Source: a bacterium | GTDB taxonomy: Bacteria > Bacillota_I > Bacilli_A > RF39 > UBA660 | Length of the DNA stretch: 44,159 nucleotides | Direction: 5' to 3' | Assembly (NCBI GenBank): GCA_029100545.1 | Contig: JAQXPH010000032.1 | Coordinates: forward strand, 1-44,159 | Part shown: positions 1 to 44,159 of the stretch, one piece after another | How positions within the stretch are numbered: the first letter of the stretch is position 1 | Layout: each line of letters begins with the position of its first letter | Translations under genes and position numbers: made by a program | Notes under the pieces: generated by a model | The model's input: only the letters and a program-made list of their open reading frames with translations | What the model was told of the DNA's origin: nothing | The model's database searches: none

Positions 1-1
1 T

Positions 2-778
2 AAAAGAATTGAAAGAGATAATAAAGACCAAAAAGATTTTGATTTAATCTTAAAAGCATACAAATTTAAAAAACGTAAAAAAGGTGCTAGACAAATAATG
101 ATGGTACTTGATAATGAATTTAATGTTCATTTTAATCTTAAGAAAATAAGAAGATTAATGAAAAAATATGGATTGAAATGTCCGATAAGACAAGCAAATC
201 CATATAGAAGAATGATGAAAGCTACACAAGAACATACTACTTGTGAAAATATTGTTAATCGTGTATTTAAAACTGGACTGCCATATAATGTGCTTTTAAC
301 GGATATAACTTATTTATTTTATGGTGATAATAAAAAATGTTATTTATCAACTATTAAAGATGCCGAAACTAATGAAATACTTGCTTATTATATAAGTGAA
401 AATATGACATTAGATATTTCATTAGAAACAATTAAGAAACTTCATAGAAAAAGAAATATAGTATTAAATGAAAATGTCATAATTCATTCAGACCAAGGTG
501 TTCATTATACAAGTCCTAAATTTCATAATTTATTAAAAAAATATAATATACAACAATCAATGTCTAGAAGAGGAAATTGTTGGGATAATGCTCCACAAGA
601 ATCTTATTTTGGGCATATGAAAGATGAACTGAATTTAGATACTTGTTTTACGTTTAGAGATGTATGCAACGAAATAAAAGATTATATTGAATATTATAAT
701 AATTATAGATATCAATGGAATCTAAAAAAAATGACTCCAGTACAATACCGAAATCATCTTTTCGAATCCCTTGCTTAA
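2..778 (+). CDS. IS3-family (IS150-like) transposase OrfB, DDE integrase; 5' end cut by window edge
   Basis: Frame stays open to window start (KRIERDNKDQKDFDLILKAYKFKKRKKGARQIM...). DDE motifs: LLTDITYL, IHSDQGVHYTS, NCWDNAPQESYFGHMKDEL. Confidence 0.95.
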   Translation, partial: KRIERDNKDQKDFDLILKAYKFKKRKKGARQIMMVLDNEFNVHFNLKKIRRLMKKYGLKCPIRQANPYRRMMKATQEHTTCENIVNRVFKTGLPYNVLLTDITYLFYGDNKKCYLSTIKDAETNEILAYYISENMTLDISLETIKKLHRKRNIVLNENVIIHSDQGVHYTSPKFHNLLKKYNIQQSMSRRGNCWDNAPQESYFGHMKDELNLDTCFTFRDVCNEIKDYIEYYNNYRYQWNLKKMTPVQYRNHLFESLA

Positions 779-798
779 AATCTCTCTTTTTTATTTAG

Positions 799-816
799 TC
801 CTTGACAAGGGGTACA
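799..816. repeat. Probable right terminal inverted repeat of the IS3-family element (gtccttgacaaggggtaca, ends in CA)
   Basis: Lies about 20 bp after the transposase stop; IS3 ends typically finish ...CA-3'. The left end is outside the window. Confidence 0.55.
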
Positions 817-977
817 TTTTATAAAAATGATATCTTTTATAATTTTGAAAACAATTTTAAATTGTGAACAATTCATGTATAAAACACTATATATAAGATT
901 TAGTAAAATATTTGGTATATTTTTCTAGTATTAATTATAAAAATATAAACATTATAATAAGGAAAGAGAGATGTTTT

Positions 978-1199
978 ATGAATAATAAGTGTGTACCTAA
1001 TATAATTAGTACTAAAGATTTAGATTTTTTACAAGATATTTATAATTGGAACTATGGAGCATATAAAAATACTATTAATATGTTAAATAATATTTGCGAT
1101 GAAAAAATTAATAAGCATATTAATAAATGTTCTAAAGAATTTTATAATACAATGAATGAAATATTAGATATATTAAAGGATGGTAAAGCAAATGAATAA
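978..1199 (+). CDS. Small CotF-like spore coat protein (weak similarity), first gene of a pair
   Basis: Start refined to ATG 978 after ggaaagagag; MNNKCVPNIISTKDLDFLQDIYNWNYGAYKNTINML...; overlaps the next gene by 8 bp. Confidence 0.5.
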   Translation: MNNKCVPNIISTKDLDFLQDIYNWNYGAYKNTINMLNNICDEKINKHINKCSKEFYNTMNEILDILKDGKANE

Positions 1200-1512
1200 C
1201 GTAATTAAAAATAAAAAAGAAGAAGTATCAAATGGTATTGAATTAAATGATAAAGATTATTTAAATAGTATTAATTCAACATTAAAAGAAATGGTTAAAA
1301 ATTATTCTGTAGTATTAACAGAGGCAAGTAATGAAAATTTATTTAAAGTATATAAAAAGATATTTGATAATATAATTACAATGCAAAGACAAACCTTTGA
1401 ATTAATATTTGAAAAGGGTTGGTATATTTTAGAAAAGGCAGAAAAAAATAAAATTAATAACAAATTTTCAACATTAAATCAAGAGTTTATAGATTTAAAT
1501 AATCAAGAATAA
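1192..1512 (+). CDS. CotF-like spore coat protein
   Basis: NDKDYLNSINSTLKEMVKNYSVVLTEASNENLFKVYKKIFDNIITMQRQTFELIFEKGWYILEKAEKNKI resembles Coat F family proteins (EASN...Q..I...M..KGWY). Confidence 0.7.
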   Translation: MNNVIKNKKEEVSNGIELNDKDYLNSINSTLKEMVKNYSVVLTEASNENLFKVYKKIFDNIITMQRQTFELIFEKGWYILEKAEKNKINNKFSTLNQEFIDLNNQE

Positions 1513-1975
1513 TTTTATATTTTTCAGTTAAATCCTTTAAATTATAAGAAGCATTTGCACTTGATGGACTAGGAAGATAAAAAGCTTCTTTTTTTGTGAT
1601 ATTAAGTAAATATTTATTATATAAGTATAAAGCCTTTTTTCCAGTTACAAAAATGTATTTAATATTACTTTTATTTAATAAATAATTTATATCATTTATA
1701 TTAACATTTTTAATAGAATTATCACTAGAGCCCTTTATTTCACAACTTTTAATTACATCCCATAAAGCAATTTTATTATCTAACAAAAACCCCCTTTTTT
1801 CTAAATTAGAGTTAAATTTAGTAAGAAATAGATTTTCCATAATATTCCAAAAACGATTGTTTTTATTTGCATAATAAAAGTTTTTATTACGTGATATAAC
1901 GCTAGGCATACTACCTAAAATAAGTATTTTAGAATTCCTATTATAAATTGGTTTTAATGTATGATAAACTTTCAT
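1487..1975 (-). CDS. DNA-deoxyinosine glycosylase / UDG-superfamily protein
   Basis: SKILILGSMPSVISRNKNFYYANKNNRFWNIM and ALWDVIKSCEIKGSSDNSI resemble the DNA-deoxyinosine glycosylase branch of the UDG superfamily. Confidence 0.8.
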   Translation of the reverse strand: MKVYHTLKPIYNRNSKILILGSMPSVISRNKNFYYANKNNRFWNIMENLFLTKFNSNLEKRGFLLDNKIALWDVIKSCEIKGSSDNSIKNVNINDINYLLNKSNIKYIFVTGKKALYLYNKYLLNITKKEAFYLPSPSSANASYNLKDLTEKYKIILDYLNL

Positions 1976-2019
1976 AATTATAATATTAACATATATTTAA
2001 GAAAATTACGAATAATTTC

Positions 2020-2048
2020 TAGACAAAATTTATTAAATTTGCTATACT
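2020..2048 (+). promoter_or_regulatory. Sigma-A promoter for rpsF operon: TAGACA-N17-TATACT
   Basis: -35 at 2020-2025, -10 at 2043-2048. Confidence 0.7.
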
Positions 2049-2068
2049 ACTAGCGAGTAAAGAAATTA

Positions 2069-2108
2069 CTCCTTGCTTTATAATTAAAGCCGAGTAGACC
2101 ATAAGGAG
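2069..2108 (+). promoter_or_regulatory. Candidate S6:S18 ribosomal protein leader that sequesters the rpsF SD
   Basis: CTCCTT (2069-2074) complementary to AAGGAG (2103-2108), enclosing GCTTTA-TAAT-TAAAGC followed by CCGAGTAG bulge sequence, upstream of rpsF. Confidence 0.6.
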
Positions 2109-2114
2109 GTGTAA

Positions 2115-2408
2115 ATGATGGATAAATACGAAATAATGTTTATTGTTAAAAATACTATTGAAGATGAAATAGTAAAAAAGACTGCTGATTCTTTAAAAGA
2201 ATTAATAACAAATGACAAAGGTAATATCATCGATTTTAAAGAAATAGGCAAAAGAAAACTTGCTTATCCAATTAAAAAAGAAGTAACAGGAACTTACTAT
2301 GTAATGACTGTTGAAGCTAATCATGATACTATTAAAGAATTTAATCGTAAAGTTTCAATTAATGAAAATGTATTAAGACATTTAATCATTAAGAAAGAAG
2401 GAAAATAA
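2115..2408 (+). CDS. rpsF: 30S ribosomal protein S6
   Basis: MDKYEIMFIVKNTIEDE...GNIIDFKEIGKRKLAYPIKKEVTGTYYVM; canonical operon with ssb and rpsR. Confidence 0.97.
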   Translation: MMDKYEIMFIVKNTIEDEIVKKTADSLKELITNDKGNIIDFKEIGKRKLAYPIKKEVTGTYYVMTVEANHDTIKEFNRKVSINENVLRHLIIKKEGK

Positions 2409-2409
2409 T

Positions 2410-2877
2410 ATGAACAAAGTTATTTTATGTGGTAGATTCACTAGGGATCCAGAATCAAGAATGGGTGCAAATTCACTTGAAGTATCGAGGTTTTCTTTAG
2501 CTTGTCAATGCGATTTTCTTAGTAAAGATGGACAAAGAGAAACAGAATTTATAAATTGTGTTGCATTTGGTAGAACTGCTCAAACTATTAATAAATTTTG
2601 TCAAAAAGGAAGAATGATATTAGCTACTGGAAGAATAAGAAATAGTAGTTATGATACTCAAGATGGTACCAAAAGATATTCAACTGATGTTGTAGTTGAT
2701 AATTTTGAGTTTGTTGGTTCTTCAAAGGGAAATGAAAGTGTACAATCATCTAGTTCTAATAGTACATATAGCAATTTTAATAATAATTCAAATATGCAGA
2801 CTGCAGACTTATCTGAAGATCCATATAAAGAATTTAGTGAAGAAACTAGCATAAGTAGTGATGAATTTCCATTTTAA
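2410..2877 (+). CDS. ssb: Single-stranded DNA-binding protein
   Basis: MNKVILCGRFTRDPESR...ETEFINCVAFGRTAQTINKF; acidic tail ending DEFPF. Confidence 0.97.
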   Translation: MNKVILCGRFTRDPESRMGANSLEVSRFSLACQCDFLSKDGQRETEFINCVAFGRTAQTINKFCQKGRMILATGRIRNSSYDTQDGTKRYSTDVVVDNFEFVGSSKGNESVQSSSSNSTYSNFNNNSNMQTADLSEDPYKEFSEETSISSDEFPF

Positions 2878-2892
2878 AAAGGAGGAATAAAT

Positions 2893-3108
2893 ATGGCAGA
2901 ATTTTATCATAAGAAAAAAAGAATATGCCAAATGTGTGCTGGTAAGTCAGTTGATTATAAAGATGTAATGATTATTAATAAATATATCAATGAAAAAGGT
3001 AAAATATTACCAAGAAGAATGACTGGAGCATGTGCAAAACACCAAAGACATATTGCACAGCAAATTAAATATGCACGTTTTATGGCATTAATACCATTTG
3101 TAAAATAA
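2893..3108 (+). CDS. rpsR: 30S ribosomal protein S18
   Basis: KRICQMCAGKSVDYKDVMIINKYINEKGKILPRRMTGACAKHQRHIAQQIKYARFMALIPF. Confidence 0.98.
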   Translation: MAEFYHKKKRICQMCAGKSVDYKDVMIINKYINEKGKILPRRMTGACAKHQRHIAQQIKYARFMALIPFVK

Positions 3109-3122
3109 CAAATGGTTTTTTT
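3093..3122 (+). terminator. Intrinsic terminator/attenuator after rpsR
   Basis: Perfect 9-bp stem ACCATTTGT/ACAAATGGT followed by a T run; the stem starts inside rpsR. Confidence 0.8.
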
Positions 3123-3168
3123 ATGTTATAGAATATGATATAATATAAGTTACTTAAGGAGGTAAATT

Positions 3169-3609
3169 ATGAAAGTAATCCTTTTAAAAGATGTTAAAGG
3201 TCAAGGAAAAAAAGATGATATTATCGATGTATCAAGTGGTTATGCAAATAACTTTTTAATAAAAAGTAACCTTGCTGTTGCATATAGTGAAACAAGCAAA
3301 AAAATTCTTGACAGTGAAATTAAACAGCGTGAAAATGAAGAAAATGAATTGCTAAAAAAAATAAATATTATAAAAAATGATTTAAATGATAAGATTATAG
3401 AATTTAAAGTAAAAACGGGAAAGGAAGATAGGGTTTTTGGTACTATATCTTCGAAACAAATAAGTGATAAATTAAATGATTTAGGATATAAAATTGATAA
3501 AAAGAATATAATTATTGATAATCCTATAAGTAATTTAGGTATACATAAAGTATTAATTAAATTACATAAGAAAATAGAATTTTATATAAATATTAAATTA
3601 ATTAAGTAA
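3169..3609 (+). CDS. rplI: 50S ribosomal protein L9
   Basis: MKVILLKDVKGQGKKDDIIDVSSGYANNFLIKSNLAV. Confidence 0.97.
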   Translation: MKVILLKDVKGQGKKDDIIDVSSGYANNFLIKSNLAVAYSETSKKILDSEIKQRENEENELLKKINIIKNDLNDKIIEFKVKTGKEDRVFGTISSKQISDKLNDLGYKIDKKNIIIDNPISNLGIHKVLIKLHKKIEFYINIKLIK

Positions 3610-3618
3610 AGGAGAAAT

Positions 3619-4953
3619 ATGGCAAAATCATTACCTTTTAATGCTGAAGCAGAAATGTCTGTATTAGGCGTTGCATTTATATCTAAAGATCAAGTTGATA
3701 AAATATGTGAAAGTGTTAATGAAGATATGTTTTTTGATGAAAAAAATAAATGCCTTTTTAATGCCATAAAATCTCTTCATGATCAAAAGATACCTATTGA
3801 TATTACAACTATAAAAAATGAACTAGATAAAACAAAAAAATTAAACACTGTTGGATTAAATCATATTGCGGATGTTATAGATTCTGTTGTTACTAGCGCA
3901 AATTTAGATTATTACATTCAAATTATATCTGATTATTATATTCGTAGAGAATTAATTAATTCAGCAACTTCAATAATCGAAAATGCTTATAATGAAGAAG
4001 AAGTAACAAAGCTTCAAGATACTGCTGAAAAAACAATTTTGCTTGCTGTAAGAAATAGAAGTGTCTCAGAATTAATTCCAATTGCTAATGTTTTAAAAAG
4101 TGCTCATGATAAATTAGAGGATTTAGCGAAAAACAAAAAGTTAATTACTGGTTTGGAAACAGGTTTTTATGATTTTGATAAACTAACAACTGGATTTCAA
4201 GGCGGCGAAATGATTATTTTAGCAGCAAGACCTGGTATGGGTAAAACTGCATTGGCTCTTAATATGGCTACTTATGCAGGAAGAACTACAAAAAAAGCTG
4301 TGGCAATATTTAATTTAGAAATGCCTGGTGAAATGCTTGTTAATAGAATGATTTCGGCAATTGGTAGAATTGATTCATATAAATTACAAACTGGTAATAT
4401 GCATGAAAAAGACTGGCAAAGATATAATGAAGCAATGAGTCAACTTGCAGAGACAAATATATATATAGAAGCTGACGCTGGTACAACTATTTCTGAAATT
4501 AGAGCTAAGTGTCGTAGACTTGCAAGTAGTGAACAGGGTCTAGGACTTGTAATAATAGATTATTTGCAATTAATTAACAGCGGGAATAAAAAGGTTGAAT
4601 CAAGACAAGTTGAAGTATCTGATATATCAAGATCACTTAAAACTATGGCACTTGAATTAAATGTTCCAGTTATTGCTTTATCACAATTATCAAGAACAGC
4701 TGAAAAAAGAGAAAGCAATGTTCCTATGCTTGCGGATTTACGTGAATCTGGTTCTCTTGAACAAGACGCTGACATGGTTTTATTTATTAATAGAAAAGAT
4801 TATTATGATAAATCAAAGGACCAAAATGAAACGATTGTCCCCGCTGAACTTATTATTGCAAAACATCGTAAAGGAAGTTTAGGAACTATTAATTTACAAT
4901 TTGAATTAAATATTGGTTTATTTAGAAGTGAAATAAAAGAACAAGGTGAATAA
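3619..4953 (+). CDS. dnaB: Replicative DNA helicase
   Basis: Walker A ARPGMGKTALALNMA; LVIIDYLQLI; ALSQLSRTAEKR; LRESGSLEQDADMVLF. Confidence 0.98.
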   Translation: MAKSLPFNAEAEMSVLGVAFISKDQVDKICESVNEDMFFDEKNKCLFNAIKSLHDQKIPIDITTIKNELDKTKKLNTVGLNHIADVIDSVVTSANLDYYIQIISDYYIRRELINSATSIIENAYNEEEVTKLQDTAEKTILLAVRNRSVSELIPIANVLKSAHDKLEDLAKNKKLITGLETGFYDFDKLTTGFQGGEMIILAARPGMGKTALALNMATYAGRTTKKAVAIFNLEMPGEMLVNRMISAIGRIDSYKLQTGNMHEKDWQRYNEAMSQLAETNIYIEADAGTTISEIRAKCRRLASSEQGLGLVIIDYLQLINSGNKKVESRQVEVSDISRSLKTMALELNVPVIALSQLSRTAEKRESNVPMLADLRESGSLEQDADMVLFINRKDYYDKSKDQNETIVPAELIIAKHRKGSLGTINLQFELNIGLFRSEIKEQGE

Positions 4954-6434
4954 TGAAAGTTAAAGATATTATTATAACTATTTTTATTACAATTTTTCTT
5001 ACTACTTTATGTATATTATGTTATGCAAAACATGATGATTTTTCAAGTGCTACCGAAGTATATGAAGTATTTATTAACGGTAAAGAAGTTGGTTATATTC
5101 TTGATGATAATAAACTCTATGAACTTATTAATAATGAACAATTAGAAATAAAAGAAAAATATAACGTAGATAATGTATACCCTCCAGAGAATTTTAAAAT
5201 AATTAAAACATCATCATATGATATTGTTATTTCGACACCAGAAGAAATTTATACAAAGATGGAACAATTAGGTTCTTTTACAATTGAGGGATATACTATT
5301 AATATAAAAGGAAAAGATGAAACAACTTTAATTAATGTATTAGATAAAAATGTCTTTGATGAAGCAATTAATAATTTTGTTTTATCATTTATTTCGGAAG
5401 ATGATTATTCAAATTATATAAATGATACGCAAAAAGAAATTGAAACAACTGGTAAAATAATTGAAGATATTTATTTTGACGAACCAATTAGCGTAAAAAA
5501 GAATTTTATTAGTGTAAATGACACAGTATACACTGATGTTAATGAATTATCACAATTTTTACTTTTCGGTCAGAATAATAAAATTGAAAGATATTCTGTA
5601 GAATCTGGCGACACAATTGAATCAATTTCTGAGGATAATAAGCTTAACTATAAAGAATTTTTAATAGCAAATCCCAAATATACTTCTAAAGATAGTCTAC
5701 TTACTATTGGTGATAAAGTTAATATTACACTTATTAATCCAGTACTTACTTTATCATATAATGTTAGTGAAGTTATGGATAGTGAAATTCCATTTGAAAA
5801 AAAGATTGAATATGATTCAAGTAAAAGTGCAAGTTTTTCTGAAATTACTACGGCAGGAATAACAGGCATTACAAGAGTTACAATGAAATATGTTGTAAAA
5901 AATGGTGAAACTCAAGGCGGTGTAGAAAAAATTAATGAAATTCCAATTGTAGAAAAAGTTGACCAAGTTACAACAAAAGGAGGATATAAATATACTGGTG
6001 GTTATATTACTGGTGAATATATAGATACAGGAAGTGAGTGGGGATGGCCTACAAACTATCCATATGTATTAACAAGTTACTATGGATGGAGATGGGGTGC
6101 ATTTCATGCTGGTATTGATATTTCGGGTACAGGTTATAATTCGCCAATTTATGCCGCTTTAGATGGAACAGTTCTTTCTGCTCAGTGGGAAGGAATGTGT
6201 GGAACAGGTGGTGGTTATTGCATTTTACTTGAGCATGATAATGGTTATTATACAATTTATGCACACTTAGCTGAGGGTTCACTTAAAGTAAAAGTTGGTG
6301 ATAAAGTTTCAAGAGGTCAGATTATTGCAGGTATGGGAAGTACAGGTTATTCAACTGGAACACACTTACATTTTGGTGTTTCTTATGGTATGCCTTATCG
6401 TGGAATGATGATTGATCCACTGACATTGTGGTAA
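4953..6434 (+). CDS. Membrane-anchored M23 peptidase with LysM-like and G5-like regions
   Basis: N-terminal TM; VESGDTIESISEDNKLNYKEFLIANPKY (LysM); G5-like TRVTMKYVVKNGETQGGVEKINEIPIVEKVDQVTTKG; M23 HAGID and HLHFG. Confidence 0.9.
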   Translation: MKVKDIIITIFITIFLTTLCILCYAKHDDFSSATEVYEVFINGKEVGYILDDNKLYELINNEQLEIKEKYNVDNVYPPENFKIIKTSSYDIVISTPEEIYTKMEQLGSFTIEGYTINIKGKDETTLINVLDKNVFDEAINNFVLSFISEDDYSNYINDTQKEIETTGKIIEDIYFDEPISVKKNFISVNDTVYTDVNELSQFLLFGQNNKIERYSVESGDTIESISEDNKLNYKEFLIANPKYTSKDSLLTIGDKVNITLINPVLTLSYNVSEVMDSEIPFEKKIEYDSSKSASFSEITTAGITGITRVTMKYVVKNGETQGGVEKINEIPIVEKVDQVTTKGGYKYTGGYITGEYIDTGSEWGWPTNYPYVLTSYYGWRWGAFHAGIDISGTGYNSPIYAALDGTVLSAQWEGMCGTGGGYCILLEHDNGYYTIYAHLAEGSLKVKVGDKVSRGQIIAGMGSTGYSTGTHLHFGVSYGMPYRGMMIDPLTLW

Positions 6435-6435
6435 T

Positions 6436-7191
6436 ATGAAAATATGTACATTAGCAAGTTCTTCATCGGGAAATTCAACATATGTAGAAACAAAAAAATA
6501 TAAAATACTTATTGATATAGGGAAAAACAAAAAATATTTATCAGAAAAATTAGAAAAAATTGGAGTAGACTATCATGATATAGATTATGTTTTTTTAACA
6601 CACACTCATGATGATCATATAAAAAGTCTTCATACATTTTTTAAAGGAACTAAAGCAACACTTGTTATTACTAATAAAATGTTATTAGAATTAAATGATA
6701 TATCTGATATAGAGCATATTATTGTTTATGAAGAAAATCCAAATATTGAAGGACTTGATATAAAAACTTTTGAAATGAGTCACGATGTTGCGGATATAAG
6801 AGCATTTTTAATTATCGAAGATAATTCATCACTTGTTTATATTACAGATACAGGTTATGTTAATTCCAAGTATTTTAAAGAGTTAAAAGGAAAAACAGCT
6901 TATTATATAGAAAGCAATCACGATATAGAAATGCTCACTCATGGTCCATATCCAAGATGGCTTCAGGAAAGAGTTTTATCAGACGTAGGACATCTTTCTA
7001 ATAAATTTACAGGAATTTATTTATCAAAGCTAATTAATGAAAATACAAAAGATATTATTTTGCTACATTTAAGTGAAAAAAATAATAATGAGGAAATAGC
7101 ATTAAAAACAATTAAAGAATATATTGATACTAATAAAATAAATATTAATTGTGCTAATAAAAATGATATTGGAAGTGTAATTGAAATATGA
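6436..7191 (+). CDS. walJ: MBL-fold hydrolase, WalJ/YycJ type
   Basis: LASSSSGNSTYVETKKYKILIDIG; LTHTHDDHIKSL; YITDTGYV; ESNHD; LSDVGHLSN. Confidence 0.9.
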   Translation: MKICTLASSSSGNSTYVETKKYKILIDIGKNKKYLSEKLEKIGVDYHDIDYVFLTHTHDDHIKSLHTFFKGTKATLVITNKMLLELNDISDIEHIIVYEENPNIEGLDIKTFEMSHDVADIRAFLIIEDNSSLVYITDTGYVNSKYFKELKGKTAYYIESNHDIEMLTHGPYPRWLQERVLSDVGHLSNKFTGIYLSKLINENTKDIILLHLSEKNNNEEIALKTIKEYIDTNKININCANKNDIGSVIEI

Positions 7192-7625
7192 TTAAAATAA
7201 TTTGTTTAGGAAAAATAAAAGAAAAGTATTTAGAAGATTTAGTAAATGATTATTCAAAAAGAATAACTAAATATCATAAAATTGAAATTATAGAATTAAA
7301 AGATGAAAATGATTTATCAAAAGAGGCAAAAAATATTGTAAAATATATTGATAGTAAAGATTATGTTATTTCTTTAGATATAAATGGAAAATCATTTAAA
7401 AGTGAAGATTTTGCTTATTTTTTAAATCAAACATTTATTAATTATTCAAATATTGTTTTTATTATTGGATCATCATTTGGTTTAGATGAAAGTATAAAAA
7501 AGAGAAGTAATTTATTGTTATCTTTTTCTTCAATGACTTTTCCGCATGGTTTATTTCGCGGTATATTACTTGAACAAATATATCGCGCTTTTAAAATAAA
7601 TAATAACGAAAGTTATCATAAATAG
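7188..7625 (+). CDS. rlmH: 23S rRNA (pseudouridine1915-N3)-methyltransferase
   Basis: MIKIICLGKIKEKYLEDLVNDYSKRI; FIIGSSFGLDESIKKRS; FPHGLFRGILLEQIYRAFKI. Confidence 0.95.
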   Translation: MIKIICLGKIKEKYLEDLVNDYSKRITKYHKIEIIELKDENDLSKEAKNIVKYIDSKDYVISLDINGKSFKSEDFAYFLNQTFINYSNIVFIIGSSFGLDESIKKRSNLLLSFSSMTFPHGLFRGILLEQIYRAFKINNNESYHK

Positions 7626-7634
7626 GAGTAGAAA

Positions 7635-8294
7635 ATGATTGGTAATGATTGGGATGAAAAATTAAATATAATTTGGAATAGTGAAGGTTTTAAAAGATTT
7701 TATCATATTGTTGAAAATGAATATAATAATAAAATAATATTTCCTCCAAAAGACCGTATTTTTGAAGCTTTAAAATTAACAAGTTATGCTAATACCAAAG
7801 TTGTTATAGTTGGTCAAGATCCATACCATGGTGAAGGTGAAGCACATGGACTTTCTTTTTCTGTTATGGATGGAGTAAAAATACCACCATCACTTCAAAA
7901 TATTTATAAAGAATTATATAATGATCTTGGAATAATACCTAAAAAAACTGGAAATCTAACTGGATGGGCAAAAGAAGGAGTACTTCTTTTAAATAGTATT
8001 TTAACAGTTGAAAAGGATAAAGCATCTTCACATAAAAATCTTGGCTGGGAGCCTTTTACTGATTATATAATTAAAGTTTTAAATACTAAAGAAGAACCAA
8101 TTGTTTTTATTTTATGGGGAAATTTTGCTAAGAGCAAAAAAAGTTTAATAACAAATTCTAAACACTTAATTATTGAATCATCTCATCCAAGTCCTTTCTC
8201 AGCATATAATGGTTTTTTTGGTTCAAAACCATTTTCTAAAACCAATAACTTTTTAATAAATAATAATATTAAACCAATAGATTGGTCAAAATAA
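7635..8294 (+). CDS. ung: Uracil-DNA glycosylase
   Basis: VVIVGQDPYHGEGEAHGLSFSV; LLNSILTVEKDKASSHKNLGWEPFTD; SSHPSPFSAYNGFFGSKPFSKTN. Confidence 0.98.
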   Translation: MIGNDWDEKLNIIWNSEGFKRFYHIVENEYNNKIIFPPKDRIFEALKLTSYANTKVVIVGQDPYHGEGEAHGLSFSVMDGVKIPPSLQNIYKELYNDLGIIPKKTGNLTGWAKEGVLLLNSILTVEKDKASSHKNLGWEPFTDYIIKVLNTKEEPIVFILWGNFAKSKKSLITNSKHLIIESSHPSPFSAYNGFFGSKPFSKTNNFLINNNIKPIDWSK

Positions 8295-8295
8295 A

Positions 8296-8315
8296 AAATA
8301 ACCATTTGGTTATTT
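8296..8315. terminator. Bidirectional terminator hairpin between ung and the LemA-like gene
   Basis: AAATAACC-ATTT-GGTTATTT perfect 8-bp stem between convergent genes. Confidence 0.7.
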
Positions 8316-8810
8316 AAGTTCATAAGAAGTTTGAATTTTAACATGATTTATTTTAGCAATAATTTTTAAGTAACCATTTATCGTTTTACTTAATAAATTA
8401 TTGTTTTTATTATAATATTTTTTATTTGCAATTAAAATTTCATCTTTTGCTTCAATTTTAGTTAAAATTTCATTATATTCATTTGTATTAAGTTCTTTAT
8501 TATCTTCTTTTAATTCTTTCATTATTTTTAAATTATTATTAAGTTCAATATCAAGTTCATAATTAGTTAATTTTTTATTATTTAAAGAATTAAAATCTTT
8601 TAGATAATCTTTCTTCTTAATTACTTTTTTAATTAATATATAAAGTTCATTCATAAGTTTTTGTTTATCCTTTAAAGTTTTTGAAATAATGTCATTTGCA
8701 CTATCCATTTTTGCCTTAATAATTGATAATTTATTATACCCATTAAAATAAATTATTAATAAAGCAAGTATAATAGTTATAAAAACTAATAATATAATTA
8801 AAAATTTCAT
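8310..8810 (-). CDS. LemA-like membrane protein (divergent)
   Basis: N-terminal TM then FNGYNKLSIIKAKMDSANDIISKTLKDKQKLMNELYILIKK and late KYYNKNNNLLSKTINGYLKIIAKIN, reminiscent of LemA. Confidence 0.6.
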   Translation of the reverse strand: MKFLIILLVFITIILALLIIYFNGYNKLSIIKAKMDSANDIISKTLKDKQKLMNELYILIKKVIKKKDYLKDFNSLNNKKLTNYELDIELNNNLKIMKELKEDNKELNTNEYNEILTKIEAKDEILIANKKYYNKNNNLLSKTINGYLKIIAKINHVKIQTSYELK

Positions 8811-8814
8811 TTAA

Positions 8815-10041
8815 TCACCTTCTAAATAAATTTTTTATTTTTCTTATTATTTTAATAAAATAATATTCTTTGCTAATTGGTAGTTCATATTCTCCAATTA
8901 ATTTTTCAACATTACCATTAAATCCTCTTTTAAATTCATATATTCCATAATCTTTATTTTTTTTATCATCATAAGTTATTATACCATAAAAATTATATTT
9001 ATCAAAACCATTATTTATAGCATATTTAATCATTTCCCATTGAAGCGCATATTGTGAATTAAATTTTAAATATTTTTCAATATTTCCACTTGATAAATAA
9101 ACTATTTCTGGTTTCATTATAATAAATACAGAAGATGACATGATAATGTTATCTCTTTTAGTTTTTTCTATAATTTCATTATTATATGTAATTTTCTTTT
9201 TAATGGAAGCAATTTCATTTTTTATATTGTTTTTTTTACCATTATTATATTTTGCATTACTTAATTTATTTAATTCAATTTCTTTATTTTTTAGTTCTTC
9301 TTTTAATAAAATATTATTTTCATTTAAATCAATTTCCGTTATTAAAAACTTTATTTTATTCTTAAATATCTTAAACATATTTTGATAATAATTAAAACTT
9401 TTAATTTTAAAATTTTTTCTATCACCAGTTTTTTTTAGTATATCATAAAATATATTTAGTTCGTTATAATTTAATTCTTTTATTTTAATATTGCTTTTTA
9501 ATGCTTTATTAATTATATTTCTTGTATTTGATTTCATTTCATTTAGTATATCATTTTCAGATTTACTTTTTAAATTTAAAGTAAATAATAAATTATTTTG
9601 TTCGTCATTATTATTTTTTTTAAATCCAATTTTATTTAAGTAAGTTATTATTTTAGAATTATTTATTCCACTTTTAATTATATTTCCATCAATATCTCTT
9701 TGGTAATCTATTATATATGGATCGATTCTTAAAATATAACCATTATTCTTTTTTATAAATGCTTTTAATTCACTAAAAAATATTTTTAACAATTCAAAAT
9801 TACTATAATCTATAAGAGGACCTCTTATTGCATAATATTCATATTTATTAAAATGTCTTTTTTTAAAAAGAAGCATTGCACATGCAATAATTTTATTATT
9901 TTCTTTTAAACCAACATAAGAAATATGCCAATTATTTTTTTCTCTTAAATGACCTATTTCTATTGATGAAAGAAAACATTTTTTATCATAAATATTCCAA
10001 AATTTTTCATATTCATTTTCAGTTATATTTTCAAAAATCAT
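8815..10041 (-). CDS. FemA/B-family peptidoglycan bridge aminoacyltransferase
   Basis: RGPLIDYSN; NTRNIINKALKSNIKIKEL; coiled-coil insertion; LQWEMIKYAINNGFDKYNFYGI; GIYEFKRGFNGNVEKLIGEYELPI. Confidence 0.9.
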   Translation of the reverse strand: MIFENITENEYEKFWNIYDKKCFLSSIEIGHLREKNNWHISYVGLKENNKIIACAMLLFKKRHFNKYEYYAIRGPLIDYSNFELLKIFFSELKAFIKKNNGYILRIDPYIIDYQRDIDGNIIKSGINNSKIITYLNKIGFKKNNNDEQNNLLFTLNLKSKSENDILNEMKSNTRNIINKALKSNIKIKELNYNELNIFYDILKKTGDRKNFKIKSFNYYQNMFKIFKNKIKFLITEIDLNENNILLKEELKNKEIELNKLSNAKYNNGKKNNIKNEIASIKKKITYNNEIIEKTKRDNIIMSSSVFIIMKPEIVYLSSGNIEKYLKFNSQYALQWEMIKYAINNGFDKYNFYGIITYDDKKNKDYGIYEFKRGFNGNVEKLIGEYELPISKEYYFIKIIRKIKNLFRR

Positions 10042-11639
10042 TTAGTTTCCTTTTTTTCTTTTATTAATTTAATTAAAATCTTTTTATTCATCATATAATA
10101 TATTATACCTAAAATTAGTGCAATTATAAGTATATAAATACATATTCCAACGAAACTAGTAAAAGTTGGCATTATTTTTTTATATAAAGTTGATACAATT
10201 ATAATAATTAATATTGATAATAAACAATTTGGTAACAATTTTAATGTTTCACTATATCTAAAACCTTCCTTTTTATATAATACATATAGTGGTACTCCAA
10301 GTGAAATAAAGTATCCAATAATAGTAGCTACAATAGCACCATAATAAGGATAAATACCTATTTTATTAAATAATAGTATTAAAGGTATATCTAGTAATGC
10401 ATTAATAACTAATCCTGTTATAGCAGAAAAATATATTAGTTTTGTTTTATATAATCCTTGTAAAGTTGAACATGAAATAACATAAGCACTATCAAGTACT
10501 CCTACTAGAATTTGAAAACTAAATATTATTGGACCATAGTAACTTTTACCATAAAATAATGTCCAAATTTCTTTTGAAAATAAACTCATAAAAATTGTTA
10601 AGGGTAAAATAATAAATATAAGTACTTTTAATGAATTATTAAAATAATAGTTTGCTCTTTTCATATCTTTAGATACGTAAGCATTTACTAATGATGGAAT
10701 TAAACTGATAGTTAGGCCTGTAGCAAATGATTTAACAATTGTAACGAGTTTACTGCCCCAAGTTGTAAAAATAGATGAAATTGTTTCTACATCTTGGGCA
10801 TTGAAACCTAGTTTTGTAAGACCACGTATAATTAATATCATATCAGTTGTATCATAAAGTGAGTTAGCAATATTAATGATTATAAAAGGAATACAATAAC
10901 TAACAATTTTTTTTAATATTTCCTTTTTTTCTTCTTTAGAAAATTCTTTTTTTGTATTATCTTTGATTATCTTTGCTTTTTTTGTTTTAATATATAAATA
11001 TACATAAGAAATAAGAGCACCAATTGCTGCCGAAAAAACAGATATTCCTATTGCATATTTAATATCTATATGTAATATTTTTACAAATATAAAACTTCCT
11101 ACTAATATAATTAATATTCTAACAATTTGTTCAATTACTTGAGATATTGAAGAAACTGTAATATACTTGTGTCCTTGTAAATAGCCTCTATATATTGATA
11201 AAACTGGTACAATTAATAGTGCAATAGATATGCATCTTATAACAAAGCATACATCTTCAATTGTATTACCACCTTGTAAGTTACCTAAAATAATTTTTGC
11301 AATTGGTTTAGCAAATATAAAGCATAATAAAAAAGCACTAATTGAAAAAATATAAATAAGTTTTTTACTTATTTTATACATTTCATTTTTTTTGTCATAT
11401 TCTTTTAAAGTTTCATATTCACTTGTAAGTTTACTAATTGCAAGAGGTATTCCGGCAGATGATATAATTAAAAATATATTATATATATTGTAGGCATATC
11501 CATATAAGGCACCGCCTTGCTGTCCAATAATTTTATAAAATGGTATAACATATAAAATTCCTAGTATTTTAGTTAAAATAATTGCAATAGTTGCAATTAT
11601 TGCACCTTCCATAAATCCATTTTTTTTCATAAGGATCAA
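10038..11639 (-). CDS. Polysaccharide/lipid flippase of SpoVB/MurJ (MOP) type
   Basis: About 12-14 TM; MKKNGFMEGAIIATIAIILTKILGILYVIPFYKIIGQQGGALYGYAYNIYNIFLIISSAGIPLAISKL. Confidence 0.9.
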   Translation of the reverse strand: MILMKKNGFMEGAIIATIAIILTKILGILYVIPFYKIIGQQGGALYGYAYNIYNIFLIISSAGIPLAISKLTSEYETLKEYDKKNEMYKISKKLIYIFSISAFLLCFIFAKPIAKIILGNLQGGNTIEDVCFVIRCISIALLIVPVLSIYRGYLQGHKYITVSSISQVIEQIVRILIILVGSFIFVKILHIDIKYAIGISVFSAAIGALISYVYLYIKTKKAKIIKDNTKKEFSKEEKKEILKKIVSYCIPFIIINIANSLYDTTDMILIIRGLTKLGFNAQDVETISSIFTTWGSKLVTIVKSFATGLTISLIPSLVNAYVSKDMKRANYYFNNSLKVLIFIILPLTIFMSLFSKEIWTLFYGKSYYGPIIFSFQILVGVLDSAYVISCSTLQGLYKTKLIYFSAITGLVINALLDIPLILLFNKIGIYPYYGAIVATIIGYFISLGVPLYVLYKKEGFRYSETLKLLPNCLLSILIIIIVSTLYKKIMPTFTSFVGICIYILIIALILGIIYYMMNKKILIKLIKEKKETK

Positions 11640-11715
11640 CTCCTATAATTATTATAGTTAAAAAATTAATATAAAACAAGTTATTATTATATGTTATAAT
11701 TCATCTAGAGGTAAT

Positions 11716-12216
11716 ATGATAAAGGTTGAAAAATTAATTTTAGGTTATTTAGATACAAATTGTTATATAGTAAGTAGTAATAATAAAGCAATCATAATTG
11801 ATCCTGCAGATAATTATGAACAAATCATAAATTTTTGCAAGAAATATGAAGTAATTGAAATAATTGTTACGCATCATCATTTTGATCATATTGGAGCTTT
11901 AAAAGAAATAGAAAAATACTATAATTTAAAACGTAATGATTTTAGTAAAAAAACACTAAATTATGAAATAATAAAAACGCCAGGTCATACTGACGATTCT
12001 ATTTCTATTTTCTTTCCTGATGAAAAAATTCTTTTTTCTGGAGATTTAATATTCTATCATGCTATAGGTAGATATGACTTTCCAAATTCTAACTATGAAA
12101 ATTTAAAAGAATCACTTAATATTATTAGTAAACTTCCAATTAATACAATTATTTATCCAGGTCATGGAAAAGAAACAACATTAAAAGAAGAAATCCCAAG
12201 ATTTAAATATTATTAA
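11716..12216 (+). CDS. MBL-fold hydrolase (glyoxalase II-like)
   Basis: LGYLDTNCYIV; VTHHHFDHIGAL; KTPGHTDDSISIFF; LFSGDLIFYHAIGRYDFP; IYPGHGKETTL. Confidence 0.92.
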   Translation: MIKVEKLILGYLDTNCYIVSSNNKAIIIDPADNYEQIINFCKKYEVIEIIVTHHHFDHIGALKEIEKYYNLKRNDFSKKTLNYEIIKTPGHTDDSISIFFPDEKILFSGDLIFYHAIGRYDFPNSNYENLKESLNIISKLPINTIIYPGHGKETTLKEEIPRFKYY

Positions 12217-12584
12217 AATGTTTTTTCAGAATAGGCATGTGAATAATTTATTGGTTCCATAAATTCAACATAATCTAAGTATAATATTCTTATTAAATAC
12301 CATTTACCTGTAGTAATATCTTTAATAATAAGATGATCTTTTCCAGCTTCTTCAATTAGACCTGAAAAAACTTTATTTTTCCACTCAGTACTATCTGGGA
12401 AAGAAACATATGCGTTAACCTTTCTTCCTTTATTTAAACGCAAAATATTTTCAATATAACTTTGTTCGTTATAATCAGGTTCCATGGAACTAACATTTCC
12501 TGGTGGAGTTTGAAAATTACTCATTTGGTTTTGATTTGTAGGAAATGTTGGATTTTGATAAAAATTACCGTTTATATTAATCAC
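12213..12584 (-). CDS. gerQ: Spore coat protein GerQ
   Basis: QSYIENILRLNKGRKVNAYVSFPDSTEWKNKVFSGLIEEAGKDHLIIKDITTGKWYLIRILYLDYVEFMEPINY. Confidence 0.9.
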   Translation of the reverse strand: MININGNFYQNPTFPTNQNQMSNFQTPPGNVSSMEPDYNEQSYIENILRLNKGRKVNAYVSFPDSTEWKNKVFSGLIEEAGKDHLIIKDITTGKWYLIRILYLDYVEFMEPINYSHAYSEKTF

Positions 12585-12641
12585 CTCTCAATATAAGTAT
12601 ATGTAAATTGACTTATAAATTGAATAATTTTTAAAGACTTA

Positions 12642-12670
12642 TAGACTTTTTTAAAAAATTTTAGTAAAAT
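12642..12670 (+). promoter_or_regulatory. Promoter TAGACT-N17-TAAAAT upstream of yitT-like gene
   Basis: -35 at 12642-12647, -10 at 12665-12670. Confidence 0.6.
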
Positions 12671-12695
12671 ACAATTAAGATAGAAAGGGTATATA

Positions 12696-13562
12696 ATGAA
12701 TAGGGAAGACGTAAAAATAATAATAAAAGGTCTTACTTTTGTTTTAGGCGTTTTTTTGCTTGCTATGTGTTATAATTTATTTTTATTACCAAATAATTTT
12801 GTAACAGGTGGTATGAATGGCCTTGCAATTATTTTTAATAAGGTTTTTAAATTAAATCCTACAATTTTTATTTATGTGTCAAGAATTTTTCTTTTAATTA
12901 TAAGTTTCATATTCTTAGGAGTAAAAAAAACTATGCCGACAATATTAGGTTCTCTATTATATCCATTAATGGTATCCTTTACTGAACCTATAGCAACTTA
13001 TTTAATAGATTATATTAATGTTAACGAATATTTAATTATTATATGTATGGCAGGAGTTTTATATGGTTCATCATCGGCATTAATTTATAAAACAGGTTTT
13101 ACAACAGGAGGTGGAGATGTAATAATGCAATTAATAAAAAAATATTTTAATGTATCAACAACAACTGCAAATTTTTCATATAGTTTTATAATATTATTAT
13201 TTGGATTATTTGTATTTGGATTTGAAAATTTTATATATGCAATTATAATTTTATTAATTAGTAATACTATTATTGATAAAATAACGTTAGGAGTTTCAAT
13301 GAGTAAAGTTTTCTTTATTTATTCAAAAAAACTTTCTGAAATAAAAAAAATAATTGCAGATGAATATGATAGTGGAGTTACTATATTACAAACTAAACAA
13401 GAATATTTACATAAGAAAGGTGAAATGTTGATGGTTGCTGTTTCTAATTTTGATTGTTATCATTTAAGAAATAGAATTTTAGAAATTGATCCTAATGCAT
13501 TTTTTGTAATAAATGATTGTTATGAAGTAAATGGTGGCAAGAAAAAAGAAAGACTTTTATAG
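12696..13562 (+). CDS. YitT-family membrane protein (DUF161/DUF2179)
   Basis: NLFLLPNNFVTGGMNGLAIIFNKVF; YKTGFTTGGGDVIMQLIKKY; C-terminal ILEIDPNAFFVINDCYEVNGG. Confidence 0.93.
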   Translation: MNREDVKIIIKGLTFVLGVFLLAMCYNLFLLPNNFVTGGMNGLAIIFNKVFKLNPTIFIYVSRIFLLIISFIFLGVKKTMPTILGSLLYPLMVSFTEPIATYLIDYINVNEYLIIICMAGVLYGSSSALIYKTGFTTGGGDVIMQLIKKYFNVSTTTANFSYSFIILLFGLFVFGFENFIYAIIILLISNTIIDKITLGVSMSKVFFIYSKKLSEIKKIIADEYDSGVTILQTKQEYLHKKGEMLMVAVSNFDCYHLRNRILEIDPNAFFVINDCYEVNGGKKKERLL

Positions 13563-13570
13563 GAGGAACA

Positions 13571-14287
13571 ATGAAAAAAATATTATTATTTATTTTTATT
13601 TGTTTATTATTATGTGGATGTAAAAAAAATGATAATGAATTAGTTATGGTTACAGAAGCAGGATTTGCACCATATGAATATTATGAAGATGGAGAAATTG
13701 TTGGCGTTGATGTTGAAATAGCAAAAGAAATTGCTAAAAAAGTGAATAAGACTTTAGTAATTAAGGATATTTATTTTGATTCTATTATTAATGAACTAAA
13801 ATCTGGAAAAGCAGATTTTGCTATTGCAGGCATGAGTATTACTGATGAAAGAAAAAAAGAAGTTGATTTTTCAAATGAATATATAACTTCAAGACAAATA
13901 GTAATTGTTAATAACAATAGTAGTATTGAATCAATAAATGAAATTAATAATAAAATAGTAGCAGTACAACTTGGTAGTGTAGCAGATAGTCATGTAACAA
14001 AGAATAAGATAACTGATAACATAGTAAGACAAAAAAAATATTTATCTATGATTGAGGATTTAAAAGCAAATAAAGTTGATTTAATTATTATGGATGAACT
14101 TCCAGCTAAAGAGATATTAAAAAATAATTCAGAATTAAAAATTTTAGATGGTTATATTTTCGAAGATAGCTATGCAGTTGCTGTAAAAAAGGGTAATACT
14201 GAACTTTTAAATCAAATTAATGAAGTTATAGATGAACTTAAAAAAAATGGTAAAATAAGTGAATACATTTTAAGTTATTCAAAGTAG
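13571..14287 (+). CDS. Polar amino-acid ABC transporter substrate-binding lipoprotein
   Basis: Lipobox LLCGC; MVTEAGFAPYEYYEDGEIVGVDVEIAKEIAKKV; DFAIAGMSITDERKKEVDFS. Confidence 0.93.
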   Translation: MKKILLFIFICLLLCGCKKNDNELVMVTEAGFAPYEYYEDGEIVGVDVEIAKEIAKKVNKTLVIKDIYFDSIINELKSGKADFAIAGMSITDERKKEVDFSNEYITSRQIVIVNNNSSIESINEINNKIVAVQLGSVADSHVTKNKITDNIVRQKKYLSMIEDLKANKVDLIIMDELPAKEILKNNSELKILDGYIFEDSYAVAVKKGNTELLNQINEVIDELKKNGKISEYILSYSK

Positions 14288-14294
14288 GAAAAAA

Positions 14295-14987
14295 ATGAAC
14301 ATATTATCAACTATATATGAAAATCTTTATTATACTTTAATATATGAAAACCGTTATATGTATTTTTTAAAAGGCTTATTAAATACTTTAATAATGGCTT
14401 TTTTTGCTTGTATAATTGGAATTATTTTAGGAATTATTTTAGCAATAATAACTGACTATAGTGAAAAAACCAAAAAGTTGCCATTTTTATCTTTTATTGC
14501 AAAAGTTTATATTGGTTTAATTAGAGGCACTCCATCTCTTCTTCAATTAATGATTATATATTACATTATGTTTCGAAGTGTTAATATTAATATAATAGTG
14601 GTTGGAATCATATCATTTGGGCTTAATTCTGCAGCGTATGTATCACAAATTATTAAATCAGGAATTATTTCTGTATCATTTGGGCAGGAAGAGGCCGCTA
14701 AAATGCTTGGACTTAATTATGTTCAAACAATGAGATATATTATAATGCCTCAAGCAATGAGAAATATTATGCCAGCATTAGGAAACGAATTTATTACTCT
14801 TTTAAAAGAAACATCTGTTGCGGGTTATATTGGTATAATTGAACTTACTAAAGCTTCTGATATAATTGCTTCTAGAACTTATGATTATTTCTTTCCACTT
14901 TTTATAGTTGCTATAATATATTTAATACTTACGATAGGATTGTCTAAAATTTTAAATATATTTGAAAGGAAATTAACTAATGATTGA
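14295..14987 (+). CDS. Polar amino-acid ABC transporter permease
   Basis: FLKGLLNTLIMAFFACIIGIILG; LIRGTPSLLQLMIIYY; QEEAAKMLGLNYVQTMRYIIMPQAMRNIMPALGNEFITLLKETSV. Confidence 0.95.
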   Translation: MNILSTIYENLYYTLIYENRYMYFLKGLLNTLIMAFFACIIGIILGIILAIITDYSEKTKKLPFLSFIAKVYIGLIRGTPSLLQLMIIYYIMFRSVNINIIVVGIISFGLNSAAYVSQIIKSGIISVSFGQEEAAKMLGLNYVQTMRYIIMPQAMRNIMPALGNEFITLLKETSVAGYIGIIELTKASDIIASRTYDYFFPLFIVAIIYLILTIGLSKILNIFERKLTND

Positions 14988-15687
14988 AATAAAAGATTTA
15001 TGTAAAAGTTATGGTGATAAAGAAATATTAAGTAATATTAATTTAACTATTAGTGATAATGAAATAGTAGCAATAATTGGTAAAAGTGGTTGTGGCAAAT
15101 CAACACTATTAAGATGTATTTCAAGGCTTGAAAATATTACTAAAGGAAGTATTTATATAGATAATGAAGATATTAATAATATAAAAGATTACTATAAAAA
15201 AGTTGGAATGGTTTTTCAAAGTTTTAATTTATTTGAAAATCTAAATGTTTTAGATAATTTAATTTTAGCACCAGTAAAACTAAAATTAATGACTAAAGAT
15301 GAGGCTATTAAAAAAGCTAAAAAATATTTAAAAGATATTAATTTATTAAATAAAATAAATGAATATCCAAAAAAATTAAGTGGTGGTGAAAAACAAAGAG
15401 TTGCAATTATTAGGGCTCTTATGGAAAATCCAAAAATTATATTATTTGATGAACCTACAAGTTCATTAGATCCACAAATGACTCAGGAAGTTCTTGAATT
15501 AATGAAAAAATTAAGTAATTTAAATATAACAATTATTGTTGTGAGTCATGAAATTAATTTTATAAAAGAATTTGCCCAAAGAATTATATATATAGATAAT
15601 AAAAAAGTTGTAAGTGATGCAAATGTAATTGATACATTTAATTCACATAATGAAAGTTTAAAAGAGTTTTTAAAAGATATAAAATGA
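14980..15687 (+). CDS. Amino-acid ABC transporter ATP-binding protein
   Basis: Walker A GKSGCGKSTLLRC; LSGGEKQRVAIIRAL; LFDEPTSSLDP. Confidence 0.96.
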   Translation: MIEIKDLCKSYGDKEILSNINLTISDNEIVAIIGKSGCGKSTLLRCISRLENITKGSIYIDNEDINNIKDYYKKVGMVFQSFNLFENLNVLDNLILAPVKLKLMTKDEAIKKAKKYLKDINLLNKINEYPKKLSGGEKQRVAIIRALMENPKIILFDEPTSSLDPQMTQEVLELMKKLSNLNITIIVVSHEINFIKEFAQRIIYIDNKKVVSDANVIDTFNSHNESLKEFLKDIK

Positions 15688-15691
15688 TATA

Positions 15692-15720
15692 TAGACTTTT
15701 AAAAATTAAAATGATATTAT
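15692..15720 (+). promoter_or_regulatory. Promoter TAGACT-N17-TATTAT upstream of arcA
   Basis: -35 at 15692-15697, -10 at 15715-15720; SD aaggagatgat follows. Confidence 0.55.
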
Positions 15721-15737
15721 TATAATAAGGAGATGAT

Positions 15738-16970
15738 ATGATGATACATGTTACAAGTGAAATTAAAAAATTAAAAAAAGTTTTAGTTCATAGACCAGGT
15801 AAAGAACTTTTAAATTTGACACCAGATACATTAGGTAGACTTCTTTTTGATGATATTCCATATCTTAAAGTTGCTATACAAGAACATGATGAATTTTGTC
15901 AAATATTAAGAGATAACGATATCGAAGTTGTTTATTTAGAAGACTTAATGGCGGAAACTCTTGATTATAATCCACAAATAAAGCCTTCATTTATAAGACA
16001 ATTTATATATGAAGCAGGTGTTAAAACCCCAAAATATAAAGATTTATTATTTGAATATTTGATGAGTTTTGAAAATAATAAACAATTAGTTTTAAAGACA
16101 ATGGAAGGTATTAAAGTTTCTGAAGTTCATAGGAATAAAAATGACATAGAACATTCGTTAGTTGATCAAATTAGTGAAGAAACTAAGTTTTTAGCTGAAC
16201 CAATGCCAAACTTATATTTTACTAGAGATCCATTTGCTTCAGTAGGAAATGGCATAATCTTAAATAAAATGTACTCAATAACTAGAAGTAGAGAAACAAT
16301 TTATGCATATTATATATTTAATTATCATCCAGATTATATGGATAAAGTAGATAAATATTATGACAGAGAAAATCCATTTAGTATTGAAGGTGGAGATGTT
16401 CTAAATATAAATGACCACGTTCTTGCAATTGGTATTTCACAAAGAACAAGTGCTGAAGCTATTGATATAGTTGCTAAAAATATGTTTAAAGATGAAAATT
16501 GTAAAATTGATACGATTTTAGCATTTAAAATTCCTGAATGTCGTGCATTTATGCACTTAGATACAGTATTTACTCAAATTGATGTAGATAAATTTACTTA
16601 TCATCCTGGAATTATGGAAACACTTGAAGTTTTTGAAATAACTAAAGATGATGAAAATCCGGAAGATGTAAAAGTGATAAAAAAAGAGGGATCACTTGAA
16701 AATATTTTAGAGGAATATTTAGGTATTGATGTTACATTAATTCCTTGCGCTGGTGGTGATAAAATTGCCTCTGAAAGAGAACAATGGAATGATGGAACTA
16801 ATACACTTGCAATAGCCCCTGGAGTAGTTGTTGTATATAATAGAAATAATATTACGAATGATGTTTTAAGAGAGCATGGTATTAAAGTAATCGAAATGAA
16901 TAGCGCTGAATTATCTAGAGGTCGTGGAGGCCCTAGATGTATGAGTATGCCATTAGAAAGAGAGGAATAA
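15738..16970 (+). CDS. arcA: Arginine deiminase
   Basis: KKLKKVLVHRPGKELLNLTPDTLGRLLFDDIPYL; NLYFTRDPFASVGNGI; EGGDVL; CRAFMHLDTVF; GRGGPRCMSMPLER. Confidence 0.98.
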   Translation: MMIHVTSEIKKLKKVLVHRPGKELLNLTPDTLGRLLFDDIPYLKVAIQEHDEFCQILRDNDIEVVYLEDLMAETLDYNPQIKPSFIRQFIYEAGVKTPKYKDLLFEYLMSFENNKQLVLKTMEGIKVSEVHRNKNDIEHSLVDQISEETKFLAEPMPNLYFTRDPFASVGNGIILNKMYSITRSRETIYAYYIFNYHPDYMDKVDKYYDRENPFSIEGGDVLNINDHVLAIGISQRTSAEAIDIVAKNMFKDENCKIDTILAFKIPECRAFMHLDTVFTQIDVDKFTYHPGIMETLEVFEITKDDENPEDVKVIKKEGSLENILEEYLGIDVTLIPCAGGDKIASEREQWNDGTNTLAIAPGVVVVYNRNNITNDVLREHGIKVIEMNSAELSRGRGGPRCMSMPLEREE

Positions 16971-17960
16971 ATGGATTTAAGAAATAGAGATTTTTTAAAA
17001 CTTTTAGATTATTCGTCTGATGAAATAAGATATTTATTGGATTTAGCTAAAAATTTTAAAGAAAAAAAACATAATCATATACCACATAAATATTTAGAAG
17101 GAAAAAATATTGCAATTATATTTGAAAAAGATTCTACAAGAACTAGATGTTCTTTTGAAGTTGCTGCATATGATTTAGGTATGCACGTAACATATCTTGG
17201 TCCTACTGGTAGTCAAATGGGTAAAAAAGAAAGTATTGAAGATACTGCAAGAGTATTATGTAGAATGTATGATGGAATTGAGTATCGTGGATTTGATCAA
17301 ACAATTGTTGAAACACTTGCTAAATATTCAAGTGTTCCTGTTTGGAATGGTCTTACTAATGAATTTCATCCAACTCAAATGTTAGCAGATTTTATGACAA
17401 TTGAAGAAGAGTTTGGTTCTTTAAAAGGAAAAAAATTAGTTTTTTGTGGTGATGCAAGAAATAATGTTGGAAATTCACTTATGGTTTGTAGTGCAAAACT
17501 TGGAGTTAATTTTACATGTTGTGCTCCAAAAGATTTATGGCCTGATGAAGAACTTACTCAAAAATGTATGGAAATTGCAAGGGAAAATGGATGCACAATT
17601 GAAAGAACTGAAGATATAATGGAAGGTACTAAGAGTGCTGATGCAATTTATACAGATGTTTGGGTTTCAATGGGTGAACCAATGGATAAGTGGGAAGAAA
17701 GAATAAATTATTTAAAACCTTATCAAGTTAATCAAAAAGTAATTGATAATGCTAATAGTGATTGTATTTTCTTACATTGTCTTCCTTCATTTCATGATTT
17801 AAATACTACAATAGGTAAAGATATTTATGATAAATTTGGATTAACTGAAATGGAAGTTAGTGATGAAGTATTTAATGGTTCACATTCAAGAGTTTTTGAA
17901 GAAGCAGAAAATAGAATGCATACTATAAAAGCAGTAATTTATGCAACTTTAAAGGATTAA
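16971..17960 (+). CDS. arcB: Ornithine carbamoyltransferase (catabolic context)
   Basis: [65 protein letters not shown]. Confidence 0.97.
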
Positions 17961-17961
17961 T

Positions 17962-18897
17962 ATGAGTAAAATAGTAATTGCATTAGGTGGTAACGCTCTA
18001 GGTAGTACTCCTGAAGAACAATTAAATCTTGTAAAAAAAGCAGCAGATATAATTGTATCTATTGCTAAAGACAATGAAGTTATTGTTACACATGGTAATG
18101 GTCCTCAAGTTGGAATGATAAATAATGCTTTTGAGTATGCTAGTAAATTTGAAAAAGCACCTTTAATGCCCTTTGCAGAGTGTGGTGCAATGAGCCAAGG
18201 CTATATTGGTTATCATTTACAAAATGCTATTAATGAAAAATGTGTTGAAAAAAATGTTTTAAAAAAATGTGCAACAATCATTTCTCAGGTTGAAGTTGAT
18301 AAAACTGATTCGGCTTTCAGTAATCCTACTAAGCCTGTTGGAATGTTTTATACCAAAGAAGAGGCTGAAAAATTAGCTTTAGAAAATGGTTATAAATATG
18401 TTGAAGATTCTGGCCGTGGTTATAGAAGAGTAGTGCCTTCTCCTAAACCAGTCAAAATCTTAGAACAAGATATTGTAAGTACTCTTGTTAAAGATGGTAA
18501 TATAGTTATTACTGTCGGAGGTGGTGGTGTCCCAGTTGTTAAAGAAAAAAATGGCTATAAAGGAGTTGCTGCAGTAATTGATAAAGATTTTGCTAGTAGT
18601 ACTCTTGCAAGCAATATTGATGCCGATATTTTACTTATTTTAACAGCTGTAGATAAAGTTTATATAAACTTTAATAAAGAAAATCAAATAGCTTTGGATG
18701 AAGTGGATACTGATACTTTAAAAGATTATATTAATAATAATGAATTTGCAAAAGGTAGTATGCTTCCTAAAATTAATGCTTGTATTAACTTTGTTGAAAA
18801 TAATCATGAGGGCACAGCTATTATTGCTTCACTTGATGAAGGTTTAGAAGCTATTAATGGCAGTAAAGGCACAAAAATATTTTATAGGAGGAAATAA
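17962..18897 (+). CDS. arcC: Carbamate kinase
   Basis: IVIALGGNALG; VTHGNGPQVGMINNA; SPKPVKILEQDIV; VGGGGVPVV; GSMLPKINACINFV. Confidence 0.98.
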   Translation: MSKIVIALGGNALGSTPEEQLNLVKKAADIIVSIAKDNEVIVTHGNGPQVGMINNAFEYASKFEKAPLMPFAECGAMSQGYIGYHLQNAINEKCVEKNVLKKCATIISQVEVDKTDSAFSNPTKPVGMFYTKEEAEKLALENGYKYVEDSGRGYRRVVPSPKPVKILEQDIVSTLVKDGNIVITVGGGGVPVVKEKNGYKGVAAVIDKDFASSTLASNIDADILLILTAVDKVYINFNKENQIALDEVDTDTLKDYINNNEFAKGSMLPKINACINFVENNHEGTAIIASLDEGLEAINGSKGTKIFYRRK

Positions 18898-20364
18898 ATG
18901 GTAAAGACAAAAAAGGGTAAGAAAAAGTTTTCTTTAACATCATTTACAATTATATTTATTATTATAATTGCACTTGCTATTGTTTCACATCTTTTACCTA
19001 CAGCCCAATTTGATGGTGATACCATAGTTAATGGTAGTGGCGTAGTTGGAGCAACATTTTCAGATTTTGTATTATCTCCAATACTTGGCTTTGAAGATGC
19101 TGCAGATGTTAGTATATTTATTTTAATACTAGGTGGTTTCCTTGCAATTATTGCAAAGACAGGAGCATTAGAAACAGGTGTTAAAGTACTTGTAAAAAAA
19201 TTAAAAGGAAATGAACTTATTTTAATTCCAATATTAATGTTTATATTTTCGATAGGTGGTACTACATATGGAATGCTTGAAGAAACAGTAGCATTTTATG
19301 GTTTATTATCATTCACTATGGTTGCAGCAGGAATGGATACTATTGTAGCATCTGCTACTGTATTACTTGGTGCTGGAGTAGGTGTGCTTGGTTCTACAAT
19401 TAATCCATTTGCTGTTGGTGCGGCAGTTAGTGCTTTACCTGAAGGTATAACTGTTAATCAAGGTACAATTATCTTACTAGGTTGTATTTTATGGTTAGTT
19501 TCTTATATTATTGCAGTTGCTTTTGTTTTAAAATATGCTGCAAAAGTAAAAGCCGATAAAGGTTCTACATTTCTATCTTTACAAGAGCAAAAAGAAATGG
19601 AAAAACATTATACAAAAGAAGATTTTGTTAATGATAATGTAAAACTTTCAACAAGACAAAAAATAATTTTAGTATTGTTTGGATTAACATTTGTTATAAT
19701 GATTGTGGGATTTATTCCTTGGGTTGATTTTGGAATAATATCTGCAGATGTAGCAGATGCTGGAACTCATTGGTCTGCATTTTTAACTGGTAATTGCTTT
19801 GGCTATTGGTGGTTTGAAGATGCTGCAGTATGGTTCTTTATAATGTCAATAATAATTGGAATTATAGGTAAAATTAGTGAGAAGGAATTTGTTGATACAT
19901 TTTTAGGTGGAGCATCAGATATATTAAGTGTAATTCTTATAATTGCTGTTGCAAGAGGTGCGTCTGTTTTAATGCAAACAACATATTTAGATAACTATAT
20001 TATTTATAATGCTGCAGAAGCCCTTAAAAATATGCCAGCAGTATTATATGCACCACTAAATTATATTCTTCATATATTCTTATCAATATTAGTTCCATCT
20101 TCATCTGGTATTGCAACACTTTCTACACCTATTATGGGACCATTAACAGCTCAATTAGGTTTTTCTGTAGAAACAAATGTTATGATTCTTGTTGCTTCAA
20201 ATGGTTTAGTAAATTTAATTACACCAACATGTGGAGCAATAATGGGTGGATTAGCACTTGCAAGAGTTGAATATTCTACTTGGTTTAAGTGGGCAATCAA
20301 AATAGTTGCACTTATTGGCCTTGCGGCAATGGTAATACTTACTATAGCAATGTGTGTTTTATAA
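18898..20364 (+). CDS. YfcC-family basic amino-acid permease (arginine/ornithine antiporter role inferred)
   Basis: Polytopic; GGFLAIIAKTGALETG; GGTTYGMLEETVAFYGL; LVPSSSGIATLSTPIMGPL; NLITPTCGAIMGGLALA. Confidence 0.92.
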   Translation: MVKTKKGKKKFSLTSFTIIFIIIIALAIVSHLLPTAQFDGDTIVNGSGVVGATFSDFVLSPILGFEDAADVSIFILILGGFLAIIAKTGALETGVKVLVKKLKGNELILIPILMFIFSIGGTTYGMLEETVAFYGLLSFTMVAAGMDTIVASATVLLGAGVGVLGSTINPFAVGAAVSALPEGITVNQGTIILLGCILWLVSYIIAVAFVLKYAAKVKADKGSTFLSLQEQKEMEKHYTKEDFVNDNVKLSTRQKIILVLFGLTFVIMIVGFIPWVDFGIISADVADAGTHWSAFLTGNCFGYWWFEDAAVWFFIMSIIIGIIGKISEKEFVDTFLGGASDILSVILIIAVARGASVLMQTTYLDNYIIYNAAEALKNMPAVLYAPLNYILHIFLSILVPSSSGIATLSTPIMGPLTAQLGFSVETNVMILVASNGLVNLITPTCGAIMGGLALARVEYSTWFKWAIKIVALIGLAAMVILTIAMCVL

Positions 20365-20376
20365 AAAATTACCAAA

Positions 20377-20408
20377 AATTAGCTAATGTAAATTAGTTAA
20401 TTTTTTTA
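20377..20408 (+). terminator. Terminator after the arc operon
   Basis: AATTAGCTAA/TTAGTTAATT stem (one G-U) then T7. Confidence 0.75.
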
Positions 20409-20417
20409 TGAGTAAAA

Positions 20418-20446
20418 TTTACAATAATTTTTTTTCGTGGTATAAT
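20418..20446 (+). promoter_or_regulatory. Extended -10 promoter for ftsEX: TTTACA-N17-TATAAT with TGg
   Basis: -35 at 20418-20423; TGGTATAAT with -10 at 20441-20446. Confidence 0.75.
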
Positions 20447-20464
20447 TTATAAAATGGAGGGATT

Positions 20465-21166
20465 ATGAAGTTCATTGATTTTAAAGATGTAACAAAGACT
20501 TATAGTAATGGAATTACTGCTTGTGCAGATATTACTTTACAAATTGAAAAGGGAGAATTTGTTTTTGTTATTGGACTTACTGCAAGTGGAAAATCTACAT
20601 TAATTAAAATGTTATATAGAGAAGAAAAACCAACTAAAGGAACAGTTATGGTTGGCGGTGTAAATGTTGGAAAACTTCGTAATAGAAAGGTTTATAAATA
20701 TCGTAGAAAAGTAGGTATTGTATTTCAGGATTTTAAATTATTACCTAATTTAACTGTATATGAAAATGTTGCATTTGCTTTGGAATGTGTTGGGGCAAAG
20801 GCATCTGAAATAAGGCCTAAAGTATTAAAAGCACTAGAACGAGTTGGACTAAAAGATAAAGTTAGAAGTTTTCCTAAGGAACTTTCTGGTGGTGAAATGC
20901 AAAGAGTATGTATTGCAAGAGCTATTGTAAATGAACCAAAATTACTTATTTGTGATGAACCTACAGGTAATTTAGATCCAAAAACAAGTAAAGAAATTGT
21001 AGATGTTATATCAAGTATTAATAATGATCTTGGAACAACTGTTATAATGGCAACACATGATAAAGACATAGTTAATAGAATGAAAAAAAGAGTTTTAGTT
21101 ATTAATAATGGTATGCTTGTTGGAGATTATAAGAAAGGAAGTTATAAGTCAAGTGAAAGCATGTAG
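20465..21166 (+). CDS. ftsE: Cell division ATP-binding protein FtsE
   Basis: IDFKDVTKTYSNGITACADITLQIEKGEFVFVIGLTASGKSTLIKMLYREEKPTKG; LSGGEMQRVCIARAI. Confidence 0.95.
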   Translation: MKFIDFKDVTKTYSNGITACADITLQIEKGEFVFVIGLTASGKSTLIKMLYREEKPTKGTVMVGGVNVGKLRNRKVYKYRRKVGIVFQDFKLLPNLTVYENVAFALECVGAKASEIRPKVLKALERVGLKDKVRSFPKELSGGEMQRVCIARAIVNEPKLLICDEPTGNLDPKTSKEIVDVISSINNDLGTTVIMATHDKDIVNRMKKRVLVINNGMLVGDYKKGSYKSSESM

Positions 21167-22046
21167 AATATTAGGACGAAGCATTAGGGATGCAGTAAAG
21201 AGTATAACTCGTAATTTTTCACTTTCTATGGCAAGTATTCTTTGTGATATGATAACTCTTATTATAGTTTCTGTTGCCATTATTATTGCTTGTAATGTTA
21301 ATAATGCTACAAAATCAATTGAAAGTGAAATGAATATAGTTGTTTATTTTAACAAAAACTCAACTGAAGAAGATAGTAATAATGCTTTTTTAGAGATAAA
21401 AAATTTAGAAGGTGTTACTAAAGCAATTTATAAAAGTAAAGATGAATGGAAAACTGAAATGAGTGATTACTCTGATACATTTGATACAATGCTTAATTAT
21501 TTATCAGATAACCCATTAATGAATAGCTGTATTGTTTATGTAGAAGATATTAGGGAAATTAATAATATAGCGGATAAAATAAAAGAAATTACCAATGTTG
21601 AAGTTGTAAAATATGGTGAATCTATGGTTGAAGAAATTGTATCTGCTTTTGATTTAATTCAAAAAATAACAATAGGAATAGTAATTGCACTGATTTTAGT
21701 AACAGTATTCTTAATATCAAATACAATTAAGTTAACAATTTATTCACGAAAAAATGAAATTGAAATTATGAGATTAGTTGGTGCAAGTAATACCGCAATA
21801 AAATTACCATTTTTATTTGAGGGTTTATTTTTAGGAATTATTGGTTCAATTATTCCTGTTTGTATAACAATATACGGATATGTAATTTTATACAATATAA
21901 TGCATGGATATATGTTTACTGAAACTTTAAATTTAATAAAACCATATAATTTTGTATTTTATGTTTCGGGAATAATTGTTCTTTTAGGAGCAATTGTAGG
22001 TATGTTTGGTAGTACAAACTCAGTAAGGAAGTATTTAAAAGTATGA
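21153..22046 (+). CDS. ftsX: Cell division permease-like protein FtsX (GTG start likely at 21153)
   Basis: (M)KACRILGRSIRDAVKSITRNFSLSMASIL; four TM; RKNEIEIMRLVGASN. SD-like gaaaggaag upstream of GTG; overlaps ftsE. Confidence 0.93.
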   Translation: MKACRILGRSIRDAVKSITRNFSLSMASILCDMITLIIVSVAIIIACNVNNATKSIESEMNIVVYFNKNSTEEDSNNAFLEIKNLEGVTKAIYKSKDEWKTEMSDYSDTFDTMLNYLSDNPLMNSCIVYVEDIREINNIADKIKEITNVEVVKYGESMVEEIVSAFDLIQKITIGIVIALILVTVFLISNTIKLTIYSRKNEIEIMRLVGASNTAIKLPFLFEGLFLGIIGSIIPVCITIYGYVILYNIMHGYMFTETLNLIKPYNFVFYVSGIIVLLGAIVGMFGSTNSVRKYLKV

Positions 22047-23254
22047 AAAAATTAATAAAAATAATATTAGTTTTATTGTTAATGTTTTCTTTTAATCATA
22101 AAGTTGATGCTGCAGCAAATACACTTGCTGATTTAAAAAAAGAACTTCAAGAGTTAAAGTATGAAAAAGCACAAAATGATGCTGCTAAAAACAAAACACA
22201 ATCAGAAATTAATGCTGAAAATAGTAAAATATCTAGTGCTCATAATGAAGTTGAAAAGGCAGAAGAAGATATAAATCAAGCAAAAATACAAATTGAAAAT
22301 TCAACAAAAGAAATTGAGAACATGAAACAAAAAGCAGAAGAAATGCTCACATTTTATCAACTTATTAGTAATGATAGTTCTTTTTTAGACTTTGTTGGAG
22401 GTGCAAGTAGTGCTACTGATGTAGTTATGAGATCTGATGCAATTAATCAAATAATTGAATATACTCAAAATGAATTGAAAAAAATGCAATCTTTAATTGA
22501 AGAAAATCAAGAACTACAAGTAGATTTAGTAAAAAAACAAAATGACTTGGAAGAAAAAATAAAAGAATATGAAAGTAGTTTAGCTTCTTTAAAAAATGAT
22601 TTGTCTTCGCTTGTTGAAGTTACACTTGATATTTCAGAGCAAATTGCTGCGCAAGAAAAACTTATTAAATATTATGAAGATATTGGATGTAAAGATAATG
22701 ATTTATTATCAAAATGCGTAGATGTTGCTAATAGTTCAAAATTTTTAAGACCAACTATACGTGGATATATTTCATCTGGTTTTGGTTGGAGATCATTTTA
22801 TTTAAATGGCAAGCCTTATTCTGATTATCACCCAGCAAATGATATAGCTGGAAATGCTGGTGGTACACAAGTATACGCCACTGCTGCAGGAACTGTAGCT
22901 GCCGTTATTTCAAAAGCTAGTTGTGGAGGAAATCAAGTATATATTCATGTTCGAGTTCAAGGTGTTGCATATACATTAACATATGCTCATTTAATGGATG
23001 TATATGTAAAGGTTGGAGACGTTGTTACTCAACAAACTGTAATTGGTACAGTAGGTGGAGGCGGTAAAACATTAAAAGTAAATGGAGGATGGGATACCTG
23101 TTCTACTGGATATCATTTACATTATGCCGTAACTAAAGGATTTTATCTAGGTGGTGGCTCAGAAGGTTATACAAGTTATAGTAAATACATTTCAAATAGT
23201 ATACAGCCACCAAATTTACCAGCTTATGGTAAATGGTATTATTCAAGGTATTAA
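22043..23254 (+). CDS. Secreted coiled-coil M23 peptidoglycan hydrolase (EnvC-like, probable FtsEX effector)
   Basis: Signal peptide; long coiled coil 30-220; M23 domain with YHPANDIAG (HxxxD) and YHLHYAV (HxH). Confidence 0.9.
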   Translation: MKKLIKIILVLLLMFSFNHKVDAAANTLADLKKELQELKYEKAQNDAAKNKTQSEINAENSKISSAHNEVEKAEEDINQAKIQIENSTKEIENMKQKAEEMLTFYQLISNDSSFLDFVGGASSATDVVMRSDAINQIIEYTQNELKKMQSLIEENQELQVDLVKKQNDLEEKIKEYESSLASLKNDLSSLVEVTLDISEQIAAQEKLIKYYEDIGCKDNDLLSKCVDVANSSKFLRPTIRGYISSGFGWRSFYLNGKPYSDYHPANDIAGNAGGTQVYATAAGTVAAVISKASCGGNQVYIHVRVQGVAYTLTYAHLMDVYVKVGDVVTQQTVIGTVGGGGKTLKVNGGWDTCSTGYHLHYAVTKGFYLGGGSEGYTSYSKYISNSIQPPNLPAYGKWYYSRY

Positions 23255-23928
23255 TGAAAATCATTATAATTATCTTAATAATGTTTTCTTTATCTAGTTG
23301 TAAAAAGGAAGAAACATTAATTATAAGTAATAATACAACAACAAAAGAAATTGAAACAGTTAATGAAGTAGAGCAATACATAGATAATAATCCTTTAAAT
23401 ATTTCACTTTATTTGGAAAGTAATACCGGATTTAATAAACTAAATGACGATATTAGTAAGTCTTGGATTCCTAAAAAAGATATAATAGTTTTATGTGCAT
23501 TTTATACAAATGATGAATTTATAAATTTAGATTTTTATCAAAATATTTGGAAATATTATGCAAACACTATAGATAATGTAAATAATTATAAGATTGGTTG
23601 GGAAATATCTTTTGAAACTAATGAAGGAAAAATACATAAAACATTAAACATGCCAAAGGATGCAATTGATTTTTATGATTATCTTGAAATTTATTTATAT
23701 GATAGTTTAAATCAAGAATTAGGAGCATGGTATTCACATTTACTTGATGAACAAGTAAATGAAAAAACTTTAATAACAACAATAAAATTAACTTGTGGCA
23801 GTAAATGTAGTGAAATAATCTCTAATATTTACATAAAAGTGTTTACATATGACGATAATGAAGACTTTAATGAATCAGGCTTTTATCGTGGCAAAAGTTA
23901 TAGTAGTTTAGTTATAAAAAAAACGTAA
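23254..23928 (+). CDS. Uncharacterised lipoprotein
   Basis: Start ATG 23254 (TAATG coupling); lipobox MKIIIIILIMFSLSSCKKEE. Confidence 0.7.
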   Translation: MKIIIIILIMFSLSSCKKEETLIISNNTTTKEIETVNEVEQYIDNNPLNISLYLESNTGFNKLNDDISKSWIPKKDIIVLCAFYTNDEFINLDFYQNIWKYYANTIDNVNNYKIGWEISFETNEGKIHKTLNMPKDAIDFYDYLEIYLYDSLNQELGAWYSHLLDEQVNEKTLITTIKLTCGSKCSEIISNIYIKVFTYDDNEDFNESGFYRGKSYSSLVIKKT

Positions 23929-23951
23929 TCAATAATTTGGTTACTTTTTTT
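23925..23951 (+). terminator. Terminator after the ftsEX-M23-lipoprotein operon
   Basis: GTAATC...GGTTAC stem then T7. Confidence 0.6.
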
Positions 23952-23974
23952 ATTAAAAATTTTGCTATGAATAA

Positions 23975-24003
23975 TTGTTATCTTATTTTATTCATGTTAT
24001 AAT
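23975..24003 (+). promoter_or_regulatory. Extended -10 promoter TTGTTA-N17-TATAAT (TGt) for the DxDxDG repeat protein
   Basis: -35 at 23975-23980; TGTTATAAT with -10 at 23998-24003. Confidence 0.7.
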
Positions 24004-24026
24004 TATAATAATATAAGGAGTAAAAT

Positions 24027-26072
24027 GTGAACAATAATGATGATTTAATAATAGATACTAATGATTATGAAGATCAAAAGAGAATTATTGAAGAAGAAAA
24101 AAAACAAGATAAAAAAATAAAAAATAATATTTTATTATCCTGTGCTTTTTTAGTTTTTATAATAATTATTATTATACTAAGTTATTTTATATTTTACTTT
24201 TATAAAACTTATGATGGTAGTTTTTCAGATGGTTTTGACAAATGTAAATTTATTAATATTAAACCAGATAATAGTAAAATACCATTTGTAAATATTTCTA
24301 ATAATGATAGTTGTAAACCCGAATATAATATTGACTATATTCAAAATGGTAGGCCATATTTTAATATAGATTTATTTGGAAATCAAACAAAAATATTTAA
24401 TGAAGTTAATATATCTGATTCAAATGGATTATGTAAAATTAATTGTGATTCTAATAATGATGGATGGCCAGATTATAATATTGATTTAAATAGTGATGGA
24501 TTAGCAGATTTAAATATTATATTTAATTATAAGAAAAAAAATACCTGTGATTTAAATTGCGATTTAGATAAAGATATGTTGCCTGATACAAATATTGATA
24601 TAGATGGTGATGGAAAAGCAGATATTAATATTAGTGAAGATGATTACACAAAACCAAAATATAATATTGATTATAAAGGAAATAGAACAGCAATATTTAA
24701 CGTAAAAGATGGAAATGGAAATATTAGTAATCGATTAAACCAACTTGATAATAATGGTAAATGTCAAAAAAATTGTGATATAGATAATGATGGATGGCCA
24801 GATTATAATATTGATTTAGGCAACGGAATATTAATTAACAACTTAATCAATTCAAATGATACTAAGAATATTGAATATAATAAAGGTAAAAATATTGATT
24901 GGAAATGTAGAATAGATAATGATTGTAAAATAAATTCCTATAGTTTGCAAAATACTTATATAAATATTGATATAGATGGTGATGGAAAAGCAGATGTTAA
25001 TATTTCAAATGATGATGGAAATACCTTGACAAATGAAATAAATAAAAAAATTAATAATGAAATATTAAATTATGATATAGATAATGATGGTTTTCCTGAA
25101 TATAATATTGATATTGATAATGATGGAATAGCAGACATAAATATAATAGATAAAAACAATAAATGTATAAAAAATTGTGATATGAACAATGATGGAATAG
25201 CAGATTATTTAATTAATATAAACAATAATATTATATTAGTTGGAATTGATACTGATTATGATGGTAAATGTGATGTAAATTGTGATATTAATTATGATTT
25301 ATATCCTGATCTTAATATTGACATAGATGACGATAATGTCCCAGATATTAATATTGATTTTGATAAAGATGGCAAAGCAGATTTTAACATTGATACAAAT
25401 AATGATGGCAAAGCAGATTTAAATATTGATGTTTATGGACTGGGAATTTGCAATTTCAATTGTAAAATGAGTGATGGTACAATTTCAAATGCTGTTAATA
25501 GTTCTAATAATTGTATAAAAAATTGTGATACAAATGGTGATGGAATGCCAAATCTTAATGTAGATATTAATGATGATGGTATTTGCGATTTCAACTGCAA
25601 TGATGGATCAGAAAAAATCGATAGTGACTATAATTATTATGAAGATGATAAATATAAAAATGAACAAAATATTTTAGAAATAGCTAAAGGAATAGATAGT
25701 AATCTATATATATATAATCCTTTAGAGATTCTATCATTAGACATTGAACCAGGTTGGAATGGAACATATGTATTAAAAATAAAAAATAATTCTAATTATG
25801 CAGTAGCATATAAAATACTTTGGAAAAATGTTTATAATGATTTTACAAATATTAATAATTTAGATTACTTTATTACAAGAAGTAATATATCATATTTAAA
25901 TAATTTAAAGGCACCAAAAGAAAATATTATTTTAGAAGATGAAGTGTTGATTAAAGATAATACAACAGTAAAATATGTTTTACATATGTTATGGAAAGAA
26001 ACTGGTGAAAATCAAAACATAGATAGTGGTAAAACATTTAAAGGACAATTTTATATAGAAACAATTCATTAA
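24027..26072 (+). CDS. Membrane-anchored acidic, Cys-rich EF-hand/TSP3/dockerin-like repeat protein with C-terminal TasA/camelysin-like region
   Basis: GTG start after aaggag; N-terminal TM; about 16 DxDxDG-type loops (13 with intact DG), e.g. DIDNDGFPEYNIDIDNDGIADINI; 8 CxxxC motifs; C-terminal LSLDIEPGWNGTYVLKIKNNSNYAVAYKILW. Confidence 0.85.
   Translation: MNNNDDLIIDTNDYEDQKRIIEEEKKQDKKIKNNILLSCAFLVFIIIIIILSYFIFYFYKTYDGSFSDGFDKCKFINIKPDNSKIPFVNISNNDSCKPEYNIDYIQNGRPYFNIDLFGNQTKIFNEVNISDSNGLCKINCDSNNDGWPDYNIDLNSDGLADLNIIFNYKKKNTCDLNCDLDKDMLPDTNIDIDGDGKADINISEDDYTKPKYNIDYKGNRTAIFNVKDGNGNISNRLNQLDNNGKCQKNCDIDNDGWPDYNIDLGNGILINNLINSNDTKNIEYNKGKNIDWKCRIDNDCKINSYSLQNTYINIDIDGDGKADVNISNDDGNTLTNEINKKINNEILNYDIDNDGFPEYNIDIDNDGIADINIIDKNNKCIKNCDMNNDGIADYLININNNIILVGIDTDYDGKCDVNCDINYDLYPDLNIDIDDDNVPDINIDFDKDGKADFNIDTNNDGKADLNIDVYGLGICNFNCKMSDGTISNAVNSSNNCIKNCDTNGDGMPNLNVDINDDGICDFNCNDGSEKIDSDYNYYEDDKYKNEQNILEIAKGIDSNLYIYNPLEILSLDIEPGWNGTYVLKIKNNSNYAVAYKILWKNVYNDFTNINNLDYFITRSNISYLNNLKAPKENIILEDEVLIKDNTTVKYVLHMLWKETGENQNIDSGKTFKGQFYIETIH
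24453..25600 (+). repeat. Degenerate 36-bp (12-codon) coding repeats
   Basis: Identical 35-mers ataatgatggatggccagattataatattgattta at 24454-24488 and 24784-24818; aatattgatatagatggtgatggaaaagcagat at 24591-24623 and 24963-24995. Confidence 0.85.
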
Positions 26073-26088
26073 ATGAAAGGAGAAAAAA

Positions 26089-26724
26089 ATGGTAACTAAA
26101 AAAATGAAAATTAAGTCAATTATTAATTATGTTTGTTCAGTTATATCGTGGACATTATTTTCAATTTTAATAGTTTGTGCTGTATTACTTGCATATTATT
26201 TTGTTTCAATGAAGTTATATATTGCAAAAGGTGATAAATATAAACCATTTTTTTCGGTTTATACTATAGTAAGTCCTAGTATGGTTCCAACAATTAATGT
26301 TTATGATATTATAATTAATAAAGCGGTTAATAACCCTACTGATATACAAAAAGAAGATATTATTACTTTTACTTCAACAGGAGTTCTTTCTAATGGATTA
26401 ACTGTAACTCATAGAGTACAAGATATTACTACTAATAAAGAAACAAATGAATATGAGTATATTACAAAAGGTGATAATAATCTTATTGCAGATGACGCTC
26501 CAGCCAAATATAGTAATTTAATTGGAAAAGTTATTTTGCGTTTTCCTGGACTAGGAAGAGTACAAGCTTTTGTAGGAAGTAAATTAGGATGGTTAGTTGT
26601 TGTTATTATTCCAGCATTAATAATTATTATTCAAGACGTACTTAAATTAATTAAGGTTACTAAATATAAGAAAATTGCTGATATTGAAAATGAACGTTTA
26701 GTAAGTGAAATAGAAAATAAATAA
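26089..26724 (+). CDS. SipW-like / ER-type (S26B) signal peptidase I
   Basis: VSPSMVPTINVYDIIINKA (catalytic Ser), LTVTHRVQDI (His), ITKGDNN...DDAP, C-terminal TM. Confidence 0.93.
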   Translation: MVTKKMKIKSIINYVCSVISWTLFSILIVCAVLLAYYFVSMKLYIAKGDKYKPFFSVYTIVSPSMVPTINVYDIIINKAVNNPTDIQKEDIITFTSTGVLSNGLTVTHRVQDITTNKETNEYEYITKGDNNLIADDAPAKYSNLIGKVILRFPGLGRVQAFVGSKLGWLVVVIIPALIIIIQDVLKLIKVTKYKKIADIENERLVSEIENK

Positions 26725-26754
26725 AAATTGATGTATCATACACCAATTTTTTTT
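26724..26754. terminator. Bidirectional terminator between the SipW-like gene and the symporter
   Basis: AAAATTG..TGTA-TCA-TACA..CAATTTT with T run. Confidence 0.7.
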
Positions 26755-27947
26755 GTATTTTGTTTGTTAAACAAATTGTCAACAAAAACTGTAGCCGAAG
26801 TATTTCCTAATGCATTTAGCATAGTTGCTGGAGCATCAGTAATTGTAGCTATAATTGTTAGAATTGCAAGTGATTCGATTGGAAAACCTAAAAGTGAAAT
26901 AATAAGCATTTCAGAGATTGTTCCACCTCCAATTGGAACAGCACTAATTAGAAGAGTGGCAAGAAGTGAAATTAATAATATTGTTACTATGTTTACAGGT
27001 TTATTAAAAAGGTATACTAAAAACATTATTTTAAATACACTATCTATTATTGAACCATCTTTATGAAAACTAGTACCTAATGAAATTGTTGTATTGGCTA
27101 CCTCATCTTTAGTTTCTAAATTTTTAGCACATTTTATATTAATTGGTATACATGCTGCTGATGAACAAGTACTTAAAGACGTTGCAATTACTGGTAATGA
27201 TTCTTTCCAAAATTTTTTAATATCTTTATTACATAATATTGCAATTAACGAGTAGTATATAAATGCAAATACAACAGCAATTATAGTATAATAAACAAAT
27301 ACTTTAATATAATCAGTTGTAATACTAATTCCAAGTGATCCAACCAATGATGCAAAATAAGCACCTATGCCAATTGGTGCATATTTCATAACAATTTTTA
27401 GCATATTCATAACAATTTCATTTAAACTAATTAAATTATCTAAAATTATTTTACCTTTTTCTTTTGAAATATTAATTGCCATACCAAATATTATTGAGAA
27501 TAATATAATTGCAATTAAATTTTCTTTTGTTAATAATTTGTTAAAGTCATCAACAGAAATAATATTTACGGTTTTTTCTAATAAGTTAATTTTTTCATTC
27601 TCTATAGTAGTTTCAGTAAGAGTAATAGTATTATTTTTGTTGACAAATCGATATGAATATGTTGCAATAATACCAATTAAAGCCGAAGTAAGAGACATAA
27701 TAATAAATACTATTAAAATACTTTTAAATAGTTTTTTTAATTTTTTTGTATTAATTTTTCCTATTGAAGATGCGATGCTAGAAAAAATTATTGGTATTAT
27801 AAGTATACATAATAAATTAATAAATAATTTCCCGAATGGTGCTAAATAATTGGCTTTTTCTTTAAAAATAAGTCCAATAATAAAACCAATTATAAGACTT
27901 AAAAATAATATTAAAGTATCTTTATAATTTTTTATAAATTTTTTCAT
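26736..27947 (-). CDS. Dicarboxylate/amino-acid:cation symporter (SDF family)
   Basis: LIIPIIFSSIASSIGKI; SLPVIATSLSTCSSAACIPINIKCAK; TSFHKDGSIIDSVFKI; ISAVPIGGGTISEMLIISLLGFP; TDAPATMLNALGNTSATV. Confidence 0.92.
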   Translation of the reverse strand: MKKFIKNYKDTLILFLSLIIGFIIGLIFKEKANYLAPFGKLFINLLCILIIPIIFSSIASSIGKINTKKLKKLFKSILIVFIIMSLTSALIGIIATYSYRFVNKNNTITLTETTIENEKINLLEKTVNIISVDDFNKLLTKENLIAIILFSIIFGMAINISKEKGKIILDNLISLNEIVMNMLKIVMKYAPIGIGAYFASLVGSLGISITTDYIKVFVYYTIIAVVFAFIYYSLIAILCNKDIKKFWKESLPVIATSLSTCSSAACIPINIKCAKNLETKDEVANTTISLGTSFHKDGSIIDSVFKIMFLVYLFNKPVNIVTILLISLLATLLISAVPIGGGTISEMLIISLLGFPIESLAILTIIATITDAPATMLNALGNTSATVFVDNLFNKQNTKKIGV

Positions 27948-28001
27948 AATCCTCCTTTATAAATGTTATTAATTATTTAAAAAAATATGAATTTAATTAA
28001 A

Positions 28002-28030
28002 TTGACAACTATATTTTTAAATGATAAAAT
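28002..28030 (+). promoter_or_regulatory. Consensus promoter TTGACA-N17-TAAAAT for rubrerythrin
   Basis: -35 at 28002-28007, -10 at 28025-28030. Confidence 0.8.
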
Positions 28031-28051
28031 TATCTATGAAAAGAGGATAAT

Positions 28052-28591
28052 ATGGAATTAAAAGGTAGTAAAACAGAAAAAAATTTAATGACTGCTTTTT
28101 CTGGTGAGAGTCAAGCAAGAAATAAATATACTTTTTATGCTTCTAAAGCGAGAAAAGATGGTTATGAACAAATAGCATCAATTTTTGAGGAAACGGCTAA
28201 TAATGAAAAAGAACATGCTAAATTATGGTTTAAAGCATTAAATAATGGTGATATACCTTCAACATTTGATAATCTAAAAGATGCAGCAAATGGTGAAAAC
28301 TATGAATGGACTCAAATGTATAAAAGTTTTGCAGAGGTGGCAAAAGAAGAAGGTTTTGATGATATTGCTAAACTATTTGAAATGGTTGCAGATATCGAAA
28401 AACATCATGAAGAAAGATATTTAAAATTAGTTGATAATATTGAAGAAGATAAAGTTTTTCATAAAAGTGAAGAAGTTATTTGGATATGTAGAAACTGTGG
28501 CCATGTATATTATGGAAAAGATGCTTTAAAAGTTTGCCCAGTTTGTAAACATCCTGAATCATTTATGGAATTAAAAAATACAAATTATTAA
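28052..28591 (+). CDS. Rubrerythrin
   Basis: Ferritin-like [43 protein letters not shown]-terminal rubredoxin [27 protein letters not shown]. Confidence 0.97.
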
Positions 28592-28599
28592 TTTATACA

Positions 28600-28790
28600 A
28601 TGACTTATTCTAAGTAGTTTAAAAGAATCTAGAGATTAATACATTTGCTGAAAGTATTAAAAGAAATTAAACGAAATTCAAATAACGAGTATAAATCGTT
28701 AATTACGTTATAATTTAGAGATTGAATTAACCTTCATAAAGTAGGGTGGTACAGCGATAAACTATTGCCCCTATATTATGGGGGTTTTTA
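28600..28790 (+). promoter_or_regulatory. T-box riboswitch upstream of pheST (tRNA-Phe expected)
   Basis: T-box agggtggtacagcg at about 28743-28756, terminator gcccctatattatgggggttttt 28767-28788; AGTA/AGAG/CTGAAAG stem I-like elements upstream; UGGU matches ACCA with discriminator A. Confidence 0.9.
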
Positions 28791-28808
28791 TAAAATAAGG
28801 AGGAAAAA

Positions 28809-29837
28809 ATGGAAGAAATTAAAAATGAAATATTATATGATATTGAAAATGTTCAAACATTGACTGATTTAAATAATCTAAAAGTAAAGTATTTAGGAAA
28901 AAAAGGTATTATTATAACCCTACAAGCTGGTATTAAAGATGCGGAAAATAAAAAAGAATATGGTATGCAAATAAATGATTTAAAAAATTATTTTCAAACA
29001 TTATTTGATAGTAAACAAGAAGAAATTAATACATTAATTTTAAATGAAAAATTAGAAAGAGAAGCAATAGATATAAGTTTGCCTGCAACTAGTGTTTTTA
29101 TGGGAGCGCCAAATATATTAGAAAAAACTTCAGAAATTATTGAAAACATTTTTATATCTTTAGGTTTTGATGTTATGGATGGTCCAGAAATAGAGGAAGA
29201 TAAATATAATTTTGAATTATTAAATATTCCTAAAGGTCATCCTGCTAGAGATGCGCAAGATACATTTTATATTAAGGATGAAGATATTCTTTTAAGAAGT
29301 CAAACATCACCTATGCAAGCAAGAGTTATGCTTGAAGGAAAAGGCGAAAAGCCTATAAGAATGATTTGTCCTGGGAAAACTTATAGAAGAGACGATGATG
29401 ATGCAACTCATTCACATCAATTTATGCAAATTGAAGGATTAGTTGTTGATAAAGAGATTAGTTTATCCGATCTTAAAGGTGTATTTGATATACTTGCAAA
29501 AGAACTATTTGGCTCAGATTGTAATGTTAGATTTAGACCTAGCTATTATCAATTTACTGAACCTTCCGTTGAAGCAGATATCAGTTGTTTTGTGTGCCAT
29601 GGTAGTGGCTGTTCTTTATGTAAAAATACAGGATGGATTACAGTTGCTGGTGCGGGAATTGTTCACCCTAATGTATTAAAAAATTGTGGCTATGATCCAA
29701 ATAAATGGACTGGTTTTGCATTTGGTTTTGGAGCAGAAAGACTTGCAATGCTTAAATATAATATAAATGATATAAGAACATTTTATATAAATGATTTAAG
29801 AGAAACAACAATATTTGATAGAAAGGAAAATGATTAA
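28809..29837 (+). CDS. pheS: Phenylalanyl-tRNA synthetase alpha subunit
   Basis: MDGPEIEEDKYNFELLNIPKGHPARDAQDTFYI; LLRSQTSPMQARVM; GFAFGFGAERLAMLKYNINDIRTFYINDLR. Confidence 0.98.
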   Translation: MEEIKNEILYDIENVQTLTDLNNLKVKYLGKKGIIITLQAGIKDAENKKEYGMQINDLKNYFQTLFDSKQEEINTLILNEKLEREAIDISLPATSVFMGAPNILEKTSEIIENIFISLGFDVMDGPEIEEDKYNFELLNIPKGHPARDAQDTFYIKDEDILLRSQTSPMQARVMLEGKGEKPIRMICPGKTYRRDDDDATHSHQFMQIEGLVVDKEISLSDLKGVFDILAKELFGSDCNVRFRPSYYQFTEPSVEADISCFVCHGSGCSLCKNTGWITVAGAGIVHPNVLKNCGYDPNKWTGFAFGFGAERLAMLKYNINDIRTFYINDLRETTIFDRKEND

Positions 29838-29838
29838 T

Positions 29839-32211
29839 ATGATAAGTTTAAATTGGGTTAAAGATTATATTAATTTAGATGGAATAGATTTAAAAAAGTT
29901 AGCTGTTAAAATTACAAAAGCTGGAATAAATGTTGAAAAAGTTATAACAAATCATATTGATAATTTAGTAGTTGGAAAAGTATTAGAATGTGTAGATCAT
30001 CCAAATAGTGACCATTTGCATATTTGTAAAGTAGATATCGGTACTGAAGTTATACAAATTGTATGTGGTGCACCAAATGTAAAAGAAAATATTAAAGTAA
30101 TAGTTGCTTTAATTGGTGCCATTTTACCAGGTAATTTCGAAATAAAAAAGAGTGTTATTCGTGGTGTTGAATCATATGGGATGATTTGCTCATTATCTGA
30201 ACTTGCACTTGAAGATAATACTCCAGAAAATTATGCAAAAGGAATATACATTTTACCTGCTGATATTGAAATAGGTTCAGATCCTCTTAGTTATTTTGGA
30301 CTTGATGATACAATATATGATTTAGATGTACACAAACATAGAAATAATGATTGTTACTATCATATTGGATTTGCTTATGAAATTGCATCAATATTAAACA
30401 AAAAAGTTAAATTACCTGAACTTAGTTATAATGAAATAGAAGATAATATTAATAATCATTTTTCATTAAAGGTTGATACTAATAAATGCACATATTATTT
30501 AGCAAAAATGGTTACAGGTGTTAAAATATGTGAGTCTCCTAAATTTATTCAAAATAGATTAATTAGTGCAGGAATGAGACCAATTAACAATGTAGTTGAT
30601 ATTTCAAATTACGTTATGCTTGAATATGGTCAACCACTACATTTTTTTGATAAAGATAAATTAGGCGATAAAATTATTGTAAGAAATGCTACTGATTGTG
30701 AAAAAATTATTACTTTAGATAATAAAGAAAGAATATTAAATGAAAAAGATATTGTAATTACAGATGGTCAAAAACCAGTTTGTATAGCAGGAGTAATGGG
30801 CGGATTAAATACAGATGTTGATGAAAATACTTCGACAATATTAATTGAAAGTGCGATTTTTGATTCTGTTTCAATAAGGAATACTGCTTCAAGATTAGAA
30901 TTAAAAAGTGAAGCATCTATAAGATATGGCAAGGGACTTAATTATGAATATACCAAAGACGCTATAAATAGAGCCTGTCATCTTCTTGAAAAATATGCTA
31001 ATGCAAAAGTATTAAGTGGTATTGTTTGTTATGATAATATAGATAAAAAGAAAAAAATAGTATCATTTTATCCTGAAGAAGTTAATAAAATGTTAGGAAT
31101 TGAAATTAGTAAAGAAGATATGGCTAATGAACTTGATAGATTAATGTTTGATTATGAATTTAATGATGGCAAATATGTTGTAACTATTCCAAATCGAAGA
31201 TTAGATATAGATCCATTTGTAAATGATATAGCTGAAGAAATTGGACGTTTATATGGCTATGAAAATTTAAATTCTTCTTTACCAAAAGGTGTATATAAAA
31301 AAGGTGGGTATATTGGAGATGTTAAATATAAAAAAATAGTATCATTTAGACTAAGAAGTTTAGGTTTAAATGAATGTAAAACTTATACTTTAGTTTCACC
31401 AGCAATGGCAAATTTATTTAATTATGAAAATAAAGAAAAAGTAATACTTCCAAATCCAATGAGTGCTGATAAAAGTATTGTTAGAACAACTTTGATTCCA
31501 TCTTTATTAAGTGTATATGATTATAATAAATCAAGAAAAGTTAATGACATATTATTATATGAAATTAGTAAAACATATGATGCATCATATACTGAAGATA
31601 TAAAAATAACAATACTTATGAAGGGAAAATATATATTTAATAGTTGGCAAAATTCTTATATAAAATGTGATTTTTATGTTATAAAAGGAATTGTTCAAAA
31701 TTTATTGGATTATTTAGGTTTAAAAAATCGTTATAATTTTGAAAAATCTAGTATTAAAGATTTACATCCTGGAATTAGTGCTAATATTATTGTTGATAGA
31801 CAAATTGTAGGAATTATTGGTAAAATAAATCCAACTATTAATAAAGATGATATTTATGTTTGTGAAATATCATTAAACAAATTGATAAAAAATAATATTA
31901 AACCATTAAAATATAAAGAGGCTAGTAAATATCCAGATATTGAAAAAGATGTTGCATTTATTGTTAAAAAAGATATTACTTCAGAAACAATATCTAATCA
32001 AATAAAAAAATCTGGTGGAAGACTTTTATCAAAGATTAATGTATTTGATTTATATAATGGAGAAAATATTAATACAGATGAAAAAAGTATTGCATTTAAA
32101 TTAACATTTAGTGATAATGATAGAACATTAACTGAAAAAGAGGTAATGGATATTTTTGAAAATATTATTACGGATGTAACTGAAAATTTAGATGCAAAAT
32201 TAAGAAGTTAA
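29839..32211 (+). CDS. pheT: Phenylalanyl-tRNA synthetase beta subunit
   Basis: Start refined to ATG 29839: MISLNWVKDYINLDGIDLKKL; IVCGAPNVKENIKV; GMRPINNVVDISNYVMLEYGQPLHFFD; PNRRLDIDPFVNDIAEEIGRLYGY. Confidence 0.97.
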   Translation: MISLNWVKDYINLDGIDLKKLAVKITKAGINVEKVITNHIDNLVVGKVLECVDHPNSDHLHICKVDIGTEVIQIVCGAPNVKENIKVIVALIGAILPGNFEIKKSVIRGVESYGMICSLSELALEDNTPENYAKGIYILPADIEIGSDPLSYFGLDDTIYDLDVHKHRNNDCYYHIGFAYEIASILNKKVKLPELSYNEIEDNINNHFSLKVDTNKCTYYLAKMVTGVKICESPKFIQNRLISAGMRPINNVVDISNYVMLEYGQPLHFFDKDKLGDKIIVRNATDCEKIITLDNKERILNEKDIVITDGQKPVCIAGVMGGLNTDVDENTSTILIESAIFDSVSIRNTASRLELKSEASIRYGKGLNYEYTKDAINRACHLLEKYANAKVLSGIVCYDNIDKKKKIVSFYPEEVNKMLGIEISKEDMANELDRLMFDYEFNDGKYVVTIPNRRLDIDPFVNDIAEEIGRLYGYENLNSSLPKGVYKKGGYIGDVKYKKIVSFRLRSLGLNECKTYTLVSPAMANLFNYENKEKVILPNPMSADKSIVRTTLIPSLLSVYDYNKSRKVNDILLYEISKTYDASYTEDIKITILMKGKYIFNSWQNSYIKCDFYVIKGIVQNLLDYLGLKNRYNFEKSSIKDLHPGISANIIVDRQIVGIIGKINPTINKDDIYVCEISLNKLIKNNIKPLKYKEASKYPDIEKDVAFIVKKDITSETISNQIKKSGGRLLSKINVFDLYNGENINTDEKSIAFKLTFSDNDRTLTEKEVMDIFENIITDVTENLDAKLRS

Positions 32212-32229
32212 AAAAACTTCTTTTTTTCT
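32203..32229 (+). terminator. Terminator after pheT
   Basis: AGAAGTT/AACTTCT with T run, overlapping the pheT stop. Confidence 0.75.
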
Positions 32230-32289
32230 TTTGCTCTTAAAAAAAGTGTGATATAATAAAAACATAAGTTATCATAGTGGGGTGATAAA

Positions 32290-32838
32290 ATGGCAAAAGC
32301 ATTATTATTATCAAAGGAAAATATTGTTAAAGGAGCAGTTAAACTTGTAAATAATGATGGTTGGAATAGTCTAAATGCAAGAAGTTTAGCAAAGCAACTA
32401 GGAATTAGTACAAAACCATTATATCGTATTTATAATAATATGGATGAAATTAAAATTGATGTTTTATCAGAAATATATAGGCAATATGATGAATTTATAA
32501 ATAGTAAAATTGATAGTAAAAAGGCTTTACTTACGTTATGTATTGCTTATGTTGAATTTGCTAATGATTATAAGAATTTATTTACTAGTTTATTTTTATC
32601 AGATAATTTGAAATGGAAGAAAATTGAAGATGTTTTTGATGAAAAATGGAATCAATCAACAATAATTAATTTAGTTAATAAACATGGATTTACTTTTGAA
32701 GAAGCCAAAGAATTGTTTTTACATATGTGGTTATATTCAAATGGACTTGCTACTTTAATTGCTACAAATCAAATTAAACTTGATGAAGAAAAAATAATGA
32801 TTAGATTAGTTAAGATTTATAAAAGCCTTGTTAAATAG
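32290..32838 (+). CDS. TetR/AcrR-family transcriptional regulator
   Basis: SKENIVKGAVKLVNNDGWNSLNARSLAKQLGISTKPLYRIYNNMDEIKIDVL (HTH). Confidence 0.9.
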   Translation: MAKALLLSKENIVKGAVKLVNNDGWNSLNARSLAKQLGISTKPLYRIYNNMDEIKIDVLSEIYRQYDEFINSKIDSKKALLTLCIAYVEFANDYKNLFTSLFLSDNLKWKKIEDVFDEKWNQSTIINLVNKHGFTFEEAKELFLHMWLYSNGLATLIATNQIKLDEEKIMIRLVKIYKSLVK

Positions 32839-32876
32839 TAATATTTAGTGTTATAATATTTTATATAGGAGGTAGA

Positions 32877-33431
32877 ATGAAGAAGTTTTTAATAGGAATA
32901 ATTTGCATACTTTCTTTATTTGCGTTTAATGTAAATGCTGAAGAAGTTACTACAAAAGAAAAAGTAAATGTTTATGTGTTCACTAAAGATGGTTGTCCTT
33001 ATTGTGAAAAAGCTAAAACATTTCTTGAAAGTTCTAAAGAAAAGTATGGTAAATACTATGAAATAGTAGAATACCAAGTTTATGATTCATCATGGAATGC
33101 AGACGAAAAACTAATGAACATTATGAATTATGTTGCCGATAAACGTGGTGACAAAGTTGAAGGCGTACCTTATATTGTAATTGGTGATAACTTTTCATTA
33201 AATGGTTATACATCTGAATATAATGATTCTATAATAAGTGCTATTAAAGAAGCTTATAATGATGACGATTATAAAGATTTAGTTGTCGAAGCACAAAATG
33301 AAAATCATGAGGCTGAAGATACAAAAGAAAATGAAAAATCTTATGATGGTCTTATTACTGCCGGTATATTAATCTTAGTTGTTGGTGGCATTGTAGCATT
33401 TATTTGTTTAGCAAGAAAGAAAAATAAATAA
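32877..33431 (+). CDS. Extracytoplasmic thioredoxin/glutaredoxin-fold protein, signal peptide and C-terminal TM
   Basis: MKKFLIGIICILSLFAFNVNAEE; VYVFTKDGCPYCEKAKTFLES; VEGVPYIVIGD (cis-Pro); C-terminal GILILVVGGIVAFICLARKKNK. Confidence 0.85.
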   Translation: MKKFLIGIICILSLFAFNVNAEEVTTKEKVNVYVFTKDGCPYCEKAKTFLESSKEKYGKYYEIVEYQVYDSSWNADEKLMNIMNYVADKRGDKVEGVPYIVIGDNFSLNGYTSEYNDSIISAIKEAYNDDDYKDLVVEAQNENHEAEDTKENEKSYDGLITAGILILVVGGIVAFICLARKKNK

Positions 33432-33454
33432 GTCATCTTGAGGATGACTTTTTA
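33430..33454 (+). terminator. Terminator after the thioredoxin-fold gene
   Basis: AAGTCATC-TTGAG-GATGACTT then T run. Confidence 0.85.
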
Positions 33455-33488
33455 TTTGTATAAATATACTTTTATCTACGATATAATC

Positions 33489-33513
33489 CCGTTTTATTTG
33501 GAAAACGGTTTTT
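33489..33513 (+). terminator. Second terminator-like hairpin in the 33432-33592 intergenic region
   Basis: CCGTTTT-ATTTGG-AAAACGG then TTTTT. Confidence 0.65.
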
Positions 33514-33592
33514 ATATTAACTAAACTGTAGTTGTTAAGAGTAATACATAATAAAAGGATGATTATATATCACCCTTAAAATTATGTAATAT

Positions 33593-34669
33593 TTATTCAA
33601 TATTATATGGATTATTTATATACTCTCTAGTGCCATCTTGTTTTATATAATATTCAGCAATTAAATTATCAGTATTATTTTGTTCCATACTTACACCAGT
33701 TGCAGTTGCATAAAGTTTAACATATATTCCATATCCTACTAAGCCTTTATTTTCAGTATTATAAACTGCTTTAAAATCTTGATAAATATAGGTTTGTGCT
33801 CCATTAGGATATTTTGTTTCATATATTTTTTCAAAATCACTTTTTAATTTAGTAAGATCTTTATCAAATTTATCTTTAGCAGGTTGTTGAGTTTCATCAT
33901 CATCCCATAAATCTCTATTTAATGCACAACTATTTTGTTCATCTCCAACGATTACCGCAAGTGGGAAATTATAAATTTCTGTATTAATTGATAAATCACC
34001 ATATTTACATTCAATAGGTTGAGTTGGTTTATCGATTGGTTTATCATCACCATTTTCATCTTTTATTAATAGATTGACACTTTTTGGTTCTGTACTATTA
34101 CCATTTTCATCTTTTGCAACTAATTTTATTAAATAATTTCCTGGTTCAGTATATGATGAATAATCAATTAAATTTCCATCTTGATCTTTTGATAAATCGT
34201 AGTAATCTATAGAACATGGTTCATTTGAATTATCTGTACAACTTTCTACAAAATCTTCAGGATAGTATCTTTTTCCATAATCAATCTCATAATCTTTAAC
34301 TTCAAAATCAGGTTCTATATCATCGATAATATTAACAATAGTTGTATAATCCTTGCCATCAATTGTAATAATAACATCATAGGAACCTACTTTAGATGTT
34401 GTAAAATTATCTGGGAATGTAATAATAACGTCATTTTCATCATAATTATCAAACTCAGAAAAGAAATCTAGTTTTTCAGGAGTTTTATCGTTAATATTAA
34501 TGTCTAAATTATTATATAATTTAATATTTGCTCTAGGTTTACTACTTTTATTATTTATTACAATCAAAATTATAATAATTAGTACCGCACATACACCAAT
34601 AATTGCTACTTTTACAATTGTTGATTTTGAATTTTTTACATTATCATTAAAAAATTTTCCCATAATCAT
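33593..34669 (-). CDS. Membrane-anchored surface protein with Ig-like (DUF5011-like) region
   Basis: N-terminal TM; KVGSYDVIITIDGKDYTTIVNIIDDIEPDFEVKDYEIDYG...SYTEPGNYLIKLVAKDENGNSTEPKSVNLLIKDENG. Confidence 0.75.
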   Translation of the reverse strand: MIMGKFFNDNVKNSKSTIVKVAIIGVCAVLIIIILIVINNKSSKPRANIKLYNNLDININDKTPEKLDFFSEFDNYDENDVIITFPDNFTTSKVGSYDVIITIDGKDYTTIVNIIDDIEPDFEVKDYEIDYGKRYYPEDFVESCTDNSNEPCSIDYYDLSKDQDGNLIDYSSYTEPGNYLIKLVAKDENGNSTEPKSVNLLIKDENGDDKPIDKPTQPIECKYGDLSINTEIYNFPLAVIVGDEQNSCALNRDLWDDDETQQPAKDKFDKDLTKLKSDFEKIYETKYPNGAQTYIYQDFKAVYNTENKGLVGYGIYVKLYATATGVSMEQNNTDNLIAEYYIKQDGTREYINNPYNIE

Positions 34670-34728
34670 CTACCTTCTATTATATAATATCATAAAAACT
34701 AATTAAAACCAATAAATTTTTTTATATT

Positions 34729-36177
34729 TTACTTTACTTTTTGATTTTCTCTATTTTTTCTATTTTCTACCGCTTTATAAGCTTCTTCAACATCATTAAA
34801 ATAAATTGTTTTATCTTTTAATTTTTGGTAAGTTTCATTTCCCTTACCTAATATTAATACAATATCTTTGTCTTGTGCAATATCAATAGCTCTTTGAATT
34901 GCTTCATGTCTATCTACAATTATTTCATAATTATTATGATCTTTTTTAGCAGTTGATAAAAGATCATTTATTATATCAATTGGGTCTTCACTTCTAGGAT
35001 CTTCATAGCAAAAAATTGCATAACTAGCATTTTCAAGTACTGCTTGTCCCATAAGTGGTCTTTTAATATGATCCCTTTCACCAGCTGAACCAATAACAAC
35101 TATTGAACGATTAATATCTAAAGTATGTATAAAATTTAGTAAATTATTTATACCATTTGGTGTGTGTGCATAATCTACCATTACATAGTATGGTGTATTT
35201 GTATTAAGCATTTCAAGTCGACCATCAACGTATATATTTTTTATATTTTTTTCTAAATCTTCAAACTTGTATCCTAATTTTAAGCAAACTAGTAATCCAC
35301 ATGCTAAATTATATACATTAAATTCTCCTAATAATGGACTGCTTATTTTATATTCTTTATTTTCAAATATATATACAATATCAGTATGGTCAGGATAAAT
35401 TGTATAGTCTTTTATTTGCAAAGTGTTATCTTTTTCCTTTCCATATGTGACAACTTTACCATTGCATGCTTTTTTACATTTTTCGTATTCTTCATCATCA
35501 TGATTTAATACACAATAACCATCTTTTTTTGTTTGTTTAAATAATTGACATTTACAATCAATATAGTTTTCGTAAGTTCCATGACTATTTAGATGCTCTT
35601 TTGTAATATTTGTAATTCCTGAAATGTCAAATTCAATACCGTCAAGCCTATTTCTAAAAAATGCTTCACTACTTGTTTCCATTGAACAATATTTACAACC
35701 ATTTTTTTCAAATTCATTAAAATATTTATATAATTTATGACATTCTGGTGTAGTATTATCAGTATCTCCTTTAATATCTCCATAACTATATCCATTTGTT
35801 CCTATATATCCACAGTTATTTTTACCAAGAAGTGTTTGTATAATAGTGGTTGTACTAGTTTTGCCATCTGTACCTGTTATTCCTATCATTGTTAATTTCT
35901 TATCTGGAAAATCATATAATTCTTTAGATAGTCTATGTAATTCTTTATTAGGATCTTCAACTATTATTACTGGAACGTCTTTTTTTCCTACATCATGACT
36001 AGCCACAATTGCACTGGCACCATTTTTTATTGCTTCATTAATAAAATTATGTCTGTCAGTATTAACACCTTTAATACATACAAAAACATCACCTTTATTA
36101 ATTTGTTTGGAATTAATAGATATACCATATATTTCAGTATGATAATTAGTATCATATAATTCACTTAATTTTTTCAT
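34729..36177 (-). CDS. murE: UDP-N-acetylmuramyl-tripeptide synthetase
   Basis: Start refined to MKKLSELYDTNYHTEIYGISINSKQINKGDVFVCIKG; GITGTDGKTSTTTII; ETSSEAF; VDYAHTPNGI; GKGNETYQ. Confidence 0.95.
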   Translation of the reverse strand: MKKLSELYDTNYHTEIYGISINSKQINKGDVFVCIKGVNTDRHNFINEAIKNGASAIVASHDVGKKDVPVIIVEDPNKELHRLSKELYDFPDKKLTMIGITGTDGKTSTTTIIQTLLGKNNCGYIGTNGYSYGDIKGDTDNTTPECHKLYKYFNEFEKNGCKYCSMETSSEAFFRNRLDGIEFDISGITNITKEHLNSHGTYENYIDCKCQLFKQTKKDGYCVLNHDDEEYEKCKKACNGKVVTYGKEKDNTLQIKDYTIYPDHTDIVYIFENKEYKISSPLLGEFNVYNLACGLLVCLKLGYKFEDLEKNIKNIYVDGRLEMLNTNTPYYVMVDYAHTPNGINNLLNFIHTLDINRSIVVIGSAGERDHIKRPLMGQAVLENASYAIFCYEDPRSEDPIDIINDLLSTAKKDHNNYEIIVDRHEAIQRAIDIAQDKDIVLILGKGNETYQKLKDKTIYFNDVEEAYKAVENRKNRENQKVK

Positions 36178-36291
36178 AATATTCACCACACATTCATTAT
36201 ACATTAAATTATTTTTAAAAAAAAGATACAAAATCTTTGATCTAGAAATAATCAAAAATTAATGTTTTTAATCTTAATAAAATAATTTTAC

Positions 36292-36320
36292 TTGTAATAT
36301 AACCTTAAATATGGTATTAT
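36292..36320 (+). promoter_or_regulatory. Extended -10 promoter TTGTAA-N17-TATTAT (TGg) for rplKA
   Basis: -35 at 36292-36297; TGGTATTAT with -10 at 36315-36320. Confidence 0.65.
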
Positions 36321-36340
36321 CATTTTGCAATTTATATTGC

Positions 36341-36379
36341 ATTGGTGGAAGGGAAAAAGCGGATGCCCATACCACCACA
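36341..36379 (+). promoter_or_regulatory. rplK leader element (GGTGG...CCACC hairpin)
   Basis: attGGTGGaagggaaaaagcggatgcccataCCACCac resembles a conserved segment seen upstream of rplK in Firmicutes. Confidence 0.55.
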
Positions 36380-36409
36380 TGAAAAAATATTTTATAGGAG
36401 GTGTTTTTC

Positions 36410-37006
36410 GTGGCAAAAGAAGTCGTAAAGAGAATTAAACTACAACTTGAAGCAGGAAAAGCTACACCAGCTCCACCAGTTGGAACTGTATTAGGACCTG
36501 CAGGAGTTAATTTACAAGATTTTTGTTCTAAATTTAATGATGCAACTCGTGATAAAATGGGCGATGTTGTTCCTTGTGAAATATCAATTTATGATGATCG
36601 TTCATTTGATTTCGTTCTTAAAACTCCACCAGCTGCATTCTTAATAAAAAAAGCAGCTAAGTTACAAAAAGCTAGTAGTAAAGGTGCTAATGAAATCGTT
36701 GCTACAATTTCAAAAGAAGATTTAAGAAAAATTGCTGAAACTAAATTACCTGATCTTAATGCGTATGATATTGATAGTGCAATGAAGATTATTGAAGGTA
36801 CTGCAAGAAATATGGGTGTTGCTATAAAAGGAGTAAATGACGCTGAACTTGCAGAACAAGCTGCAGAAGCAAAAGCAGAAGAAATTGAAAGAGCAAAAAG
36901 AGATGCAGAACTTGCTGAAATGGAAGCAGAAGCTAAAGAAGAAAGTAATGCATCTGAAGTTGAAGTTATTGGTTCAAAAGATAACGAAGAAACTGAAGAA
37001 AATTAA
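36410..37006 (+). CDS. rplK: 50S ribosomal protein L11, with long acidic C-terminal extension
   Basis: GTG start at 36410: (M)AKEVVKRIKLQLEAGKATPAPPVGTVLGPAGVNLQDFC; AMKIIEGTARNMGV. Confidence 0.97.
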   Translation: MAKEVVKRIKLQLEAGKATPAPPVGTVLGPAGVNLQDFCSKFNDATRDKMGDVVPCEISIYDDRSFDFVLKTPPAAFLIKKAAKLQKASSKGANEIVATISKEDLRKIAETKLPDLNAYDIDSAMKIIEGTARNMGVAIKGVNDAELAEQAAEAKAEEIERAKRDAELAEMEAEAKEESNASEVEVIGSKDNEETEEN

Positions 37007-37052
37007 TAATATAATAAATTATCCGCTAATAAACCACAGTTAGGAGGAAAAT

Positions 37053-37751
37053 ATGAAAAAGTTTGGAAAAAAATATGTGGAAGCATCTAAAAATGTTGAT
37101 AAATCTAAATTATATTCAGTTGAAGATGCAGTTAAACTTGTTAAAGAAACATCTGTTACTAAATTCGATAGTACTATAGATGTAGCAATAAAACTAAATG
37201 TTGATCCCAAAAAAGCTGATCAAATGCTTCGTGGATCATTAGTTTTACCAAACGGAACTGGTAAAACTAAAAAAATACTAGTTTTAGCTAAAGGTGAACA
37301 AGCTAATATTGCAAAAGACTTAGGAGCTGATTATGTTGGAGATAAAGATTTAATAGACAAAATTAAAACTGAGAATTGGTTTGATTTTGATATTATAGTT
37401 GCTACTCCAGAAATGATGCCTGAAGTTGGTAAAATTGGTAATATTTTAGGCCCAAGAGGTTTAATGCCAAATCCAAAAACTGGTACCGTAACACCTAAAG
37501 TTGAAAATGTAATCAAAGATATTAAAAAAGGTATGATTGAATATAGAACTGATAGCTATGGTAATATTCATACTGTAGTTGGAAAAGTATCATTTGCTGA
37601 AAATGCACTTGAAGAAAATTTAAAATATATTGTTTCTACTATTGCTAAAACTAAACCTACTTCAGTAAAAGGAACATTTATTCAAGGTATTAGTATATCT
37701 TCTACAATGGGCCCAGGAATTAAAGTAGATAAAAATTCTTTTGACATTTAG
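37053..37751 (+). CDS. rplA: 50S ribosomal protein L1
   Basis: GKKYVEASKNVDKSKLYSVEDAVKLVKE; LGPRGLMPNPKTGTVT; SSTMGPGIKVD. Confidence 0.98.
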   Translation: MKKFGKKYVEASKNVDKSKLYSVEDAVKLVKETSVTKFDSTIDVAIKLNVDPKKADQMLRGSLVLPNGTGKTKKILVLAKGEQANIAKDLGADYVGDKDLIDKIKTENWFDFDIIVATPEMMPEVGKIGNILGPRGLMPNPKTGTVTPKVENVIKDIKKGMIEYRTDSYGNIHTVVGKVSFAENALEENLKYIVSTIAKTKPTSVKGTFIQGISISSTMGPGIKVDKNSFDI

Positions 37752-37774
37752 TAAGAAATAAAATATAATATAGA

Positions 37775-37881
37775 TTAGAAAAAACGAAGAGCCAAAGACA
37801 GTAGGTGTTGTAAGACTTAATTTCCTACCGAGGGGAAAGTTAACTTTTAATATAAACTTCCCCATGGGAAGTTTTTTCTAA
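37775..37881 (+). promoter_or_regulatory. L10 leader (rplJL autoregulatory RNA) with terminator hairpin
   Basis: gccaaagacagtaggtgttgtaagacttaatttcctaccgagg matches the L10 leader core; hairpin aaacttccc-cat-gggaagttt followed by T run at 37854-37877. Confidence 0.92.
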
Positions 37882-37900
37882 AATAAAATAAGGAGGAAAA

Positions 37901-38401
37901 ATGGCAAGCGAAAAAATTCTAAATGAGAAGAAACAAATTGTAAGTGAAATTGTTGATAAAATTAAAAACAGTGAATCTGTTATATTATTTCAATATCAAG
38001 GGCTTACTGTAAGTGAACTTACTGAACTTAGAAATAAACTAAAAGAAGTAAATAGTGAAGTTAGAGTATATAAAAATACTATGTTAAAACTTGCATGTGA
38101 TGAACTTAATATTAATATTGATGATTTCCTTGAAGGACCAAATGCTATTTTATTTGGAACTGATTTATTAGAACCAGTTAAAATTATTTCAAATTATGCT
38201 AAAGACCATAATAAATTAGACATTCGTGTTGGTATTTTAAGTGGTAATGTTGCAGAAAAAGATGTAATTAAAGAATACGCATCAATCCCATCAAGAGAAG
38301 GATTATTAACAATGCTTGCAAGTGGAATGATTGCTTATGTAAGAGATTTAAGTATTGCACTTAATCTTTATGCCGAAAAAATGGAAGGAGAGGAAAAATA
38401 A
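37901..38401 (+). CDS. rplJ: 50S ribosomal protein L10
   Basis: KKQIVSEIVDKIKNSESVILFQYQGLTVSELTELRNKLKEVNSEVRVYKNTMLKLA. Confidence 0.97.
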   Translation: MASEKILNEKKQIVSEIVDKIKNSESVILFQYQGLTVSELTELRNKLKEVNSEVRVYKNTMLKLACDELNINIDDFLEGPNAILFGTDLLEPVKIISNYAKDHNKLDIRVGILSGNVAEKDVIKEYASIPSREGLLTMLASGMIAYVRDLSIALNLYAEKMEGEEK

Positions 38402-38766
38402 TGGCAAAATTAACAAAAGATGAATTTATTAGTTCATTAAAGGAAATGACTATTCTTGAAGTTAAAGAATTAGTTGATGCAATGAAAGAAGAATTTGGTA
38501 TTGATCCAACTGCTGTAGCAGTAGCAGCTGCTCCTGCTGAAGCTAAAGAAGAAGGACCAAGTACTAAAACAGTTGTATTAAAATCTGCTGGTGGAAATAA
38601 AATTGCAGTTATTAAAATCATTAAAGAACTTACAGGTTTAGGATTAGTTGAAGCTAAAGCTTTAGCAGATAAAGGTGGAAATATTAAAGAAAATATTCCT
38701 GCTGCAGATGCTGAAAGTATTAAAGCACAATTAACTGAAGCTGGCGCTGAAGTTGAATTAGCGTAA
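38401..38766 (+). CDS. rplL: 50S ribosomal protein L7/L12
   Basis: KLTKDEFISSLKEMTILEVKELVDAMKEEFGI; LTGLGLVEAKALAD. Confidence 0.98.
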   Translation: MAKLTKDEFISSLKEMTILEVKELVDAMKEEFGIDPTAVAVAAAPAEAKEEGPSTKTVVLKSAGGNKIAVIKIIKELTGLGLVEAKALADKGGNIKENIPAADAESIKAQLTEAGAEVELA

Positions 38767-38768
38767 AT

Positions 38769-38794
38769 AAAAAAGGCTTAGATGCCTTTTTTTA
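38769..38794 (+). terminator. Terminator after rplL
   Basis: AAAAAGGC-TTAGAT-GCCTTTTTTT. Confidence 0.8.
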
Positions 38795-38841
38795 TTGAAA
38801 TAATTTGCTAATTATTTTATACTAATATTGGTGGTTAATAA

Positions 38842-39144
38842 ATGGAAAATGATAACAAATTAAAAAAAGTTATTAGTATAAAAAGATTATTATTAATAAT
38901 TTTGGCTTTAATTTTAATATGGTTTGGTTTTACATCATATGAATATTATCGTGTTAAAACAGATAAAAAACCACTTATTTGTCTTAACAAAAAGGAAATA
39001 AATGAAAATGATAATGAAAAATCTACGATGTGTTATGGTTTGTTTTATAAATATAAGGAATATTATTATAAAAAATCTGGTAGTATAACAGGAAGAGAAT
39101 TTGCTTTATTTTTTATGGCAATGGATCGAAATAATGATTGGTAG
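38842..39144 (+). CDS. Small single-pass membrane protein, unknown
   Basis: TM RLLLIILALILIWFGFTSYEYY; ectodomain LICLNKKEINENDNEKSTMCYGLFYKYKEYYYKKSG. Confidence 0.65.
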   Translation: MENDNKLKKVISIKRLLLIILALILIWFGFTSYEYYRVKTDKKPLICLNKKEINENDNEKSTMCYGLFYKYKEYYYKKSGSITGREFALFFMAMDRNNDW

Positions 39145-39151
39145 GTAGCAA

Positions 39152-39505
39152 ATGAAATTAAATAATAAAGGATGGGGTCTTAATACTTTATTAATTATTA
39201 GTGCTTGTTTATTTTTGTTTTTACTTATAGCAGCATATTATATTTATGTTTTATATGGCTCGTTTAATAATAATAATTATTATAAAGTACTTGAAGAAAA
39301 ATTAGTTGATAGTGCTAAAAAATATAATTCTAAAAGTAAAATTAGTTATAATAAATTAAAAGAGTTAGGATATATTAACAATTTAAAAGATGAAAACAAT
39401 AATGAATGTGATGGTTATGTATCATACGATAATAATACATATACAGCATATATTAATTGTGAAAATTATATTACAGATGGATATTATGCAAATAAAAATA
39501 AGTAA
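39152..39505 (+). CDS. Small pseudopilin-like membrane protein, unknown
   Basis: KLNNKGWGLNTLLIISACLFLFLLIAAYYIYVLY (short basic N-term, KGxGL, hydrophobic helix), ectodomain YNKLKELGYINNLKDENNNECDGYVSYDNNTYTAYINC. Confidence 0.6.
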   Translation: MKLNNKGWGLNTLLIISACLFLFLLIAAYYIYVLYGSFNNNNYYKVLEEKLVDSAKKYNSKSKISYNKLKELGYINNLKDENNNECDGYVSYDNNTYTAYINCENYITDGYYANKNK

Positions 39506-39530
39506 ATTATTAAAAAAATGTATTTTATTG

Positions 39531-39560
39531 TTGACTTTAAGCATATAAATTTGATATATT
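39531..39560 (+). promoter_or_regulatory. Promoter TTGACT-N18-TATATT for the str operon
   Basis: -35 at 39531-39536, -10 at 39555-39560. Confidence 0.6.
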
Positions 39561-39578
39561 AATTATGCGTTTTTATTG

Positions 39579-39634
39579 GGTTCTATGTTAATTAGAACCT
39601 AATTTAATAAGAATTATGATACACCAGGATGTGT
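39579..39634 (+). promoter_or_regulatory. Candidate rpsL leader with two hairpins
   Basis: GGTTCT-atgttaatt-AGAACC (39579-39599) and ACAC-caggat-GTGT (39621-39634), no T run, just before SD aaaggagg. Confidence 0.4.
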
Positions 39635-39658
39635 GTTAATGAAAGGAGGAAAAAGTAG

Positions 39659-40066
39659 ATGCCAACAATTAATCAACTTGTTAAGAAAAATCGTAGTAAA
39701 AAAACTAGAAAAAGTAAGAGCCCAGTTTTAAATGTCGGATTTAATACAATTGAAAGAAAACAAACTAATGACAAAAGTCCACAAAAAAGAGGTGTTTGTA
39801 CTAGAGTAGGTACAAAAACTCCTAAAAAACCAAACTCTGCTTTAAGAAAGTATGCACGTGTTAGACTTTCAAATGGTAAAGAGATTGATGCTTATATACC
39901 AGGTGAAGGACATAACTTACAAGAACATAGTGTTGTTTTAGTACGTGGTGGTCGTGTTAAAGACTTAATTGGTGTTAGATATCATATTGTTCGTGGAACT
40001 CTTGATACTCGTGGAGTTGAAGATCGTAAACAAGGTAGAAGTAAATACGGTACAAAGAAAAAATAA
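39659..40066 (+). CDS. rpsL: 30S ribosomal protein S12
   Basis: [54 protein letters not shown]. Confidence 0.98.
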
Positions 40067-40090
40067 TAATTAGAAAGAAGGAGAGAAAAT

Positions 40091-40558
40091 ATGCGTAAGA
40101 AAAGAGCAGTTAAAAGAGATGTCCTTCCAGATCCAGTGTATAATTCAAAGGTTGTAACTAAACTTATTAATACAATTATGCAAGATGGAAAAAAAGGAAC
40201 AGCTCAAACTATTTTATATGATGCTTTTAATATAATAAAAAAAGAAACTAATCAAGATCCTTTAGAAGTATATAATAAAGCATTGGAAAATATTAAACCA
40301 GCTCTAGAAGTAAAATCAAGAAGAGTTGGTGGAAGTAATTACCAAGTTCCAATCGAAGTATCTGATGATAGAAGTCAAGCTTTAGCTTTACGTTGGCTTG
40401 TTAATTATGCAAAATTAAGAAATGGAAAGGGTATGGCTATTAATTTAGCAAGTGAAATAATGGATGCTGCTAATGGTATTGGTGGCGCTGTTAAGAAAAG
40501 AGAAGATACTCATAAAATGGCTGAAGCAAATAAAGCATTTGCTCATTATAGATGGTAG
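40091..40558 (+). CDS. rpsG: 30S ribosomal protein S7
   Basis: [46 protein letters not shown]. Confidence 0.98.
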
Positions 40559-40563
40559 GAAAT

Positions 40564-42636
40564 ATGGCAAGAGATGTTTCGTTAGATAAAACTAGAAATA
40601 TTGGTATAATGGCTCATATAGATGCTGGTAAAACAACATTTACAGAAAGAGTTTTATATCATACAGGAAAAATTCATAAAATTGGTGAAACCCATGATGG
40701 TGAAAGCCAAATGGACTGGATGGATCAAGAAAAAGAAAGAGGTATTACAATTACATCTGCTGCTACAACAGCACATTGGAAGGGATATCGTTTAAATATT
40801 ATTGATACTCCAGGCCACGTAGATTTTACCATTGAAGTTGAAAGAAGTTTAAGAGTATTAGATGGTGCTGTTACTGTTCTTGATGCTCAAAATGGTGTTG
40901 AACCTCAAACTGAAACAGTTTGGCGTCAAGCAACTGAATTTAATGTACCTCGTCTTGTTTTTGCAAATAAGATGGATAAATTAGGTGCAAATTATGAATA
41001 TAGTCTTGATACAATCAAAAAAAGATTAGGCGTTAATGCTAAACCAATTGCATGGCCTATTGGTGCTGAATCTAATTTTAAAGGTATTGTTGATATTTTA
41101 AATAGAAAAGCATATATTTTTGATGGTTCTGCTGAAGAAAATTATACTGAATCTGATATTCCAGAAGATTTAAAAGATTTAATTGAGGAAAAAAGAACTG
41201 AATTAATTGAAGCTGTTGCTGAATTTGATGACGAACTTATGGAAAAATATCTTGAAGGTGAAGAAGTTTCTGTTGATTTAATAAAAAAAGCAATAAGAAA
41301 AGGAACTTTAGCTGTTAAATTTTTCCCAGTTACTGTAGGTAGTGCAAAAGCAAATATGGGTGTAAAATTTGCTTTAGATGCAGTTATTGATTATCTACCA
41401 AGTCCTCTTGATATTGGTGCAACAGAATGTGTTGATAAAAATGGAAAAGATGTATTTAGAAAAGCAGATGATAATGAACCATTTACAGCATTAGCATTTA
41501 AAGTAATGACAGATCCATTTGTTGGAACTTTAACATTCTTCAGAGTTTATTCAGGAAAACTTCAAAGTGGAAGTTATGTATTAAACTCTACAAAAGGTGA
41601 AAAAGAAAGAATTGGACGTATTTTACAAATGCATGCACACACAAGAAAAGAAATTGATTGTGTTTATGCAGGAGAAATTGCTGCTGCTGTTGGTCTTAAA
41701 GATACAACTACTGCTGATACATTATGTGATGAAAAAAATCCAGTTGTTTTAAAAGGAATGGAAATTCCAGAACCAGTTATTGACCTTGCAATTGAACCTA
41801 AAAGTAAAGCAGATCAAGATAAAATGGCTTTAGCTTTACAAAAACTTGCTGGAGAAGATCCATCATTTAAATACCATACAGATCATGAAACTGGTCAAAC
41901 TGTTATAAGTGGTATGGGTGAACTTCACTTAGATGTTCTTGTTGAAAGAATGAGAAGAGAATTTAATGTAGATTGTAATGTTGGTAAACCACAAGTTGCT
42001 TATCGTGAAACAATTACTCAAATGGGTGAATGTGAAGGTAAGTATATAAAACAATCTGGTGGACGTGGACAATATGGTCATGTATGGGTTAAATTTGAAC
42101 CAAATCCAAATAATGGTTATGAATTTGTTGACGCTATTGTTGGTGGTGTTGTACCAAGAGAATATATTCCTGTAACTGACAAAGGATTACAAGAAGCTAT
42201 GGCTGGTGGTATTTTAGCAGGTTATCCAATGGTAGATGTTAAAGCAACATTATTTGATGGTTCTTATCATGATGTAGACTCATCTGAAATGGCATTTAAA
42301 ATTGCTGCATCAATGGCTTTAAAAGAAGCTAAAAATAAATGTAAACCTGTACTTCTTGAACCAATTATGAAAGTAGAAGTAGTTGTTCCAGAAGAATATT
42401 TAGGAAATGTTATGGGAGACCTTACATCAAGAAGAGGAAAACCTATGGGTAATGAATCAAGAGGAAATGCTCTTTCAATTCAAGCAATGGTTCCACTTGC
42501 TGAAATGTTTGGTTATGCTACTTCATTAAGAAGTAATACTCAAGGAAGAGGTACATTTACAATGTTTATGGACCACTATGAAGAGGTCCCAAAATCAATC
42601 GCTGAAGATATAATAAAGAAAAACAGCGTTAATTAA
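40564..42636 (+). CDS. fusA: Elongation factor G
   Basis: Start refined to [56 protein letters not shown]. Confidence 0.98.
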
Positions 42637-42701
42637 AATAATACTTGAAATTTATTCAAGCATTAGATAAAATATAATAGTAGAAAAGGAGGAAATATTA
42701 T

Positions 42702-43868
42702 ATGGCAAGAGAAAAATTTGATCGTTCAAAAGAACACGTTAATATTGGTACAATTGGTCACGTTGACCATGGTAAAACTACATTAACTGCTGCGATCACT
42801 AAATATTTTGGAACATTTGTTGACTATGCAGATATCGATAAAGCTCCAGAAGAAAGAGAAAGAGGTATTACTATTAATACTGCACACGTTGAGTATCAAA
42901 CTGAAAAACGTCATTATGCTCACGTTGATTGTCCTGGACACGCTGACTATGTTAAAAACATGATCACTGGTGCTGCTCAAATGGATGGTGCTATATTAGT
43001 TGTATCAGCAGCTGATGGACCTATGCCTCAAACAAGAGAGCATATCCTACTTGCAAGACAAGTTGGTGTACCTAAAATTGTTGTTTTCATGAATAAATGT
43101 GATCAAGTTGATGATCCAGAATTACTTGATTTAGTAGAAATGGAAATCAGAGAATTATTAGGAGAATATGATTACGATACTGAATGCCCTATTATTAGAG
43201 GTTCAGCACTTAAAGCTCTTGAAGGAGATCCTGATGGAGAAAAAGCTATTCGTGATTTAATGGCTGCTGTTGATGAATATATTCCATCACCAGTTCGTGA
43301 TAACGATAAACCATTCCTAATGAGTATCGAAGATGTATTTACTATTTCAGGAAGAGGAACAGTTGTTACTGGCCGTGTAGAACGTGGTATTCTAAAACTT
43401 AACGACGAAGTTGAAATTGTTGGTCTTAGACCTACTCAAAAATCAGTTGTTACAGGAATAGAAATGTTTAGAAAAACATTAGACTTTGCTGAAGCTGGAG
43501 ATAATGCTGGAGTTTTACTTCGTGGTATTTCTAGAGATGATGTTGAACGTGGACAAGTATTAGCTAAACCAGGAAGCGTTACACCTCATCATAAATTTAA
43601 AGCACAAGTTTATGTTTTATCTAAAGAAGAAGGTGGACGTCATACTCCATTCTTTGCAAACTACAGACCACAATTCTATTTCAGAACTACAGATGTAACA
43701 GGTGTTATTGAATTACCTGCTGGAGTAGATATGGTAATGCCAGGAGATAATGTTGAAATTACAGTTGACTTAATTCACCCAATCGCAATCGAAAACGGAA
43801 CTAAGTTCTCAATTCGTGAAGGTGGACGTACAGTTGGTGCTGGTAACGTTTCAGAAATTATTGAATAA
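42702..43868 (+). CDS. tuf: Elongation factor Tu
   Basis: [61 protein letters not shown]. Confidence 0.99.
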
Positions 43869-43880
43869 TATTACAAATAA

Positions 43881-43912
43881 AATAAGAGTTCAAATTGAAC
43901 TCTTATTTTTTT
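43881..43912. terminator. Bidirectional terminator between tuf and the convergent FemAB gene
   Basis: AATAAGAGTTCAA/TTGAACTCTTATT near-perfect palindrome then T run; overlaps the FemAB stop. Confidence 0.85.
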
Positions 43913-44157
43913 GCTTCTTTTAAACTGTATTTATCTTTAGTATTTCTATACAATGCATACATTGGTTTATTAACAATTAGATTGAATTCTCCAATATATT
44001 CTATAGCTTTACTATTATATCCTAATTTTGCTTCATTCAAACCTTTATACTTATTATTATCAGTGAAGTCTCCAGAAATAGCATTTAAATCAAAATATTC
44101 AATACCACTTTTAGCATATTTTTCTATAATTTTCCATTTCATTAAATAACCAGCACA
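43903..44157 (-). CDS. FemA/B-family lipid II aminoacyltransferase, C-terminal part; 5' end off window
   Basis: Frame open to window end (CAGYLMKWKIIEKYAKSGIEYFDLNAISGDFTDNNKYKGLNEAKLGYNSKAIEYIGEFNLIVN), FemAB C-terminal signature. Confidence 0.85.
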   Translation of the reverse strand, partial: CAGYLMKWKIIEKYAKSGIEYFDLNAISGDFTDNNKYKGLNEAKLGYNSKAIEYIGEFNLIVNKPMYALYRNTKDKYSLKEAKK

Positions 44158-44159
44158 TA

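Follow-up and report, generated by a model that had tools for sequence, protein, structure and literature searches.

A 12-residue calcium-loop-like repeat with a coupled cysteine pair in predicted surface proteins of uncultured gut Bacilli

The window analyzed here is a 44,159-nucleotide contig (contig C32) from a 1.13-Mb bacterial genome of the RF39 lineage that is about 93% complete. From 20465 to 26724, genes for ftsE, ftsX, an M23 peptidase, a small lipoprotein, a protein with a ladder of short acidic repeats (the ladder protein), and a signal peptidase lie on one strand, and the order from ftsE to the signal peptidase is kept in most of the same-genus loci read. A lipoprotein-like open reading frame is found at the matching place in the same-genus loci read, though no family was found for the small lipoprotein of the window. 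The GTG start of the ladder protein gene is preceded by AAGGAG. A promoter-like site at 23975–24003 was discarded, since such sites are no commoner here than in shuffles. The features of the locus are as follows.

23233–23928, + strand: small predicted lipoprotein with a lipobox-like SLSSC
24027–26072, + strand: ladder protein gene, an open frame of 681 aa with a GTG start
24027–24128, + strand: charged N-tail, presumed cytoplasmic, aa 1–34 (alignment)
24129–24206, + strand: single transmembrane helix or signal-anchor, aa 35–60 (sequence and AF2)
24315–25598, + strand: ladder region, aa 97–524, 15 complete 12-residue turns (AF2 of a regular relative)
24411–24446, + strand: Cys turn aa 129–140 (C136, C140), invariant in nine orthologs
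24525–24560, + strand: Cys turn aa 167–178 (C174, C178), invariant in nine orthologs
24741–24776, + strand: Cys turn aa 239–250 (C246, C250), invariant in nine orthologs
25143–25178, + strand: Cys turn aa 373–384 (C380, C384), invariant in nine orthologs
25248–25427, + strand: longest unbroken run, five consecutive 12-mers, aa 408–467
25248–25283, + strand: Cys turn aa 408–419 (C415, C419), invariant in nine orthologs
25428–25463, + strand: Cys turn aa 468–479 (C475, C479), invariant in nine orthologs
25491–25526, + strand: Cys turn aa 489–500 (C496, C500), invariant in nine orthologs
25563–25598, + strand: Cys turn aa 513–524 (C520, C524), invariant in nine orthologs
25659–26069, + strand: predicted C-terminal beta-sandwich domain (C-domain), aa 545–681 (AF2; profile A4)
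26089–26724, + strand: ER/archaeal-type (SipW-like) signal peptidase I (TIGR02228), 16 nt past the ladder gene

The initial annotation, made from the sequence alone, had proposed a charged N-tail with one transmembrane segment, an acidic ectodomain with a 12-residue period, and a C-terminal beta domain. AF2 prediction of the full window protein, run with nine sequences, reaches confidence only at the membrane helix and the C-terminal beta-sandwich, which supports the proposals for both ends. The predicted helix covers aa 14–61 (pLDDT 71–78 over aa 31–50), with the transmembrane part at about aa 35–60, and D13, Q17, I20, E23, and E24 of the N-tail are invariant within the genus in the alignment. 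Strands of the C-domain are predicted at aa 566–679 with pLDDT mostly 73–76; confidence in the predicted beta domain is fair. A PDB fold search with the full window protein gave weak beta-sandwich matches only (such as pilins and carbohydrate-binding modules, with target TM-scores up to 0.47 among the matches listed), and these were not taken as an identification.

The ladder region contains exactly 13 strict D-x-[DN]-x-D-G loops, 15 complete 12-mers, and eight CxxxC motifs starting at aa 136, 174, 246, 380, 415, 475, 496, and 520. In 5000 composition-preserving shuffles of the ectodomain, the means are only 0.38 for strict loops (maximum 4), 0.39 for complete 12-mers (maximum 5), and 0.77 for CxxxC (maximum 5), and the autocorrelation of Asp in the ectodomain peaks at lags 4, 8, and 12. 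The period, the 13 intact loops counted earlier by hand, and all eight named CxxxC motifs are thereby confirmed. The repeat unit is written as D1-x-[DN]3-x-D5-G6-x-[P/A/C]8-D9-x-N11-[I/C]12. Degenerate turns retaining D1 and N11 and some longer inserts are also present. In other 12-mers, for example DYKGNRTAIFNV (aa 215–226) and DLFGNQTKIFNE (aa 115–126), the loop is lost while D1, N11, and the period are retained; the period therefore looks structural, beyond calcium-binding alone.

The positions of the cysteines should be noted. The initial annotation had described the CxxxC motifs as interleaved with the loops and had suggested a disulfide at each turn. Contrarily, all eight CxxxC motifs of the window protein fit a single register that puts Cys at positions 8 and 12, and the pair is limited to a subset of the turns. 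Loops and CxxxC are one repeat, in which a Cys pair substitutes positions 8 and 12 jointly. The same coupling is observed in 537 repeats drawn from 36 non-redundant ladder proteins, where both positions are Cys in 153, neither in 379, and a single one in 5. D1 and N11 belong to the search pattern and are 100% by construction, whereas C8 and C12 are outside the pattern; D9 is found in 94%, the remainder being E or N as set by the pattern. Since 158 of the 208 Cys turns lack a directly adjacent Cys turn, pairing within the turn is the simplest disulfide arrangement. In a differently built surface protein (L125, 2393–7501, + strand), eight near-identical Cys repeats (CDTDGDGECDIN) form a block, which looks like a recent expansion.

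The search for homologs with the same 12-residue/CxxxC period, suggested in the initial annotation, yielded many relatives. Orthologs of the ladder protein occur in eight of nine other same-genus genomes. In nine aligned proteins with about 50% identity, all 16 CxxxC cysteines, C73, C96, and many Asp and Asn residues are invariant, and C294 and C300 are lost together in two orthologs without that stretch. Pairwise Nei-Gojobori dN/dS values of 0.09–0.43 among the nine orthologs show that the gene evolves under purifying selection. Within one uncultured gut Bacilli family, the architecture turns up in many genera; the named records of the relatives are Bacilli or Bacillota MAGs, and, judging by isolate names, several come from goat, sheep, and probably rabbit gut. 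Profile A4 of the C-domain has matches in 87 of the 195 family genomes, with up to 20 copies per genome, and the C-domain is present in 32 of the 36 non-redundant ladder proteins. In many C-domain proteins, a ladder separates the N-terminal transmembrane helix from the C-domain; ladder length varies between 2 and at least 75 loops, and CxxxC sites number up to 37 in one protein. The same place is occupied by a charged low-complexity spacer in L058, and no ladder is found there in L065.

Cys-free ladders were found in two other Bacilli families directly before a C-terminal transmembrane helix, as in L122 (1105–5088, + strand), where sixteen consecutive 12-mers adjoin the anchor. Location beside a membrane anchor in both topologies argues for a stalk. 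A phylum-wide draw of 396 genomes gave no ladder outside these three families, and no match to the ladder protein was found in phage records. A loop of one YfcC-like transporter (L019, 1198–2925, − strand) also contains an inserted ladder with one CKVNC, while its relative in the genome of the window (L080, 2244–3251) has no insert there, suggesting that the ladder is a portable module.

The AF2 model of the window ladder itself has pLDDT mostly 25–65. However, when nine regular repeats of a relative (L031) were predicted with 27 ladder rows, the mean pLDDT was 78, with 81–93 across the first six repeats. Of the five models, only two had good scores (77.9 and 69.7), and the others reached 45–52. 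DSSP assigns beta-bridges at positions 10 and 12 in most turns, as expected from turns stacked 12 residues apart. We judge the chances that the turns form a stacked solenoid to be about even.

The signal peptidase gene next to the ladder gene was not mentioned in the initial annotation, nor were the C8/C12 rule and the wide family. Its product scores 86.3 bits with TIGR02228 (cut-off 51.85) and 75.5 bits, below the cut-off of 190, with the SipW model NF046067; SPSM and VTHRV motifs may provide a Ser-His dyad, as read from the sequence. A SipW-like frame directly follows the ladder gene in all same-genus loci examined and lies 4–600 bases from it in several other genera, so that the adjacency is observed in part of the family. 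No SipW-like gene was found in the vicinity of the relatives that have a long cytoplasmic domain, with the exception of L035/L052. Six SipW-like signal peptidase matches occur in the 1.1-Mb genome of the window (contigs C5, C32, and C39; L037–L045), four of which are on contig C39 among proteins with AYF/AWF-type signals.

The ER-type peptidase SipW prefers an aromatic residue at P2′ in its substrate TasA (PMC9674648, PMC10269814). It cleaves the signals of TasA and TapA, and TasA fibers assemble through donor-strand exchange (PMC9674648). The ladder protein resembles the TasA/CalY proteins in its SipW-like neighbor and may share with them an end motif of the C-domain, although TasA has no ladder. 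The match of the C-domain to SipW-type proteins of the lineage is partial and covers its last 46 columns (hhalign 93.8%), and small proteins of the same genome with FAYF-type signals have an ending similar to the C-domain. Pfam camelysin gave no match. In addition, the SipW-dependent signal model TIGR04088 scores 24 bits, above its cut-off of 19, for the product of the gene that precedes the L031 ladder. A role in a SipW-linked surface or fiber system is somewhat more likely than not. The observations would also fit a secreted fiber component, in which the peptidase encoded directly downstream cleaves the signal-anchor, the ladder protein joins or caps TasA-like fibers via its beta-sandwich, and the ladder is a fiber arm rather than an anchored stalk. 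However, a plain signal peptide would have neither the long N-tail of the ladder protein nor its conserved cytoplasmic motif. Neither the window protein nor the L031 ladder protein matches TIGR04088, many relatives are without a nearby SipW-like gene, and the ladders of the other families precede a C-terminal anchor. We therefore regard a secreted fiber component, and a fiber arm as the role of the ladder, as rather unlikely.

The initial annotation did not recognize the architecture as a described one, and our searches agree: no family was found for the whole ladder protein in Pfam, NCBIfam, PADLOC, PHROG, or PDB sequence searches, and nothing was found for the repeat string in an annotated-literature search. 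Foldseek of the ladder model gave no PDB match at E ≤ 10, to which repeat masking may contribute. The SD-repeat stalks of staphylococcal MSCRAMM adhesins are acidic spacers from the anchor to the ligand-binding domain, a role like that proposed for the ladder, but they consist of a dipeptide repeat with an LPXTG anchor. NCBIfam matches of L031 to MSCRAMM models lie far under the cut-off (113.8 versus 1700 bits); MSCRAMM matches of relatives were judged compositional and rejected as an identification.

The Dx[DN]xDG loop is identical to that of thrombospondin type 3 repeats, FG-GAP propellers, dockerins, and EF-hands, and the ladder might be a divergent member of one of these classes. On the Cys-free ladder L102, FG-GAP_3 reaches 25.0 bits (cut-off 26.9) and TSP_3 (PF02412) 10.2 bits (cut-off 25), and FG-GAP reaches 20.5 bits (cut-off 22.1) on a Cys-free ladder; an FG-GAP-type match on a window stretch scores 14.0 bits, and TSP_3 is not among the matches listed for the window stretches. 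All matches to TSP_3, FG-GAP, and EF-hand models are sub-threshold and local, mostly over 7–25 residues, and the TSP_3, FG-GAP, and FG-GAP_3 profiles have 36, 37, and 61 positions, respectively, against the ladder period of 12. Together with the Foldseek result, in which repeat masking could hide a match, this makes membership in a known class improbable.

In the calcium blade, the ligands are D1, D/N3, D5, the backbone O of residue 7, and an acidic residue at 9 (PMC3123361). D9 of the ladder matches the acidic ligand of the blade two residues past Dx[DN]xDG, but the blade loop sits in a beta-propeller, whereas the ladder repeats its loop in tandem every 12 residues, with N11 and, in some units, a Cys pair. 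Extracellular Dx[DN]xDG arrays with cysteines are also seen in thrombospondin type 3 repeats, though with units of about 36 residues, and for the bacterial OmpA TT3R, Ca2+ binding dependent on an intra-repeat disulfide is reported (Dai et al. 2017, as referenced in PMC6593220), which resembles the pairing considered here. The beetle antifreeze protein TmAFP is a solenoid of 12 residues per coil with an intra-coil disulfide, Cys 2–Cys 8 (PMC8038014). It shows by analogy only that so small a disulfide-stapled coil is possible, as it has no Ca2+ loops and differs in sequence and origin. As far as we found, the period, the Cys register, and N11 are combined in none of the compared systems. The ladder is a real, conserved, unclassified repeat architecture.

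A disordered acidic spacer, arising by simple-sequence drift and buffering Ca2+ or only adding length, would account for the low AF2 confidence across the window ladder and for the different spacers of L058 and L065. We consider it to have little likelihood, since Cys, Asp, and Asn are invariant over the nine orthologs under purifying selection, C8 and C12 are tightly coupled, and the regular relative gives a high-confidence model.

The full ligand pattern makes Ca2+ binding by the ladder very likely, and intra-turn C8–C12 disulfides are probable. A family-level search for DsbA and VKOR gave no match in the genome, of which about 93% is covered. A secreted protein joining a thioredoxin-like domain (CPHC) to a CcdA/DsbD-like membrane part (L077, 1794–2969, + strand) and a membrane-anchored thioredoxin-like protein (CSVC) were found by reading of the sequences; extramembrane thiol chemistry therefore seems to exist, with L077 as a candidate for such thiol handling. 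The anaerobic gut lineage and the missing DsbA and VKOR matches would also suit CxxxC binding a metal other than Ca2+, such as zinc or iron, or acting in redox without disulfides, but this is distinctly doubtful, as the pair replaces P/A8 and I12 at apparent packing positions and comes without a conserved His or an additional Cys, and the isolated Cys turns offer only two thiols per site.

The best explanation, to which we give somewhat better than an even chance, is an anchored, Ca2+-loaded, and disulfide-stapled stalk carrying a beta-sandwich. The ladder protein would be a type-II membrane surface protein whose stalk length is tuned by repeating the 12-residue turn. Each turn would consist of a calcium loop (side chains of D1, D/N3, D5, and D9 and the backbone O of residue 7) followed by a short strand, x10-N11-I12, through which neighboring turns stack into a narrow rod. 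The net charge of the ladder without metal is −47 in the window protein and −138 in L031, and Ca2+ would neutralize and rigidify the rod. In some turns, the Cys pair at 8 and 12 would form an intra-turn staple replacing the P/A–I contact. The stalk would raise the C-terminal beta-sandwich, whose end may be related to SipW-type fiber proteins, off the cell, and the adjacent SipW-like peptidase may process either the signal-anchor of the ladder protein or partner fiber subunits. The rod stabilized by Ca2+ and disulfides that the initial annotation proposed remains the best reading; it is weakened by the low confidence of the window ladder in AF2, and strengthened by the full ligand pattern D1, D/N3, D5, and D9, by the invariant cysteines, and by the stacked model of the regular relative. 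The low scores of three of the five models for that relative, the missing DsbA and VKOR matches, and the lack of a SipW-like neighbor in relatives with a long cytoplasmic domain also count against the best explanation. More tentatively, and with somewhat less than an even chance, the ladder may represent a new repeat fold. Ca2+ would template a solenoid whose every turn holds one 12-residue calcium loop, and the minimal packing contact could be exchanged for a disulfide turn by turn.

If this new-fold reading is true, the ladder would be a portable stalk module whose size is set in whole turns and which uncultured gut Bacilli display on their surface. Should the stalk interpretation hold, the Dx[DN]xDG calcium motif would gain a further structural setting, and repeat-protein design could draw on a very small stapled solenoid with the simple code P/A8-I12 or C8-C12. 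The ladder also raises the question of how a lineage without recognized DsbA or VKOR makes so many CxxxC sites per protein. If right, the finding would give a first handle on the surface of these small-genome gut Bacilli, known mainly through metagenomes, and would tie that surface to SipW-like signal peptidases.

Follow-up and report, generated by a model that had tools for sequence, protein, structure and literature searches.

The window, i.e., the whole stretch of 44,159 nucleotides that was analysed (contig JAQXPH010000032.1 of assembly GCA_029100545.1, GTDB lineage Bacillota_I; Bacilli_A; RF39; UBA660), carries on its forward strand two open reading frames at 24027-26072 and 26089-26724, which are 16 bp apart and correspond exactly to the pair reported in a preliminary description of this DNA. 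The first encodes a membrane protein in which a ladder of 12-residue repeats precedes a TasA/camelysin-type C-terminal domain (hereafter, the tip), and the second encodes a SipW-like signal peptidase. The features of the unit and of its borders are the following:

23925-23944, + strand: terminator-like hairpin with a T run behind it (T7 at 23945-23951), fold -7.3 kcal/mol, z -3.6
23975-24003, + strand: promoter-like TTGTTA-17 bp-TATAAT with an extended -10 (TG), 10/12 consensus, weak evidence
24027-26072, + strand: coding sequence of the ladder protein, the putative stalk, 681 aa, GTG start, with full-length genus orthologues about 50% identical
24027-24122, + strand: charged N-terminal segment, aa 1-32, with a (D/E)xxxQxxIxEEE motif conserved in alignments, predicted to be cytosolic
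24123-24203, + strand: single transmembrane (TM) segment by hydropathy, aa ~33-59, ending in SYFIFYFYK, related in degenerate form to the SipW-type signal GAT(F/Y)(A/S)Y found in sister genera
24432-25598, + strand: DxDxDGxxDxN(I/C) ladder, aa 136-524, from motif counts
25668-26069, + strand: TasA/camelysin-like domain, aa 548-681, at the extreme C-terminus, from profile comparison and AlphaFold/Foldseek
26076-26082, + strand: AAAGGAG, ribosome-binding site of the peptidase gene, read from the sequence of the 16-bp gap
26089-26724, + strand: coding sequence of the S26B SipW-like signal peptidase, 211 aa, ATG start, over the TIGR02228 cut-off
26723-26751, + strand: terminator-like hairpin and U/T run 3′ of the unit (-6.2 kcal/mol, z -2.3)

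The hairpin at 23925-23944 is found between the gene of an upstream 231-aa lipoprotein and the ladder-sipW unit, and, together with the hairpin and U-run located 3′ of the peptidase gene, it makes a two-gene transcript plausible. The 3′ hairpin is stronger on the minus strand (-10.8 kcal/mol, z -4.8), where it would serve a convergent symporter gene. It had been claimed that the unit has its own promoter and is followed by a terminator. The 10/12 promoter-like string is indeed present, but such strings are equally common in shuffled sequence (41 observed in the region versus 41.2 in shuffles, i.e., chance frequency), and thus an independent transcript is plausible only. The same holds for the terminator, since RNA folding gives the hairpin plus U-run, whereas a pattern scan of the region detected none.

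The membrane anchor assumed in the preliminary description was supported by hydropathy, which places one TM segment at the N-terminus of the window protein. According to the same simple hydropathy criterion, 46 of the 47 ladder proteins compared have one TM segment near the N-terminus, and the remaining one is truncated by a contig end. An HMM of the signal, for which the TasA-like proteins encoded upstream of ladder genes were the training set, matched the ends of the TM segments in about 20 ladder proteins from sister genera at 15-40 bits, while the window's genus was uniformly weak and the window protein, at -3.7 bits, scored lowest of the 47. The signal was also weak or absent in several ladder proteins paired with SipW (L117, L120, L135 and L149), and a search of the window protein with TIGR04088 (SipW-type signal peptide) gave no match. 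The preliminary description had suggested that the protein is matured by SipW; given so degenerate a signal, this cleavage is doubtful for the window protein, which more likely stays in the membrane. A second class of ladder proteins (L080, L142, L145, L147 and L152) carries a conserved, putatively cytosolic domain of about 90 aa before the TM segment, with the same ladder and tip, and has no adjoining SipW gene where the flank is visible.

The DxDxDG signature of Ca2+ loops is known from thrombospondin type 3, dockerin, EF-hand-like and Sdr repeats. The ladder shares this signature and differs from them in its strict 12-residue spacing, the N at position 11 and the coupled cysteines at positions 8 and 12. 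In the window protein it comprises 13 strict DxDxDG motifs, 15 relaxed 12-residue units and eight CxxxC pairs, and across the ladder proteins 699 motif spacings equal 12 residues. Cysteines 8 and 12 always occur together, with 417 units carrying both, 727 neither and none a single one; as these units are not independent, the split was also counted among the 792 distinct 12-mers, giving 250 with both, 542 with neither and none with one. Altogether, 1206 of the 1253 ectodomain cysteines lie within CxxxC. When a relaxed repeat pattern was used, apparent breaks of the rule appeared, and the exceptions seen were out-of-register matches, e.g. DGKCDLNCDTNG. From these residue patterns, the ladder may be expected to bind Ca2+ through its DxDxDG motifs, and each cysteine pair would form a disulfide within its unit.

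None of the Pfam Ca2+-binding repeat models recognises the ladder in the window protein or in the other ladder proteins; the TSP3, dockerin and EF-hand models did not match them at all, and matches of the Sdr/Clf model on one sister protein were far under the cut-off. The full-length AlphaFold model is poor (pLDDT 50) and nothing about the ladder can be read from it. The number of motifs per protein ranges from 4 to 85, with protein lengths of up to 1401 aa, and a freely varying middle between a constant TM segment and a constant tip is as expected of a stalk. In two related genomes (L062:5380-6690 and L083:6608-7885), the ladder is swapped for another middle, which in the former is a Cadherin-like PF12733 domain, and the TM segment, the TasA-like tip and the SipW neighbour are retained. 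In a further variant (G020, L061:2260-4293), a Cys-rich CDRNCDDGSFGG repeat replaces most of the ladder and the SipW gene is found upstream instead of downstream.

Direct searches of Pfam, NCBIfam and PDB sequences with the window protein or the tip profile did not return TasA or camelysin, and, with E values allowed up to 1, neither PF12389 nor NF046066 matched the window protein. The homology therefore rests on intermediates and on the fold. An HMM of 11 such C-terminal domains matched, at 81 bits, a stand-alone 222-aa protein of genome G019, which itself passes the cut-offs of PF12389 (camelysin) and TIGR04088. Compared with a profile of 29 stand-alone SipW-signal proteins, among which PF12389 is matched by 10, TIGR04088 by 6, TIGR04090 by 5 and NF046066 (TasA) by 1, the tip profile aligned over 133 columns, the PGW and NQN...GK.F blocks among them, with an hhalign probability of 99.6% (E 3.4e-24). 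As a negative control, the neighbouring lipoprotein family reached 0.3%, a value by which the 231-aa upstream lipoprotein was also rejected as a hidden TasA-like subunit. For the tip, AlphaFold gave a model with a core pLDDT of about 80-92, and its best Foldseek match among 350,542 PDB chains is the TasA fibre 8aur, at a modest E of 1.7e-3 and TM of 0.49. Thus, as had been supposed from the sequence pattern, the C-terminal ~135 aa are a TasA/camelysin-type domain, identified via intermediates and predicted fold. The tip model was built from 14 sequences, and the tip ends 0-11 aa from the C-terminus in 47/47 ladder proteins.

The assignment of the second gene to the S26B type, with Ser in SPSMVPT and His in THRV, was likewise upheld. 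The peptidase scored 86.3 bits with TIGR02228 (S26B/archaeal-ER type; cut-off 51.85), and Ser64 (codon 26278-26280), His108 (codon 26410-26412), Asp129 and Asp135 are invariant in the genus alignment. It fails the NCBIfam SipW equivalog NF046067 (75.5 bits, cut-off 190), and for this reason it is designated SipW-like and not SipW proper. Hydrophobic segments are present at both its N- and C-terminal ends. The ladder-paired peptidases cluster on a tree but do not form one clade, and a search for related loci with the peptidase alone as query gave zero matches. At one locus (G128, L198:1434-2840), two tandem SipW-like genes lie immediately 3′ of one ladder protein. In other members of the genus, an ORF of 80-95 aa (xxDIIVLDNxERYxLL...), absent from the window, is found 3′ of sipW at the following positions:

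L052:8002-8244
L053:7203-7472
L054:10173-10415
L055:2134-2421
L056:10532-10807
L057:11060-11335
L058:11461-11715

Within the genus, the ladder protein was present in 8/9 further genomes searched, and both the repeat protein and the peptidase are about 49-55% identical among the genomes having them. In genomes with enough flank, the gene order is ftsE-ftsX-M23-(lipoprotein)-ladder-sipW, followed by the convergent symporter gene. One genome of the genus (G001) lacks the pair; it also lacks the M23 gene, and its rubrerythrin locus is not syntenic, so that the absence cannot be read as a clean joint deletion. The lipoprotein gene (23233-23928), located between the M23 and ladder genes, is 38-43% identical within the genus, and its product matches no Pfam or NCBIfam family above cut-off. 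At the level of the family, where most sequences come from metagenome-assembled genomes, the tip domain was detected in 115/386 genomes and 49/150 genera, and in a sample of 346 genomes across the class, 19 genomes matched the tip profile, with all matches listed belonging to the same family.

SipW is the next gene in 29/43 evaluable ladder loci (20/34 outside the genus), and ten ladder loci have no SipW nearby. We estimate the chance of such adjacency at well under 1%, considering about four SipW-like genes and roughly a thousand genes per genome. This agrees with the earlier proposal of a SipW-like gene as the partner, the pairing being regular in the genus and in many sister genera. Since the 47 ladder proteins and the 43 evaluable loci were picked by the tip domain, a ladder-only query was used as the reverse test; it returned 79 genomes, and the tip was also found in 68 of these versus 47/307 other genomes. 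Three of the 11 genomes with a ladder and without a tip, all from one genus, were opened; in each of them, a SipW-signal-like gene lies upstream and the C-terminus closes with a similar NQN-type end. Additionally, in many loci of sister genera the ladder gene is directly preceded by stand-alone TasA-like genes with a SipW signal, one to three in number, while in the window's genus no subunit genes adjoin the unit, and a search of the window genome with the tip domain found no second protein of the tip subfamily. Elsewhere in that genome, contig C39 holds at least three additional SipW-like genes beside TasA-like proteins. The region concerned (L050, G000:C39:14000-33000, and L051, G000:C39:33000-48000) is a dense one: it holds several SipW-like genes and small TasA-like proteins whose signals are of the TYAWF/SYAWF type, besides surface-like ORFs that are very large (over 850 and 1789 aa) and are cut by the stretch ends. 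These divergent TasA-like proteins are candidate fibre subunits for the window organism.

The known gene orders of such systems are tapA-sipW-tasA in Bacillus subtilis and sipW-tasA and calY in B. cereus, TasA and CalY being matured by SipW. The unit shares with them the TasA/camelysin beta-sandwich and an S26B SipW-like peptidase and, in sister genera, the upstream SipW-signal TasA-like genes. However, TasA and CalY are free small subunits, whereas the domain described here sits as a tip at the C-terminus of a 681-aa membrane protein, behind a DxDxDG ladder. The order is (tasA-like)-ladder-sipW, unlike tapA-sipW-tasA, and in the window's genus there is no adjacent subunit gene and the signal is degenerate; both the different order and the fused ladder had been pointed out before and are confirmed.

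In B. subtilis, the TapA gene immediately precedes sipW, and its product is the proposed anchor and nucleator of TasA fibres (PMC9674648, PMC10151520). The ladder gene is also directly upstream of sipW and accessory to TasA-like genes, which is a positional analogy only. TapA is cleaved and donates the strand at its own N-terminus (PMC10151520). In the ladder protein, the TasA fold is C-terminal, and thus the molecular roles cannot be identical. Another accessory protein of TasA-type fibres is CapP of B. cereus (PMC13082335). A DxDxDG ladder is not among the features described for TapA or CapP in the accessible parts of these papers, and both are likened to the ladder protein by description, not by sequence. 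As far as the available portion of PMC7395162 goes, the sipW-bsaABCRSD operon of Clostridium perfringens has sipW first and encodes small secreted polymer subunits, with bsaB, bsaC and bsaD described only as putative secreted proteins and no ladder protein among the described features. The likeness lies in the SipW-dependent matrix proteins, and the five stand-alone tip relatives mentioned above match TIGR04090, the BsaA family. A search of an open-access literature collection found no report of TasA together with thrombospondin-type-3 repeats, or of RF39 with such repeats.

We propose, with a probability of roughly 0.55, that the unit encodes a cell-surface stalk with a TasA-like tip and its companion SipW-like peptidase. 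The 681-aa protein would be held in the membrane by its one N-terminal TM helix, and its 12-residue DxDxDGxxDxN(I/C) units would bind Ca2+, with disulfides that link positions 8 and 12 within a unit as staples, so that the braced ladder would form a stiff rod crossing the cell wall. At the outer end of this rod, the TasA/camelysin-type beta-sandwich could dock or nucleate SipW-dependent TasA-like fibres, a job ascribed to TapA in B. subtilis. The downstream peptidase would process the signal peptides of fibre subunits; in sister genera, the stalk would probably be cut by it too. In this respect, the unit looks like a functional counterpart of TapA, i.e., an anchor or stalk for TasA-like fibres, and this anchor-or-tip proposal follows from the TasA-like genes found upstream in sister genera and from the position and role of TapA in B. 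subtilis. In the window's genus, where the unit sits beside ftsEX-M23 without subunit genes, the subunits would have to come from elsewhere in the genome, or the tips would interact with each other.

On the other hand, the ladder protein could itself be the fibre subunit, SipW cutting after the TM segment and the freed N-terminus being donated to the next TasA-like domain, with a beaded Ca2+-dependent filament as the outcome. This explanation is close to that of the preliminary description, and the signal-HMM matches on the TM ends of sister-genus ladder proteins, the adjoining SipW gene and the failure to find another tip-domain protein in the window genome speak for it. We consider it unlikely, since the signal is degenerate in the window protein, weak in its genus and weak or absent in the four SipW-paired proteins cited above, the region before the ladder has no TasA-like donor strand recognisable by eye, and separate small TasA-like genes exist in sister genera. 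Indeed, the single large-protein fibre system put forward earlier fits the window's genus only, and the separate upstream genes, together with the SipW/TasA-like clusters on contig C39, are better suited to an anchor or tip than to a protein that forms the fibre.

About equally improbable is a Ca2+-dependent adhesin or envelope sensor unrelated to fibres, in which the TasA-like fold would be only a binding tip and the SipW-like enzyme would be kept for substrates encoded elsewhere. The second class of ladder proteins, whose members L080, L145, L147 and L152 combine the ~90-aa cytosolic domain with the absence of an adjacent SipW, is in agreement with such a role, as is the position of the genus pair behind ftsE-ftsX-M23, an envelope-remodelling set; however, the immediate pairing with SipW over many genera and the upstream TasA-like genes point to a fibre pathway. 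Finally, a strong A+T and Asn/Asp bias could raise the suspicion of a low-complexity Asn/Asp-rich ORF lying by chance beside an unrelated peptidase gene in a genome of 26% GC. This is already refuted by conservation and can be regarded as vanishingly improbable: full-length orthologues are about 50% identical, their motifs, Cys pairs and C-terminal domain align, and the pairing is conserved.

To our knowledge, there is no settled account, even for Bacillus, of how TasA-type fibres are attached to cells, and we know of little description of TasA-type systems outside Bacillus and Clostridium. With a widespread gene pair that joins a TasA-type domain to a stalk anchored in the membrane and probably stiffened by Ca2+, anchoring would become open to direct testing. 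The ladder would also count as a new repeat whose cysteine rule is unusually strict, and many unannotated proteins of uncultured gut Bacilli would gain a likely function. More tentatively, with odds that we place somewhat below even, the stalk reading may extend to an undescribed appendage common to this family of small-genome gut Bacilli, i.e., a TasA-type donor-strand fibre growing from a covalently tethered acceptor on a Cys8-Cys12-stapled Ca2+ rod, of variable length and with constant tip and SipW. In some genomes (G066, G108, G141, G322, G387 and G398), about eight to ten or more places were scored for the tip domain, in proteins of about 170-1300 aa, suggesting an expansion of TasA-like surface proteins.
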